Shown piece by piece: positions 1 to 64,000 of a DNA stretch of 64,000 nt. Made by a program: the position numbers and the translations under genes. Within the stretch, counting starts at the first letter, position 1, and each line of letters starts with the position of its first letter. The DNA is taken from positions 1,054,001 to 1,118,000 of the forward strand of contig NZ_RJWA01000001.1 of assembly GCF_003762835.1 (NCBI RefSeq), given 5' to 3'. The notes under the pieces are model-generated. The model did no database searches and was not told the origin of the DNA. It saw only the letters and a list, made by a program, of their open reading frames with translations. The DNA is from Micromonospora sp. HM5-17 (GTDB lineage Bacteria; Actinomycetota; Actinomycetes; Mycobacteriales; Micromonosporaceae).

Positions 1-390
1 ATCGCAGACATGCTGACGCGTCTGCGCAACGCCAACCAGGCGTACCACGACCGGGTGACGATGCCCTACTCGAAGATCAAGGCGAACATCGCCGAGGTCC
101 TCAAGTCCGAGGGGTACATCGCCTCCTGGTCGGTCGAGGAGCCCGAGGAGGGCAGCGTCGGCAAGCGGCTGGTCGTCGAGCTGAAGTACGGCCAGAACCG
201 GGAGCGGAGCCTGGCCGGTATCAAGCGCGTGTCCAAGCCCGGCCTGCGGGTGTACGCCAAGGCGGACGCGCTCCCGCGGGTGCTCGGCGGGCTGGGCGTG
301 GCGATCATTTCGACGTCCCAGGGGCTGCTGACCGACAAGCAGGCCCGCAAGCGGAGCGTGGGCGGGGAAGTCCTCGCCTTCGTGTGGTAA
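1..390 (+). CDS. rpsH: 30S ribosomal protein S8 (5' end outside window)
   Basis: This is ribosomal protein S8, a primary 16S rRNA-binding protein of the small subunit. The frame is open from base 1 and reads [17 protein letters not shown], which matches the usual S8 N-terminus a few residues in, so only the first handful of codons are missing. The C-terminus GGEVLAFVW is typical. It lies at the expected spc-operon position, directly before rplF. In enteric bacteria S8 is the repressor of this operon; nothing seen here shows whether that holds in this organism. Confidence 0.97.
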
Positions 391-402
391 CGGAGGCATG
401 CC

Positions 403-452
403 GTGAGCGCGAGGAGCGCAGCGAAGCGGAGCCCCGCAGTCGCGAGCGAAGG
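403..452 (+). repeat. Purine-rich GAGCG-type intergenic element between rpsH and rplF
   Basis: The spacer between rpsH and rplF is filled by a short sequence built from repeated GAGCG, GCGAAG and CGAG words. It starts GTGAGCGCGAG and ends GTCGCGAGCGAAGG. The same 11-base opening occurs again after alr at 59365. I recall similar elements scattered between genes in Micromonosporaceae genomes, but this cannot be verified here. Its final GAAGG may serve as the rplF ribosome binding site. Confidence 0.4.
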
Positions 453-464
453 AAATGATCGATA

Positions 465-1007
465 ATGTCGCGTATTGGACGTAAGTCGATCCCGGTACCG
501 GCCGGTGTCGAGGTGACGATCGACGGCCCGACCATCAAGGTCAAGGGGCCGAAGGGTGAGCTGTCACACACGCTGGCCGAGCCGATCTCGGTGGAGCGGG
601 GCGAGGACGGTCAGCTGCACGTCACGCGGCCGAACGACGAGCGGCGGGCCAAGGAGCTGCACGGCCTCAGCCGTACCCTGGTGGCGAACATGATCGTCGG
701 GGTGACCGAGGGTTACCGTAAGACCCTGGAGATCTCCGGTACGGGTTACCGGGTCACGGCCAAGGGCAGTGACCTGGAGTTCGCGCTCGGGTTCTCGCAC
801 CCGGTGTACGTGAAGGCTCCGGACGGGATTACCTTCACTGTCGAGCGGCCCACGCTGTTCCACGTGAGCGGGATCGACAAGCAGCGGGTCGGCGAGGTCG
901 CCGCGAACATCCGGAAGATCCGTCCGCCGGAGCCGTACAAGGGCAAGGGCATCAAGTACCAGGGCGAGGTCATCCGCCGCAAGGCCGGAAAGGCGGGCAA
1001 GAAGTGA
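465..1007 (+). CDS. rplF: 50S ribosomal protein L6
   Basis: Ribosomal protein L6 of the large subunit, 180 residues, the usual length. It opens [15 protein letters not shown] and contains the conserved stretch ending [10 protein letters not shown], with the family motif PEPYKGKGI near residue 150. It sits between rpsH and rplR as in other spc operons. Part of its 3' end (from 959) recurs just downstream in the rplR leader. Confidence 0.98.
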
Positions 1008-1016
1008 CCGTGATGC

Positions 1017-1075
1017 CCAGGGCGAGGTCATCCGCCGGCCGCGAGGTTGGGAGAAAGGCAGGTAAGAAGTGACCG
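1017..1075 (+). repeat. Partial duplication of the rplF 3' end in the rplR leader
   Basis: A 21-base segment at 959-979 inside rplF is repeated without mismatch at 1017-1037. A second 12-base block around the rplF stop codon (999-1010) is repeated at 1064-1075, where it overlaps the GTG start of rplR. The offsets are 58 and 65 bases, so the copy has about 7 extra bases and a diverged middle. This looks like an old tandem duplication that created the present rplF-rplR spacer. Confidence 0.8.
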
Positions 1076-1458
1076 CCACGCTGCTCAAGCGCCGCCGCGG
1101 CGTCGCCGCTCAGCGCGCCGTCGGGCGGGCGCGTCGGCACTTCCGGGTCCGCAAGAAGGTCGTCGGCACGCCCGAGCGTCCGCGTCTGGTCGTCACCCGG
1201 TCGCTGCGTCACATGGTGGCGCAGATCGTCGACGACAGCCGGGGCCACACCCTGGTCTCCGCGTCGACGATGGACCCGTCGATCCGGGGCACGGAGGGCG
1301 ACAAGAGCGCCCAGGCGGCCAAGGTAGGCGCCCTGATCGCCGAGCGGGCCAAGGCCGCCGGCATCTCCAAGGTCGTCTTCGACCGCGGTGGCAACAAGTA
1401 CGCGGGGCGGATCGCCGCCCTGGCCGACGCCGCGCGCGAAGCCGGGCTCGAGTTCTAG
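1069..1458 (+). CDS. rplR: 50S ribosomal protein L18
   Basis: Ribosomal protein L18, a 5S rRNA-binding protein, 129 residues. The GTG start gives [20 protein letters not shown], and GAGAAAGGCAGG lies just before it as a ribosome binding site. Conserved L18 sequence [20 protein letters not shown] and the C-terminus [10 protein letters not shown] are present. The start codon lies inside a duplicated copy of the rplF stop region. Confidence 0.97.
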
Positions 1459-1488
1459 ACCCGTCACGAGAAGAGAGGAAGGCTGCTG

Positions 1489-2103
1489 ATGCCAGGTCAA
1501 CAGCGCCGTGGCGGCGGGTCCGGTGGCAACGAGGGTGGTCGCCGCGACAACCGCCGTGAGGGCGGTCGTGGAAGCGCGCCCGCCGAGAAGACGCCGCATC
1601 TGGAGCGGGTCGTCGCCATCAACCGTGTCGCCAAGGTCGTCAAGGGTGGTCGTCGCTTCAGCTTCACCGCTCTGGTGATCGTCGGCGACGGCGACGGCAC
1701 GGTCGGGGTCGGCTACGGGAAGGCCAAGGAGGTGCCCGCGGCGATCGCCAAGGGCGTCGAGGAGGCCAAGAAGCACTTCTTCAAGGTGCCGCGGATCGCC
1801 ACCACGATCCCGCACCCCGTACAGGGCGAGGACGCCGCCGGCATCGTCCTGCTCAAGCCGGCCAGCGCCGGTACGGGCGTCATCGCGGGTGGCCCGGTGC
1901 GCGCCGTCCTCGAGTGCGCGGGGATCCACGACGTGCTCTCCAAGAGCCTCGGCTCGTCCAACCCGATCAACATCGTGCACGCCACGGTCGCGGCTCTGAA
2001 GGCGCTGGAGTCGCCCGAGGCGATCGCGAAGCGTCGCGGTCTGCCGGTCGAGGACGTGGCTCCGGCCGCGATGCTCGCGGCCCAGGCGGGGGTGGCGTCC
2101 TGA
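1489..2103 (+). CDS. rpsE: 30S ribosomal protein S5
   Basis: Ribosomal protein S5, 204 residues, involved in decoding accuracy and mRNA unwinding at the entry channel. Residues 1-35 form a Gly/Arg-rich extension typical of actinobacteria; the S5 double-stranded RNA-binding core begins at [18 protein letters not shown] and the C-terminal domain includes [28 protein letters not shown] precedes the ATG. The TGA stop shares its A with the ATG of rpmD, so the two are translationally coupled. Confidence 0.98.
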
Positions 2104-2285
2104 TGGCACGACTGAAGGTGACCCAGGTCCGGTCCGTCATCGGGGCCAAGCACAAGCAGCGTGAGTCGCTGCGGTCGCTCGGCCTGAAGCGGATCAACGA
2201 CGTGGTGGTCAAGGAGGACCGTCCCGAGATCCGGGGCATGATCTTCACCGTGAGCCACCTCGTGAAGGTCGAGGAGGTCGACTGA
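2103..2285 (+). CDS. rpmD: 50S ribosomal protein L30
   Basis: Ribosomal protein L30, 60 residues, as expected for a bacterial L30. It reads [23 protein letters not shown] and ends [11 protein letters not shown]. Both ends overlap neighbouring genes by a single base (TGATG junctions at 2101-2105 and 2283-2287), giving tight coupling rpsE-rpmD-rplO. Confidence 0.97.
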
Positions 2286-2728
2286 TGACGATCAAGGTCC
2301 ACCACCTGCGTCCGGCCCCCGGAGCCAGGACCGAGAAGACCCGGGTGGGTCGCGGTGAGGGCTCGAAGGGGAAGACCGCGGGTCGAGGCACCAAGGGTTC
2401 CAAGGCCCGGAAGAACATCCCGGCCGCCTTCGAGGGTGGGCAGATGCCCATTCACATGCGGCTGCCGAAGCTGAAGGGCTTCAAGAACAAGTTCAAGGTC
2501 GTGTACCAGGTGGTCAACCTGGACCGGCTCGCCGAGCTCTTCCCGCAGGGCGGGCAGGTCGGCCCGGCGGAGCTGGCCCAGGCTGGTGCCGTCCGCAAGG
2601 GCCAGCCGGTCAAGGTCCTCGGCGACGGGGATCTGGGCGGGGTCGCCCTCCAGGTTTCGGCGCACGCGTTCAGCGCGTCGGCCAAGGAGAAGATCACCGC
2701 TGCTGGCGGCTCGGTCACGGAGCTGTAA
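2285..2728 (+). CDS. rplO: 50S ribosomal protein L15
   Basis: Ribosomal protein L15 of the large subunit, 147 residues. The Gly/Lys/Arg-rich N-terminus ([23 protein letters not shown]) that threads into the rRNA core is clear, followed by the globular domain. It is the last gene of the spc ribosomal cluster here; a strong hairpin follows 13 bases after the stop. Confidence 0.98.
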
Positions 2729-2740
2729 GACGGCAGGTCG

Positions 2741-2778
2741 GGGCGCTCGCCCAGTTCTCGCGCGACGGGCGGGCGCCC
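2741..2778 (+). terminator. Hairpin after rplO
   Basis: Arms 2741-2752 and 2767-2778 pair over 12 bp with one G-U wobble, and the loop is 14 nt. It lacks a U-tract, as is common in GC-rich actinobacteria. It separates the ribosomal genes from secY and could be a full or partial terminator. Confidence 0.6.
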
Positions 2779-2967
2779 TGGTCTACTGGGGGGCTCCGCT
2801 GCCCCGTTAATATCGGAACCGGTGAATGTTCCCCGGGTGGATCTGCCCGAGAGCCCGCCGGACTGTTAGAGTCCGATCCCAGCTATGGGTATCGGGTCGA
2901 TCGCCCGACAGCCACACCCCGTCCCGCCACGCACCCGCGGCGGCCCGCCTCGCGCAGGAGGAAGAAG

Positions 2968-4299
2968 TTGCTCTCCGCCTTTCTCAGTGCGTTCCGCACG
3001 CCTGACCTGCGCAAGAAGCTGCTGTTCACAGTAGCCATCATCGCGATCTACCGGCTCGGGGCGACCTTGCCCAGCCCGGGTGTCTCGTACGGCAACGTGC
3101 AGAAGTGCCTCCAGACCATGGAGACGGGGGAGGGCAACGGGGTCTTCAACCTGCTCAACCTCTTCTCCGGCGGTGCGCTGCTCTCGCTGTCGGTCTTCGC
3201 GTTGGGCATCATGCCCTACATCACCGCCTCGATCATCCTTCAGCTGCTCACCGTGGTGATTCCGCGGCTGGAGCAGCTGCGCAAGGAGGGTCAGGCCGGT
3301 ACGGCGAAGATCACGCAGTACACCCGCTACCTGACGCTCGGCCTGGGCATCCTGCAGGCCTCGGCGTTCGTCGCGCTGGCTCGCTCCGGGCAGCTCTTCA
3401 ACGGCATGTGCCAGGAGTTCCCGATCATCCCCGAGGGCACCGGGCTGCCGACCTGGCTGACCGTGACCGTGCTGGTCATCACGATGACCGCCGGCACCGG
3501 TGTGGTGATGTGGCTGGGTGAGCTGATCACCGACCGGGGTGTCGGCAACGGGATGTCGGTGCTGATCTTCACCTCGATCGCGGCGCGCCTCCCCAGCGAG
3601 GGTTGGACGATCAAGAACAACAAGGGCTGGGGGATGTTCGCCCTGGTTCTCGTCCTGGTGCTGGTCGTCATCACCCTGGTGGTCTTCATCGAGCAGGCCC
3701 AGCGGCGGATCCCGGTCCAGTACGCCAAGCGGATGATCGGTCGGCGGATGTACGGCGGCACCTCCACCTACATCCCGCTCAAGGTGAACCAGGCCGGCGT
3801 GATCCCGGTGATCTTCGCCTCGTCCCTGCTCTACCTGCCGTCCCTGCTGCTCCAGTTCTTCGACCAGAACAACCTGAACAACTGGCAGACCTGGATCCAG
3901 AACCACCTCGTCCAGCCGGACAGCCCGACGTACATCAGCGTCTACTTCCTGCTGATCATCTTCTTCACCTACTTCTACGTCTCGATCACGTTCAACCCGA
4001 CCGAGGTCGCGGACAACATGAAGAAGTACGGCGGGTTCGTGCCGGGCATCCGGCCGGGCAAGCCCACCGCGGACTACCTCGACTTCATCCTGAGCCGGAT
4101 CACTCTCCCCGGCTCGCTCTACCTGGGCGCGGTCGCGGTCCTGCCGAACTTCTTCTTCATCTGGCTGGACAACCAGCAGTTCCAGAACTTCCCGTTCGGC
4201 GGCACCGCCGTGCTGATCCTGGTCGGCGTTGGGTTGGAGACGGTGAAGCAGATCGAGAGCCAGCTCATGCAGCGGAACTACGAAGGGTTCCTGCGGTAG
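2968..4299 (+). CDS. secY: Preprotein translocase subunit SecY
   Basis: SecY is the pore-forming subunit of the Sec translocon in the cytoplasmic membrane. The 443-residue protein has the family length and about ten hydrophobic segments, starting with LLFTVAIIAIYRLGATLPSPGV and including the plug-side segment GIMPYITASIILQLL. The start is a TTG preceded by AGGAGG with a 6-nt gap, which is more convincing than any ATG nearby. The TAG stop is followed directly by the adk ATG. Confidence 0.97.
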   Translation: MLSAFLSAFRTPDLRKKLLFTVAIIAIYRLGATLPSPGVSYGNVQKCLQTMETGEGNGVFNLLNLFSGGALLSLSVFALGIMPYITASIILQLLTVVIPRLEQLRKEGQAGTAKITQYTRYLTLGLGILQASAFVALARSGQLFNGMCQEFPIIPEGTGLPTWLTVTVLVITMTAGTGVVMWLGELITDRGVGNGMSVLIFTSIAARLPSEGWTIKNNKGWGMFALVLVLVLVVITLVVFIEQAQRRIPVQYAKRMIGRRMYGGTSTYIPLKVNQAGVIPVIFASSLLYLPSLLLQFFDQNNLNNWQTWIQNHLVQPDSPTYISVYFLLIIFFTYFYVSITFNPTEVADNMKKYGGFVPGIRPGKPTADYLDFILSRITLPGSLYLGAVAVLPNFFFIWLDNQQFQNFPFGGTAVLILVGVGLETVKQIESQLMQRNYEGFLR

Positions 4300-4953
4300 A
4301 TGCGACTCGTTCTGGTCGGTCCCCCCGGGGCGGGCAAGGGGACCCAGGCCGAGTTCATCGCCGCCCACCTCGCCGTGCCCAAGATCTCGACCGGGGATAT
4401 CTTCCGGGCGAACGTCAGCCAGGGCACCCCGCTCGGCGTCGAGGCGAAGCGGTACATGGACGCCGGCAAGCTGGTGCCCGACGAGGTGACGATCAACATG
4501 GTGCGGGACCGGCTCGCCGAGCCGGACGCGGCCGAGGGGTTCCTGCTCGACGGCTTCCCCCGGACCACCCCGCAGGCGGCGGCGCTGGACAAGCTCCTCG
4601 CCGATCTGGGTACCGCGCTGGATCTGGTGCTGGAACTGGTCGTCGACGACGACGAGGTGATCCGGCGGCTCTCCGGCCGGCGTACCTGCCGGGGCTGCGG
4701 CAAGGTGTGGCACATCGAGTTCGACGCGCCCACCGTGGCCGGCATCTGTGACCGCTGCGGCTCGGAGCTGTTCCAGCGCGACGACGACCGGGCGGAGACG
4801 ATCGCCGAACGGCTGCGGGAGTACGCGAGCAAGACGGCGCCGCTGATCGACTACTACGGTGCGCAGGGCAAGCTCGTCGGTATCGACGCGACCGGCCCGG
4901 TGGAGGACGTCACGGTCCGGGCCATCGACGCCTTGCGCTCGTACGGCGGATAG
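4300..4953 (+). CDS. adk: Adenylate kinase
   Basis: Adenylate kinase interconverts ATP, ADP and AMP. The P-loop [10 protein letters not shown] is at residues 7-16, DGFPRT near residue 85 is the AMP-binding motif, and the lid carries four cysteines (CRGC and CDRC around residues 130-150), pointing to a zinc-stabilised long-form enzyme. Its length, 217 residues, is normal. It starts on the base after the secY stop, as in many actinobacteria. Its TAG stop forms part of a -10 hexamer for map. Confidence 0.97.
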
Positions 4954-4956
4954 GCT
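4951..4956 (+). promoter_or_regulatory. -10 hexamer TAGGCT for a leaderless map transcript
   Basis: TAGGCT lies 6 nt before the map ATG, the spacing expected if transcription begins at the start codon. Its first three bases are the adk stop codon. No recognisable ribosome binding site lies between it and the ATG. Confidence 0.6.
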
Positions 4957-4962
4957 GGTCGT

Positions 4963-5817
4963 ATGCGCCGTCACCAGCTGGACATCCAGCTGAAGACCCC
5001 GGAGCAGATCGAGAAGATGCGGGCCGCCGGGCTCGTCGTCGCGGCCGCACTGGCCCAGATGCGTGCGGCGGTGTCGCCCGGCGTGACCACGGCCGAGCTC
5101 GACGCGATCGCCGAGTCGGTGATCCGCGAGGCCGGCGCCGTCCCCTCGTTCAAGGGCTACCACGGCTACCCGGCGACGATCTGCTCCTCCGTCAACGAGC
5201 AGGTCGTTCACGCGATCCCCTCGCCCGAGCAGGTGCTCCGGGAGGGTGACCTGGTCTCGCTCGACTGTGGGGCCATCCTCGACGGCTGGCACGGAGACGC
5301 CGCGATCACGGTCGGGGTCGGCGAGGTCCGGCCGGAGCTGCTTCGGATGGCCGAGGTCGCCGAGGACGCGATGTGGGCGGGGATCGCCGCGGCCGCCCGT
5401 GGCATGCTGAGCCGCCGGGGCCGGCTGACCGACATCTCGTACGCGGTGGAGCGGACCGTCCGAGCTGCCGGGCCGTACGGCATCGTCGAGGGGTACGGCG
5501 GGCACGGCATCGGCACGGAGATGCACCAGGACCCGCACGTGCTCAACCACGGGCGACCCGGCCGTGGCCCCCGCCTGGTCGCCGGAATGGCACTGGCGAT
5601 CGAGCCGATGATCACGATGGGCTCGCCCCGGACTGTGGAGCTGGCGGACGGCTGGACCGTGGTCACGCGGGACGGGTCGGTCGCGGCCCACGTCGAGCAC
5701 TCGATGGCGCTGCTGGAGGACGGGGTCTGGGTGCTGACGGCGCCGGACGGCGGCCGCGCACGGCTCGGTGACCTGGTGACCGCCCGGGAGCCGGCCCGCA
5801 CCGCCGCCGTCGACTGA
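4963..5817 (+). CDS. map: Methionine aminopeptidase, type I
   Basis: Removes the initiator methionine from nascent proteins. The 284-residue protein shows the metal-ligand pattern of the family: the Asp pair in LDCGAILDGWHGDAA, the His in GYGGHGIGTEMH, and the two Glu in IEPMI and VEHSM. There is no N-terminal zinc-finger extension. It follows adk by 9 bases but has its own predicted leaderless promoter, so it can be expressed apart from secY-adk. Actinobacteria often have several MetAPs; this is the secY-adk-linked copy. Confidence 0.95.
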   Translation: MRRHQLDIQLKTPEQIEKMRAAGLVVAAALAQMRAAVSPGVTTAELDAIAESVIREAGAVPSFKGYHGYPATICSSVNEQVVHAIPSPEQVLREGDLVSLDCGAILDGWHGDAAITVGVGEVRPELLRMAEVAEDAMWAGIAAAARGMLSRRGRLTDISYAVERTVRAAGPYGIVEGYGGHGIGTEMHQDPHVLNHGRPGRGPRLVAGMALAIEPMITMGSPRTVELADGWTVVTRDGSVAAHVEHSMALLEDGVWVLTAPDGGRARLGDLVTAREPARTAAVD

Positions 5818-5938
5818 ACCGCGCGGGATGCGGCGGGTCCGTCGCCGTGGGCTGAACCATCCGGGCGGTGAGGGCTTCGCCGTGGTTCCCGACACGCGAG
5901 CCAACGGCGGGTGGACCGGCGGTGGCATGCTCGGAGGC

Positions 5939-6553
5939 ATGGAGCGGCGGGATCGGATGCGGGCTGCGGACGCGGACCGGGAAATGGTGGCCGAGCAGCT
6001 TCGGGACGCGCTGAACGCAGGCCGGCTCGACCTGCACGAGTACGACGAGCGGCTCCAGCGCGCCTACGCCGCGAAGACGTACGGCGAGCTGGACGGGCTG
6101 CTGGCGGACCTGCCGGGAACCGTGCCGCCCGGCCGGGCCGAGCTGGCTACCGTCGACGGGGCGGAGTCGACTCCGGCGCGGTCCGGTGCCGCTGGCTCGT
6201 ACCCGGGCGCGGTCCGGGGCTGGCTCGGGGAGATCTGGGGCACCTACCTCTCCGCCGTCGGGGCGGTCGTCGGGATCTGGGCCGTCATCTCGGTGATGTC
6301 CGCGGACCTGCTCTACTTCTGGCCCGGGTGGGTCGCCGGGCTCTGGGGAGTGGTGCTGCTGGTGCGGACCGTCACGGGGCTGCTGGCCGGGGAGCCGCAG
6401 CGGCGGGCCGCCGACCGGGCGCGGCGGGCGGACCGGCGCCGGAGCAAGCGGAAGATCGGGCAGACGGACCCGAAGGGGACGGACCGTCAGATCGATCATC
6501 ACCGGGTCGCACATCGCCAGATCGAGCAGGGCCGTACCGAGGAGCCTGCCTGA
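5939..6553 (+). CDS. DUF1707 domain membrane protein
   Basis: The first ~55 residues match the DUF1707 (SHOCT-like) pattern found in actinobacteria: [21 protein letters not shown] followed by [30 protein letters not shown]. The second half has two hydrophobic segments ([18 protein letters not shown] and [19 protein letters not shown]) resembling a 2TM domain, then a basic tail. Its function is unknown. The start is uncertain: ATG 5927, ATG 5939 and the far upstream ATG 5828 are in frame, and 5939 is closest to the conserved domain. It sits between map and infA. Confidence 0.75.
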
Positions 6554-6591
6554 TACAGTCGGGTTCGACACAGTCGGTTTTCGTCCGGTCA

Positions 6592-6617
6592 GCCAACCCG
6601 AGGCACCTCGGGTTGGC
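6592..6617 (+). terminator. Perfect 11-bp hairpin after the DUF1707 gene
   Basis: Arms 6592-6602 and 6607-6617 are exact reverse complements with a 4-nt loop GCAC. There is no U-tract. It probably ends transcription from the map side just before the infA promoter, whose -35 overlaps its right arm. Confidence 0.6.
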
Positions 6618-6642
6618 GCTGCTGCGCTGGCGGGCGTACACT
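6613..6642 (+). promoter_or_regulatory. Promoter for infA-rpmJ-alpha operon
   Basis: TTGGCG (6613-6618), an 18-nt spacer and TACACT (6637-6642) fit an actinobacterial housekeeping sigma promoter. It lies about 138 bases upstream of infA, leaving a long 5' leader. Confidence 0.5.
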
Positions 6643-6779
6643 GGCTGATCGGCGCACAGCGTCCGCTCCGGCATGCCCATCCGCGCTTCGGTGGGAGTCG
6701 GAGCCCGCGGCTGGCCTGGGACCCCCAGGAAAGACGCTGTGAGCCGTCCGGAGTAACCGACGTCAGGACAGCGGAGGAC

Positions 6780-7001
6780 ATGCCGAAAAAAGACGGAGCC
6801 ATCGAGATGGAGGGCCGGGTCATCGAGCCGCTCCCGAACGCGATGTTCCGGGTCGAGCTCGCCAACGGCCACAAGGTGCTGGCTCACATCAGCGGCAAGA
6901 TGCGGCAGCACTACATCCGCATCCTGCCTGAGGACCGGGTCGTCGTCGAGCTCTCGCCGTACGACCTGAGCCGCGGGCGCATCGTCTACCGCTACAAGTG
7001 A
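6780..7001 (+). CDS. infA: Translation initiation factor IF-1
   Basis: IF-1 binds the ribosomal A site during initiation. The 73-residue protein is a single OB fold and is almost identical to the family consensus: [20 protein letters not shown] at the N-terminus and [10 protein letters not shown] at the C-terminus. GGAGG lies 3 nt before the ATG. It is followed by rpmJ and rpsM, the conserved actinobacterial order. Confidence 0.98.
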
Positions 7002-7119
7002 ACGTCGCCGGGCCGCTCGCCGGTCCGGAGGCTTCGCCTGACGACGGCCGGACATCCATGTCCGTCCTCGAGGCTCGGCGGTGTCACGCTGCCGGGTACA
7101 GATGGGAAGTAAGGCAACC

Positions 7120-7233
7120 GTGAAGGTCAAGCCGAGCGTCAAGACGATCTGCAACAAGTGCCGGGTGATCCGCCGGCACGGGCGGGTCATGGTGATCTGC
7201 GCCGACCCGCGCCACAAGCAGCGCCAGGGCTGA
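7120..7233 (+). CDS. rpmJ: 50S ribosomal protein L36
   Basis: A 37-residue ribosomal protein read from GTG 7120: [21 protein letters not shown] through DPRHKQRQG. It keeps the zinc ribbon (CNKC, then ICADPRH), so it is the zinc-binding C+ form of L36. GGAAG lies upstream of the start. It sits between infA and rpsM. Confidence 0.95.
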
Positions 7234-7459
7234 ACCGTATTCGCCGGCCGCGCAGGTGCGCCGGCGGAGCCGTGTGACGGCCCGGGTCGTAGATCCGAAC
7301 ACACAAGTACAAGCTCGTCCCAGCCGCGAGCAGCGAGATCACCTAGCGTGACCGCAGTCGTGGTTCACCCCCGGTCGGAGGCCGGGGCCCGCCGATTTGG
7401 GCAGGCGGGGTGGGGCGGGTCCAGACCTCCGCGAGAAACCACGAGGAGTACGCCCGCAC

Positions 7460-7840
7460 ATGGCACGGCTAGTCGGTGTCGATCTGCCCCGCGACAAGCG
7501 GATGGAGATCGCGCTCACCTACATCTACGGCGTCGGTCGGACCCGGGCCAAGGAGACGCTCGCCGCCACCGGAATCTCACCGGACAAGCGCGCCAAGGAC
7601 CTCACGGACGAGGAGCTGGTGCTGCTCCGGAACCACATCGAGGCGAACTACAAGGTTGAGGGCGACCTGCGCCGCGAGGTCGCTGCCGACATCCGCCGCA
7701 AGGTCGAGATCGGCTGCTACGAGGGCATCCGGCACCGCCGGGGCCTGCCCGTCCGTGGTCAGCGGACTCGTACCAACGCCCGGACCCGGAAGGGCCCGAA
7801 GCGGACCGTCGCCGGTAAGAAGAAGCCCGGCAAGAAGTAG
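7460..7840 (+). CDS. rpsM: 30S ribosomal protein S13
   Basis: Ribosomal protein S13, located in the small-subunit head where it contacts tRNA and the large subunit. The 126-residue sequence opens [20 protein letters not shown], carries [22 protein letters not shown], and ends in a Lys-rich tail. CGAGGAG precedes the ATG. It is the first gene of the alpha operon. Confidence 0.98.
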
Positions 7841-7920
7841 ATCTGAGCCAGACGACAGGTCGGCGTCCGTCGGCCGGGCTCGTACCTGTACCGGGAAATC
7901 AACTAGGAGCGCACAGACTT

Positions 7921-8328
7921 ATGCCACCGAAGGCTCGCGCCGGGGCCGCCGTCAAGAAGGTCCGGCGCAAGGAACGGAAGAACGTCGCCCACGGGCAGGC
8001 GCACATCAAGAGCACCTTCAACAACACCATCGTCTCCATCACGGACCCGACCGGTGCCGTCATCTCCTGGGCCTCCGCGGGCCAGGTCGGCTTCAAGGGT
8101 TCCCGCAAGTCGACTCCGTTCGCCGCCCAGCTCGCCGCCGAGGCGGCCGCGCGGCGGGCGATGGAGCACGGCATGCGGAAGGTCGACGTCTTCGTCAAGG
8201 GTCCCGGCTCCGGCCGGGAGACCGCCATCCGTTCGCTGCAGGCCGTAGGCCTGGAGGTCGGCCAGATCGCCGACGTCACGCCGCAGCCGCACAACGGATG
8301 CCGTCCGCCGAAGCGTCGCCGGGTCTGA
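7921..8328 (+). CDS. rpsK: 30S ribosomal protein S11
   Basis: Ribosomal protein S11 of the platform, 135 residues. The family motif [16 protein letters not shown] is near residue 30, and [14 protein letters not shown] and the C-terminus [12 protein letters not shown] are typical. TAGGAG lies about 12 bases before the ATG. It is part of rpsM-rpsK-rpsD-rpoA-rplQ. Confidence 0.98.
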
Positions 8329-8344
8329 GAGGTAGTAGACACAG

Positions 8345-8971
8345 ATGGCTCGTTACACCGGTCCCGACTGCCGCCGCTGCCGGCGGGAGAAGATGAAGCT
8401 GTTCCTCAAGGGCAGCAAGTGCGATGGCCCGAAGTGCCCGTTCGAGTCCCGGCCCTTCCCGCCCGGGCAGCACGGCCGCGGCCGGACCAAGGAGACCGAG
8501 TACCTGCTCCAGCTTCGGGAGAAGCAGAAGGCCCGCCGGGTGTACGGCGTGCTGGAGAAGCAGTTCCGCGGGTACTACGAGGAGGCCGTCGCCAAGAAGG
8601 GCAAGACCGGCGAGATCCTCCTCCAGATCCTGGAGTCGCGCCTCGACAACGTCGTGTACCGGGCCGGCCTGGCCAAGTCCCGGGACCACGCGCGGCAGCT
8701 CGTGAAGCACGGCCACCTGACCGTGAACGGCAAGAAGGTGGACATCCCGTCGTACCGGGTCAAGGAGCACGACATCATCGAGGTCCGGGAGAAGTCCAAG
8801 CAGCTGACCCCGTTCCTCGTCGCGCAGGCCGAGGCCGGCTCGAAGCCGGTGCCGGCCTGGCTGGAGGCGATCCCCAGCCAGCTGAAGGTGCTGGTCCACT
8901 CGCTGCCGACGCGGTCGGTGATCGACACGCAGGTCCAGGAACAGCTGATCGTCGAGCTCTACTCGAAGTAG
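8345..8971 (+). CDS. rpsD: 30S ribosomal protein S4 (zinc-binding form)
   Basis: Ribosomal protein S4, 208 residues, an early assembly protein of the small subunit. The N-terminus has cysteines at about 9, 12, 26 and 31 (CRRC, then CDGPKC), so this is the zinc-binding C+ form. The S4 RNA-binding domain includes [33 protein letters not shown]. It is separated from rpoA by a strong hairpin. Confidence 0.98.
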
Positions 8972-8985
8972 TTTCTGGGCACACC

Positions 8986-9017
8986 CCCGGTGGTGGTCGT
9001 CGCCGGCCACCACCGGG
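8986..9017 (+). terminator. Perfect 11-bp hairpin between rpsD and rpoA
   Basis: Arms 8986-8996 and 9007-9017 are exact complements around a 10-nt loop, without a T-run. Because rpoA and rplQ follow in the same direction, it is more likely an attenuator or mRNA-processing/stability element than a full stop. Confidence 0.5.
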
Positions 9018-9068
9018 CCCCACAGTTCGGGCGTCATATGGCGGGCGCCCCGACCCAAGGAGAAAGAA

Positions 9069-10091
9069 GTGCTCATCACCCAGCGGCCGACCCTCACCGA
9101 GGAGTCGATCAACGAGACCCGCTCCCGGTTCACCATCGAACCGCTCGAGCCGGGTTTCGGCTACACCCTGGGCAACTCGCTGCGTCGGACGCTGCTGTCG
9201 TCCATTCCGGGCGCGGCGGTGACCTCTATCAAGATCGACGGTGTGCTGCACGAGTTCACCACGATCCCCGGTGTCAAGGAGGACGTGGTCGAGCTCGTCA
9301 TGAACATCAAGGAACTCTGCGTCAGCTCCGACCACGACGAGCCGGTGAGCATGTACCTGCGCAAGCAGGGCCCGGGCGACGTGACCGCCGGAGACATCCA
9401 GCCACCGGCCGGGGTCATTGTGCACAACCCCGACCTGAAGCTGGCGACCCTGAACGGCAAGGGCCGGCTCGACATGGAGCTGACCGTCGAGCGGGGGCGG
9501 GGTTACGTCACCGCGGCGCAGAACAAGCAGGCCGGTGCGGAGATCGGCCGGATCCCGGTCGACTCGATCTACTCGCCGGTGCTGAAGGTGACGTACCGCG
9601 TCGAGGCGACCCGGGTCGAGCAGCGGACCGACTTCGACCGGCTGATCATCGACGTGGAGACCAAGCCGTCGATCGGCCCGCGTACGGCGCTCGCCTCCGC
9701 CGGCTCCACCCTGGTCGAGCTCTTCGGGCTGGCCCGCGAGCTGGACGAGAGCGCCGAGGGTATCGACATCGGCCCGTCGCCGCAGGACGCCCAGCTCGCC
9801 GCCGACCTGGCGCTGCCCATCGAGGAGCTGGACCTGACCGTCCGGTCGTACAACTGCCTCAAGCGCGAGGGCATCAACACCGTCGGTGAGCTGATCGGAC
9901 GTACCGAGGCTGATCTTCTCGACATTCGGAACTTCGGTCAGAAGTCGATCGACGAGGTCAAGATGAAGCTCGCCGGTATGGGACTGGGTCTGAAGGACTC
10001 GGCGCCCAACTTCGACCCGGCGCACGTCGTGGACACCTTCGGCGAGGCCGACTACGACACCGACGACTACCGCGAGACCGAGCAGCTTTGA
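9069..10091 (+). CDS. rpoA: DNA-directed RNA polymerase subunit alpha
   Basis: RNA polymerase alpha, 340 residues. The N-terminal assembly domain contains [22 protein letters not shown]; after a flexible linker, the C-terminal domain ([19 protein letters not shown], then [12 protein letters not shown]) contacts upstream promoter DNA and activators. The GTG start is preceded by AAGGAGAAAGAA. The acidic tail is typical of actinobacteria. Confidence 0.98.
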
Positions 10092-10140
10092 TCCGGGGCT
10101 AGCTGGAGATCCGGCCGCCCACTACTGAGGAGCACCAAGA

Positions 10141-10713
10141 ATGCCCACGCCCACCAAGGGCCCCCGCCTCGGCGGTAGCCCCGCGCACGAGCGGATGATC
10201 CTGGCCAACCTGGCCACCGCGCTGTTCCAGCACGGCAGAATCACCACGACCCAAGCCAAGGCCAAGCGGCTGCGCCCGCTCGCGGAGCAGCTGATCACCA
10301 AGGCCAAGCGCGGCGACCTGGCGAGCCGTCGCCGGGTGCTGACCGTGGTGCGAGACAAGGACGTGGTCTTCCAGCTGTTCGACCAGATCGCCCCCCGGTA
10401 CGCCAACCGGAACGGCGGCTACACCAGGATCGTGAAGACGGTCCCCCGCAAGGGTGACAACGCCCCGATGGCGATCATCGAGCTGGTCGAGGAGCAGGCG
10501 ACGACGCCGGCCGCGCCCACCCGGAAGGCCGCCCGCAAGGCGGCGCAGCAGGACAAGGTCGAGGCGCTGGCTCCGGCGGAGGAGGTTCCGACGTCGACCG
10601 AGACCCGCCCGGCGTCCGCGGCCGACCAGGACGCCGACGCGCCGGAGTCGGTCTCCGGCGACACCGCGGCGGCCCGCGAGGACACCGACGAGGCGGACAC
10701 CTCGAAGTCCTGA
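10141..10713 (+). CDS. rplQ: 50S ribosomal protein L17 with acidic Ala-rich tail
   Basis: Ribosomal protein L17 at the exit-tunnel side of the large subunit. Residues 1-118 are the conserved domain ([18 protein letters not shown], then [20 protein letters not shown]). Residues ~120-190 are an added tail rich in Ala, Glu, Asp, Pro and Thr. Such tails occur in other actinobacterial L17 proteins and are probably disordered. It ends the alpha operon. Confidence 0.97.
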
Positions 10714-10726
10714 CGACGAGACAGGC

Positions 10727-10760
10727 GCGGCCCGACATTCCCTCGGGGGTGTCGGGCCGC
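10727..10760 (+). terminator. Terminator after rplQ
   Basis: Arms 10727-10737 and 10750-10760 form a perfect 11-bp stem with a 12-nt loop, followed shortly by CATTTCTC. This is the most convincing end point of the alpha operon; truA begins 30 bases later. Confidence 0.7.
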
Positions 10761-10789
10761 GGCATTTCTCAGCGAAGACGAGGTGATCC

Positions 10790-11632
10790 GTGGAGCACGA
10801 GGTACCGGAACAGACCCGGCTGCGACTGGATGTCGCGTACGACGGCAGCGGCTTCTCCGGCTGGGCCGTCCAGCCCGGTCGGCGTACGGTCGCCGGGGTG
10901 CTGACCGAGGCGCTGGCGACGCTCCTCGGCGCGGGCCGGGCGACCGGGCTGACCGTGGCCGGACGTACCGATGCCGGGGTGCACGCCACCGGGCAGGTCT
11001 GCCACGTCGACGTGCCGACCGAGGTCTGGCGGCGGCACGCCGGGAGTCTGCTGCACCGGCTCGCCCGGCTGCTTCCCTCCGACGTCCGGGTGCGCGCCAT
11101 CACCGAGGTGCCGGCCGACTTCGACGCCCGATTCTCGGCGATCTTCCGACGGTACGAGTACCGGGTCACGGACGCCCCGTACGGTGCCGATCCGCTGCGG
11201 CGGCACGAGGTCCTGGCCTGGCCCCGGCCGCTGGACCTGGCGGCGCTGAACCGGGCGGCGGCGGGGCTGGTCGGCGAGCACGACTTCGCGGCGTACTGCC
11301 GCCGGAAGGAGCACGCCACGACGGTGCGGGAGGTGACCCGGCTGGACTGGCGGCGGGAGCCGGACGGCCTGCTGGTCGCCACCGTGCAGGCCGACGCGTT
11401 CTGTCAGGCGATGGTGCGGAGCCTGGTCGGCGCGATGCTGGCGGCCGGGGATGGCCGACGCCCGGTGGACTGGCCGGGCGGGCTGCTCGAACGCCGTGAA
11501 CGGGCGAGTGAGGTGACGGTGGCGCCCCCGCACGGGCTCACCCTGGTCGAGGTCGGCTACCCCCGGGATCCTGCCGAGTACGCGGAGCGGGCCCGGCAGA
11601 CCCGCCGCCTGCGGCTGCCGGCGACCGCCTGA
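10790..11632 (+). CDS. truA: tRNA pseudouridine synthase A
   Basis: TruA converts U38-U40 of the tRNA anticodon stem-loop to pseudouridine. The catalytic Asp lies in GRTDAGVHATGQ near residue 62, and the N-terminus LRLDVAYDGSGFSGWAVQ and FDARFSAIFRRYEYRV are family hallmarks. It has 280 residues, read from a GTG. It follows rplQ, as in many bacteria, but beyond the hairpin, so read-through or a separate weak promoter is needed. Confidence 0.95.
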   Translation: MEHEVPEQTRLRLDVAYDGSGFSGWAVQPGRRTVAGVLTEALATLLGAGRATGLTVAGRTDAGVHATGQVCHVDVPTEVWRRHAGSLLHRLARLLPSDVRVRAITEVPADFDARFSAIFRRYEYRVTDAPYGADPLRRHEVLAWPRPLDLAALNRAAAGLVGEHDFAAYCRRKEHATTVREVTRLDWRREPDGLLVATVQADAFCQAMVRSLVGAMLAAGDGRRPVDWPGGLLERRERASEVTVAPPHGLTLVEVGYPRDPAEYAERARQTRRLRLPATA

Positions 11633-11642
11633 GCGGGGGTTC

Positions 11643-14111
11643 TCAGTCCGACGATGCGGCGTCGGTGCTGGCCGCCGGATCGGCGGTCGCCGTCACCCGC
11701 CGGTCCAGCACCTTGCCGCGCAGGTAGACCTCGACCATGTCGAAGAGGATCTGACGGGCGAACGGATCCTCGCTGCTGATCTTCCCTCCGTCGACCTTGG
11801 CCACCACGCAGTAGATCAGGTAGTGCCCGCGGACGTGCCAGCCGACCTGGGCGGTCCGAGCCTCGATGCTGTCGGTGTTCCGCCCGGCCGGCATGCCGAG
11901 GAAGCGACCCTTCTCGCTGCTGACGATCGGCTTGATCTTCTCGTGGGCCGACGACGCGCCGGCCGCGTCGGCGAGGTTCACGATGCCGGCGGTGGCGACG
12001 AAGGTCTCCGGCGGCGACAGCACGGTGGCCCGGACGAACTGGCTGCAGCCCAGGCTCAACAGCAGCTCCCGGATCTCACCGTCGGCGACGAGCGCGCAGT
12101 CCTCCGAGGCCTGCGTCTTGAGGATCGGGTACGGCGCGTCATCGGCGTCGACGACGATCTCCTTGCCGGGGAAGACCTCCTCCACGGTGAGCGGTGTCGG
12201 GTCGACGGTCCGGGAACTGATGTCCCGGGGGCCGTTCGCGGCGACCGCGCTGTCGGCGGGGCGGGCGCCCTGGCCGTACCCCTGGTCGGCGATGACGAAG
12301 TAGGAACTGAGCCCGCAGAGGCCGAGTAGCACGAGGACGCCGAGCGAACCGATGACCCACTGCCAGGTCCGCTTGGACATCTGGTAGCGGCTCCGGGCCG
12401 TGGCGACGGGGTCGGAGGCCGCCGGGGTGGCGGCCGGAGCCGCAGCGTCGGTCGTGGTGGATAACGGAGCCGAGGCCGCGGAGACCGCAGCGGTGGACCG
12501 GTGTGGCGGACGGGGCGGCTCGCCGACCTCGTCCGGCGTGGAGGGCCGCGACCCGCCGGACGTCCCGGCACGTGGCGTCGAGCGCGGCCCGGCCGGGGGC
12601 GAACTGGTGGGCGGAGCGGAGTGGGGCCCGCCCGGTGGGGCCGAGCGCGGCTTGGCGGGCGGGACCGTGCGGGGGCCGGGACGGGCCGGGGCGGGCGGTG
12701 CCGAGGGCGGTGCGGGGGACGCATCGCCGGCCGGGCCCGGCCTCCGCTCCGACACCGACACGCGGGAGGAGCCGGATTGCCGTCCGCGGGGTGGTGCCTG
12801 GCCGCGGCGGTCGGTGTCCCCGTCGCGGCGCGGTGTCGCGCCCGGAACCGGGCTTCCCGGGGGGAGCGGGTCAGCGGGACGCGGGCTTCCCGGGTGGGGC
12901 CGGCCCGGCGACGTCGGGTGGCGCGAGGCCGCCGGTGCCGAGGTGGTGGGCCGGCGTTCGGTGAGGGGATCTCGGGCCGCCTCACCACGACCGGGATCGT
13001 CCGTCGGCCCGGGACGTACGCCCAGGCGTTCGGGCGCCGGTCCCGGCCGGGGGGTACCGGCACCGTGCCGTCCGGGGACGGGCCCGGAGACCGGGGGCGG
13101 CGTCGTCCGGTCGGCGGTCCGGCGACGGCCGGTGGGTACCGGCGCGGGCCCGGGCCGGGGAGCGGGCCCCACCACGGACTCCACCGCGGGGGCGCGCCGT
13201 TGCCGTGGGATCAGACCCGGTCGGGCGTCGGGAGTCCCGGGAATCCGGACCTCCGGGTGGGCGGGCGGTCCGGCGGGGCTGGCCGGATCGGGTCGGGCGT
13301 GGTGTCGGCCGGTCGGCGTGGGCGGCTCCGGCACGACACGCGGCGCGTCACCGCCCCGGGCCGCTTCCGCGCCACGGAGAGACCCTGCGGCACGAGACGA
13401 CTCGGCGGTACCGAGCGGCCCGCCACCGCGTCGAGGCTCGCCGCCGAACGACCCGGTGCCGCGCCGTACCCGCGGCGGCTCGGCGGCATGTGAACGGTCC
13501 GTGACGGCCGGGGACCGTCCACCGGGGAGCACCGGGGCCCCGGTGGCCTGCGGTCCCGCGTCGACGACCGGCCAGCCCGGTCCGGTGTGGACCTCGGGCG
13601 TGCTCCGGCCGCGGGGCCCCGAACGTCCAGCTGGGACAGACCGCTCCACGGGCCCGTCGCCGTCGGGGGCGGCGCGGCGGCCGCGGCGCACGGCGTCACC
13701 ACGGCCGGGACCGGCCTCGGCGTCCGCGCTGTGCCGGGGGCGGGACGGCACCCCGACCTCCGGACGCGGGTCGCCAGGATTCGCCAGGTGGCGCCCACCG
13801 GCGGAGGAACGCGGCTGCCGATCCCGGTGGGCGATCCCCGGATAGCCGCTGGCCGGGCTGGGGTCGTCCGGCACCCCGTGCCGCGGACGGCGGGGTCCGT
13901 CGACCGGCCCGCCGTACGGTGCGGAGACCGGGCCGGGCTCACCGAGGGAGAGCCGAGAGGAGTCGGTGTCGGCTGGCGTCTCGTCGTCGCGGGCTCGGCG
14001 CCGGCCGACCCGTACGGACGATGGTGCCGGGTCCGCCGGGGAGGGGGCGGCGGGATCCCGTGGTGACCGTGGCGCTCCGTCGCCCGATCGAGGCCCGTGC
14101 CCGTAAACCAT
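11643..14111 (-). CDS. Large Pro/Arg/Gly-rich single-pass membrane protein
   Basis: An 822-residue protein of unknown function. Residues 1 to ~575 are low complexity, dominated by Pro, Arg, Gly, Ser and Thr, and predicted disordered and cytoplasmic. One membrane segment at about 582-604 (WVIGSLGVLVLLGLCGLSSYFVI) is followed by an extracellular domain of ~210 residues with two Cys (EDCALVADGEI and SLGCSQFV) and a conserved-looking core (VGWHVRGHYLIYCVVAKVDGG). The C-terminal domain, not the repeat-rich part, should be used for homology. It converges on truA with a 10-base gap. The start MVYGHGPRSGDG is supported by a TACCCT hexamer 7 nt upstream. Confidence 0.8.
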   Translation of the reverse strand: MVYGHGPRSGDGAPRSPRDPAAPSPADPAPSSVRVGRRRARDDETPADTDSSRLSLGEPGPVSAPYGGPVDGPRRPRHGVPDDPSPASGYPGIAHRDRQPRSSAGGRHLANPGDPRPEVGVPSRPRHSADAEAGPGRGDAVRRGRRAAPDGDGPVERSVPAGRSGPRGRSTPEVHTGPGWPVVDAGPQATGAPVLPGGRSPAVTDRSHAAEPPRVRRGTGSFGGEPRRGGGPLGTAESSRAAGSLRGAEAARGGDAPRVVPEPPTPTGRHHARPDPASPAGPPAHPEVRIPGTPDARPGLIPRQRRAPAVESVVGPAPRPGPAPVPTGRRRTADRTTPPPVSGPVPGRHGAGTPRPGPAPERLGVRPGPTDDPGRGEAARDPLTERRPTTSAPAASRHPTSPGRPHPGSPRPADPLPPGSPVPGATPRRDGDTDRRGQAPPRGRQSGSSRVSVSERRPGPAGDASPAPPSAPPAPARPGPRTVPPAKPRSAPPGGPHSAPPTSSPPAGPRSTPRAGTSGGSRPSTPDEVGEPPRPPHRSTAAVSAASAPLSTTTDAAAPAATPAASDPVATARSRYQMSKRTWQWVIGSLGVLVLLGLCGLSSYFVIADQGYGQGARPADSAVAANGPRDISSRTVDPTPLTVEEVFPGKEIVVDADDAPYPILKTQASEDCALVADGEIRELLLSLGCSQFVRATVLSPPETFVATAGIVNLADAAGASSAHEKIKPIVSSEKGRFLGMPAGRNTDSIEARTAQVGWHVRGHYLIYCVVAKVDGGKISSEDPFARQILFDMVEVYLRGKVLDRRVTATADPAASTDAASSD

Positions 14112-14118
14112 GTCGCAC

Positions 14119-14124
14119 AGGGTA
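14119..14124 (-). promoter_or_regulatory. -10 hexamer TACCCT, leaderless type
   Basis: On the minus strand TACCCT ends 7 nt before the ATG at 14111, with no ribosome binding site between. This predicts that the Pro-rich membrane protein is read from a leaderless mRNA. Confidence 0.5.
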
Positions 14125-14251
14125 ACGGACGTCGCCGGAGGCCCGCCTCCGCCGACGAATCACGGTTGGTGAAAGAGGAGACATCTGCCTCGAAAGCTGA
14201 TCACGGTCGGTGGGGTGGCCATCGGCCGGGCGTACGGGCCGGTAGGCAAGA

Positions 14252-14866
14252 ATGCGTGGCGTGACCGGGGACCACTATTTCAGCACCGAGCCCACCGCCG
14301 AGGCGCACCGCCGCGAGGTGACGTTCACGGTCGAGGGCCGGATTTACACCCTGACCTCGTCCTCCGGGGTCTTCTCGGCGGACCGGCTCGACCCCGGCAC
14401 CGCCGTACTCCTGCGTAAGGCCGACCTGCCCGGGCCGGCGACCACCGGTGCCCTGCTCGACCTGGGCTGCGGGTACGGGCCGATCGCCTGCGTGCTCGCC
14501 ACCCGCGCGGTGGCCGCCACCGTCTGGGCGGTCGACGTCAACGCGCGGGCCCGCGAGCTGACCGCCGAGAACGCCGCCCGGCTCGGGCTCGCCGACCGGA
14601 TCCGGGTCTGCGCCCCGGACGACGTCCCCGCCGACGTCTCCTTCGCCGAGCTGTGGTCGAACCCGCCGATCCGAATCGGGAAGTCGGACCTGCACGACAT
14701 GCTGGGGCGGTGGCTGCCCCGGCTGACCCCCGACGGCGTGGCGTGGCTGGTCGTGGCCCGGCATCTCGGGGGTGACTCGCTGCAACGCTGGCTCGACGAG
14801 GCCGGGTGGCGGGTCGGCCGGCATGCCAGCCAGAAGGGCTACCGGGTGTTGCGGGTCACCCGCTGA
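14252..14866 (+). CDS. RsmC-like class I SAM methyltransferase
   Basis: A 204-residue SAM-dependent methyltransferase of the small-domain (MTS) type, related to rRNA guanine-N2 methyltransferases RsmC/RlmG. Motif I is LDLGCGYGPIACVLA near residue 70, and motif IV is SNPPIRIGK near residue 135, the NPP signature of base-N methylation. It has only one of the two domains of E. coli RsmC, as is usual in actinobacteria. A GTG at 14261 is an alternative start. The next gene, an ABC-F ATPase, is also translation-related. Confidence 0.85.
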   Translation: MRGVTGDHYFSTEPTAEAHRREVTFTVEGRIYTLTSSSGVFSADRLDPGTAVLLRKADLPGPATTGALLDLGCGYGPIACVLATRAVAATVWAVDVNARARELTAENAARLGLADRIRVCAPDDVPADVSFAELWSNPPIRIGKSDLHDMLGRWLPRLTPDGVAWLVVARHLGGDSLQRWLDEAGWRVGRHASQKGYRVLRVTR

Positions 14867-15009
14867 CACCGTCCGGGGCGGCCGGGCCGACCGGTCACGC
14901 CCGGACCAGCGGGGACGATCCCGCCGGGCGAGACAGGACCGGCCGCGCGAACGGGACTATCCGCAGAAAATCGGTAGCCAGTGGCCCGACTCTTCGGCAC
15001 CATCCCGCC

Positions 15010-16677
15010 GTGGGATACGTGGACGTCGTCGGAGTCAGGCACACCCTGCCCGACGGTCGGGAGCTCTTCGCCGACGTGTCGTTCCGGGTCGGCGAGGGGG
15101 CGAAGATCGCGCTGGTCGGGCCGAACGGTGCGGGCAAGACGACGCTGCTACGGATGATCGCCGGTGATCTCCCGGTCCGGACCGGCACCATCTCCCGCTC
15201 CGGCGGGCTCGGCGTGATGCGCCAGTTCATCGGCATGATCGGTGACGAGACGACCCTGCAGGACCTGGCGCCACCGCCGGTGCGAACGGCGGGGAAGGCG
15301 CTGGCCGAGGCGGAGGCGGCGTTGCACGCGGCCGAGGCGCGCGGCAAGTTCAGCACGGCGGCGCGCAAGGCCCAACTGGCGTACGCCGAGGCGCTGGCCG
15401 CCTGGGGCGAGGTCGGTGGTTACGACGCCGAGGTGCTCTTCGACACGGTCGCCACGATCGTGCTGGACCTGCCGTGGGAGCAGAGCCGATCCCGTCTGGT
15501 GCGGACCCTCTCCGGTGGACAGCAGAAGCGGTTCGCGTTGGAACTGCTGCTCCGGGGCACCGACGAGGTGCTGCTGCTCGACGAGCCCGACAACTTCCTC
15601 GACGTACCGGGGAAGCGGTGGTTGGAGCGCCGGCTGCGCGAGTCGACCAAGTCGGTGCTGTACGTCTCGCACGACCGGGAACTGCTCTCCCAGACCGCGG
15701 ACCGGGTGGTGGCGGTCGAGGGGGGCAGCGCCTGGGTACATCCGGGTGGCTTCGACAGCTGGCACGCGGCCCGAATGGCCCGGCACGACCGGTTGGAGGA
15801 ACAGCGCCGGCGGTGGGACGAGGAGCACCAGAAGCTCCGCGAGCTGGTGGCGACGCTGAAGCAGAAGGCGACCTACAACGACGGCATGGCCTCGCGGTAC
15901 CAGGCGGCGCAGACCCGGCTGCGCAAGTTCGAGGAGGCTGGCCCGCCACCCCTGCCGCCGAAGGAACAGGACATCCGGATGCGCCTCACCGGCGGCCGGA
16001 CCGGCAAGCGGGTGCTCGTCTGTGAGCAACTGGAGCTGGAGGATCTGACCTTCCCGTTCGACCTGGAGGTCTGGTACGGCGACCGGGTCGCCGTCCTCGG
16101 CGCCAACGGGACGGGGAAGTCCCACTTCCTGCGCCTGCTGGCCCGGGGCGGCACCGACCCCGATCCCGCGACCGTGCCGCTCGGCGGCCTGTCCGCCCTG
16201 GAGCCGGTGAAGCACGGCGGGGTGGCCCGGCTCGGCGCCCGGGTCCGGCCCGGCCACTTCTCGCAGACCCACGACCGGCCGGACCTGATGGACCGGACGC
16301 TGGTGGACGTGCTGTGGCACGGCGACGAGCACCGGCCCGGGCTGGACCGGCACGCCGCGATGCGGGCGCTGAACCGGTACGAGCTGGCCGGTCAGGGGGA
16401 CCAGCGGTTCGGCACCCTCTCCGGCGGGCAGCAGGCGCGCTTTCTCGTGCTCCTGTTGGAGCTGTCGGGGGCGACGCTGCTGCTGCTCGACGAGCCGACG
16501 GACAACCTGGACCTGGCCTCGGCCGAGGCGTTGGAGGCCGGGCTCCGGGCGTTCGAGGGCACCGTGCTGGCGGTGACCCACGATCGCTGGTTCGCGCGCT
16601 CCTTCAACCGGTTCCTGCTCTTCCGCGGCGACGGCGAGGTGGTCGAGACGCCGGAACCGGTCTGGGACGTGGACTGA
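15010..16677 (+). CDS. ABC-F family ATPase
   Basis: A soluble duplicated ATPase of the ABC-F family, whose members act on the ribosome in translation or antibiotic protection. It has two Walker A motifs (GPNGAGKTT near residue 36 and GANGTGKSH near 360), two LSGGQ signatures (TLSGGQQKRFALE and TLSGGQQARFLVL), Walker B LLLDEPDNFLD and LLLLDEPTDNLD, and no membrane segment. An arm/linker of charged sequence around residues 255-325 joins the halves. The GTG at 15010 (VGYVDVVGVRHTLPDG) is chosen because the domain begins at once; the longer in-frame extension is non-conserved. 555 residues. Confidence 0.9.
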   Translation: MGYVDVVGVRHTLPDGRELFADVSFRVGEGAKIALVGPNGAGKTTLLRMIAGDLPVRTGTISRSGGLGVMRQFIGMIGDETTLQDLAPPPVRTAGKALAEAEAALHAAEARGKFSTAARKAQLAYAEALAAWGEVGGYDAEVLFDTVATIVLDLPWEQSRSRLVRTLSGGQQKRFALELLLRGTDEVLLLDEPDNFLDVPGKRWLERRLRESTKSVLYVSHDRELLSQTADRVVAVEGGSAWVHPGGFDSWHAARMARHDRLEEQRRRWDEEHQKLRELVATLKQKATYNDGMASRYQAAQTRLRKFEEAGPPPLPPKEQDIRMRLTGGRTGKRVLVCEQLELEDLTFPFDLEVWYGDRVAVLGANGTGKSHFLRLLARGGTDPDPATVPLGGLSALEPVKHGGVARLGARVRPGHFSQTHDRPDLMDRTLVDVLWHGDEHRPGLDRHAAMRALNRYELAGQGDQRFGTLSGGQQARFLVLLLELSGATLLLLDEPTDNLDLASAEALEAGLRAFEGTVLAVTHDRWFARSFNRFLLFRGDGEVVETPEPVWDVD

Positions 16678-16767
16678 CCGGCGGACGCCGACCGGACGTG
16701 GCCTGGCCGGCCGGCCACGAGCCGGTCCGGTCGCGCGTGGCGCAGTCGCGGAGAGTGTTGGCTCGAT

Positions 16768-16773
16768 TATCGT
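16768..16773 (+). promoter_or_regulatory. -10 hexamer TATCGT, leaderless type
   Basis: TATCGT lies 7 nt before the ATG at 16781, and there is no Shine-Dalgarno sequence in the gap. Confidence 0.5.
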
Positions 16774-16780
16774 CGGTGCT

Positions 16781-17788
16781 ATGTCCCTCCGTGCGGCCGG
16801 CGGTAACGTACTGCGTCGGACGGCTCAGGTCGTGGCCACCGCCGTCCTGCTCGGGTATCTCGGCCGGGCGGTGGCGGGCCGGTGGGATGAGGTCCGGGGG
16901 GTCCTCGGCGACCTGTCGGCCGCCACGCTGGCGCTCGCCGGACTGGCCGCCGTGGCGGCGTACGGCTGCGGTTTCCTGGCCTGGCGGGCGATCCTGACGG
17001 ATCTCGGAGCCGGGATGCCGGTCACCGGCGCGGCACGGATCTTCTTCGTCGGGCAGCTGGCTAAGTACCTACCGGGCAAGGTCTGGCCGATTCTGCTCCA
17101 GACCCGGCTCGGCCGGGCGTACGGGGTGCCGGGGCGGGCGTCGGCGGCGGCGGCTCTGCTGGTCATGCTGATCACCCTCGGCACCGGTCTGCTGCTCACC
17201 GCCGTCACCCTGCCCGTGCTCGGTGGGCGGACCGTCGACACCGTCTGGTGGACCCTGGGGGTCGGGTCGCCGGTGCTGGTCGCGCTCTGGCCACCGGTGC
17301 TGAACCGCCTCCTCGCCTGGCTGCTGCGGGTGGCCCGTCGCCCGCCGATGCCGCAGCCGCTGTCGGCCCGGGGCATCGGGTCGGCCCTCGGTTGGTCGGT
17401 GCTGAGCTGGCTGGCCTACGGCGTGCACCTGTGGCTCGTGATGTACGACGCCGGCGCGACCGGACCGGCGCTGCCGGTGGTCGCGGTCGGTGCCTTCGCC
17501 GGCTCGTGGTGCCTCGGGTTCCTGCTCTCGGTCGCGCCGGCCGGGGTCGGGACGCGGGAGGCCGCGTTGCCGCTCCTCCTGGCCGGCGCCGTCGCCGTAC
17601 CGGTGGCACTGGTCGCCGCCGTCGTCTCCCGGCTGCTGATGACGGTGGTCGACCTGCTCTGTCCACTGGTGGCGCTGCTGGCGGAGCGGGTGCGTCGGCC
17701 GGAGCGGGCGGGGACACCGGAGTCGGCCGCCGAGGTGTCGCCGGTGGACCTGGCGCGCCCGCGGACGCCCTGGCCGGCGGGCGGGTGA
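16781..17788 (+). CDS. Lysylphosphatidylglycerol synthase TM-domain protein (flippase-like)
   Basis: A 335-residue polytopic membrane protein with about eight hydrophobic segments. The motif GQLAKYLPGKVWP near residue 91 and the late PAGVGTREAALPLLL segment are characteristic of the UPF0104/LPG_synthase_TM family. The catalytic GNAT-like domain of true MprF is absent, so it is more likely a lipid or glycolipid translocation or biosynthesis accessory protein. It precedes a glycosyltransferase and methyltransferase, which suggests envelope glycan or glycolipid work. Confidence 0.85.
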   Translation: MSLRAAGGNVLRRTAQVVATAVLLGYLGRAVAGRWDEVRGVLGDLSAATLALAGLAAVAAYGCGFLAWRAILTDLGAGMPVTGAARIFFVGQLAKYLPGKVWPILLQTRLGRAYGVPGRASAAAALLVMLITLGTGLLLTAVTLPVLGGRTVDTVWWTLGVGSPVLVALWPPVLNRLLAWLLRVARRPPMPQPLSARGIGSALGWSVLSWLAYGVHLWLVMYDAGATGPALPVVAVGAFAGSWCLGFLLSVAPAGVGTREAALPLLLAGAVAVPVALVAAVVSRLLMTVVDLLCPLVALLAERVRRPERAGTPESAAEVSPVDLARPRTPWPAGG

Positions 17789-17834
17789 CTCGCCGGCAAT
17801 GACCACGGAATGTGCTGACCGCAGCACGATAGGC

Positions 17835-17840
17835 TACCCT
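17835..17840 (+). promoter_or_regulatory. -10 hexamer TACCCT, leaderless type
   Basis: TACCCT lies 6 nt before the GTG at 17847; an overlapping TAGGCT (17830-17835) is a second candidate. This spacing decides the GTG as the start. Confidence 0.5.
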
Positions 17841-17846
17841 GCTGCC

Positions 17847-19250
17847 GTGCGGTGGCTGGTCTTCGGCAGCTACGACGTACGCCGGCATCCCCGGATCGGC
17901 GTACTCGTGCAGGGTCTGCGGGCCGCCGGTGACCAGGTCGTCGAGCTGAACGTACCGCTGCCGCTGGACACCGCCGGCCGGGTCGCCGTCCTCCGACAGC
18001 CGTGGCGGCTGCCCCTGCTGGTCGGGCAACTGGCCCGGTGCTGGCTGCTGCTCGCCCTGCGATCGCGGCGCCACAGACGGGCGATCCGCCGCGGCTCCGC
18101 GGAGGCGGTGCACGGCGTCCTGGTCGGCTACCTCGGGCACTTCGACGTCCACCTGGCCCGGTGGCTGTTCCGGCGGACGCCGATCGTGCTCGACCATCTC
18201 GCCTCCGCGGTCGGTACCGCGCGCGACCGGAACCTGGCCGAGCGCGGCGGGATCCGGGACCGGTTGATGCGGATGATCGACGACGCCGCGCTCCGGCGGG
18301 CCGACGTCGTGGTGGTGGACACCGAGGAGCAGGCGGCCGCGTTGCCGGCGCATGCCCGGGGCCGGGAGGTGGTGGTGCCGGTCGGCGCCGGAACCGAGTG
18401 GTTCGCCGCGGGTGGGCGTGCTGGCTCCGCCGGTGGCCGGGAGGACGACGCGGAAGCTCCGGGCGTGAGGGTGGGACCCGGCGACCCACCCGGGGCGGTC
18501 AGGCTCAATCCCGTCGCGGGTCACCGGATCCAACCCCGTCGGGACCGGCGCCGGGACGGGGATCCCGGGCCGGTACCGGCGCGGCTGCGGGTGATCTTCG
18601 TCGGGCTCTTCACGCCGTTGCACGGCACGGTGACCGTGGGCGCCGCGCTGGCCCGGCTCGCCGACGACGAGCGGATCGAGGTGACCATGGTGGGCACCGG
18701 CCAGGACTTCTCGGCCTGCCGGCGGGCCGCCGCCGGCAATCCCCGGATCACCTGGTACGACTGGATCACCGCCACCGAGCTGCCCCGATGTGTCGCCCGA
18801 CACCAGGTCTCGCTCGGCATCTTCGGCGACAGCGGCAAGGCGCTCCGGGTGGTGCCGACCAAGGTCTTCCAGGGCGCGGCGGCGGGATGCGCGATCGTCA
18901 CCTCGGACACCGGACCGCAGCGGCGGGCGCTGGGCGACGCAGCGGTGTTCGTCCCGCCGGGGGATCCGGAGGCGCTCGCCGCCGCACTACGGGCCCTCGC
19001 CGACGACCCGATCCGGGTCGCCCACCTCCGCGCGGCCGCCCGGCGCCGGGCCCTCGACCGGTTTTATCCGGCGACCGTCGTCGCGCCGCTGCGGCAGCGC
19101 TTCGCCGTCACCGGGGCACCGCCGTGCCCGTACCCCGGCGGCGCGGTCGCCTCGGGCGACGAGATGTTCCCGGGCGCCCCGGCCTCCCCAGCCGACCCAG
19201 CCTCCCCGGGCGGCGTGACAACCCTGGGGGGCCGGCCGGGACCATGCTGA
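17847..19250 (+). CDS. Glycosyltransferase, GT-B type
   Basis: A probable GT-B fold glycosyltransferase of 467 residues. The N-terminal domain (MRWLVFGSYDVRRHPRIGVLVQGL) is followed by DHLASAVGTARDRN and, after a low-complexity linker near residues 190-245, by a GT4-like C-terminal domain with VIFVGLFTPLHGTVTVGAAL, FQGAAAGCAIVTSDTG and a VFVPPGDPEALAAAL segment that matches the usual nucleotide-sugar-binding end. The acceptor is unknown. It is flanked by a flippase-like membrane protein and a methyltransferase in the same direction. Confidence 0.8.
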   Translation: MRWLVFGSYDVRRHPRIGVLVQGLRAAGDQVVELNVPLPLDTAGRVAVLRQPWRLPLLVGQLARCWLLLALRSRRHRRAIRRGSAEAVHGVLVGYLGHFDVHLARWLFRRTPIVLDHLASAVGTARDRNLAERGGIRDRLMRMIDDAALRRADVVVVDTEEQAAALPAHARGREVVVPVGAGTEWFAAGGRAGSAGGREDDAEAPGVRVGPGDPPGAVRLNPVAGHRIQPRRDRRRDGDPGPVPARLRVIFVGLFTPLHGTVTVGAALARLADDERIEVTMVGTGQDFSACRRAAAGNPRITWYDWITATELPRCVARHQVSLGIFGDSGKALRVVPTKVFQGAAAGCAIVTSDTGPQRRALGDAAVFVPPGDPEALAAALRALADDPIRVAHLRAAARRRALDRFYPATVVAPLRQRFAVTGAPPCPYPGGAVASGDEMFPGAPASPADPASPGGVTTLGGRPGPC

Positions 19251-19276
19251 CCACCGGGCCGAGAGGAGGTCGTCGG

Positions 19277-20020
19277 ATGTCGAGCCAGGTGGGTGATCCG
19301 CCGTTGCCGCCCCGGGCGGCGTTGCGCTGGAAGATCGTCCGCCGGATCATCGCGGAACAGCGGCCCGAGACCATCCTGGAGCTGGGCTGCGGTCTCGGCT
19401 CCATCGGCGCCCGGCTGGCCCGGATGGCGACGTACACCGCCGTCGAACCGGACCCGCGTAGTTTCGACGTCGCGCGGCAACGGATCGCCCCGTTGGGCGG
19501 GACGGTGTGCAACGGGGACCACCGACAGGCCCCGACACCGGGACGGTACGACCTGGTCTGCGCGTTCGAGGTGCTGGAACACCTCGCCGACGACGCGGCG
19601 GCGCTGGCCGAATGGCTACCGCTGGTCCGGCCGGGCGGGAGGCTGCTGCTCTCCGTACCGGCCGACCCGAAACGATTCGGCTCCTGGGACGTCCTGGTCG
19701 GGCACCACCGGCGGTACTCGGCCGACCAGCTTCGGCAGCGGCTCGCCGAGGCCGGCGCCACCCGGATCCGGATCGTCCACTACGGGTGGCCGCTCGGCTA
19801 CCTGCTCGACGCGGTGCGGAATCGCTGGGCCGGCCGCGGGGGCGACGCCCCGGACGGTACGGCCGAGGAGCGAACCTCCCGGTCCGGGCGCCTCCTCCAA
19901 CCGCGCGGCGAGCTCGCGGGCGGCGTGATCCAGCTGGCCGTGGCGCCGTTCGCCGCGCTCCAGCGGATTCGACCGGATCGTGGGCCTGGTCTGGTCGCGG
20001 TCGCCACCCGCCCGGAGTGA
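19277..20020 (+). CDS. Class I SAM-dependent methyltransferase
   Basis: A 247-residue methyltransferase with motif I ILELGCGLGSIGARLA near residue 35 and the post-motif FEVLEHLADDAAALAEWLPLVRPGGRLLLSVP pattern of UbiG/methyltransferase-11 enzymes. The ATG at 19277 is chosen because GAGAGGAGG stands 7 nt upstream. An open frame extends far upstream, but it is the out-of-frame shadow of the preceding gene. Its substrate is probably a glycan or lipid intermediate of this cluster (inference). Confidence 0.8.
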   Translation: MSSQVGDPPLPPRAALRWKIVRRIIAEQRPETILELGCGLGSIGARLARMATYTAVEPDPRSFDVARQRIAPLGGTVCNGDHRQAPTPGRYDLVCAFEVLEHLADDAAALAEWLPLVRPGGRLLLSVPADPKRFGSWDVLVGHHRRYSADQLRQRLAEAGATRIRIVHYGWPLGYLLDAVRNRWAGRGGDAPDGTAEERTSRSGRLLQPRGELAGGVIQLAVAPFAALQRIRPDRGPGLVAVATRPE

Positions 20021-20106
20021 CCCCGCCCCCACCGGAACCGGTCGTGGTCGACCACGGCAACCCTGGCGCCGCGCGCCGGCGGCGGTCGCCCTCTGACCGT
20101 CCCGGC

Positions 20107-21708
20107 TCAGCGCGCGCCCACGGCGGCCCGGACAGCGGCGACCGGGACCAGGGCGTAGCGCCCGTCCCGAGCCACCGCGTCCGCCGCGACGGATTCCGGC
20201 AGCCAGGCTGGCCGGCTCGCCAAATCCATCAGCACCAGTTCGTCGGGGCGGGCGGTGGCGGCGAACAGCTCCGCACGGGTGAGGAGCCTCGGCTGCAGGT
20301 CCCAGTAGTAGGCGAGCCAGCGGGGAGTGTTCAGCCGACTGCCGACCACCCAGGCGTACCGCTGGCCGGACGGGGGTTGGTGCTCGGCGACGAGTCGACC
20401 GGCCCGGGCGGGTTCGGCGACGAGCCGCTGCCCGACCGGACCGAGGACCAGCATCCCGAGGTACGCCGCGAGTCCGGCGCAGGTGAGCGCCAGGATCCAC
20501 CTCCGGACGGCGACCGCCACGGCGGGTACGGCGGCGAGCCGGTCGAGCAGGACGCCCATCCCCACCAGGCCGACCACCAGGACCGGGTACGACCAGTACG
20601 TGTGGATGAACGCGCCGTTGTGCAACACCAGGATCCAGGCGGCGGTGAAGGCGACGGCGAGCGCCAGGTAGCCACGGGTGCGTCGGTCGCGTAGCCCGAC
20701 GAGTCCGCCGAGCGGTAGCGCGATGAGGTACCAGACCGGAAGCAGACCGCGGGCGTACCGCCACTGCTGGTGGAGGAACTGCCGCGGTGTGTAACCACTG
20801 CCGCTGCTGCGCAGCTCGACCTGGTCGCTGAGCAGGGTCAGCCCGGTGACCGCGACGACGAACGCGAGGCTCACCGCGACTCCGACCAGCACGCTGACGC
20901 CGACCAGGAGCACCACCCGGTCGAGGCGGCGCCGGGCGATGAGCAGCCAGCCGCCGAGCAGCGCCGCCAGCGTGACGCCGGGCCAGGACACGAGCGCGCT
21001 GAGCAGGGCGGCGACACAGGTGGCGGCCACCAGCCGGCGGGATGGTTCGGGCTGCCGGCGGAGCCGGACGATCCCGGCGGAGAGCGCCAGGATGGGGCCC
21101 AGGTCGATCATCAGCGGGCCGTAGACCCAGTAGAAGGTCGTGGCCACCATCAGCCCGAGGGCGAGCAGGACGGCGCTCCACCGGATCCCGAACCCGCGCA
21201 GCAGCGCGGCCCCGGACGGGATGATCAGCAGGGCGAGCAGGTAAGGCGGTAGCCACACCTGGTACTCCCCGTCTCCGGGGAGCAGCCCGGAGAGCACGGT
21301 GAGCAGGTTCAGCAGCGGGGGATGGTGGGCGTACGGCAGTGGGGCGTACGGCTCCCAGTCGGCGCCGAAGTGCGAGCCGAGCAGGCCCCGCTCCTGGACG
21401 TTTCGCAGGTGCAGGGCGTAGCGCCCGACGATCCGGCCCAGGTGGTCGTCGCCGAACGGCGCGTCGAGGCGGGGCAGCCAGGTCAGCGCGACCAGGCCGG
21501 TCAGGGCGGCGACGGCGTACCACCCGCGTCGGTCATCGCGCCGGCGCCGCGGGCCGGGCTCGTCGTGGCCGGGCCGGGAACCGGGCTCGCCGTGGCTGGC
21601 CGCGCCCGACGCGCGGCTCGGTCCGGCCGGCGGTGGCGAGGTCGCGGTGGCGCCGGGGCTGGCCGGCGTGCCGGTGGCCGGCCCCGGGCCGGTGTCGGCG
21701 GTGGTCAC
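20107..21708 (-). CDS. Polytopic membrane protein, possible GT39/GT-C glycosyltransferase
   Basis: A 533-residue membrane protein with roughly ten hydrophobic helices. Its N-terminal ~60 residues are a Pro/Gly/Ser-rich cytoplasmic stretch. The first lumenal loop has LPRLDAPFGDDHLGR and, further on, HHPPLLNLL, which resembles the acidic-residue loop and HxPP pattern of ArnT/PMT-type lipid-linked sugar transferases. The GTG at 21708 overlaps the stop of the upstream GT2 gene (GTGA), so it is translationally coupled to a predicted dolichyl-phosphate-sugar synthase that could make its donor. Confidence 0.75.
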   Translation of the reverse strand: MTTADTGPGPATGTPASPGATATSPPPAGPSRASGAASHGEPGSRPGHDEPGPRRRRDDRRGWYAVAALTGLVALTWLPRLDAPFGDDHLGRIVGRYALHLRNVQERGLLGSHFGADWEPYAPLPYAHHPPLLNLLTVLSGLLPGDGEYQVWLPPYLLALLIIPSGAALLRGFGIRWSAVLLALGLMVATTFYWVYGPLMIDLGPILALSAGIVRLRRQPEPSRRLVAATCVAALLSALVSWPGVTLAALLGGWLLIARRRLDRVVLLVGVSVLVGVAVSLAFVVAVTGLTLLSDQVELRSSGSGYTPRQFLHQQWRYARGLLPVWYLIALPLGGLVGLRDRRTRGYLALAVAFTAAWILVLHNGAFIHTYWSYPVLVVGLVGMGVLLDRLAAVPAVAVAVRRWILALTCAGLAAYLGMLVLGPVGQRLVAEPARAGRLVAEHQPPSGQRYAWVVGSRLNTPRWLAYYWDLQPRLLTRAELFAATARPDELVLMDLASRPAWLPESVAADAVARDGRYALVPVAAVRAAVGAR

Positions 21709-22691
21709 GGGCGACTCCCGCTCGGCCAGTCGACCCTGGACCGGACGATGAGGTCGGCGAGCAGCGCCACCGCGGCGATGATCAGCCCGGCGCAGAGCAG
21801 CAGCACCGTGTTGGTCGCGATCCGGACCGGGTGCACGACCAGGTCGTACCCGATCTTGGCGGTGCCGATGGCGAGCAGCCACAGCGCGGGCGGCATGAGC
21901 ACCTTGAGCGGGTTGAAGTACATCACCATGCGCAGCACCTGCAGGAGGTAGCGGTAGGCGTCCCGGACGAGGTGGAACTTGGACGTCCCGGACCGGCGTG
22001 CGTACTCGATCGGGACGTACTGCACCTCGTGCTGGTTGTGCAGGAACGCCATCGTGATCGTCGTGACGCAGGAGAATCCGGGCGGCAGCAGCCGGAGGTA
22101 CGGCAGCGAGACGTCCCGGCGGAAGGCCCGTAGCCCCGAGTTCAGGTCGGGAATCCGGGTGCCGGCGAGCCATTCGGCGATCTTCCGGATGAGCCACTTC
22201 GCGGGGATCCGCAGGAGCCGGTGGCTGCCCTGCTCGCTGGTCCGCGCCCCGACGACCTGGTCGACCTGGGGCTGGGCGAGCAGGAGTCGGACGAGTTCCG
22301 GGATCCGCTCGTTCGGGTAGGTCATGTCGGCGTCGGTCCAGACCACGACGTTGCCGCGGGCCTGCTGGGTGCCGATCCGGCGGGCGGTGCCGGAGCCGCC
22401 GTTGCGGTGGAAGGCCAGCACCCGCAGGTGCGGGAAGCGCGGGCTCGCCTCGCGCAGGATCCGCAGGGTGTCGTCGGTCGACGCGTCGTCGATCGCGATC
22501 AGTTCGTACCGGAGGCCGCTGGCGTCCAACGCCGCCGTGATCCGTTCCACCTCCGCCAGAACGTGCGCCTGCTCGTTGTAGCAGGGCAGGACGACCGTGA
22601 CGTCGAGGCCCGGGCTGTCGTCCCGGGAAAGCTGCGCCGGGACCCGCGGGAGGTCCGCACCGGAATGGTCGAATCGGCCGGTCACCGCCAT
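21705..22691 (-). CDS. GT2 glycosyltransferase, polyprenyl-phosphate sugar synthase-like
   Basis: A family 2 glycosyltransferase. VTVVLPCYNEQAHVLAEVER starts the GT-A domain, IAIDDASTDDTL and WTDADMTYPNE hold the nucleotide- and metal-binding Asp residues, and two C-terminal membrane segments (LWLLAIGTAKIGYDLVV, VLLLCAGLIIAAVALLADLIV) fit a polyprenyl-phosphate mannose/glucose synthase. The ATG at 22691 has GGAGG 11 nt upstream; a TTG 11 codons earlier is less likely. It is followed by and overlaps the polytopic membrane protein. Confidence 0.85.
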   Translation of the reverse strand: MAVTGRFDHSGADLPRVPAQLSRDDSPGLDVTVVLPCYNEQAHVLAEVERITAALDASGLRYELIAIDDASTDDTLRILREASPRFPHLRVLAFHRNGGSGTARRIGTQQARGNVVVWTDADMTYPNERIPELVRLLLAQPQVDQVVGARTSEQGSHRLLRIPAKWLIRKIAEWLAGTRIPDLNSGLRAFRRDVSLPYLRLLPPGFSCVTTITMAFLHNQHEVQYVPIEYARRSGTSKFHLVRDAYRYLLQVLRMVMYFNPLKVLMPPALWLLAIGTAKIGYDLVVHPVRIATNTVLLLCAGLIIAAVALLADLIVRSRVDWPSGSRP

Positions 22692-23167
22692 GGGAACCCA
22701 CGCCTCCGAGCGTCGCCGCAACAATCGGGGAAGGGCAGGGAGTCAAATGGTCGTCGCATTCGTGCCCACCATATAGCAGCCTCCGGAAAATGCTCGCCAC
22801 GTCGCCGTACGGCGATTCGCCGTGTCGTGAGGCGATTTCGCGAGTCGGATTCGGAAATGGTGTCGACGAATTGCCGGAACGGCTGTCCGGGGATTCTCGA
22901 CGCGTTTGATCCCGTGTCCAGGTCACGTCCGCCGACGGCATCACGCCGGGCGCGCCGGAACGGCGGTCAGGGTGTATCCGGCAATTCTCGACGGGTGGTG
23001 ACGTGAATTGTCGTCGGGTGGGCGATGCACCTCTCGTTCCTGCCTGGATACTGGGAGGACGTCCGCGGCGTCGCCGGACCGCCGGTGGTCGGCGCGTCGG
23101 GGCTGATCCGCCGTCGAAAACGGCGGGAAGCGGCCGTCCGACTCGCGGCGCGCGTAGAGTTGATCTT
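22692..23167. other. Intergenic region with paired repeats, no gene seen
   Basis: A 476-base divergent spacer without a convincing gene. It contains alternating arms TCGCCG/CGGCGA/TCGCCG at 22802-22822, including a perfect 14-bp palindrome (22802-22815). It also has two direct copies of GCCGGAACGGC (22873-22883, 22954-22964) and of ATTCTCGACG (22893-22902, 22984-22993), and an inverted 10-bp pair (22869-22878 with 22977-22986). Promoters for the two divergent genes must lie here. Confidence 0.7.
23155..23160 (+). promoter_or_regulatory. -10 hexamer TAGAGT, leaderless type
   Basis: TAGAGT lies 7 nt before the ATG at 23168, with no ribosome binding site between them. Confidence 0.5.
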
Positions 23168-24124
23168 ATGAGTGAGATGACCTATCGCCGGTTGGGCGAC
23201 TCCGGCCTCGTGGTGTCCGTGGTCGGCGTCGGCTGCAACAACTTCGGCCGGAAGCTCGACGCCGCGGGGACCCGGGCGGTGGTCGACGCCGCGCTGGACG
23301 TCGGGATCAACTTCTTCGACACCGCCGACATCTACGGCGAGCCGAAGGGCCGGTCGGAGGAATTTCTCGGAGCCGCGCTGCGCGGCCGGCGCGACGACGT
23401 GGTGGTGGCGACCAAGTTCGGCATGGACATGGGCGGACTGAACGGGCCGGACCACGGCGCCCGGGGCGCCCGCCGGTACATCGTCCGGGCGGTGGAGGCG
23501 TCGCTGCGCCGGCTCGGCACCGACTGGATCGACCTCTACCAGATGCACCAACCCGATCCGGGTACGCCGATCGAGGAGACGTTGAGCGCCCTCGACGACC
23601 TGGTCCGGGCCGGCAAGGTCCGCTACCTCGGCAACTCCAACTTCGCCGGCTGGCAGATCGCCGACGCGGCCTGGACGGCCCGAACCCACGGCTGGGCGCC
23701 CTTCATCAGCGCTCAGAACGAGTACAGCCTGCTGCACCGGGACGTCGAGGCGGAGGTCGTACCCGCGGCCCAGCGCTTCGGGCTGGGTGTGCTGCCGTTC
23801 TTTCCACTCGCCGACGGGTTGCTGACCGGCAAGTACAAGCGTGGCGCCGCACCACCCGAGGGCAGCCGGCTGGCCGGCACGGCCCCGCGGTACGTGCAGC
23901 GGCTGGCTTCCGCCCCGTGGGACACCATCGAGGCCATCGAGAAGTACGCGGCCGAGCGCGGGCTGTCCATGCTGGACGTGGCGATCGGCGGGTTGGCCGC
24001 CCAGCCCGGGGTGACCTCGGTGATCGCCGGTGCCACCACCGCCGAGCAGGTACGCGCCAACGCGGCGGCCGGCCGCTGGCGGCCCTCGCCCGACGACCTG
24101 GCCGCGCTGCGCGCCCTCCTCTGA
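23168..24124 (+). CDS. Aldo/keto reductase
   Basis: A 318-residue NADPH-dependent aldo/keto reductase with the TIM-barrel family pattern. It begins [20 protein letters not shown], has the catalytic Asp/Tyr segment [20 protein letters not shown] near residue 50, [13 protein letters not shown], and the C-terminal cofactor motif [18 protein letters not shown]. It most resembles the YajO/MocA-type reductases. The substrate is unknown. The upstream in-frame extension is not conserved-looking, and the leaderless -10 supports the ATG. Confidence 0.9.
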
Positions 24125-24226
24125 CCCGCCGCAGGGCCGGGGGCGCCCCGAGCCGTGCGGGCCAGGGGAGCCCCCCACGCCGGCCCTGATCTCGTCGTCC
24201 GTCGCGTGTGCGTCGGGTCACGACTC

Positions 24227-24256
24227 TTTACGGCAGCGTTACCGAGCGCGTATCGT
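24227..24256 (+). promoter_or_regulatory. Promoter of the thiamine operon
   Basis: TTTACG (24227-24232), 18 nt, and TATCGT (24251-24256) lie just upstream of the riboswitch, so transcription would start about seven bases before the aptamer. Confidence 0.5.
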
Positions 24257-24269
24257 CGCCGACAAGTAA

Positions 24270-24357
24270 CCCACGGGAGCCCGGTGTACCGGGCTGAGAG
24301 GGGGGCTAGAGCCCCCGACCGTCGAACCTGATCCGGGTAATGCCGGCGCAGGGAGGA
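24270..24357 (+). ncRNA. TPP riboswitch (THI element)
   Basis: The conserved thiamine-pyrophosphate aptamer is readable by eye: ACGGGAGCC, the CTGAGAGG box, a variable GC-rich arm, then GAACCTGATCCGGGTAAT and GCCGGCGCAGGGAGG. CCC at the 5' side can pair with GGG at the 3' side as P1. The GGAGG that serves thiE begins inside this 3' strand, which points to control of translation by hiding the ribosome binding site when TPP is bound. Confidence 0.95.
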
Positions 24358-24365
24358 GCGTTGCC

Positions 24366-25096
24366 ATGCCGTCTCTCGGCCGACTTCATCTCATCACCGA
24401 CACCCGGCCCGGTCGGGATCCACTCTCGACGGTGCGGGCCGCACTCGCGGTGGCCGGCCCCGAACTGGTCGTCCAGGTCCGGGTCGAGGACGACGTCGAC
24501 GACCGGACGGCGTACGAGCTGGCCGGCGAGATCCTCGCGCTCTGCGCTCCGGTCGGGGCGACCTGCCTGGTCAACGACCGGCTGGACGTGGCGCTCGCGG
24601 TCGGGGCCGCCGGGGCGCACGTCGGCGCCCGGGACCTGCCCGTCGACGTCGCCCGGCGGCTGCTCGGCCCGGCGGCGGTGCTCGGCGCGACCGCCCGCGA
24701 CCGGGAGGCGGGGATCGCGGCGGTGGCGGCCGGGGCCAGCTATCTCGGCGTCGGGCCCTGCCACGCCACCGCCACCAAGGACGGTCTCCCGGCACCGATC
24801 GGCCCGGAGGGAGTCCGCCGGGTCGCGTCGGCGGTCTCCGTCCCGGTGATCGCGATCGGTGGGATCACCGCCGCCCGGGTCCCGGCACTGCGGGCGGCCG
24901 GAGCGTACGGCGTGGCCGTGGTCGGCGCCCTCTCCCAGGCCGCCGACCCGGCCCGGGCCACCGCCGAGCTGCTCGCCGCGCTGGATGCCGTCCCCGGTCG
25001 TCCGAGCGGCGATCCCGCTCCGGTCGCCGCGACCGGATCCGATCCCGGTCCGCCACCCGGTGGAGGCGCTGGCGCGCACTCCGCCGGGGTGGCGGC

Positions 25097-25103
<7 letters not shown>
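24366..25103 (+). CDS. thiE: Thiamine-phosphate synthase
   Basis: ThiE joins HMP-pyrophosphate and thiazole phosphate to thiamine phosphate. The TIM-barrel protein starts GRLHLITDTRPG and has LVNDRLDVALAVGAAGAHVG and YLGVGPCHATATKDGLPAPIGPEG, with the phosphate-binding IAIGGIT near residue 160. The usual Lys after the QxR strand (here VQVRVEDD) and the Gln of HLGQ (here HVGARD) are replaced, so its activity deserves a check. Residues ~205-245 are a low-complexity tail. It is the first gene after the riboswitch and overlaps thiO. Confidence 0.85.
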
Positions 25104-30485
<5,382 letters not shown>

Positions 30486-30578
30486 GCGAGCTCCGCGTCC
30501 CGGTCCGGCGCGGTCGGTCGGTGCGGGGTAGGGCCGGCGAACCGGCGCGCCAGCCCGCCCCCGCGAACCCGACCGGGC

Positions 30579-30615
30579 TGTCCCGGCCGGGCCGGTGGCC
30601 GGTTTGGCCGGGACA
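30579..30615. terminator. Bidirectional terminator between thiC and the ABC ATPase
   Basis: Arms 30579-30588 and 30606-30615 are perfect 10-bp complements with a 17-nt loop containing TTT. It lies between convergent genes and can serve both. Confidence 0.65.
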
Positions 30616-30625
30616 ACCCCGGACC

Positions 30626-31396
30626 TCAGGCGGTCAGGGCGGGCTCGTGGTCGAGGAGCAGTTCGTGCAGCTCGGCACTGCACCGAGCGACGTCCTCGAA
30701 GTGCGCGTTGCGCCCAAGCGAGCGGGGCCGGGGGATGTCGATGTCGAGTACCTTGCGGATCCGCCCCGGCCGGGGGCTCAGCACGACGACCCGGTCGGCG
30801 AGGAGCACCGCCTCGTCGATCGAGTGGGTGACGAAGACGATCGTCGCCGAGTGTTCCATGTGGATCCGCTGCAACTCGACCGAGAGTTCCTCCCGGGTGA
30901 GGGCGTCGAGCGCCGAGAAGGGCTCGTCCATCAGCAGCACCTTGGGTTGCTGGATCAGCGCTCGGCAGAGCGACACCCGCTGCTGCATACCGCCGGAGAG
31001 TTCGTGCGGCAGGCGCTTCTCGAACCCGCTGAGCCCGACCATTTCCAGCAGTTGCCGCGCCCGGTCCCGATGCTCGGACTTGGACCAGCCGAAGATCTCG
31101 ACCGGCAGCAGCACGTTGTCCAGGACCGAACGCCACGGCAGCAGGGCCGGACGCTGGAAGACCATGGCGATGTCCCGGCGGGGCTTCGTAACCACGGTGC
31201 CCCCGACCCGTACCTCGCCCGCCGTGACCGGAATCAGGCCGGCGATCAGCCGTAGCATCGTGGACTTGCCGCAGCCGGAGCGGCCCACCACCGCGACGAA
31301 CTCGCCCTCCGCGACCTCCAGGTCAATGCCGCGCAGCGCCTCCACCGATCCGGACCGACCGCCGAAGGTCCGGGAGACTCCGGTGAGTCGGATCAT
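30626..31396 (-). CDS. ABC transporter ATP-binding protein, NitT/TauT type
   Basis: A 256-residue ABC ATPase of the SsuB/TauB/ThiZ family. Walker A is VGRSGCGKST near residue 40, the signature LSGGMQQRVSLCRAL, Walker B VLLMDEPFSALDALT, and the H-loop THSIDEA. No permease gene is adjacent. Homologues serve nitrate, sulfonate or HMP-precursor uptake; the thi and nas neighbours make either plausible, but the sequence does not decide. It is transcribed after the binding-protein gene. Confidence 0.85.
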   Translation of the reverse strand: MIRLTGVSRTFGGRSGSVEALRGIDLEVAEGEFVAVVGRSGCGKSTMLRLIAGLIPVTAGEVRVGGTVVTKPRRDIAMVFQRPALLPWRSVLDNVLLPVEIFGWSKSEHRDRARQLLEMVGLSGFEKRLPHELSGGMQQRVSLCRALIQQPKVLLMDEPFSALDALTREELSVELQRIHMEHSATIVFVTHSIDEAVLLADRVVVLSPRPGRIRKVLDIDIPRPRSLGRNAHFEDVARCSAELHELLLDHEPALTA

Positions 31397-31591
31397 CGCT
31401 CAGTCACCTCATTCGTCACCGTCGACAGTGGGGGACAGGCTATCCCGAGGCGTCCTGGCCGGCGAGCAGGGCTACCGCGTCCGGGCACACCGGCCGGAGC
31501 CGCCGGGGTCGGGTCACGGGGTACGTCGGTCGATGCCGGTGGGGAGGACGGGCCGGGAACGCCCGTCGCTCCCCACGGTCGGGCCGTCACC

Positions 31592-32773
31592 TCAGCCGGC
31601 CATCCGCCAGCGGCCGCCGCGGGCCACCAGCAGGGTCAGGGCCTGCGGCATCAGCCCGGAGTGGTTCTCGGGCGTCATCCGGATCGGGCCGGAGAGGCCG
31701 TCGGTCTCCGCCGTCTCCAGCAGCGCGCGGATGGTGTCCCGGTCCGGCGTGCCGTCCTCCGCCTCGGCCCGGTTGATCGCGTCGACGATCAGCTGCACCG
31801 CGTCGGCGGCGAACGACGAGTAGCCGTAGTAGCCGCCAAACCGGGCGGTGTAGTCCATGAACCACTGCTTCCGGGCGGCCTTCGCCGGGGTGGTCGCGAT
31901 GACGTCGTCGATCGCCATGGTCTGGGTGAAGACCATGGTGGTGTTCTCCGCCGCCCGGGAGTTGCCGCCGATGAACAGGTCACCGGCGGCCACGCCGTCG
32001 AAGAAGACGTCGCCCTCGAAGTCCTCTTCCGCGAGGCTGGCGCTCGCCAGCGTGGCCTGTTCGGCCGGGGCCCAGACGACGACGGTGTCCGGCGCCAGCG
32101 CGACCAGCGCCTGGACCGCCTGGCTGACGTCGGTGTCGGTCGCTTGGACCGCACGGGCGCCGACGAGGTCGATTTCTGCCTTTTTCAGTTCGGCGGTCAG
32201 GGTCTGCAGACCCTCCTGCCCGTACTTGTCGTCGGTGTGCAGAAGGGCGACGTTCTTCGCCTTGCGGGTGCGGAGTTCGGTGACGATGGCGGCGGCGTTG
32301 TCCCGGGCGTTCGGACCCAGCTTGAACATGTACCGTCGCTCGGCTGCGGGGGCGGCGACGTCGCTGGCCGGAGCCAGGGCGATGGTCGGCACCCGCTTGT
32401 CGTTCACCGTCTTCGCGGCGCTGATGGCGCACTCGTTGCAGCTGCCCATGATGATGGCGGTGGTCGCCGGGTTGCTGGTGAACTCGCCGATGTTGCTCTC
32501 GGACACCTTCTGGTCGAACCGATTGTCCCGGACGTCCAGCCGAAGCTTGCGGCCGCCGAGCACGCCGGACTCGTTGACCTGCTCCACCTTGAGTTCCAGT
32601 GCGCGCTGGTAGGCCTTGCCGACCTGTGCCGCTGCGCCGGAAAGTTCCAGATCGGCACCAATCAGGATTTCGCCGGTTTCCTGTTCGGCGTCGCCGAACT
32701 GGCAACCGGTCAACGAGGTTGCCATGATGACCGACGCGAGCAACGCGGGTATCGCGGAGCGGATGGGCCTCAA
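31592..32773 (-). CDS. Substrate-binding lipoprotein, branched-chain amino acid type
   Basis: A 393-residue secreted solute-binding protein. Its signal peptide MRPIRSAIPALLASVIMATSLTGC ends in the lipobox SLTGC, so the mature protein is tethered by its Cys. The rest is a Leu/Ile/Val-binding (type I periplasmic) fold: LIGADLELSGAAAQVGKAYQRALEL, VPTIALAPASD, and DDKYGQEGLQTL. A TTG start is chosen because GGAGG lies 6 nt upstream and it opens directly on the signal peptide. Its ligand is unknown. This class normally works with LivF/LivG-type ATPases, not the neighbour. Confidence 0.85.
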   Translation of the reverse strand: MRPIRSAIPALLASVIMATSLTGCQFGDAEQETGEILIGADLELSGAAAQVGKAYQRALELKVEQVNESGVLGGRKLRLDVRDNRFDQKVSESNIGEFTSNPATTAIIMGSCNECAISAAKTVNDKRVPTIALAPASDVAAPAAERRYMFKLGPNARDNAAAIVTELRTRKAKNVALLHTDDKYGQEGLQTLTAELKKAEIDLVGARAVQATDTDVSQAVQALVALAPDTVVVWAPAEQATLASASLAEEDFEGDVFFDGVAAGDLFIGGNSRAAENTTMVFTQTMAIDDVIATTPAKAARKQWFMDYTARFGGYYGYSSFAADAVQLIVDAINRAEAEDGTPDRDTIRALLETAETDGLSGPIRMTPENHSGLMPQALTLLVARGGRWRMAG

Positions 32774-33232
32774 CTCAGTCCTCCATGTTTGCGGCGCGGC
32801 GGGGGGCCTGTCCGCGTCGCCGACGCCGTCCTCCACAATGGATCGGGAGGCGGTTCTGGCGTACGGTTCGCGCGAAGCCTTCAAACCCGCAAAACCTTGC
32901 CAATGCCGGGCGTCTGGGTCAAGCGCAGGATAGCCCCGGACGGTTTCGGGACGATGGATCCCACATAGTGATAAGAGGGGGTACGGGTGGAGCGTAACTT
33001 TCCAGAATCAAGCGACCACTCTCGTGATATATGCCCTGATCAGAGACTTGCTGTTTCCTCGATCCGTCGGGCCCGAGGGTAGTGGACACGGGATGCCCGA
33101 CCTTCGCTACCCTACCGTCGCTTCCCAAAGCGGCCTTCTTCTGATGAAATCGCGGCCGTGCCGCGTGCGGCTCGATCCGCTGCAGCAGGCATCGGTCGAA
33201 GGGTCACGTAAAGAAACGACGGAGGCGATGTC
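32774..33232. other. Intergenic region between the binding protein and the conservon
   Basis: A 459-base divergent spacer with no convincing gene and somewhat lower GC than its surroundings. TGGACA (33083-33088) and TACCCT (33108-33113), spaced by 19 nt, are a weak promoter candidate for the conservon, which would leave a leader of about 115 bases. Confidence 0.5.
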
Positions 33233-36200
33233 GTGAGCACCGGACCTACGACCCTGCCCGCCAAAGGCCCGCGGGAGGGGACCGCACGACGGCGGTGGAT
33301 CCCGCGGCTACGGGATGCCCGAATCCGGTCGAAACTCGCGCTGATCCTCGTCGTGCCGGTCGCGGCGGTCATCGCGCTGGCATCGATCCGGTTGGTCGAT
33401 ATTGGACAGGGCGCGTACGAGGCCACGGTGGTGCGCTCGCTCACCGAGCTCTCCACCGACGTCTCGGCGCTCACCCAAGACATCCACAAGGAACGGATGG
33501 CGGCGGCGCGGCTGCTCGCCGATCCAAAGGCGAACGCGGACGCGTACAACGCCTTCGTTCGGCGCACCGACGAGCGGATCGCCGCCTACAACGACCGGCG
33601 CGGCGAGCTGAGCGACATTCCCGCCTCGGTCGAGGCCCGGCTCGACGTCATCGACGACCGGCTCGCGACCCTCAACGGCACCCGCCAGGAGGTGCTGGAC
33701 CGGCGGCAGATGGCCCCGGCCGAGGCCGCACTCCGGTACGGCGTGATCGTCAGCGCCCTCGTCGCGTACGGCGACGCCCTCGGCGAGCTCTCCGGTGAGG
33801 GCCCCGTCGGGGACAGCCTCCGTACCCTCTCCGCGCTCGCCCAGGCCAAGGAGGCCGTCGCCGAGGAGGAGGCGGTGGTCTACAGCGCTCTGGCCGGTGG
33901 CAAGCTCGACGAGGAGCAGTTCTCCGCCTTCGTGGCGACCCTGACCGGCCAGCAGGAGGCGCTCCTGGCCTTCAGCGCCTCCGCGAGCGCCCGCCAGCGG
34001 GAGGTCCTGGACGGCGCCGTCACCGGTGACGCCGTGCTCCTCGCCGACCAGGTCGCCCAGGAACTGACCCGGTCCGTCGGCCAGCGGGCGCCGATGAGCG
34101 CCAACTCCGCCGCGATCGCGATCGGCTCGGTCAACGACCTGATGCGCTGGGCGGAGACCCAGCTCGAGGCGGACCTGCTCCGTCAGGCCGACCAGGCCCG
34201 GTCCGAGGTCGTCCAGCAGGCCATCGTCGAGTCGGTGATCGTGCTGATCACCCTGCTCGTCGCGATCGCGCTCGCCGTCGTGCTGGCCCGCTCGCTCAAC
34301 CAGTCGCTGCGGCGGCTGCGCGAGGGCGCCCTGTCGGTGGCGAACCACGACCTGCCGGAGGCGGTCAAGCGGCTGCAGAACGTCGGCACGATCGGCGAAG
34401 GCGGGGTCGAGGAGATCGTCCGGCAGGTCCGGGACCCGATCCGGCTGCCCAACAAGGACGAGATCGGCCAGGTCGCGCTCGCCTTCAACGTCGTGCACAA
34501 GGAGGCGGTACGGATCGCGGCCGAGCAGGCGGCCCTGCGGACCAGCGTCTCGGCGATGTTCCTCAGCCTGGCCCGCCGCAGCCAGACGCTGGTCGACCGG
34601 ATGATCGGCGAACTGGACGCGATCGAGCGTGGCGAGGAGGACCCGAAGCGGCTCGCGAAGCTCTTCGAACTCGACCACCTGGCCACCCGGATGCGTCGCA
34701 ACGACGAGAACCTGCTGGTGCTGGCCGGTGCCGACTCCACCGCGCCCCGTCGCGAGGACGCGCTGCTGATCGACACGCTGCGCGCCGCGCAGTCTGAGGT
34801 GGAGCTCTACAACCGGATCGAGTTCGGCACGGTCGACCCCGACATCTCGGTCGCGGCGCACGCCGTCAACGACGTCGTCCGGCTCGTCGCCGAGCTGCTC
34901 GACAACGCGACCCGCTTCTCGCCGCCGCACACGACCGTGGTCGCCGACGCCCGGCGGATCCGCGACTACGTGCTGATCCAGGTGGAGGACCGGGGCCTCG
35001 GGCTCAGCGAGGAGCAGATGGACGCCCTCAACCGTCGGCTGGCCGAGCCGCCCGCCGTCGACGTGGCGACCTTCCGGCTGATGGGTTTGGCGGTGGTCGG
35101 TCGGCTCGCCCACCGGCACGGCATCCGGGTCGACCTGCGGCGCAACGTGGAGGGGGGCACCGTCGCCCAGGTGACCCTGCCGTCCAGCGTCATCGTGCTG
35201 CCCAAGCCGCGGGGACGGGAGCAGATCCTCGGCCGGCCGCGGCAACCGCTCGCCGTCGAACCCGGGCCGTCGGCCGCCACGGCGGCCCCGAGCCCGAGCG
35301 GAGGCTGGTCAGACCAGCTGGCGACGACCAGCGCCTCCCGTACCCCGACCCTGACCGACCAGTGGCGCAGCGCGGTACCGGCGCAACGGCAGACCCCCGC
35401 CACCCCGGAGCCGTCGCGGCCGATGCCGGTCAACGTCGGGCCCTCGCCCGCCCAGCCGGCGACGCAGCTGACCGCGACACAACTGTCCGGGACGCCCACG
35501 CCGACGTACCAGACCGTGCTCCCGAGCCAGAACACGCCGCAGCCGGACCTCTCCACCGGATCCGGGGTCAGCGCGCCGACGCTGGCGTACCCGACGGTCG
35601 GTTCGCTGCCGCAGCGCACGCCCGGGACGGCGGGTCCGATCGCGGGGCAGAGCCTGACCCCGGCGACCACGTCGAGTCCCAGCCTGCCGGCGGGGCCGGT
35701 CGCGGGCTCGCCGGCCACCAGTCCGGCGAGCGTCGCCCCCCGCGTGGAGGACAGCGGCGAGGCGCCGATCTTCCGGGAGATGGAGGCGGTCTGGTTCCGC
35801 TCGCACGGGTCGGACGCCACCGCGATCTTCACCGTTCCGGCCGACGGCTACCAGCAACCCCCCGCACCGGCGGCGTCCCCGACGTCATCCGGCACGGCGA
35901 CCCCGGGCCGGGCTCCGTTGACCACCCGTACTCCGGGGCAGTCGGCACCGCCTCCGGCCCCGTACACTCCACCATCGACTCCGTCGGCCGCACCGGCCCC
36001 GGCGGCACAGCCCACCACGCCACCCGCCGGTGCCTGGCGGACGGCTGCCGACGAGGGTTGGGCCCTGGCCAGCCGGGCCGCGCAGCCGACCACCGGTGGT
36101 ACCACCCGGTCCGGTCTGCCAAAGCGGGTGCCGCAGGCGCAGCTGGTGCCCGGCGGCGTCGACGTCAAGCCCCGGGAGCGGACCCGGCGGAGTCCGGATG

Positions 36201-36304
36201 AAGTACGCGGTCTGCTGTCGGCCTACCACCGCGGGGTCCAGCGCGGCCGGACGGCCGGCGTAGAGCAGTACGGCATGACCTCAACCAAGGAGACGAGCGG
36301 ATGA
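33233..36304 (+). CDS. Conservon sensor kinase-like protein with NIT domain (CvnA)
   Basis: A 1023-residue membrane histidine kinase-like protein. Membrane helices at about 35-54 and 334-352 flank an extracellular helical domain (ELSTDVSALTQDIHKERMAAARLL) of the nitrate/nitrite-sensing NIT type. A HAMP-like region follows, then a dimerisation segment with FELDHLATRMRRNDENLL and an HATPase domain with N-box ELLDNATRFSPP and VEDRGLGLSEEQM. Residues ~660-1023 are a Pro/Thr/Ala-rich tail ending in SGLPKRVPQAQLVPGG. It starts with GTG after GGAGG and overlaps the next gene (ATGA). CvnA proteins recruit the other conservon proteins to the membrane. Confidence 0.9.
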   Translation: MSTGPTTLPAKGPREGTARRRWIPRLRDARIRSKLALILVVPVAAVIALASIRLVDIGQGAYEATVVRSLTELSTDVSALTQDIHKERMAAARLLADPKANADAYNAFVRRTDERIAAYNDRRGELSDIPASVEARLDVIDDRLATLNGTRQEVLDRRQMAPAEAALRYGVIVSALVAYGDALGELSGEGPVGDSLRTLSALAQAKEAVAEEEAVVYSALAGGKLDEEQFSAFVATLTGQQEALLAFSASASARQREVLDGAVTGDAVLLADQVAQELTRSVGQRAPMSANSAAIAIGSVNDLMRWAETQLEADLLRQADQARSEVVQQAIVESVIVLITLLVAIALAVVLARSLNQSLRRLREGALSVANHDLPEAVKRLQNVGTIGEGGVEEIVRQVRDPIRLPNKDEIGQVALAFNVVHKEAVRIAAEQAALRTSVSAMFLSLARRSQTLVDRMIGELDAIERGEEDPKRLAKLFELDHLATRMRRNDENLLVLAGADSTAPRREDALLIDTLRAAQSEVELYNRIEFGTVDPDISVAAHAVNDVVRLVAELLDNATRFSPPHTTVVADARRIRDYVLIQVEDRGLGLSEEQMDALNRRLAEPPAVDVATFRLMGLAVVGRLAHRHGIRVDLRRNVEGGTVAQVTLPSSVIVLPKPRGREQILGRPRQPLAVEPGPSAATAAPSPSGGWSDQLATTSASRTPTLTDQWRSAVPAQRQTPATPEPSRPMPVNVGPSPAQPATQLTATQLSGTPTPTYQTVLPSQNTPQPDLSTGSGVSAPTLAYPTVGSLPQRTPGTAGPIAGQSLTPATTSSPSLPAGPVAGSPATSPASVAPRVEDSGEAPIFREMEAVWFRSHGSDATAIFTVPADGYQQPPAPAASPTSSGTATPGRAPLTTRTPGQSAPPPAPYTPPSTPSAAPAPAAQPTTPPAGAWRTAADEGWALASRAAQPTTGGTTRSGLPKRVPQAQLVPGGVDVKPRERTRRSPDEVRGLLSAYHRGVQRGRTAGVEQYGMTSTKETSG

Positions 36305-36711
36305 ACAGGCCAGCAGCGATGCAGGACATGAGTTGGCTGCTCACCAACTTTGCCGACAGCGTCGCGGGGATCGCGCACGTGGTGGCGGTCTCGGCGGACG
36401 GTCTGCTCCTCGCCTCCTCACGTGACCTGCCGCCGGACCGGGCCGACCAGCTCGCGGCCATCACCTCCGGCGTGGTCAGCCTGACCGACGGCGCCGCGCG
36501 GATGTTCAGCGCCGGCGGCGTCCTGCAGACCGTCATCGAAATGGACAGTGGCTACCTGTTCTTGATGTCCATCAGCGACGGCTCCTCGATGGCCGTTCTG
36601 GCCGCCCGGAACTGCGACGTGGGCCAGGTGGGCTACGAGATGGCGTTGCTCGTAGAGCGGGTGGGCGCGGCCCTGTCCCCGTTGCCACGGGAGACCGTCA
36701 CACGCCAGTAG
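36301..36711 (+). CDS. Roadblock/LC7 domain protein (CvnB)
   Basis: A 136-residue roadblock/LC7 protein. It starts MQDMSWLLTNFADSVAGIAHVVAVSADGLLLASS and has the fold's central strands TVIEMDSGYLFLMSISDGSSMAVLA. In conservons CvnB acts with the small GTPase, as MglB does with MglA. It overlaps cvnA by 4 bases. Confidence 0.93.
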   Translation: MNRPAAMQDMSWLLTNFADSVAGIAHVVAVSADGLLLASSRDLPPDRADQLAAITSGVVSLTDGAARMFSAGGVLQTVIEMDSGYLFLMSISDGSSMAVLAARNCDVGQVGYEMALLVERVGAALSPLPRETVTRQ

Positions 36712-36775
36712 CGCGTCCTGTCGCAGGATGGACCCGGTGCAGCCGCAACCCTGACCACGAGGAGGTGACCGCAAG

Positions 36776-37144
36776 ATGGAGGGACGACGTGAGGATCCGC
36801 GGGGTGCCCTCGTCCGGCCGTACGCGGTCACTCGTGGCCGCACCGAGCCCCGTCAGGAGATCGCTCTCGAAGCGGTACTCTCGGCGAGCCCGGCTGCGGT
36901 CGTCGAAGCCCGCTTCGCCGGTCACGACAAGCACCGCATCGCCACCATCTGCGAGGGCCGGGCGCAGTCGCTGGCGGAGATCGCCGCGTACACCCGGCTG
37001 CCGTTGGGTGTCGCCCGGGTGTTGGTCGCCGACATGGTGGCGGAGAGCCTGCTGACGCTGCACAGTGCCGCTCCACCGGCGGAGGCGTACGAGGAGCGGA
37101 TGGAACTGCTTGAGAGGGTGCTAAGTGGACTTCGCAGGCTATGA
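36776..37144 (+). CDS. DUF742 protein (CvnC)
   Basis: A 122-residue DUF742 protein, the third conservon member. LVRPYAVTRGRTEP is the family opening, and the C-terminal half is a predicted winged helix (SLAEIAAYTRLPLGVARVLVADM). Its end overlaps the GTPase gene by 20 bases. Confidence 0.92.
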   Translation: MEGRREDPRGALVRPYAVTRGRTEPRQEIALEAVLSASPAAVVEARFAGHDKHRIATICEGRAQSLAEIAAYTRLPLGVARVLVADMVAESLLTLHSAAPPAEAYEERMELLERVLSGLRRL

Positions 37145-37757
37145 CCCGGCCCGGTCACGCCGCAGCGGTGGCGGTGGAGGGATCACCTCCGCCAAGATCG
37201 TCATCGCCGGCGGCTTCGGGGTGGGCAAGACGACGCTCGTGGGCGCCGTCTCCGAGATTACCCCGCTGACCACGGAGGCCGTGATGACCGCCGCCGGGGT
37301 GGGCATCGACGATCCCTCCAAGGTGCCGGGCAAGGAGACCACCACGGTCGCCATGGACTTCGGCCGGATCACGATGGCCCAGGACCTGATCCTCTATCTG
37401 TTCGGTACTCCGGGACAGACTCGGTTCTGGTTCATGTGGGACGAGATCATCCGTGGCGCGGTCGGTGCGGCGGTGCTGGTCGATGCGCGGCGGATCACCG
37501 ACGCGTTCGCACCGCTCGACTACTTCGAGAACCGGAAGTTGCCGTACGTGGTGGCGTTGAACTGCTTCGACGGCGCCCCGCAGTACGAGTCGGAGGAGGT
37601 ACGGGAGGCGTTGGCGATCGCGCCGTCCGTACCGCTGGTGATGTGCGACGCGCGGCAGCGCGAGTCGGTCAAGCACGTGCTGGTCAACGTGGTGCAGCAC
37701 GCGATGGCGACGCTCCGGGCGGAGCACGGCCGCGGGCAGCCCACGCCGGTCGGCTGA
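37125..37757 (+). CDS. Conservon GTPase (CvnD)
   Basis: A 210-residue Ras-like small GTPase. G1 is GGFGVGKTT near residue 28, G3 is FGTPGQTRF (family form of DxxG), and the G4 position reads ALNCFDG in place of NKxD, as is usual for this family. The GTG start overlaps CvnC. It is the effector module of the cvnABCD system. A perfect 20-bp terminator follows. Confidence 0.93.
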   Translation: MDFAGYDPARSRRSGGGGGITSAKIVIAGGFGVGKTTLVGAVSEITPLTTEAVMTAAGVGIDDPSKVPGKETTTVAMDFGRITMAQDLILYLFGTPGQTRFWFMWDEIIRGAVGAAVLVDARRITDAFAPLDYFENRKLPYVVALNCFDGAPQYESEEVREALAIAPSVPLVMCDARQRESVKHVLVNVVQHAMATLRAEHGRGQPTPVG

Positions 37758-37761
37758 CCGT

Positions 37762-37804
37762 CGTGCGTCGGCCGGCGTGGCCCCGCCACGCCGGCCGACG
37801 CACG
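37762..37804. terminator. Perfect 20-bp bidirectional terminator
   Basis: Arms 37762-37781 and 37785-37804 are exact reverse complements around a 3-nt loop CCC. It stands between the convergent conservon and nitrate operons, and is the strongest hairpin I found in the window. Confidence 0.8.
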
Positions 37805-37866
37805 TTGCGCCGGAAGTCGCGGCCCGGCCCGCCGGCTGGTCCGGGGCGGCGGCGATGTCCGGGCGG

Positions 37867-38955
37867 TCAGTCGACCGACAGGCGGTAGCCGCGCTTGACC
37901 ACGGTCTGTACCAGCCCGGAGGTACGGAGCCCGGCCCGGAGCCGGGCCACGGCCATCTCCACCGCGTGTTCGTCGGCGCCGCGCGGGAGCGTCCGCAGCA
38001 GGGCGGCCCGGGACATCACCCGCCCGGGCGAGGCGGCCAGCGCCCGTAGCACCGCCATCGGCGCCGGCGCCAGCGGGCGTAGCTCGCCGTCCAGGATCGC
38101 CGCGTGCCCGCGCAGGGTCAGCAGGTGACCGGCCACCTTGATACTGACCGCCCGTTGCGGCAGCTCGTCCACGATGGTTCGGACCAGGGCGCCGAGTCGG
38201 GCGCGGTGCGGCATCGCCACCGGTACGCCGTGCCGGCGCAGCGGGGCCGCGGTGACCGGCCCGACGCAGGCGGCGAGGACATCGGTACGCAGCGCGTCCA
38301 GCACCGCGTCGGTACTCGGCCCGGCGGCGCGGAGCAGCGCCGTCACGGCGGGCGCGGAGGTGAAGGTCACGGCGTCGACCAGCCTTCCGGCGATGAGGTC
38401 GATCAGCCGGTGCAACGGTGCCGGATCGGTCGGCGGCGCCCAGCGGTAGACCGGCACCTCGATCACCGTGGCGCCGGCCGCCTCCAGTGCGGCCGTACAC
38501 TCCGGCTGTCGTTCGCCGTGCAGCTGCATGGCGATGAGCTGCCCACGTACCCCACGCCGCCGCAGGTGGTCGATCACCTCGTCGCAGCTCTCCGACGCGG
38601 GCGACCACTCGTCGTGCAGGCCGGCGGCCCGGATGGCGCCCCGCGCCTTCGGCCCGCGGCTGACGATGTAGGCCCGGGAGAGCACCGAGCGCAGCGCCTC
38701 GGCCAGCCCCCAGCCCTCGGCCGCCTCCAGCCAGCCGCGCATGCCGATGCCGGTGTTCGCCATCAGGATGTCCGGCGGGTTGTCGAGGCAGGCCCGGGTC
38801 GCCGCCCGCAGCTCGGTGTCGTCGGCGAGCGGCACGATGCGCAGGGCCGGGGCCAGCACGACCCGGGCTCCCCGCCGCTCCAGCATCGCGGTGAGTTCGT
38901 CGCGGCGCCGGTCCGCGGTCACCCCGATGGTGAATCCGGAGAGCTCGTCGGCCAT
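37867..38955 (-). CDS. HemD-like regulator with winged-helix domain (NnaR type)
   Basis: A 362-residue protein joining a uroporphyrinogen-III synthase fold (GFTIGVTADRRRDELTAMLERRGARVVLAPAL; VDAVTFTSAPAVTALL) to a C-terminal OmpR-type winged helix (SPGRVMSRAALLRTLPRG; VEMAVARLRAGL; VVKRGYRLSV). NnaR of Streptomyces has this architecture and activates nitrate/nitrite assimilation genes, so a regulatory role is favoured over haem or sirohaem synthesis. It is the last gene of the nas-nir operon; its ATG overlaps the nirD stop (TGATG). The upstream in-frame extension is rejected. Confidence 0.85.
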   Translation of the reverse strand: MADELSGFTIGVTADRRRDELTAMLERRGARVVLAPALRIVPLADDTELRAATRACLDNPPDILMANTGIGMRGWLEAAEGWGLAEALRSVLSRAYIVSRGPKARGAIRAAGLHDEWSPASESCDEVIDHLRRRGVRGQLIAMQLHGERQPECTAALEAAGATVIEVPVYRWAPPTDPAPLHRLIDLIAGRLVDAVTFTSAPAVTALLRAAGPSTDAVLDALRTDVLAACVGPVTAAPLRRHGVPVAMPHRARLGALVRTIVDELPQRAVSIKVAGHLLTLRGHAAILDGELRPLAPAPMAVLRALAASPGRVMSRAALLRTLPRGADEHAVEMAVARLRAGLRTSGLVQTVVKRGYRLSVD

Positions 38956-39347
38956 CAGCGGGCTCCGCCGACGTCGGCCATCGGGCGGGACACGGCCGGG
39001 GTGGCCACCTCGACCAGGCCGGCGCGGCAGCGTACCCGGTAGGTCGGCACCGCCACCCCGGGCACGTCGAGGCACTCACCGGTGCGCAGGTCGTAGACCT
39101 GCTTGTGCAGCGGGGAGGCGACCGTCGGGATGTCGCCCCGGGTCCCGACGATGCCCCGAGCCATCACGTAGGCGCCGGCGATCGGGTCCCGCTGGCCGAT
39201 GGCGTAGAGCGCGCCGTCGTAGGTGCGGAACAGGGCGACCTGTTCGCCGTCCACCAGCGCGGCCACGCCACGCTCCGGCTCTAGTCGGGGGTACGGGCAG
39301 ACAACCGTCCACCGCAGGCCGTCGGTGATCGTGGCGTCCAGAGTCAA
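38955..39347 (-). CDS. nirD: Nitrite reductase (NADH) small subunit
   Basis: A 130-residue Rieske-like NirD that partners NirB. It carries CPYPRLEPERGVAALVDGEQVALFRT, AIGQRDPIAGAYVMARGIVG and VASPLHKQVYDLRTGECL. The Rieske metal ligands are lacking, as is normal for NirD. The start is a TTG overlapping the nirB stop (TTGA), a rare arrangement; no nearer ATG or GTG exists before the domain. Confidence 0.9.
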   Translation of the reverse strand: MTLDATITDGLRWTVVCPYPRLEPERGVAALVDGEQVALFRTYDGALYAIGQRDPIAGAYVMARGIVGTRGDIPTVASPLHKQVYDLRTGECLDVPGVAVPTYRVRCRAGLVEVATPAVSRPMADVGGAR

Positions 39348-41923
39348 TTCGTTACCCCCATCCTGGTCGGAAGGCCGAGCGCCACCGGCCGGCGGTCCGG
39401 ACGGGCCGGAACGGGCTGTCCCCGTTCCACCTCGAACGTGATCGACGGGTCCGGTACGTCCGGCGCGTTGACGAAGGACGTGAACCGGCGCAGCCGGTCC
39501 GGGTCGGCGAGGGTCTCCCGCCACTCGTCGGTGTACGACTCGACGTGTCGGGCCATCGCGGCGTCCAGTTCGGCGCAGAGCCCGAGCGCGTCGTCGACGA
39601 TGACCGACCGCAGGTGGTCCAGCCCGCCGTCCAGCGCCTCGATCCAGGCGGCGGTGCGCTGGAGCCGGTCCGCGGTGCGGATGTAGAACATCAGGAACCG
39701 GTCGACGTAGCGGACCAGCTCCTCGGTGGAGAGGTCGGCGGCGAAGAGCTCGGCGTGTCGGGGCCGGAATCCGCCGTTGCCGCCGACGTAGAGGTTCCAG
39801 CCGCGCTCGGTGGCGATGATGCCGAAGTCCTTGCTCCGGGCCTCGGCGCACTCCCGGGCGCAGCCGGAGACCGCTGCCTTGATCTTGTGGGGTGCGCGAA
39901 GCCCCCGGTAACGCAGTTCCAGGGCGATGGCGAGCCCGACCGAGTCCTGTACGCCGTACCGGCACCAGGTGGAGCCGACGCAGGACTTCACGGTGCGCAG
40001 CGCCTTGCCGTACGCGTGGCCGGACTCGAAGCCGGCGTCGACCAGCCGCTTCCAGATCTTCGGAAGCTGCTCGACCCGGGCCCCGAAGAGGTCGATCCGC
40101 TGCCCGCCGGTGATCTTCGTGTAGAGGTTGAAGTCCCGGGCCACCTCGCCGATGACGATCAGCTTCTCCGGGGTGATCTCCCCACCCGGGATCCGCGGCA
40201 CCACCGAGTACGTCCCGTCCCGCTGGATGTTGGCCAGGAAGTGGTCGTTGGTGTCCTGCAGCGACGCCTGCTCGCCGTCGAGCACGTAGCCGTTACCGAG
40301 CGAGGCGAGGATCGACGCCACCACCGGCTTGCAGATGTCGCAGCCCCGCCCCCGGCCGTGCTCCGCGACGAGCCGGGAGAAGGAGGTGATACCGCGGACC
40401 CGGATGATGTCGAAGAGTTCCTGCCGGCTGTGGTCGAAGTGCTCGCAGAGCGCCTTGCTGAGCGGCACTCCGGAGTCGGCGAGCAGCTGCTTCAGCATCG
40501 GTACGCAGGACCCGCAGCTCGTCCCGGCCCGGGTGCACTCCTTCAGCGCCGGTACGTCGCGGCACCCCTCGGCGATCGCCCCGACGAGCTGGTCCTTGGT
40601 GACCGCGTTGCAGGAACAGACCTGGGCGCTGCCGGGCAGCGCGGCGATCCCGGCGCCGGTCCCGGTGCCGTCGCCGGACGGGGCGAGCAGGGCGAGCGGC
40701 GGGCCGGGCAGCGGGCCGCCGACGCTGGCCCGCAGCGTGGGATAGGCGGTGACGTCGCCGACCAGCACCCCACCGAGCAGTGTCTTGGCGTCGTCGGAGA
40801 GGACCAGCTTGGCGTAGACCCGGGTCGCCGGGTCGACGAACGTGACGTCGAGCGAGCCCGGGCTGCGGCCGTGCGCGTCGCCGAAGGAGGCGACGTCCAC
40901 CCCGAGCAGCTTGAGCTTGGTCGAGGTGTCAGCGCCCGGGAAGCGCGCCGTGCCGCCGACCAGCCGGTCGGCCACCACCTCGGCCATCGCGTAGCCGGGC
41001 GCGACCAGGCCGTAGCAGACCCCCTCGACGGCGGCGCACTCGCCGACGGCCCAGATCCGTTCGTCGGTCGTGCTACGGCAGGTGGTGTCGACCCGGACAC
41101 CGCCACGCTCGCCGAGTTCCAGCCCGGCGGCCCGGGCCAGCTCGTCCCGGGGTCGGATTCCGGCCGCCACCACGACCAGGTCGGCCGGGAGCCAACCACC
41201 GTCGGAGAGGGTCAGCCCGGCCAGCCCACCGTCCGGCCGGGACCGGACGGCGGTGGTGGCGACCCCGAGGTGTGGAGTGACGCCCAGTTCCTCGACGTAG
41301 CGGCGCAGCATCGCCCCGCCCGCCTCGTCGACCTGCATCGGCATCAGCCGGGGCGCGAACTCCACCACGTGGGTGCCGAGGCCGAGCAGCCGCAGCGCGT
41401 TCGCCGCCTCCAGGCCCAGCAGACCGCCTCCGATCACCACGCCGGTCCGCCGGCCCTTGGCGAAGTCGCGGATCGCCGCGAGGTCGTCCAGGGTGCGGTA
41501 GACGAAGACGCCCGGACGTAGCCGCGGGGTCGGCCCGGGGGCGTCCGGTCCCGCGTCGACGTACACGCCGTCGATCGGCGGCACGAACGGGTACGACCCG
41601 GTCGCCAGCACCAGCGCGTCGTACCGGTACTCGCCGGCCCCGGTGCGGACCACCCGGCGGTCCCGGTCGATGGCGAGGGCCGGCTCGCCGAGCCGCAGGT
41701 CGACCCCGTCGTCGGGGCGGTGCAGGTTGAGTTCCTCCGCGCTGACACCGTCGAAGAAGGCGGACAGCCGGACCCGGTCGTACGCCGGCCGGGCCTCCTC
41801 ACCGAGGACCGTGACCTGCCATCGGCCGGCGGTGTCCCGGGAGCGTAGCGCCTCGACGAAGCGCTGGCCCACCATGCCGTTGCCGACGACGACGAGTCGT
41901 CCGCTCGTTTTCTCGCTGCGCAT
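39344..41923 (-). CDS. nirB: Assimilatory nitrite reductase large subunit
   Basis: NirB reduces nitrite to ammonium with NAD(P)H. The 859-residue protein has an FAD/NAD module (VVVGNGMVGQRFVEAL; GVVIGGGLLGLEAANAL), BFD-like [2Fe-2S] cysteines (CSCNAV, then CTRAGTSCGSC near residue 490) and a sirohaem/[4Fe-4S] domain with CVGSTWC and GCAREC as cluster ligands. The ATG at 41923 overlaps the preceding stop. It is the central gene of the operon. Confidence 0.96.
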   Translation of the reverse strand: MRSEKTSGRLVVVGNGMVGQRFVEALRSRDTAGRWQVTVLGEEARPAYDRVRLSAFFDGVSAEELNLHRPDDGVDLRLGEPALAIDRDRRVVRTGAGEYRYDALVLATGSYPFVPPIDGVYVDAGPDAPGPTPRLRPGVFVYRTLDDLAAIRDFAKGRRTGVVIGGGLLGLEAANALRLLGLGTHVVEFAPRLMPMQVDEAGGAMLRRYVEELGVTPHLGVATTAVRSRPDGGLAGLTLSDGGWLPADLVVVAAGIRPRDELARAAGLELGERGGVRVDTTCRSTTDERIWAVGECAAVEGVCYGLVAPGYAMAEVVADRLVGGTARFPGADTSTKLKLLGVDVASFGDAHGRSPGSLDVTFVDPATRVYAKLVLSDDAKTLLGGVLVGDVTAYPTLRASVGGPLPGPPLALLAPSGDGTGTGAGIAALPGSAQVCSCNAVTKDQLVGAIAEGCRDVPALKECTRAGTSCGSCVPMLKQLLADSGVPLSKALCEHFDHSRQELFDIIRVRGITSFSRLVAEHGRGRGCDICKPVVASILASLGNGYVLDGEQASLQDTNDHFLANIQRDGTYSVVPRIPGGEITPEKLIVIGEVARDFNLYTKITGGQRIDLFGARVEQLPKIWKRLVDAGFESGHAYGKALRTVKSCVGSTWCRYGVQDSVGLAIALELRYRGLRAPHKIKAAVSGCARECAEARSKDFGIIATERGWNLYVGGNGGFRPRHAELFAADLSTEELVRYVDRFLMFYIRTADRLQRTAAWIEALDGGLDHLRSVIVDDALGLCAELDAAMARHVESYTDEWRETLADPDRLRRFTSFVNAPDVPDPSITFEVERGQPVPARPDRRPVALGLPTRMGVTN

Positions 41924-43395
41924 CAGGCTGCCACCTCTTCCGCCGTGTCGGGTGTGTCTACCGCGGACAGCCAGTCGAGGATCCCCTCGACGGCGTCCCG
42001 GCAGCTGCCGCAGCCGGTGGTCGCCCGGGTGGCGGCTACCAGGTCGTCCATGGTCCGGGCTCCGGCGCGCCAGGAGCGCACCAGCGCGCCCTTGCGCACG
42101 GTGTTGCACTGGCAGACGGTCGCCGCGTCCGGCATCAGCGCCGGCGACTCGGTCGTGGTCGGGGCCGCCGCGTCGCGGCTGCGGCCGAGCAGCAGGGTCC
42201 GGCGGTCCAGCGGCACCGGGGCACCGCGGTCGAAGAGCTGGATGACGGTGCCGACCGACGGGTTGTCGCCAAGCATGATCGCCGCGGTCAGCCGTTCGCC
42301 GACGATCCGCAGCCGTGCGTACGTCCCGCGGGCCGGGTCGGAGAAGCTCAGCTCCTCGACGTCGGGATCGCCGCCGCCCTCCGGGTCGCCCATCGCCGCC
42401 AGGTCGATGCCGGCGGCCTTCAGCCGGGTCACCGGGGGCCGGGGACGATAGCGTTCCCGCGGGTTCTCCCCGGTCAGCACCCGGGCCAGCACCCGCGCCT
42501 GCTCCCAGGCCGGCGCGACCAGCCCGGTCACCACCCCGTCGTGCTCGGCGCAGTCGCCGAGCGCCGAGATGTCCGGGTCGCTGGTGCGCAGCCGGTCGTC
42601 GACCACCACCCCCCGGTTCACGGTCAGCCCGGCGGCGCGGGCGAGCGTCACCTCGGGGCGGACCCCGCAGGAGAGGACCAGCAGGTCGGTCTCCAGCTCC
42701 CGTCCGTCGGAGAGGGCCAGGCGTACCCCGTCGGGCCCGGCGTCGACCGCGGTCGCCGCTACCTCCAGGTGGGTGGTGACGCCGAGCCCGGCCAGGGTCC
42801 GGGCCAGCACCGCGCCGGCGGCGGGGTCGAGCTGCCGTTCCATCAGGTGTCCGACCGGATGCACGACCTGAACGTCCAGCCCCCGGGCCGCCAGTCCCCG
42901 CGCCGCCTCCAGCCCGAGCAGCCCGCCGCCGAGCACCACCGCCCGGCGCGCCCGGGCCGCGACGGCGAGGATCCGGCGGCAGTCGTCCAGGGTCCGGAAG
43001 ACCGCCACCCGCGCCGGCAGCCGTTCCGGGTCGAGCCCACGCACCGGCGGGACCAGCGCCCGGCCGCCGGTGGCGAGCACCAGGTGGTCGTAGCCGAGCA
43101 TGTCGCCCCGGTCGGTGGCGACGGTGTGGGCCGCCGGGTCGACGGCGGTGACCCGGACCCCGGGCCGGACGGCGATCCCGTGCCCCGCCGCCTCGGCCAG
43201 TTCCACACCGGACTCGTCGACCGTGCCGGCGAGCAGGCTGGAGAGCATGATCCGGTTGTAGGCACGGTGCGGCTCGGCCCCGAGCACCGTCACCTTGACG
43301 TCGGGCGAGTGGGCCGGTAGCTCGGCTGCCAACCGGGCCCCGGCCATGCCGTGTCCGACGATGACGATCCGGTTGCCTGACGTACCCACGGTCAC
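41923..43395 (-). CDS. FAD-dependent oxidoreductase with BFD-like cluster, NasB-like
   Basis: A 490-residue flavoprotein like the N-terminal half of NirB: IVIVGHGMAGARLAAEL, AYNRIMLSSLLAG, AVVLGGGLLGLEAARGL. The C-terminal BFD-like [2Fe-2S] domain has CQCNTV and TTGCGSC. It lacks the sirohaem domain. Located directly after nasA, it is probably the electron-donating subunit of assimilatory nitrate reductase (inference by position). The start GTG 43395 has GAAGGAAG upstream; GTG 43413 is the alternative. Confidence 0.85.
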   Translation of the reverse strand: MTVGTSGNRIVIVGHGMAGARLAAELPAHSPDVKVTVLGAEPHRAYNRIMLSSLLAGTVDESGVELAEAAGHGIAVRPGVRVTAVDPAAHTVATDRGDMLGYDHLVLATGGRALVPPVRGLDPERLPARVAVFRTLDDCRRILAVAARARRAVVLGGGLLGLEAARGLAARGLDVQVVHPVGHLMERQLDPAAGAVLARTLAGLGVTTHLEVAATAVDAGPDGVRLALSDGRELETDLLVLSCGVRPEVTLARAAGLTVNRGVVVDDRLRTSDPDISALGDCAEHDGVVTGLVAPAWEQARVLARVLTGENPRERYRPRPPVTRLKAAGIDLAAMGDPEGGGDPDVEELSFSDPARGTYARLRIVGERLTAAIMLGDNPSVGTVIQLFDRGAPVPLDRRTLLLGRSRDAAAPTTTESPALMPDAATVCQCNTVRKGALVRSWRAGARTMDDLVAATRATTGCGSCRDAVEGILDWLSAVDTPDTAEEVAA

Positions 43396-43429
43396 CTCGC
43401 TTCCTTCACGCACGTTGCTGCCACCCGGC

Positions 43430-45556
43430 TCACGCCTTCTCGACCCGCACCGCGCAGACCTTGAACTCCGGCATCCGAGAGACCGGATCCAGAGCGTCGC
43501 TGGTCACCGAGTTGATCCGGGCCGTACCCGGCCAGTGGAACGGGGCGAAGACGGTGTCGGGACGGATGCCCGGGCTGAGCCGCGCGGGGGCCCGCATCTC
43601 GCCCCGGCGACTGGTCACCCGAACCTCGTCGCCGTCGTCGATGCCGAGCCGGACCGCCAGGTCCGGGTGGAGCTCCACGAAGGCGCCCGGCGCGGCCGTC
43701 CGCAGGGGCGCGATCCGCCGGGTCTGTGCCCCGGACTGGTACTGCGCCAGCACCCGACCCGTGGTGAGGTAGAGCGGGTAGTCGGGAGTCGGCTCCTCGT
43801 CGGCCGGGCGGTACTCCACCGGAACGAAGCGGGCACGTCCGTCCGGGGTGGGGAACCGGTCCGTGAACATTCGGGGCGAGCCCGGCAGGTTTGGCTCCGG
43901 GCACGGCCAGAAGACCCCGTCCTCGGCGTCGATCCGTTCCCAGCTGATCCCCGCGTAGTCGGCGATCCCGCCGGCCGAGGCGTGCCGCAGTTCGGCGAAG
44001 ACCTCGCGGGGCTCCACCGGGAAGCGGAGACCGGCGCCGGCCGCCGTCACCGGGGCGAGCCGCCCGGCCAGGTCGGCGAGGATCTCCAAGTCGGTCCGAA
44101 CGCCGGCCGGTGGTGGGCGGAGCGCCCGGCGGCGCAGCACCCGTCCCTCCAGGTTGGTCATCGTCCCGTCCTCCTCGGCCCACTGCGCGGTGGGGAGGAC
44201 CACGTCGGCGAGTTCCGCGGTCTCGGAGCGGACGAAGTCGGCGACGACCAGCAGGTCGAGGGCGCGCAGCCGTGCGGTGACCCGGGCGGCCCGGGGCGCC
44301 GAGACCACCGGGTTGGAGCCGAAGACCAGCAGCGCCTTCGGACCGTCGGCGGTGCCGAGGGCGCTGAGCAGTTCGTACGCGGAGAGGCCCGGCCCGGGCA
44401 GCGTCTCGGGACGTACGCCCCAGACCGCGGCGACGTGGGCGCGGGCGGCGGGGTCGTCGATCCGCCGGTAGCCGGGGAGCTGGTCGGCCTTCTGCCCGTG
44501 CTCGCGGCCACCCTGCCCGTTGCCCTGTCCGGTGAGGCAGCCGTACCCGGAGCCGGGGCGGCCGGGGAGCCCGAGCGCCAGCGCGAGGTTGATGAACGCG
44601 GTCACCGTGTCGACGCCCTTGGCGTGCTGCTCGGCTCCGCGGGCGGTGAGGATGATCGCCCGCTCGGCGGTGCCGAGGGCCCGGGCCGCCGCCTCCAGGT
44701 CGGCCACCGGCACCCCGGAGAGCTGTTCGACCCGGGCCGGCCAGTAGCTCGCCACCACCCGCCGGACCTCGGTGAACCCCGTGGTCCGGGCGGCGATGTA
44801 GTCCTTGTCGAGCCAGCCCTCGGCGAGCGCGATGTGCAGCAGCGCGTTGGCGACCGCGAGGTCGGTGCCGGGGGTGGGTTGCAGGTGCAGGGTGGCCTGC
44901 CGGGCGGTGGCGGTGACCCGGGGGTCGATGACGATCAGGGTGCCGCCGCGCTGCCGCTGCTCCACCAGGTAGCGGACCAGGGGCGGCATGGTCTCGGCGA
45001 CGTTGGCGCCGACCAGTAGCAGGGTGTCGGCGGTGGCGAGGTCGGCCAGTGGAAAGGGCAGGCCCCGGTCGACGCCGAAGGCGCGGTTGCCGGCCGCCGC
45101 CGCCGAGGACATGCAGAACCGGCCGTTGTAGTCGATGTTGCGGGTGCCGAGGACGACGCGGGCGAACTTGCCGAGCGCGTACGCCTTCTCGTTGGTCAGG
45201 CCGCCGCCGCCGAAGACCGCGACCGCGTCCCGGCCGTACGCCGTCTGGACCCGTCGGATCCCGGCCTCGACCCGGTCCAGCGCCTCGGTCCAGCTCGCCG
45301 GCCGCAGGTCGCCGTCGGGTCGGTCCCGCAGCAGGGGCGTGGTGAGCCGGTTCGGGTGGTCGAGGAGCTCGGCGGCGGTCCAGCCCTTCTGACAGAGCCC
45401 GCCGCGGTTGGTCGGAAACCGCCGGGGCAGCACCCGAACCCCGGAGTCGGTACGGCGCAGCGTCATGCCGCACTGCAACGCACAGTATGGGCAGTGGGTG
45501 GCGACGTCCTGGGACACATCCGCCGAATGCGTCGCAGCTCGTGCACCGTCTGTCAT
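43430..45556 (-). CDS. nasA: Assimilatory nitrate reductase catalytic subunit
   Basis: A 708-residue molybdopterin oxidoreductase. The [4Fe-4S] cysteines CPYCALQC (near 22-29) and CQKGW lie at the N-terminus; YNGRFCMSSAAAAGNRAFG and the molybdopterin dinucleotide-binding region follow, and the C-terminal domain shows TGRVLAQYQSGAQTRR and APFHWPGTARIN. There is no Tat signal, so it is cytoplasmic and assimilatory. The ATG at 45556 is chosen because an in-frame TTG farther upstream lies within the GlnR-like box. First gene of the nas-nir operon. Confidence 0.93.
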   Translation of the reverse strand: MTDGARAATHSADVSQDVATHCPYCALQCGMTLRRTDSGVRVLPRRFPTNRGGLCQKGWTAAELLDHPNRLTTPLLRDRPDGDLRPASWTEALDRVEAGIRRVQTAYGRDAVAVFGGGGLTNEKAYALGKFARVVLGTRNIDYNGRFCMSSAAAAGNRAFGVDRGLPFPLADLATADTLLLVGANVAETMPPLVRYLVEQRQRGGTLIVIDPRVTATARQATLHLQPTPGTDLAVANALLHIALAEGWLDKDYIAARTTGFTEVRRVVASYWPARVEQLSGVPVADLEAAARALGTAERAIILTARGAEQHAKGVDTVTAFINLALALGLPGRPGSGYGCLTGQGNGQGGREHGQKADQLPGYRRIDDPAARAHVAAVWGVRPETLPGPGLSAYELLSALGTADGPKALLVFGSNPVVSAPRAARVTARLRALDLLVVADFVRSETAELADVVLPTAQWAEEDGTMTNLEGRVLRRRALRPPPAGVRTDLEILADLAGRLAPVTAAGAGLRFPVEPREVFAELRHASAGGIADYAGISWERIDAEDGVFWPCPEPNLPGSPRMFTDRFPTPDGRARFVPVEYRPADEEPTPDYPLYLTTGRVLAQYQSGAQTRRIAPLRTAAPGAFVELHPDLAVRLGIDDGDEVRVTSRRGEMRAPARLSPGIRPDTVFAPFHWPGTARINSVTSDALDPVSRMPEFKVCAVRVEKA

Positions 45557-45562
45557 GTCCGA

Positions 45563-45568
45563 AGCGTG
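45563..45568 (-). promoter_or_regulatory. Weak -10 hexamer CACGCT of nasA
   Basis: CACGCT on the minus strand ends 6 nt before the nasA ATG and starts 10 nt after the GlnR-like box. Its deviation from TANNNT fits an activator-dependent promoter. Confidence 0.45.
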
Positions 45569-45578
45569 CCGGCGGCCC

Positions 45579-45616
45579 GTTTCACCATCGGGTCCCGTGT
45601 GTTTCGGGCCTGTCAA
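45579..45616 (-). promoter_or_regulatory. GlnR-like binding site upstream of nasA
   Basis: On the minus strand the sequence reads TTGAC-n6-GAAAC-n6-GACCC-n6-GAAAC, with exact 6-nt spacers. This matches the four-part GlnR box described in Streptomyces (gTnAC-n6-GaAAC repeated). It would cover about -23 to -60 if transcription starts at the ATG, overlapping the -35 region. Confidence 0.65.
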
Positions 45617-45741
45617 GAGCCGCTCACACAGGCTCGGGGCAGCCGGTCGGCCGGTATCCGGATCTGTCGATGCCGTCGGAGCGGGCCGTGGCGGGTGGTC
45701 CCGGGCGTGTCGCGGCCCTTTGCCGAGCCGGTCGCGCCGTC

Positions 45742-45771
45742 TATATCATGAGATCCTGGTTCCATATATCA
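45742..45771 (+). repeat. AT-rich direct repeat before the methyltransferase
   Basis: TATATCA occurs at 45742-45748 and 45765-45771 in an unusually AT-rich patch that runs into the AGGAG ribosome binding site. It may be an operator or carry the promoter of the downstream methyltransferase gene. Confidence 0.45.
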
Positions 45772-45781
45772 GGAGTTGTCG

Positions 45782-46483
45782 ATGGCGGTGGCCTCCCTGT
45801 TCGATGCCGTCGCGGGGTCATACGACGAGTCCCGGCGCCGGCTGGTGCCCTGCTTCGACGACTTCTACGGCACGGCGGTCGAGGTGGCCGCCCCGCCGCT
45901 ACGCCGAGCACGCGCGTTCGGGCGTACCCCGACCCTGCTCGACCTCGGCGCCGGCACCGGACTGCTCTCCCTGCTGCTCGCCGTCGCCGTACCGGGGACC
46001 TGCCCGACCCTGCTGGACGCGGCGCCGGCGATGCTCGCGGTCGCCGAGAGGCTGCTCACCCAGCGTGGGATACCGCACCGGATGGTCGTCGCGGACCTGA
46101 CCGACGCCCTGCCCGGCGGCCCGTACGACGCGGTCGTCTCGGCCCTGGCGATCCACCACCTCGACGACGCCGGCAAGCGCGACCTCTACCGGCGGATCCG
46201 GCAGATCCTCTGCCCGGGTGGGGTGTTCGTCAACGCCGAGCAGGTGGCCGGCCCGACGCCGGACCTGGACCACCGGTACGACGAGGTGTGGCTGGCCCAG
46301 GTCGTCGCGCTCGGCGCCACCGAGGCGGAGATCGCCGCCGCCCGGGAACGGATGGCGTACGACCGCCCGGCGCCGGTGGCGGACCAGTGTCGCTGGCTCA
46401 CCGAGGCCGGCTTCGTCGGGGTCGACTGCTTCTACAAGTCGTGGCGGTTCGCGGTCTTCGGCGGTCGACGGGAACTGGACTGA
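45782..46483 (+). CDS. Class I SAM-dependent methyltransferase
   Basis: A 233-residue methyltransferase. LFDAVAGSYDESRRRLVPCFDDFYG is a typical N-terminus, LLDLGAGTGLLSLLLA motif I, and ALAIHHLDDAGKRDLYRRIRQILCPGGVFVNAE the post-motifs. AGGAG stands 6 nt before the ATG. The substrate is unknown. It is divergent from nasA, which may be chance; nothing in it points to nitrogen metabolism. Confidence 0.85.
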   Translation: MAVASLFDAVAGSYDESRRRLVPCFDDFYGTAVEVAAPPLRRARAFGRTPTLLDLGAGTGLLSLLLAVAVPGTCPTLLDAAPAMLAVAERLLTQRGIPHRMVVADLTDALPGGPYDAVVSALAIHHLDDAGKRDLYRRIRQILCPGGVFVNAEQVAGPTPDLDHRYDEVWLAQVVALGATEAEIAAARERMAYDRPAPVADQCRWLTEAGFVGVDCFYKSWRFAVFGGRRELD

Positions 46484-46566
46484 GGCGTTCCGCGCGGGGC
46501 CGGCGTACGTTCGGCCCGGCCCGGCCTCCTACCACCGGATGGCATCCCCGTGGGTCATACCCGGAG

Positions 46567-46572
46567 TAGGCT
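46567..46572 (+). promoter_or_regulatory. -10 hexamer TAGGCT, leaderless type
   Basis: TAGGCT lies 7 nt before the antitoxin ATG at 46580. Confidence 0.5.
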
Positions 46573-46579
46573 GGCCGCT

Positions 46580-46834
46580 ATGACTGCCAAGGTGACCCTC
46601 TCGTTCTCGGACGAGACGATCGAAGCGGCGCGACGGTTCGCCAAACGCGAAGGAATGTCGCTTTCCGCCTGGATCGACCAGGCCGCCCGGGAGAAGGCGC
46701 TGCGGGAGGTTTTCGCCGAGCACGCGGCGGTGGTCAACCGGGCCGGCCTCGACATCGAGGCCGCCGCCCTCGCCGACGCCCAGGAGGCCGAGCTGGTCAA
46801 CGCGGCGTACCTGGGTCGGCGCGACGCCGCCTGA
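46580..46834 (+). CDS. Antitoxin-like small protein
   Basis: An 84-residue protein. Its first half (KVTLSFSDETIEAARRFAKREGMSLSAWIDQAAREKAL) has the strand-helix-helix pattern of ribbon-helix-helix DNA-binding antitoxins; the second half is acidic and Ala-rich, suited to wrapping a toxin. It precedes a PemK/MazF-type toxin by 49 bases. The leaderless -10 fixes the start. Confidence 0.75.
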   Translation: MTAKVTLSFSDETIEAARRFAKREGMSLSAWIDQAAREKALREVFAEHAAVVNRAGLDIEAAALADAQEAELVNAAYLGRRDAA

Positions 46835-46883
46835 CACGGGAGCGCGGACGGGCGGGAGGGTTGGGCAGGGACGGGTCGGCCAC

Positions 46884-47189
46884 GTGGGGGTGGGCTTGCT
46901 GCGCAGGGGCGAGATCTGGCGGATCGAGGGGGCGCGGAGCCGCCTCGGCCTGGTCATCAGCTCCGACATCTACAACTCGACCGAGGTGCCCATCGTGATC
47001 GTCGCCGAGGTGGTCGAGGAACAGCTGCTCCGGGACTCGCCGCTCGCCGTCGCCATGGGCGAGCACGTGGTGATGCCGGACCGGCTCTCGTCACCACTGA
47101 AGAAGTGGTTCACCGAACGTGTCGGGGTCGCCGACTCCGACACCATGTCCCGGGTCAGCCGGGCACTCCGCATCCTCCAGGACCTCTGA
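46884..47189 (+). CDS. PemK/MazF-family toxin
   Basis: A ~101-residue protein with the MazF/PemK fold markers: LRRGEIWRIEG at the N-terminus, GLVISSDIYNSTEVPIVIVAEV, and a C-terminal helix VSRALRILQDL. Family members are ribosome-independent mRNA endonucleases. The start is uncertain: GTG 46884, GTG 46890 or TTG 46896. The last codons are included in an 18-bp tandem duplication. Confidence 0.75.
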   Translation: MGVGLLRRGEIWRIEGARSRLGLVISSDIYNSTEVPIVIVAEVVEEQLLRDSPLAVAMGEHVVMPDRLSSPLKKWFTERVGVADSDTMSRVSRALRILQDL

Positions 47190-47210
47190 GCGCTCCAGGA
47201 CCTTTGAGCG
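47175..47210 (+). repeat. 18-bp tandem duplication over the toxin stop codon
   Basis: 47175-47192 and 47193-47210 are adjacent 18-base units differing at one position. The first copy contains the last codons and TGA of the toxin gene. The second leaves a spare stop-like TGA downstream. Confidence 0.85.
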
Positions 47211-47425
47211 GCCCGCGGACAGCGCACCGGTGTGGCCCGCCGCCCGGACCTCGTCGGGCCAGATCTCCGGGCGCGCACCCAAAACCGGTACGTCCGCCGG
47301 ACCCCAGCACCCCGGTCACCGCCGCACGGCGGCCGGGCCAGGGGTACGCGCTGGACCCGTCACAGCCGGCCGACGCCCCGAGCGGCACCACCTCACGACC
47401 TGACCGCCCGTGTCGTGCGCGGACC

Positions 47426-47463
47426 GTTGCCGGCCCGACGCGGAGCGCGAACGACCGGGAAAC
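47426..47463 (+). promoter_or_regulatory. GlnR-like binding site upstream of narK
   Basis: The sequence reads GTTGC-n6-GACGC-n6-CGAAC-n6-GAAAC, a degenerate four-part GlnR box with exact 6-nt spacers. Its last GAAAC ends 10 nt before the -10 hexamer, the same distance as at nasA. Confidence 0.5.
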
Positions 47464-47473
47464 CCGCCGCTCC

Positions 47474-47479
47474 TACGGT
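47474..47479 (+). promoter_or_regulatory. -10 hexamer TACGGT of narK
   Basis: TACGGT lies 8 nt before the narK ATG and 10 nt after the GlnR-like box. No ribosome binding site is visible in the gap, so a leaderless mRNA is predicted. Confidence 0.5.
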
Positions 47480-47487
47480 CGGGCGGC

Positions 47488-48918
47488 ATGACTGACACCG
47501 CCGCCCGTACGGGCACGACGGCCGTCCCCGACCGCGCCGGCAGTCCGGCCACCGTCTCGGCGGCCGGCGCCGGGGCCAGCCGGTCGGGTCGCCGGCACCA
47601 GCTCGACGACTGGCGCCCGGAGGACCCGGACTTCTGGCGCACCACGGGGGCGCCGATCGCCCGGCGCAACCTGCTCGTCTCGGTCTTCTCCGAGCACGTC
47701 GGCTTCTCGGTGTGGAGCCTCTGGTCGGTGATGGTGCTCTTCCTCGGTCCCGAGTACGGCATCGACCCGGCCGGGAAGTTCCTGCTCACCGCCGTGCCGA
47801 CCGCGCTCGGCTCGGTCCTGCGGCTGCCGTACACGCTCGCGGTGGCCCGCTTCGGCGGCCGGAACTGGACGATCGTCAGCGCGCTGCTGCTGCTCGTGCC
47901 GACGGTGCCGATGGCGATCCTGATCGAGCCGGGAGTCTCGTACGGCACGCTGATGGTGCTGGCGTGTCTCGCCGGGGTCGGGGGCGGCAACTTCGCCTCG
48001 TCGATGGCGAACATCAACCTCTTCTACCCCCAGCACCGCAAGGGCTGGGCGCTCGGGCTGAACGCGGGCGGCGGCAACATCGGGGTCGCGACGGTCCAGC
48101 TCGTCGGGCTGGCCGTGTTGGCCACGGCCGGCACCGCGCACCCGCGGCTGGTGCCGGCGGTCTACATCCCGTTGATCGTGGCCGCCGCGCTCGCCTCGGC
48201 GCACTACATGGACAACATCACCGGGGCCCGGAACGAAAGGCGGGCGATGCGCGAGGCGACCCGGGACCCGCACACCTGGATCATGTCGTTGCTCTACATC
48301 GGCACCTTCGGGTCGTTCATCGGGTTCGGCTTCGCGTTCGGCCAGGTACTCCAGGTGCAGTTCCGGGAGCAGTTCGCCACGCCGGTCGACGCGGCGTACC
48401 TGACCTTCCTCGGGCCGCTGGTCGGCTCGCTGATCCGCCCGGTCGGCGGCTGGCTGGCCGACCGGTTCGGCGGAGCCCGGGTCACCCTCTGGAACTTCGC
48501 GGCGATGGCCGCCGGTGCCGGGCTGGTCTACGTCGCCTCGGGTGAGCGCTCGCTTCCGCTCTACCTGACCGGGTTCGTCGGGCTCTTCGTCTTTTCCGGG
48601 ATCGGCAACGGGTCGACGTACAAGATGATCCCGGCGATCTTCCGGGCCAGGGCGGCCCGGGCGGTCGCGGCGGGGGAGCTCGACGCCGAGACGGCGCAGC
48701 GGTGGGCGTGGCGGCTCTCCGGGGCGCTGATCGGGATCGCCAGCGCGGTCGGGGCCTTCGGTGGGGTACTGGTCAACATCGCGTTCCGCCAGTCGTTCCT
48801 CGCGTACGCCAGCGCCGACGCCGCCTACCTCGCCTTCATCGCCTGGTATGCGGTCTGTTTTCTGGTGACCTGGGCGGTCTACCTGCGGCCGTCGCGGACC
48901 ACCCTGCCGGGGGTGTGA
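47488..48918 (+). CDS. narK: Nitrate/nitrite MFS transporter
   Basis: A 476-residue NarK/NasA-type major facilitator with about 12 membrane segments after a ~60-residue hydrophilic N-terminus. The nitrate-porter signature is present twice: GVGGGNFASSMANINLFYP and GIGNGSTYKMIPAIF; WALGLNAGGGNIGVATVQL follows the first. It would import nitrate for the divergent nasA-nirBD operon. The ATG is set by its promoter spacing. Confidence 0.95.
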   Translation: MTDTAARTGTTAVPDRAGSPATVSAAGAGASRSGRRHQLDDWRPEDPDFWRTTGAPIARRNLLVSVFSEHVGFSVWSLWSVMVLFLGPEYGIDPAGKFLLTAVPTALGSVLRLPYTLAVARFGGRNWTIVSALLLLVPTVPMAILIEPGVSYGTLMVLACLAGVGGGNFASSMANINLFYPQHRKGWALGLNAGGGNIGVATVQLVGLAVLATAGTAHPRLVPAVYIPLIVAAALASAHYMDNITGARNERRAMREATRDPHTWIMSLLYIGTFGSFIGFGFAFGQVLQVQFREQFATPVDAAYLTFLGPLVGSLIRPVGGWLADRFGGARVTLWNFAAMAAGAGLVYVASGERSLPLYLTGFVGLFVFSGIGNGSTYKMIPAIFRARAARAVAAGELDAETAQRWAWRLSGALIGIASAVGAFGGVLVNIAFRQSFLAYASADAAYLAFIAWYAVCFLVTWAVYLRPSRTTLPGV

Positions 48919-49309
48919 CGCTTCTTCCTGATTCTACCTATTCTGTGCCGGTAGGTTCTGAAGGACCGGTGTCGGCAGACGTGCCCGACCGGCTTCCCCG
49001 ACCGCGGCTGGCGCCCGGCCCGGATCGGTTCCCGGCCGGGGCCGGCCTACCCGCCCGGACGGGCTCTCTCCGGGCCGCCGTGCCGGAGGCCGTCGGGTGC
49101 GGCGGGGTCGGGGCGGGACGACCGGGCCCGTTTTGACCCCGCCGGAGGGGACCGGGTATCGTTGCCTGCTGTTGTGTGACAACCAAGTTTTCACGTGACA
49201 GCCTAAAGCGTGCCCTCAGGTGCGGACGTGCCTCAGGTACGCTTGGTCGTTTGTGCGCGCCTGGCGACCGGTGCGTGACCCCAGACCGACGACGAGACAA
49301 GGTAGACCT
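48919..49309. other. Intergenic region before rplM
   Basis: A 391-base GC-rich spacer with several possible stem-loops but no gene. It holds the rplM promoter and, further down, a short near-direct repeat (49210-49221 and 49228-49238) containing CCTCAGGT, followed by a TACGCT that could be a second -10. Confidence 0.5.
49133..49162 (+). promoter_or_regulatory. Promoter of rplM-rpsI
   Basis: TTGACC (49133-49138), an 18-nt spacer and TATCGT (49157-49162) make a strong housekeeping-type promoter about 148 bases before the rplM start, giving a long 5' leader. Confidence 0.6.
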
Positions 49310-49753
49310 GTGCGTACGTACAGCCCGAAGCCGGGTGAAATTGAGCGTCAGTGGCACGTCATCGACGCTTCTGACGTCGTGCTGGGCCGACTGGCCACCC
49401 ATGCCGCCACGCTGCTGCGGGGCAAGCACAAGCCGACTTTCGCGCCGCACGTCGACACCGGCGACTTCGTTGTCATCATCAACGCGGGCAAGGTGGCGCT
49501 GACCGGCAACAAGCGGCAGCAGAAGATCGCCTACCGGCACTCGGGCTACCCGGGCGGACTGAAGCGGATCGGCTACGACGAGCTGCTCGCGAAGCGCCCC
49601 GAGCGCGCCGTCGAGCTTGCCGTCAAGGGCATGCTCCCGCACAACAAGCTCGGCCGTAAGCTGATCAAGAAGCTGAAGGTCTACGCCGGTGCCGAGCACC
49701 CGCACGCCGCGCAGAAGCCGGTGCCGTTCGAGATCAAGCAGATCGCGCAGTGA
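49310..49753 (+). CDS. rplM: 50S ribosomal protein L13
   Basis: Ribosomal protein L13, 147 residues from a [23 protein letters not shown], then [34 protein letters not shown], and [25 protein letters not shown]. It is co-transcribed with rpsI, the universal L13-S9 pair. Confidence 0.97.
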
Positions 49754-49773
49754 GCGCGGGCGAAGGAAACAGC

Positions 49774-50226
49774 ATGACCGACACCATCGCGACCGCCGAC
49801 GCTCCGGTGCTCGCCCCGGTCGTCCGGGCTCCCCGCGGCGACCGGCCGATCCAGACCGTGGGCCGCCGCAAGGAGGCGATCGTCCGGGTCCGTATCGTCC
49901 CCGGGAGCGGCAAGATCATCTGCAACGGGCGGGACCTGGAGGCGTACTTCCCCAGCAAGGTCCACCAGCAGATGATCAAGGAGCCGCTGGTGACCGTCGA
50001 GAAGACGGAGACCTTCGACGTCATCGCCAACCTCCGTGGTGGCGGCATCACCGGCCAGGCCGGCGCGCTGCGCCTCGCGGTCGCCCGGGCGCTGGTCGCG
50101 AACGACCCCGATGACCGCCCCGCCCTGAAGAAGGCCGGCTTTCTCACCCGCGACGCCCGGGTCAAGGAGAGCAAGAAGTACGGCCTCAAGAAGGCTCGCA
50201 AGGCTCCGCAGTACTCGAAGCGCTGA
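49774..50226 (+). CDS. rpsI: 30S ribosomal protein S9
   Basis: Ribosomal protein S9, 150 residues, whose C-terminus [12 protein letters not shown] reaches the P-site t[24 protein letters not shown] and [19 protein letters not shown] are conserved. The ATG at 49774 has GAAGGA upstream; the GTG at 49750 that overlaps the rplM stop is the alternative. Confidence 0.96.
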
Positions 50227-50264
50227 GTGCGCCGCACCCCAGCGGCCACGCGCACGTCCGACCG

Positions 50265-50310
50265 GAACGGCCGGTACCGCCCCCTCCTGCGGTGGCGGTG
50301 CCGGCCGTTC
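50265..50310 (+). terminator. Terminator after rpsI
   Basis: Arms 50265-50281 and 50294-50310 pair over 17 bp with a single G-U wobble and a 12-nt loop, followed by CCCTTTCC. It ends the rplM-rpsI unit ahead of glmM. Confidence 0.75.
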
Positions 50311-50359
50311 GGCCCTTTCCTGGAGTTTCCATCGGTGTGCTCTCCGGAGGTTTCCGCAC

Positions 50360-51712
50360 ATGGGGCGGCTGTTCGGCACTGACGGCGTACGCGGACGCGC
50401 GAACGCCGACCTGACTCCTGAGCTGGCGCTGGCGATCGCGGTCGCCGCGGCACACACCCTCGCCGAGTCCGACCGCAGCCACCCGCCCCTCGCGGTGGTC
50501 GGCCGGGACACCCGGGCCAGCGGCGAGATGCTGGAGGCGGCGGTGGTCGCCGGGCTCACCAGCGCCGGCGCCAACGTGGTCCGAGTCGGGGTGCTGCCGA
50601 CACCCGGGGTGGCGTACCTGGTGGGCGAGACCAAGGCGGACTTCGGCGTGATGCTCTCCGCCTCGCACAACCCCATGCCCGACAACGGGATCAAGCTCTT
50701 CGCCGCGGGCGGGCACAAGCTGCCCGACGAGGTCGAGCTGCGGATCGAGTCGGCCGTCGAGGCGAACGAGGCGGCGGGCTGGACCCGTCCGACCGGGGCC
50801 GGCGTCGGCCGAGTCCACGACCTGCCGGACGGGGCCGAGCACTACGTGCAGCACCTGGTCGATACGGTCCCGCATCGGCTGGACGGCCTCAGGATCGTCG
50901 TTGACTGCGCGAACGGCGCTGCCTCGGAGGTCGCCCCGATGGCGTACCGGCAGGCCGGGGCCGAGGTGATCGCGATCCACGCCGAGCCCAATGGCCTCAA
51001 CATCAACGAGGACTGCGGCTCGCAGCACCTCGACGCGCTCCGCGCGGCCGTGCTGGAGCATGGTGCGGACCTCGGCGTCGCGCACGACGGCGACGCGGAC
51101 CGGTGCGTGGCGATGACCGCCGACGGTGCGGAGGTCGACGGCGACCAGATCATGGCGATCCTCGCGCTCGCGATGCGGGAGGCCGGCACACTGACCCAGG
51201 ACACCCTGGTTGCCACGGTGATGAGCAACCTCGGCCTGCGGCTCGCCATGTCCGCCGCCGGGATCCGGCTCGTCGAGACCAAGGTCGGCGACCGGTACGT
51301 CCTGGAGGAACTCCGGTCCTCCGGGCTGGCGCTCGGCGGCGAGCAGAGCGGCCACCTGGTGCTGCCGGCGTACGCCACCACGGGCGACGGCATCCTCACC
51401 GGCCTGCACCTGATGTCCCGGGTGGCGTCGACCGGCAGGTCGCTCGCCGAGCTGGCGGCCGTGGTGACGAAGCTGCCCCAGGTGTTGATCAACGTGCCGG
51501 TCGGGGACCGGACCGTGGGAGCCGGGGCGCCGGCGGTGCTCGGTGCGGTCGCCGAGGCCGAGGCCGAACTCGGCGAGACCGGCCGGGTGCTGCTCCGCCC
51601 GTCCGGTACCGAACCGCTGGTCCGGGTGATGGTGGAGGCGCCGACCCGGGAGCTCGCCCAGAGCGTCGCGGAGCGGATCGCCGCCCAGGTACGCGCGGCC
51701 AGCCCGGTGTAG
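50360..51712 (+). CDS. glmM: Phosphoglucosamine mutase
   Basis: GlmM converts glucosamine-6-phosphate to glucosamine-1-phosphate for UDP-GlcNAc and peptidoglycan. The 450-residue protein begins [15 protein letters not shown], has the phosphoserine motif [13 protein letters not shown] near residue 100, the metal loop DGDADR, and sugar loop GGEQSGH; the C-terminal phosphate site is [17 protein letters not shown] precedes the ATG. glmS, the preceding pathway step, lies about 2.6 kb downstream. Confidence 0.97.
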
Positions 51713-51740
51713 CCCCGGCCCTCCGCGCCGATCGTGGCTC

Positions 51741-51772
51741 GTCGCCCCGAAGCCGCCCGGCCTCGGGGCGAC
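51741..51772. terminator. Bidirectional terminator between glmM and the aminotransferase
   Basis: Arms 51741-51750 and 51763-51772 are perfect 10-bp complements with a 12-nt loop, located between the convergent stops. Confidence 0.7.
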
Positions 51773-51779
51773 TCCGTGG

Positions 51780-52970
51780 TCAGTGGGAGGTGAGTCGGCG
51801 GAGCCGGGAGGCCGCCTCCGCCAGCACCTCGGGCCGCTTGCAGAAGGCGAACCGGACCAGCCGTCGGCCGGCCTCGACGTCGTCGTAGAAGACCTGGGTC
51901 GGCACCGCCACCACCCCGCAGCGCTCCGGCAGCGTACGGCAGAACTCCACCCCGTCCCGGCCGCCGAGTGGACTGATGTCGGCGGTGACGAAGTACGTCC
52001 CCTCCGGCGGCAGCACCCCGAACCCCGCCTCGCGCAGTCCGGCGACGAGCTGGTCGCGGCGCGCCTGGAGGCCGGCCCGGAACCCGTGGTAGTAGCTGTC
52101 CGGCAGGCCCAGCGCCACCGCGACCGCCGGTTGCAGCGGCGCCCCGTTCACGAAGGTGAGGAACTGCTTCACCCGCAGGGTGGCGGCGACCAGCGGAGCC
52201 GGCCCGCTGGCCCAGCCGATCTTCCAGCCGGTGCAGGAGAAGGTCTTGCCCGCCGACGAGATCCGCAGGGTGCGCTCCCGCATCCCGGGCAGGCCGGCCA
52301 ACGGGAGGTGCGGGCTGCCGGCGTCGGTGAAGACGAGGTGCTCGTAGACCTCGTCGGTGACCGCGTACGCGTCGTACTCCTGGCACAGCTCGGCGATCAG
52401 CGCCAGCTCGTCGGCGCCGAAGACCTTGCCGGTCGGGTTGTGCGGCGAGTTGAGCAGCACCAGGCGGGTTCGCGGGCCGAACGCGGCCCGCAGGTCGGCG
52501 GGATCGAACCCGTACCGCCCGTCGGCGCCGGGCCGGAGCGTGACCGGGCGGCGGACCGCGCCGGCGAGCGCGATCGACGCCGCGTACGAGTCGTAGTACG
52601 GCTCGAAGCAGACCACCTCGTCGCCCGGCTCGGCCAGGCCGAGGATCGCCGCGGCGACCGCCTCGGTCGCACCGGCGGTGATCAGCACCTCGCCGTCGGG
52701 GTCGTACTCCAGGCCCCAGAACCGCCGCTGGTGCGCGGCGACCGCCGCGCGCAACGCGGGGATGCCAGGGCCCGGCGGATACTGGTTCTGCCCACTGCGC
52801 AGCGCATCGACCGCCGCAGCCAGCATCTCCGCCGGGCCGTCCGTGTCCGGGAACCCCTGGCCGAGGTTGACGGCGCCGGTACGCGCCGCCAGCGCCGACA
52901 TCTCCGCGAAGATGGTGGTGCCGAACGGGCGCATCCGGCGCACCAAGGGGTCATCGGTGCTCGTCGTCAC
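51780..52970 (-). CDS. PLP-dependent aminotransferase, class I
   Basis: A 396-residue fold-type I aminotransferase. VNLGQGFPDTDGP, ITAGATEAVAAAILGLAEPGDEVV, LNSPHNPTGKVF, the PLP lysine in ISSAGKTFSCTGWKIGW, and RFAFCKRPEVL are all in place. It best resembles the DapC (N-succinyl-diaminopimelate aminotransferase) or kynurenine aminotransferase-like group of actinobacteria; the sequence alone does not separate these. The GTG start follows a TAGGGT hexamer by 6 nt. Confidence 0.88.
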   Translation of the reverse strand: MTTSTDDPLVRRMRPFGTTIFAEMSALAARTGAVNLGQGFPDTDGPAEMLAAAVDALRSGQNQYPPGPGIPALRAAVAAHQRRFWGLEYDPDGEVLITAGATEAVAAAILGLAEPGDEVVCFEPYYDSYAASIALAGAVRRPVTLRPGADGRYGFDPADLRAAFGPRTRLVLLNSPHNPTGKVFGADELALIAELCQEYDAYAVTDEVYEHLVFTDAGSPHLPLAGLPGMRERTLRISSAGKTFSCTGWKIGWASGPAPLVAATLRVKQFLTFVNGAPLQPAVAVALGLPDSYYHGFRAGLQARRDQLVAGLREAGFGVLPPEGTYFVTADISPLGGRDGVEFCRTLPERCGVVAVPTQVFYDDVEAGRRLVRFAFCKRPEVLAEAASRLRRLTSH

Positions 52971-52976
52971 CCATTC

Positions 52977-52982
52977 ACCCTA
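52977..52982 (-). promoter_or_regulatory. -10 hexamer TAGGGT, leaderless type
   Basis: On the minus strand TAGGGT ends 6 nt before the aminotransferase GTG at 52970. Confidence 0.5.
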
Positions 52983-53110
52983 GGCGAATGGCGGAGGCGA
53001 GCCAGAAGGCAGGCTGTCCGCGACGGTGACCGCCACCGCGATGGTGGCGATCACCGTCGGGCCCGCTCCATGAACGCGGGGCCCGGACGGGCACGGGGCG
53101 CCCGACCGGG

Positions 53111-54115
53111 TCAGAAGAGGTTGGCGCTGCAGCCCACCGAACCGCGGCCCGAGCGGGTGTCGACCTGCTTGCCGTCGAAAATGATTCGGCAGGTCATCTC
53201 CCCGGAACCGCTGCGGCGGGTGGCGACGAGCGTGGCGAGGGGCACGCCCGAGGGCACGTCGACCGCCACGCGGAAGGGAAGCTCCTTCTCAGCTGCCACG
53301 GGCGTCCGGCCGTTCTCACTCGGCAGGTAGTTGATGAAGGCGCTCCCCTCGCCGTCGATCTCGTAGACCAGCCGGCCGTCGCCCGAGCCGCCTCCGGAAT
53401 CCCCCGGAGCGGCCGTCCCACCGGTCCCGTCCGTCCCACCGGTGCCCTCGGCCGAACTCTCCCCCGAAAGGTTCTGGTAGAGGAAGTAGCCGCCCACGGG
53501 GCCGCCGACGCAGCAGAGCAGCAGGACCACGACGAGCGCGATGATCAGACCGGTCTTCGACTTCTTGGCCGGGGCGGCGGGCTGGCCCGGTTGTCCGGGT
53601 TGCCCCGGCGGGTATCCGGGACCGGACGGGTATCCGGGCGCACCCGGACCGCCGGGCTGGTACGGCTGGTACGGCCCGCCGGCGGCCGGCGGTTGCGGCG
53701 TCGAGGGCTGGGGCGGCCCGTACCCCCCGGTGCCCGGGTTCGGCGCGCCGCTGGTGGGGTATGGCGATGCCGGGGTGCCACTGGTCGGGTAGGCCGCGGC
53801 CGGCGGGCTGCCCGTCGGGTACGGCGGAGTGGCCCCGGCGCCGGTGGCCGGCGGCCCGTACGGGTTGGGCGGCGGTGGGGTCGGCGCGTAGGGCGAGACC
53901 ACCCCGCCCTGGCCGTACGTCGTCGGCTGGGGCGGGCTGAAGCGGGTCGTCGGGGCGTTTTCCTCCTCGGCGCTGCCCGGCGGGGATGGCGGGGCGAACT
54001 TCGTGGTCGGTGCGTTCTCCTCGTCGGAGGATCCCGACCCGGATGCCGGGCCGAACCGGGTGGTCGGCGGCTCCGGCGCGGACAACGGGTCGTAGGAGGA
54101 AGGAGGCTCGGTCAT
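53111..54115 (-). CDS. Pro/Gly-rich membrane protein with MmpS-like C-terminal domain
   Basis: A 334-residue protein. Residues 1 to ~185 are Pro/Gly/Tyr-rich with repeated units such as ENAPTTKF/ENAPTTRF and GQPGQPGQP. One membrane helix at ~190-215 (TGLIIALVVVLLLCCVGGPVGGYFLY) leads to a Gly/Ser linker and a C-terminal β-domain (LVYEIDGEGSAFINY; LPFRVAVDVPSGVPLATLVATRR; MTCRIIFDGKQVDTRSG) resembling MmpS transport-accessory domains. The function is unknown. It has the same plan as the larger protein at 11.6-14.1 kb. Confidence 0.82.
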   Translation of the reverse strand: MTEPPSSYDPLSAPEPPTTRFGPASGSGSSDEENAPTTKFAPPSPPGSAEEENAPTTRFSPPQPTTYGQGGVVSPYAPTPPPPNPYGPPATGAGATPPYPTGSPPAAAYPTSGTPASPYPTSGAPNPGTGGYGPPQPSTPQPPAAGGPYQPYQPGGPGAPGYPSGPGYPPGQPGQPGQPAAPAKKSKTGLIIALVVVLLLCCVGGPVGGYFLYQNLSGESSAEGTGGTDGTGGTAAPGDSGGGSGDGRLVYEIDGEGSAFINYLPSENGRTPVAAEKELPFRVAVDVPSGVPLATLVATRRSGSGEMTCRIIFDGKQVDTRSGRGSVGCSANLF

Positions 54116-54348
54116 CGGGGTTAGCTCCAGATTGCGGACAGCAAGGGTATGGCGAGGTGGTGCCCGAGGGCTATGTAGGCCGATGCGCCAGTCACCGTAC
54201 CGCGTCCGTGCTGGTGGCGAGGTACCGGTAAGGGTCGGGCGCGGTGGGTGACAGGGTGCTCGCCGACTGGTCCCGGCCACCGACATATCGAGCAGGCGCG
54301 GTGATCGAACGAATGGCTTTCGCGCATGTCCGATGAGCGAATCTAGGT

Positions 54349-54354
54349 TAGGCT
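54349..54354 (+). promoter_or_regulatory. -10 hexamer TAGGCT, leaderless type
   Basis: TAGGCT lies 7 nt before the glmS ATG; an overlapping TAGGTT at 54344-54349 is a second candidate. Confidence 0.5.
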
Positions 54355-54361
54355 GCGGTCC

Positions 54362-56275
54362 ATGTGTGGAATCGTGGGATATGCCGGTGCCAGGCCGGCG
54401 CTGGGCATCGTGCTGGACGGGTTGCGCCGGTTGGAGTACCGCGGCTACGACTCGGCCGGGGTGGCGGTCGTCCACGACGGCGAGCTGCTGACCGAGAAGA
54501 AGGCCGGCAAGCTGGCCAACCTGGAGAAGGCGCTGTCCGAGCGGTCGACGGTGGAGCCGGGCTCCGATCTCGACGGTGGCGCCGGAATCGCGCTCGGCAC
54601 CACCGCGATCGGCCACACCCGCTGGGCCACCCACGGCGGCCCCACCGACCGCAACGCCCACCCGCACCGCGCGCACGACGGCCGGGTGGCCGTGATCCAC
54701 AACGGCATCATCGAGAACTTCGCCAAGCTCCGGGCCGAACTGGAGCGCCAGGGCGTCGAGTTCGTCAGCGACACCGACACCGAGTGCGCCGCGCACCTGC
54801 TCGCCGGCGAGCTGGCCCGGCTCCGCGCCGCCGGCGAGCCGGACGGTCCGCACCTGCTGGCCGCGGCGATGCGACAGGTCTGTCAACGGCTGGAGGGCGC
54901 CTTCACCCTGCTCGCCGTGGACGCCGGGATCCCCGGCGCGGTGGTCGGCGCGCGGCGTAACTCGCCGCTGGTGGTGGGTCGGGGTGTCGGCGAGAACTAC
55001 CTGGCCAGTGACGTCTCGGCCTTCATCGAGCACACGCGGGACGCGGTCGAACTCGGACAGGACCAGGTGGTCCTGATCACCGCGGACGACATCGAGATCA
55101 CCGACTTCGCCGGCCGGCCGGCGAGCGGTAAGGACTTCCACATTGGCTGGGACGCCTCGGCCGCCGAGAAGGGCGGCTACGACTACTTCATGCTCAAGGA
55201 GATCGCCGAGCAGCCGCAGGCGGTCGCCGACACCCTGCTCGGCCGGCTCACCGAGAGCGGCGAGATCGCGCTCGACGAGGTCCGCCTCACCGACCAGGAC
55301 CTGCGGGACGTCGACAAGATCTTCATTGTCGCCTGCGGCACCGCCTACCACTCGGGCATGGTCGCCAAGTACGCCATCGAGCACTGGACCCGGATCCCCT
55401 GCGAGGTCGAACTCGCCAGCGAGTTCCGCTACCGCGACCCGGTCCTGGACCGCTCCACCCTGGTGGTGGCGATCTCCCAGTCCGGCGAGACGATGGACAC
55501 CCTGATGGCGCTGCGGCACGCCAAGGAGCAGAAGGCCCGGGTGTTGGCGATCTGCAACACCAACGGCGCCACGATCCCACGCGAGTCGGACGCCGTCCTC
55601 TACACCCACGGCGGCCCCGAGATCGCGGTCGCCTCCACCAAGGCGTTCCTCACCCAGCTCGTCGCCTGTTACCTGATCGGCCTGCACCTCGCGCAGGTGC
55701 GCGGCATCAAGTACGCCGACGAGGTCGCCGCGGTGGTCGCGCAGCTCCAGGAGATGCCGGAGAAGCTGCGCCGGCTGCTGGCCGGGATCGAGCCGGTCCG
55801 CGAGCTGGCCCGGGAGCTGCGAAACGCACCGCAGGTGCTCTTCATCGGCCGGCACGTCGGGTTCCCGGTCGCGCTGGAGGGGGCGCTGAAGCTCAAGGAG
55901 CTGGCCTACATGCACGCCGAGGGGTTCGCGGCCGGTGAGCTGAAGCACGGCCCGATCGCCCTGATCGACCAGGGGACCCCGGTGGTCTGCATCGTGCCCT
56001 CCCCGGCCGGTCGCGGGGTGCTGCACGACAAGATCGTCTCCAACATCCAGGAGATCCGGGCCCGGGGCGCCCGGACGATCGTGATCGCCGAGGAGGGCGA
56101 CCGGACCGTGGTGCCGTACGCCGACCACCTGATCCCCGTGCCACGGACCCCGACCCTGCTCGCCCCGCTGGTCACCACGGTCCCGTTGCAGGTGCTCGCC
56201 TGCGAGATCGCCGCCGCCCGCGGGCACGACGTCGACCAGCCGCGCAACCTGGCCAAGTCGGTCACCGTGGAGTAG
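54362..56275 (+). CDS. glmS: Glutamine-fructose-6-phosphate aminotransferase (isomerizing)
   Basis: GlmS makes glucosamine-6-phosphate, the first step to UDP-GlcNAc. The 637-residue protein has the catalytic Cys2 in MCGIVGYAG, the glutaminase motifs GHTRWATHG and NGIIENF, two SIS domains ([32 protein letters not shown]) and the C-terminal [13 protein letters not shown]. The Cys next to Met requires exact initiation at this ATG. It is followed by acpS and nnrE/D. Confidence 0.97.
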
Positions 56276-56302
56276 CGGGCGTCCGCGTGCGGCGGACGCC
56301 GG

Positions 56303-56308
56303 TAGGGT
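56303..56308 (+). promoter_or_regulatory. -10 hexamer TAGGGT, leaderless type
   Basis: TAGGGT lies 7 nt before the acpS GTG at 56316. This favours it over the in-frame GTG at 56307, which is inside the hexamer. Confidence 0.5.
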
Positions 56309-56315
56309 GAGGCGC

Positions 56316-56684
56316 GTGATCGTCGCAGTCGGCATCGACGTCGTACGGGTCGACCGGTTCGCCCGGGCGCTCGCCCGGACGCCGCTGCTGGCCGACCGGC
56401 TCTTCACCGAGGCGGAACGGGTCACCCCCGCGGGCCGTCCCCGGCGGCCCGAGTCGCTCGCCGCCCGGTTCGCCGCCAAGGAGGCGGTGGCCAAGGCGCT
56501 CGGTGCCCCGGCCGGGCTGCGCTGGCACGACTGCGAGGTCGTCGCCGACCCCGACGGCCGGCCGGGGCTGACCGTCGCGGGCACGGTCGCGGCCGCCGCC
56601 GCCGCGCGTGGGGTCCAGCGCTGGCACCTGTCGTTGTCACACGACGGCGGCATCGCCTCGGCGATGGTGGTGGCGGAGCGATGA
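56316..56684 (+). CDS. acpS: Holo-[acyl-carrier-protein] synthase
   Basis: AcpS transfers 4'-phosphopantetheine to acyl carrier protein. The 122-residue protein has the two family motifs: [14 protein letters not shown] with the Mg-binding Asp, and [12 protein letters not shown] with the Glu. The C-terminus [20 protein letters not shown] is typical. It sits between glmS and nnrE/D, a common actinobacterial order. Confidence 0.95.
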
Positions 56685-56733
56685 CGACGTCGTGGGGTCG
56701 GTCGACGGCACCGACGGGGAGCGGGGGGTCCGG

Positions 56734-58203
56734 ATGAGGCCGGTCTGGCGGGTGGCGGACGTCCGCGCGGCGGAGCAGGCCCTGATGGCGACCCTGCCGC
56801 CGGGAACGTTGATGCGGCGGGCCGCCGCTGGACTGGCCGGACACTGTGCACGGTTGCTCGCCGGGCGGGGCGGGGTGTACGGCGCCCGGGTGCTGTTGCT
56901 GGTCGGGTCTGGCGACAACGGCGGCGACGCCCTCTACGCCGGGGCCCGGCTCGCCGGCCGGGGGGCCGCCGTCGCGGCCCTGCTCCTCACTCCCGAGCGG
57001 GCCCACCGGGGCGGGCTGGCCGCGTTCCGGGCTGCCGGCGGGCGGGTGGTGACGGAGCTGCCGTCCGGGGCCGACCTGGTTCTGGACGGGATCGTCGGGA
57101 TCGGCGGCACCGGCGGGTTGCGCGAGCCCGCCGCTCGGCTGGTGGCCGGGCTGCCCGGGCTGCCTGGCCGGGACGGGAGGCGGGCCACGGTGGTGGCCGT
57201 CGACGTACCGAGCGGGGTCGCGGTGGACACCGGTGACGTACCCCGGGGGGACGGGTTGCCGACCGCGGTCACCGCGGATGTCACGGTGACCTTCGGCTGC
57301 CTCAAGCCGGCCCTGGTCGTCGGGCCGGCCGCCGCCCGCGCCGGCCGGGTCGAGCTGGTCGACATCGGCCTCGGCCCGTGGCTGCGCGCCGCTGCGGCGC
57401 TGCGGGTCACCGAGTGGTCCGACGTGGTCGACTGGTGGCCCCGGTTCGGGCCGGAGGCCGAGAAGTACAGCCGGGGCGTGGTGGGGCTGGCGACCGGCTC
57501 ACGGACGTACCCGGGGGCGGCGGTGCTCTCGGTCGGCGGCGCGCTCGCCGGGCCGACCGGCATGATCCGGTACGCGGGCGGCGCCCGGGCCGAGGTGCTG
57601 CGCCGGTACCCGTCGGTGGTGGCCACCGACCGGGTCGCCGACGCCGGCCGGGTGCAGGCCTGGGTCTGCGGCTCCGGGCTCGGCACCGACGAGGCCGCGG
57701 CCGCCGAGCTGCGTTCGGTGCTCGCCGCCCCGGTGCCGGTGGTGCTGGACGCGGACGCGCTGACGCTGCTGGTCGACGGATCAATGGCGGAGTGGCTGCG
57801 GCAGCGGAAGGCGCCGACCGTGGTGACCCCGCACGACCGGGAGTACGCCCGGCTGGCCGGCGAGGCGCCGGGCGCGGACCGCGTGGAGGCGGCGCTGCGG
57901 ATGGCGAGCTGGATGAACGCGGTCGTGCTGCTCAAGGGGGATCGGACGGTGGTCGCCACCCCGGACGGGCGGGCGGCGGTCAACCCGACCGGCACTCCGG
58001 CGCTGGCCACCGGCGGGACCGGGGACGTGCTGGCCGGGCTGCTCGGTTCGCTGCTGGCCGCCGGGCTTGCGGCCGACCGGGCGGCGCTGGCGGCGGCGTA
58101 CCTGCACGGCCTGGCCGGCCGGGAGGCGGCCCGGCATGGTCCGGTGAGCGCGTCCGACGTGGTGGACGCGCTGCGGCCGGTCGTCGCCGAGCTGCTCCGA
58201 TAA
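56734..58203 (+). CDS. nnr: Bifunctional NAD(P)H-hydrate epimerase/dehydratase
   Basis: A 489-residue repair enzyme for hydrated NAD(P)H. The N-terminal YjeF/epimerase domain has LLVGSGDNGGDALYAGARLAGRG and VDVPSGVAVDTGDV. The C-terminal ribokinase-like dehydratase domain has KYSRGVVGLATGS, VVLDADALTLL, VVTPHDREYARL and the GGTGDVLAGLLGSLLA signature. The ATG 56734 opens directly at the domain. Confidence 0.95.
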   Translation: MRPVWRVADVRAAEQALMATLPPGTLMRRAAAGLAGHCARLLAGRGGVYGARVLLLVGSGDNGGDALYAGARLAGRGAAVAALLLTPERAHRGGLAAFRAAGGRVVTELPSGADLVLDGIVGIGGTGGLREPAARLVAGLPGLPGRDGRRATVVAVDVPSGVAVDTGDVPRGDGLPTAVTADVTVTFGCLKPALVVGPAAARAGRVELVDIGLGPWLRAAAALRVTEWSDVVDWWPRFGPEAEKYSRGVVGLATGSRTYPGAAVLSVGGALAGPTGMIRYAGGARAEVLRRYPSVVATDRVADAGRVQAWVCGSGLGTDEAAAAELRSVLAAPVPVVLDADALTLLVDGSMAEWLRQRKAPTVVTPHDREYARLAGEAPGADRVEAALRMASWMNAVVLLKGDRTVVATPDGRAAVNPTGTPALATGGTGDVLAGLLGSLLAAGLAADRAALAAAYLHGLAGREAARHGPVSASDVVDALRPVVAELLR

Positions 58204-58237
58204 TCCCCACCGTCGGCGACGTCGATCTACCGGGCAG

Positions 58238-58243
58238 TACGCT
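58238..58243 (+). promoter_or_regulatory. -10 hexamer TACGCT, leaderless type
   Basis: TACGCT lies 6 nt before the alr ATG at 58250. Confidence 0.5.
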
Positions 58244-58249
58244 GAGCGC

Positions 58250-59368
58250 ATGTGGCAGGCCGAGGTACGCGTCGACCTCGACGCGATCCGCGACAACGTC
58301 GCCCGGCTGAGGTCCGGGACGAACGCCGAGCTGATGGCCGTGGTCAAGGCCGACGGGTACGGCCACGGCATGGTCCCGGCGGCCCGGGCCGCGCTCGACG
58401 CCGGGGCGGCGTGGCTCGGTGTCTGCACGCTCGACGAGGCGCTGACCCTGCGCCGGGCGGGGATCACCGCCCCGGTGCTGGCCTGGCTCCTCTCTCCCGG
58501 GCTGCCGCTGCACGAGGGGGTCGTGGCCGGGGTGGATCTGGCCGGGGCGAGCGTGGCGCAGCTCGCCGAGCTGGCCGCCGCCGGGGAGCGGGCCGGGCGC
58601 CCGACCCGGGTGCATCTGAAGATCGACACTGGCCTCTCCCGAGGCGGCGCGACCCCGGACGACTGGCCCGACCTGCTCGACGCTGCCGCGAAGGCCCAGG
58701 CCGACGGGGTGATCGAGGTGGTCGGGGTGTGGAGCCACCTGGCGTACGCCGACGCCCCCGGCCACCCGACGATCGACCGACAGGTGGCGGTCTTTCAGGA
58801 AGGGCTGGCGATGGCGGAGCGGGCCGGCCTGCGGCCCCGCTACCGGCACCTGGCCAACTCGGCGGCCACGCTGACCCGCCCCGACACCCACTTCGACCTG
58901 GTCCGGCCGGGTATCGCCCTCTACGGGCTCTCGCCGGTGCCGGGGGAGCGGTTCGGGCTGCGGCCGGCGATGACCGCCCGCGCCCGGGTGATGCTGACCA
59001 AACGGGTGCCGGCCGGTGCCGGTGTCTCGTACGGACACACCTACGTCACCGACCGGGAGACGACCCTGGCCGTCGTGCCGCTGGGCTACGCCGACGGGGT
59101 GCCCCGGCACGCCTCGAACGTCGGCCCGGTCCAGCTCGGCGGGCGGGTGCGCCGGATCGCCGGCCGGGTCTGCATGGACCAGATCGTGCTGGACTGCGGC
59201 GACGACCCGGTCGCCCCGGGCGACGTGGCGACGTTCTTCGGCAGCGGGGCGGACGGCGAGCCGACCGCCGACGACTGGGCCGAGGCGGTCGGCACCATCA
59301 ACTACGAGATCGTCACCCGGTTCGGCGGGGTCCGGGTCACCCGCAGCTACGACGGGTGGTCCGGGTGA
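58250..59368 (+). CDS. alr: Alanine racemase
   Basis: A PLP-dependent enzyme that supplies D-alanine for the cell wall; 372 residues. The PLP lysine is in AVVKADGYGHG near residue 36, the second catalytic Tyr in VSYGHTYVTDRE, and the substrate-contact segment RIAGRVCMDQIVLD follows. It heads a downstream series with the hydrolase and tsaE. Confidence 0.97.
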   Translation: MWQAEVRVDLDAIRDNVARLRSGTNAELMAVVKADGYGHGMVPAARAALDAGAAWLGVCTLDEALTLRRAGITAPVLAWLLSPGLPLHEGVVAGVDLAGASVAQLAELAAAGERAGRPTRVHLKIDTGLSRGGATPDDWPDLLDAAAKAQADGVIEVVGVWSHLAYADAPGHPTIDRQVAVFQEGLAMAERAGLRPRYRHLANSAATLTRPDTHFDLVRPGIALYGLSPVPGERFGLRPAMTARARVMLTKRVPAGAGVSYGHTYVTDRETTLAVVPLGYADGVPRHASNVGPVQLGGRVRRIAGRVCMDQIVLDCGDDPVAPGDVATFFGSGADGEPTADDWAEAVGTINYEIVTRFGGVRVTRSYDGWSG

Positions 59369-59423
59369 GCGCGAGCGGGCCGGGCCCGCGGGCGTCGTGG
59401 GTACGACCGGACGGCGGGCCCCG

Positions 59424-60587
59424 GTGAGCGCTCGACGGACGGCGACCGGGCTCATCCCGGCGCAGCGCCAGCCCGCGCGTCGCTTCGTGGGACGTTCCGG
59501 GCTGCTCCGGGTCGCCGGCATCATCGGCGCGGCGGCCGGGGTGGCGGCGGCCGGAATCGCCGCCGGAGTCGCCGCCGAGCGGGCCGTGGTCCGGCGCTCC
59601 CGGGCCACCCCCGACGACCCGTACGCGGACGAGCCCTTCGGCGCGCTGCCGTACGACGAGTCGTGCACGATCACGACCGCGGACGGCACGGACATCCACG
59701 TCGAGCTGGTCGGCCCACCCCCCGGACCGGATCGGCCGACCCTGGTCTTCGTGCACGGCTTCTGCCTCGACATGGGGACCTTCCACTTCCAGCGGCGGGT
59801 CCTCACCGAGCGGGGCGAGGACCGGATGGTCTTCTACGACCAGCCCGGACACGGCCGCTCCGGCCGGCTGAGGTCGGGGGAGTACCAGCTCGCGGCCCTC
59901 GGCGAGACGCTGCGCGCGGTGATCGACCGGACCGTGCCGACCGGCCCGCTGGTGCTGATCGGACACTCCATGGGCGGTATGACGATCATGGCGTTCGCCG
60001 AGCGGTACCCGGAGATGTTCGGCGACCGGGTGGTCGGCACGGTGTTGATGGCGACCTCGGGCGGGCTGGTCGCGGAGACGAGGTTCGGCCTGCCGGCGAT
60101 CATCGCCCGGGCCGGTGCCCCACTGTTGCCGGTGGTCGACAACGCCACCCGGCTGACCGGCAGCGTGCTCGACCGGGCCCGGCGGGCGTCGGCCAACCTC
60201 GCCTGGCTCCTCACCCGCCGGTACGGCTTCGGCAGCCCGTCACCGAGCCCGGCGCTGGTCTCCTACGTGGAGCGGATGAACGCCCGGACCTCCACCGAGA
60301 CGGTGGCCCGCTACCTGCGTACCCTCTATTCGCACGCCCGCTACCCGGCCCTGGCCGCGCTCCGGAACGCCCCCACGCTGGTCATCGTCGGTGAGCGGGA
60401 CATGATCACACCGGTCACCCACTCCGAGGAGATCCTCCGCTGGCTTCCCGACGCCGAGTACGTCAAGGTGCCCGACAGTGGGCACGTGGTGATGCTGGAG
60501 CACGCCGACGAGGTCAACACGGCGTTGCTGGACTTCCTCGACCGGTTGCCGGGACGCGCGACGAAGGCGGTCGGTTCGGATGACTGA
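59424..60587 (+). CDS. Alpha/beta hydrolase with N-terminal hydrophobic segment
   Basis: A 387-residue α/β hydrolase. A hydrophobic Ala/Gly-rich segment near residues 30-55 (VAGIIGAAAGVAAAGIAAGVAA) may anchor it in the membrane. The core has the oxyanion HGFCLDMGTFHFQ, the nucleophile elbow IGHSMGGMT, the acid in VGERDMITP, and the His in PDSGHVVMLEH. GTG 59424 is chosen; GTG 59397 is also in frame. The substrate is unknown. Located between alr and tsaE, as in many actinobacteria, and overlaps tsaE by 8 bases. Confidence 0.88.
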   Translation: MSARRTATGLIPAQRQPARRFVGRSGLLRVAGIIGAAAGVAAAGIAAGVAAERAVVRRSRATPDDPYADEPFGALPYDESCTITTADGTDIHVELVGPPPGPDRPTLVFVHGFCLDMGTFHFQRRVLTERGEDRMVFYDQPGHGRSGRLRSGEYQLAALGETLRAVIDRTVPTGPLVLIGHSMGGMTIMAFAERYPEMFGDRVVGTVLMATSGGLVAETRFGLPAIIARAGAPLLPVVDNATRLTGSVLDRARRASANLAWLLTRRYGFGSPSPSPALVSYVERMNARTSTETVARYLRTLYSHARYPALAALRNAPTLVIVGERDMITPVTHSEEILRWLPDAEYVKVPDSGHVVMLEHADEVNTALLDFLDRLPGRATKAVGSDD

Positions 60588-61080
60588 CGCCCTGCGCGAC
60601 GCGGCGCTGGTCCGCGACCTGCCCACCGTGGCGGACACCCGGGCGTTCGGGCGTCTCCTCGCCAACCTGCTCCGCCCCGGCGACCTGCTGGTGCTGACCG
60701 GGCCGCTGGGGGCCGGGAAGACCGTGCTGGTGCAGGGAATCGCCGCCGGGTTGGCGGTTGTCGGCGACGTGACGTCGCCGACGTTCGTGATCGCCCGGGT
60801 GCACCGGCCGGACCGCGCCCGGGGCGGCCGGGTCACGCTGGTGCACGCCGACGCGTACCGGCTCGGGGACGCGGCGGATCCGCGGGCCGAGATCGACGAC
60901 CTCGACCTGGACGCCTCGGTGGAGGAGTCGGTCACCGTGGTCGAGTGGGGTGAGGGGATGGTCGAGCAGTTGGCCGACGCGCATCTGCGGATCCGGCTCG
61001 ACCGGCGCGACGACGACACCCGACGGGTCACGCTGACCCCGGTCGGCGGTGACTGGGCCGAGCGGCTCGCCGGGCTCTGA
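60580..61080 (+). CDS. tsaE: tRNA threonylcarbamoyladenosine biosynthesis ATPase
   Basis: TsaE is the P-loop ATPase of the bacterial t6A machinery (with TsaB, TsaD and TsaC). The 166-residue protein has Walker A TGPLGAGKTVLVQGIAAGL, GDVTSPTFVI, and VHADAYRLGD, with VVEWGEGM downstream. tsaB and tsaD follow in the same direction. Confidence 0.95.
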   Translation: MTDALRDAALVRDLPTVADTRAFGRLLANLLRPGDLLVLTGPLGAGKTVLVQGIAAGLAVVGDVTSPTFVIARVHRPDRARGGRVTLVHADAYRLGDAADPRAEIDDLDLDASVEESVTVVEWGEGMVEQLADAHLRIRLDRRDDDTRRVTLTPVGGDWAERLAGL

Positions 61081-61165
61081 GGGCAGGGCCCGCACGGGGG
61101 AATCCGGGGTGTCGTACCGGACTTCTAGAGTGCGGGGGACGATCGCGGATTCCGAGAGGCTACCC

Positions 61166-61852
61166 ATGACGTTGGATCTTCCCGCCCTGCTGCCCCCGGC
61201 CTGGCGTACGGCGCTGGAGCCGTATCTCGACCCCGCCGCCACCGCCGCGCTGGGCGAGTTCGTCGCCCGGGAGTACGAGACCCAGACCGTATTCCCGCCC
61301 CTGGAGGACCTCTTCGCCGCGTACCGGCTCTGCGGGCCGGAGCAGACCCGGGTGCTGATCCTTGGCTAGGACCCGTACCACAAGCCTGGCCAGGCACACG
61401 GCCTCAGCTTCAGCGTCCGCGACGGCGTTCCGGTCCCGCCGTCGCTGCGCAACGTCTTCAAGGAACTCGCCGACGACCTGGGAGTGCCGGTCTCCCGCAG
61501 CGGCAACCTCACCCCCTGGGCCCGCCAGGGAGTCCTGCTGCTCAACGCGGTGCTGACGGTGCGGCAGGCCAGCCCGGGCTCGCACGCCAACAAGGGCTGG
61601 GAGGACTTCACCGACGCCACGATCCGGGCCCTCGACGCCCGCGCGGAACGGGTGGTCTTCCTGCTCTGGGGCGGGTACGCCCGGAAGAAGGCGGCGCTGG
61701 TCACCAACCCGGTGCACGTGGTGCTGGAGGCGGGGCACCCGAGCCCGATGAACCCGCGGGGCTTCCTCGGCAGCCGCCCGTTCAGCGCCGCCAACAAGGC
61801 CCTGGCCGACGCCGGTCTCCCCACCATCGACTGGGACCTGACGGCCGGCTGA
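61166..61852 (+). pseudogene. ung: Uracil-DNA glycosylase interrupted by an in-frame TAG in the active-site motif
   Basis: The frame from ATG 61166 (GAGAGG 6 nt upstream) encodes a family 1 uracil-DNA glycosylase of 228 codons. A TAG at 61367-61369 is codon 68, exactly where the Gln of the catalytic GQDPYH motif is expected: the flanks read RVLILG and DPYHKPGQAHGLSFSV. Everything downstream stays in frame and keeps NLTPWARQGVLLLN, FLLWGGYARKKAAL, and AGHPSPMNPRGFLGSRPFSAAN. CAG to TAG is one C-to-T change. As read, only a 67-residue fragment without the active site is made. The options are a recent null mutation, a sequencing error, or readthrough; TAG is used as a normal stop by many genes here. 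Confidence 0.9.
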
Positions 61853-61907
61853 CGTCGGTGCCGGCCGTGCCGGGGCGGGTCCCGCGAGCCGGTCCGGGCC
61901 GCCCGGT

Positions 61908-61913
61908 TAGGGT
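61908..61913 (+). promoter_or_regulatory. -10 hexamer TAGGGT, leaderless type
   Basis: TAGGGT lies 6 nt before the tsaB GTG at 61920. Confidence 0.5.
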
Positions 61914-61919
61914 GCCTGT

Positions 61920-62621
61920 GTGCTCGTACTCGTGCTCGACTCGTCGACTCCGGCGGTGACCGCCGCACTGGCGGAGATCACCGCCGACGCTGTCGTCCCG
62001 CGTGTCGAGCGGAGCAGGGTCGACGCCCGCGCCCACGGCGAACTCCTCGCCCCGCAGGTGGCCGAGGTGCTCGCCGAGGTCGGGATCCGCCCGGCCGCGC
62101 TGGCCGCCGTCGTCGCCGGGGTCGGCCCCGGTCCGTTCACCGGGCTCCGGGTCGGCCTCGTCACCGCCGCCAGCATGGGCCAGGTGCTCGGCATCCCGAC
62201 GTACGCCGTCGGCTCGCTCGACGCCCTCGGCCACGCCGCCACCCGTCCGGGCCCGGACGCCGCGCCCGAGGCCGGCCCGGTGCTGGTCGCGACCGATGCC
62301 CGGCGGCGCGAGGTCTACTGGGCGGTCTACGACCCGGCCGGTGGGCGGCTGGTCGGGCCGGCGGTCGACGTCCCCGCCGTGGTCGCGGAGCGGGCCCGCG
62401 AGCAGGGCGTCCGGGTCGCGGTCGGCGAGGGCGCCCGACGATACGCCGACGTCCTCGGCCTGCCGCTCCGGGGCGGGCTGGACCACCCCCCGGCGTACGC
62501 CCTGGCGGAGCTGGCGGCCGAGCGGATCCGGGCGGGGGCGCCGGGTGACCGGCTGACCCCGCTCTACCTGCGCCGTCCGGACGCCGTGGCGGCGACCGGA
62601 CGCAAGCCGGTGCTGCGGTAG
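61920..62621 (+). CDS. tsaB: tRNA threonylcarbamoyladenosine biosynthesis protein TsaB
   Basis: TsaB is the inactive ASKHA-fold partner of TsaD in t6A synthesis. The 233-residue protein begins MLVLVLDSSTPAVTAALAEI and has VAGVGPGPFTGLRVGLVTAASMGQVLG and VLVATDARRREVYWAVYD. The start is a leaderless GTG. It is followed by rimI and tsaD, the usual cluster. Confidence 0.95.
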   Translation: MLVLVLDSSTPAVTAALAEITADAVVPRVERSRVDARAHGELLAPQVAEVLAEVGIRPAALAAVVAGVGPGPFTGLRVGLVTAASMGQVLGIPTYAVGSLDALGHAATRPGPDAAPEAGPVLVATDARRREVYWAVYDPAGGRLVGPAVDVPAVVAERAREQGVRVAVGEGARRYADVLGLPLRGGLDHPPAYALAELAAERIRAGAPGDRLTPLYLRRPDAVAATGRKPVLR

Positions 62622-62629
62622 GGGCGCCG

Positions 62630-63088
62630 GTGGCCAGGTTGAGCCGGTTCCGGTGGTGGCACATCGCCGACGCGCTGCCGATCGAGAACGACCTGTTCGG
62701 CGCCGAGCGGTGGTCGGCGGCGATGTTCTGGAACGAGTTGGCCAACGGGCACTACTACGTGGCGGCGCTGGACGACTCGGACGCGCTGGTCGGCTACGCC
62801 GGCCTCGCGGTCGCCCCGCCGGACGAGGCGTGGGTGCAGAACGTCGCGGTACGCCGGGACCTGCAGCGCGGCGGCATCGGCCGGATGATGCTGACCGAGC
62901 TGATGGCCGAGGCGACCCGCCGGGGCGTACGCCGCGTGCTGCTGGAGGTGGCGGTCGACAACGCGCCGGCACAGCGGCTCTACGCGACCTACGGCTTCGA
63001 GCCGGTCGTGGTGCGTAAGGGCTACTACCAACCGAGCAACACCGACGCGCTGGTGATGCAGGCCGAACTGGGGCAGGCGAATGGCTGA
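62630..63088 (+). CDS. rimI: Ribosomal protein S18-alanine N-acetyltransferase
   Basis: A 152-residue GNAT acetyltransferase. The acetyl-CoA motif [19 protein letters not shown] and [20 protein letters not shown] are typical of RimI, as is its place between tsaB and tsaD. The GTG start follows the tsaB stop by 8 bases. It overlaps tsaD by 8 bases. Confidence 0.92.
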
Positions 63089-64000
63089 CGAACCGTTGGT
63101 CCTCGGGATCGAGACCTCCTGCGACGAGACCGGTGTCGGTGTCGTCCGTGGGCACACCCTCCTCGCGGACGCGCTCGCGTCCAGTGTGGCGGAACACGCC
63201 CGGTTCGGCGGCGTGGTGCCGGAGGTGGCCAGCCGGGCCCACCTGGAGGCGATCGTGCCGACGATGCAGCGGGCGCTCGACGAGGCCGGGGTGACCCTGG
63301 CCGACGTCGACGCCATCGCGGTGACCGCCGGCCCCGGGCTGGCCGGCGCGCTGCTGGTCGGGGTCGCCGCCGCCAAGGGCTACGCCCTCGCCGCCGAGAA
63401 GCCGGTGTACGGGGTCAACCACCTCGCCGCCCACGTCGCGGTCGACACCCTGGAGCACGGGCCGCTGCCCGAGCCGGCGATCGCGCTCCTGGTCTCCGGC
63501 GGGCACTCGTCGCTGCTGCTGGTCGACGACCTGGCGACGAGCGTGACCCCGCTCGGCGCCACCATCGACGACGCGGCCGGCGAAGCGTTCGACAAGGTGG
63601 CCCGGCTGCTCGGGTTGCCGTTCCCGGGCGGCCCGCCGATCGACCGGGAGGCCCGGGGCGGGTCACCGGACGCGATCGCCTTCCCCCGCGGTCTGACGGC
63701 GCCCCGCGACATGGCGGAGCACCGCTTCGACTTCTCGTTCTCGGGTCTGAAGACCGCGGTCGCCCGCTGGGTCGAGGCGCGGGAACGGGCCGGCGAGCCG
63801 GTGCCGGTCCCGGACGTGGCTGCGTCCTTCCAGGAGGCGGTCTGCGACGTGTTGACCAGCAAGGCGATCGACGCGTGCCGGACCCACGGGGTCGAGACGC
63901 TGGTGCTCGGCGGCGGGGTGGCGGCGAACTCCCGGCTGCGGGCCCTGGCCGAGGAACGGGCGGCGAGGGCCGGCATCCGGGTACGGACGCCCCGGCCGAA
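63081..64000 (+). CDS. tsaD: tRNA N6-adenosine threonylcarbamoyltransferase (3' end outside window)
   Basis: TsaD transfers the threonylcarbamoyl group to A37 of ANN-decoding tRNAs. The frame is open to the window end with 306 codons, about 85-90% of the usual length. [15 protein letters not shown], the metal-binding [23 protein letters not shown], and [26 protein letters not shown] are all conserved, and [13 protein letters not shown] is near the cut. Confidence 0.96.

Follow-up and report, generated by a model that had tools for sequence, protein, structure and literature searches.

An amber codon at the catalytic-motif glutamine of uracil-DNA glycosylase in Micromonospora sp. HM5-17: probably a very recent nonsense mutation, possibly a base error

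The ung gene of Micromonospora sp. HM5-17 raises a simple question: how is an in-frame amber codon to be explained when it stands exactly at the glutamine of the GQDPYH motif of a family-1 uracil-DNA glycosylase? The gene lies in a 64,000-nucleotide stretch of the genome, the whole of which was analyzed and is called the window here, in the gene order tsaE, ung, tsaB, and then rimI and tsaD. The features that the argument needs are the following, in window coordinates.

60580..61080, + strand: tsaE, intact, upstream of ung.
61166..61852, + strand: ung (family-1 uracil-DNA glycosylase) frame, 228 codons with one interruption; scores above the cut-off of NCBIfam ung models and matches uracil-DNA glycosylases (UDGs) in the PDB.
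61366..61370, + strand: CTAGG; relatives with GGC ahead of CAG read CCAGG here, a putative CCWGG-type methylation site.
61367..61369, + strand: premature TAG at the Gln position of GQDPYH, codon 68 of ung.
61920..62621, + strand: tsaB, intact, downstream of ung, beginning 67 nt after the ung stop.

The original prediction described a 228-codon ung frame, open but for the TAG at the motif glutamine, in which the later motifs LLLN, HPSPMN and GFLGSRPF are preserved. Both statements are borne out by the sequence, where the stop stands in the context CTT GGC TAG GAC CCG and the rest of the frame is open. With X at the stop position, the product scores 237.9 bits against the NCBIfam model TIGR00628 (cut-off 185.75). 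In its full-length homology, its HPSP and other motifs and its PDB matches, the gene is a family-1 uracil-DNA glycosylase; it departs from that family in having no unbroken GQDPYH within one open frame, the predicted product being truncated at 67 residues. Such a fragment would end before the catalytic aspartate and would be without the HPSP loop, and judging from the motifs no family-1 activity would be expected of it. The gap between ung and tsaB (61853-61919) varies among genus-mates, match coordinates putting it at approximately 130 nt in L009, 210 nt in L011, 800 nt in L010 and 870 nt in L007.

The explanation that we favor, with a probability of roughly 0.62 and with the base known from the assembly, is that a very recent and real nonsense mutation inactivated ung. 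The stop is absent from all relatives examined. At the equivalent codon, 109 of 109 related loci (L006-L114) have CAG, a set that includes at least two duplicate pairs: over the three genes compared, Plantactinospora endophytica (L035) and P. mayteni (L045) do not differ from genus-mates L010 and L011 (distance zero), by which the genus would appear to be Plantactinospora. CAG in the relatives implies a single C-to-T change, as had been claimed from the window by itself. The codon ahead of CAG is GGT and not GGC in five of the six genus-mates. More broadly, the ung query matched 171 of 201 genomes; among the matches listed, 13 genomes besides the strain's own were flagged with a stop, and on inspection all 13 stops were normal terminal stops. 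The gene has the features of a nonsense pseudogene, a recent loss-of-function allele with one stop in an otherwise conserved frame, and nothing distinctive sets it apart from that class except that the affected gene happens to be a repair gene. Among the titles listed in the literature search, none dealt with a naturally occurring ung nonsense allele from this group.

Some observations on the relatives stand on their own. In the 14 loci inspected (the 13 flagged and that of G113), GQDPYH was found in eight and GQDPYF in three, the latter being the ung genes of L177, L178 and L179 (genomes G015, G102 and G118), and the motif in the other three (L170, L171 and L180) was missed by both motif patterns used. 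The ung of G113 (L181, contig C1) is apparently frameshifted just ahead of GQDPYH, and another PF03167 match of the same genome is split into two adjacent pieces. The ung of L169 (G036, contig C1) has a proline-rich insertion between the two catalytic motifs with its frame intact.

The age of the lesion can be bounded from the remainder of the gene. There were ung matches in all 109 loci, and the 108 that passed a length filter were aligned with the strain's own sequence to give 109 rows. At the 103 columns that are invariant in the other 108 rows, equivalent to 226.7 nonsynonymous sites, the strain's protein deviates at the stop alone, and therefore ung was under selection until recently. If ung had been neutral over the whole of its own branch, 34-68 changes would be expected at these columns, given an assumed own-branch dS of 0.15-0.30, which is about half of the pairwise dS to genus-mates (0.42-0.49), with a margin. 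By a 95% Poisson bound, neutral evolution can account for no more than about 4-9% of the branch. A long-dead pseudogene is ruled out by this conservation.

Between the strain and its genus-mates, dN comes to 0.065-0.084 in ung, 0.111-0.130 in tsaE and 0.080-0.107 in tsaB. Counting against a recent lesion, the corresponding dN/dS of ung (about 0.14-0.18) reaches or exceeds the upper end of the range between mates (about 0.05-0.17); this rise looks lineage-wide rather than specific to ung, because the strain's lineage is also high in tsaE (0.26-0.33 vs 0.15-0.34 between mates) and tsaB (0.16-0.26 vs 0.07-0.22). At nearly invariant columns the strain has no deviation in tsaE, none in ung and one in tsaB, and its end branch in weakly supported protein trees has a length of 0.092 (ung), 0.15 (tsaE) and 0.18 (tsaB). 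The ung tree places the strain, again with weak support, outside its genus-mates.

The catalytic-motif position of the stop is striking and yet needs no special explanation. Counting the TAG itself, a single C:G-to-T:A change separates 11 ung codons from a stop, so neither the place nor the kind of the lesion is improbable: about one in 11 such nonsense changes would fall on the motif glutamine, if all are equally likely. Ten of the 11 codons lie upstream of HPSP, and nearly all of the other targets would likewise truncate the protein before that motif.

If ung was inactivated, uracil repair is probably reduced and not absent, with other members of the UDG superfamily retained. The genome has four PF03167 matches. 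Besides ung, one is UdgX-like (TIGR03914, 237.9 vs a cut-off of 189.95), one is Mug-like (G/U mismatch-specific glycosylase NF007570, 185.2 vs a cut-off of 144), and the fourth, matched by family-4 and UdgX models below cut-off only, is a gene that we take from its motifs to be UDGb-like. The suggestion that another UDG family member might compensate thus has candidates in this genome, one of them below its model cut-off. A compensatory gain of these genes is not supported: the set does not look acquired to replace Ung because all four PF03167 score classes, assigned in the genus-mates by score band and not by family search, are present in five of the six genus-mates. The sixth, G002 (96% complete, 440 contigs), has no match in the UDGb class; it has three PF03167 matches, G005 has five, and the other four genus-mates have four each. 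Loss of ung seems to be tolerated in the family, as G048 (99% complete) has no match to the ung query and four other PF03167 matches. Loss of the NucS mismatch system as a background to the lesion is ruled out by a NucS match in the genome.

The closest likeness is to mycobacterial ung knock-outs with UdgB as backup, which share the high-GC actinobacterial setting and the retained UDGb-like gene; here the allele is natural and known from sequence alone, and there are Mug-like and UdgX-like genes as well. Extracts from PMC4938668 cite mutation rises in M. smegmatis of 8.4-fold for ung, 2.1-fold for udgB and 19.6-fold for the double knock-out, 56-fold for the double in another study, and, for ung loss in other bacteria, rises of about 5-fold (E. 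coli) and 2-fold (B. subtilis). In M. tuberculosis, ung loss raised mutation 3.57-, 5.32- and 8.31-fold across three assays according to extracts from PMC8011731, which put udgB at 4.3-22-fold and the double at 22-97-fold, likewise across three assays. If mycobacteria are a guide, C:G-to-T:A mutation would be expected to rise several-fold here, as in a moderate mutator. Such a rise is plausible and may be partly buffered by the UDGb-, Mug- and UdgX-like genes; the last is doubtful as a turnover backup because UDGX-type enzymes are described in extracts from PMC10776899 as cross-linking to DNA. Should the base be real, the strain would offer a naturally arisen ung null that has yet to decay, in a genus of which most members examined carry the same three genes, and it would allow cover for Ung by UDGb-, Mug- and UdgX-like enzymes to be tested in a non-model high-GC actinomycete.

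The serious rival to a real mutation is an error of sequencing or assembly, with CAG as the true codon and a functional ung, which we consider somewhat unlikely. The otherwise conserved gene suits it, as does a genome of 6.17 Mb in 51 contigs with 96.07% completeness and 1.44% contamination (the six genus-mates have 8.3-9.8 Mb). It also gains from other interrupted frames. We scanned coding potential across 1.264 Mb of the strain's genome, made up of the window and 60 further stretches, and across 0.8 Mb of the genus-mate G001; with 40-codon flanks and thresholds of 8, 5 and 3 there were 3, 8 and 15 matches in the strain and 3, 7 and 10 in G001. The three strain matches at threshold 8 are ung, L195:10890(-) and L206:8967(+), and the five added at threshold 5 are, judging from their peptides, gene ends or junctions. 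Two of the threshold-8 matches in G001 are ordinary gene junctions and one is an ambiguous frame, again from the peptides.

At L195:10890 (G000:C1, - strand), a single in-frame TAG follows a 2119-codon open frame of a large protein whose peptide has a receptor-like end; six orthologues (L263-L268) have GAG, which makes the change a G-to-T transversion. At L206:8967 (G000:C23, + strand), a single in-frame TAG lies near the start of what its peptide suggests is an NTPase-like regulator; the closest orthologue (L275, G005) has CAG and more distant ones, L276 aside, have other residues, Glu among them. A variant scan with 25-codon flanks gave two matches, L195:10890 and window position 53790, and missed ung and L206. 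At window 53790 (+ strand) there is a TAG inside a Gly/Pro-rich frame that may be the antisense of another gene.

Two other frames with a single TAG where relatives are open are what a modest base-error rate would give, and three cases in the strain compare with no clear interrupted gene in G001, in small numbers and with peptides read by eye. Since 2.34% of single-base changes give a stop, a random substitution error rate of about 1.3e-4 per base would be enough to produce three stops in the roughly 1.02 Mb of called genes. Also counting against the favored reading, a C-to-T excess is not apparent (GC content 72.4% in the strain vs 72.5% in G001, and one of the three stops from G-to-T). Against error, frameshift signs are few (five candidates, unverified, in 464 kb). 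No systematic miscall shows at CCWGG either: the observed/expected ratio of CTWGG is 0.98 in the strain and 1.00 in G001, and neither a C-to-T miscall nor a mutational hotspot has left a compositional trace there. If real, the three stops would amount to a nonsense lesion in about 0.3% of genes (three frames, 918 called genes), and single nonsense lesions at approximately that frequency would be ordinary biology too. The ung stop is one of a few nonsense lesions in the sequence sampled, be they real or base errors, and the scan data do not separate the two. Most simply, one of several repair enzymes with overlapping roles has been lost very recently, or seems so through a base error, and no new mechanism is called for.

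Within the favored reading of a real nonsense mutation, the origin of the base change is a separate matter. Spontaneous substitutions are in general most often C:G-to-T:A, and Ung was presumably still active at the time of the change. A "self-inflicted" null, arising through the very uracil that Ung removes, is one possible but unproven route. A different source would be deamination of 5-methylcytosine, which Ung does not repair, at a CCAGG methylated by the strain's own C5-methyltransferase. The resulting T:G mismatches are repaired by Vsr, and the genome does have a C5-methyltransferase gene (C1:378808-380040) directly followed by a vsr gene (C1:380460-380648), the pair lying at L187:8769-10879; the recognition site of the methyltransferase is not assignable from Pfam, PADLOC or PDB sequence matches. 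Both stops inferred to derive from CAG (ung and L206) sit in C-TAG-G, and C-CAG-G accounts for 1642 of 8483 CAG codons (19.4%). We nevertheless regard this origin as doubtful: the two cases were noticed after the fact, the CAG at L206 comes from one orthologue, GGT in most genus-mates leaves the ancestral Gly codon of ung in doubt, and the frequencies of both CCWGG and CTWGG match those of G001.

Readthrough of UAG, whether by a suppressor tRNA, by a near-cognate glutamine tRNA or by recoding, would mean that full-length Ung is still made. Apart from the stop, each of the three interrupted frames is open, and in each the stop is TAG. UAG is a first-position variant of CAG, so near-cognate insertion of glutamine would restore the wild-type residue. 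That all three are TAG is unremarkable, however, as TAG is the outcome of 66.6% of the single-base changes that create a stop. Among the 51 Rfam tRNA matches of the genome (about 96% complete), all of them covered by ARAGORN, no CUA anticodon is reported, and so the amber suppressor envisaged earlier did not appear; PylS likewise has no match in the same genome. Among the genes called, TAG terminates 169 of 918 in the strain (1.264 Mb) and 110 of 584 in G001 (0.8 Mb), and it is an ordinary stop codon here, neither depleted as a terminator nor shared at this site by any of the 109 related loci. On these grounds recoding, a suppressor tRNA and pyrrolysine are not supported, and readthrough in any form is highly improbable. 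Of the original alternatives (a lesion that is recent, recoded or an error), the first and last agree with the conservation of ung and the CAG of its relatives, and the second is set aside. Slimmer still is the chance that leaky, low-level reading of UAG by a near-cognate glutamine tRNA yields some full-length protein from ung and the two other TAG-interrupted genes, in which case readthrough would set the dosage of Ung and hence the C-to-T mutation rate.

The tRNA complement has one peculiarity of its own. No long-arm tRNA-Leu(CAA) is reported among the 51 tRNA matches, and two class-I-sized tRNAs (75-76 nt) with the anticodon CAA are called tRNA-Leu without a long variable arm (L141, G000:C45:8593-8972, and L149, C45:51964-52036), one of them inside an extra Glu-Leu-Gln tRNA cluster.
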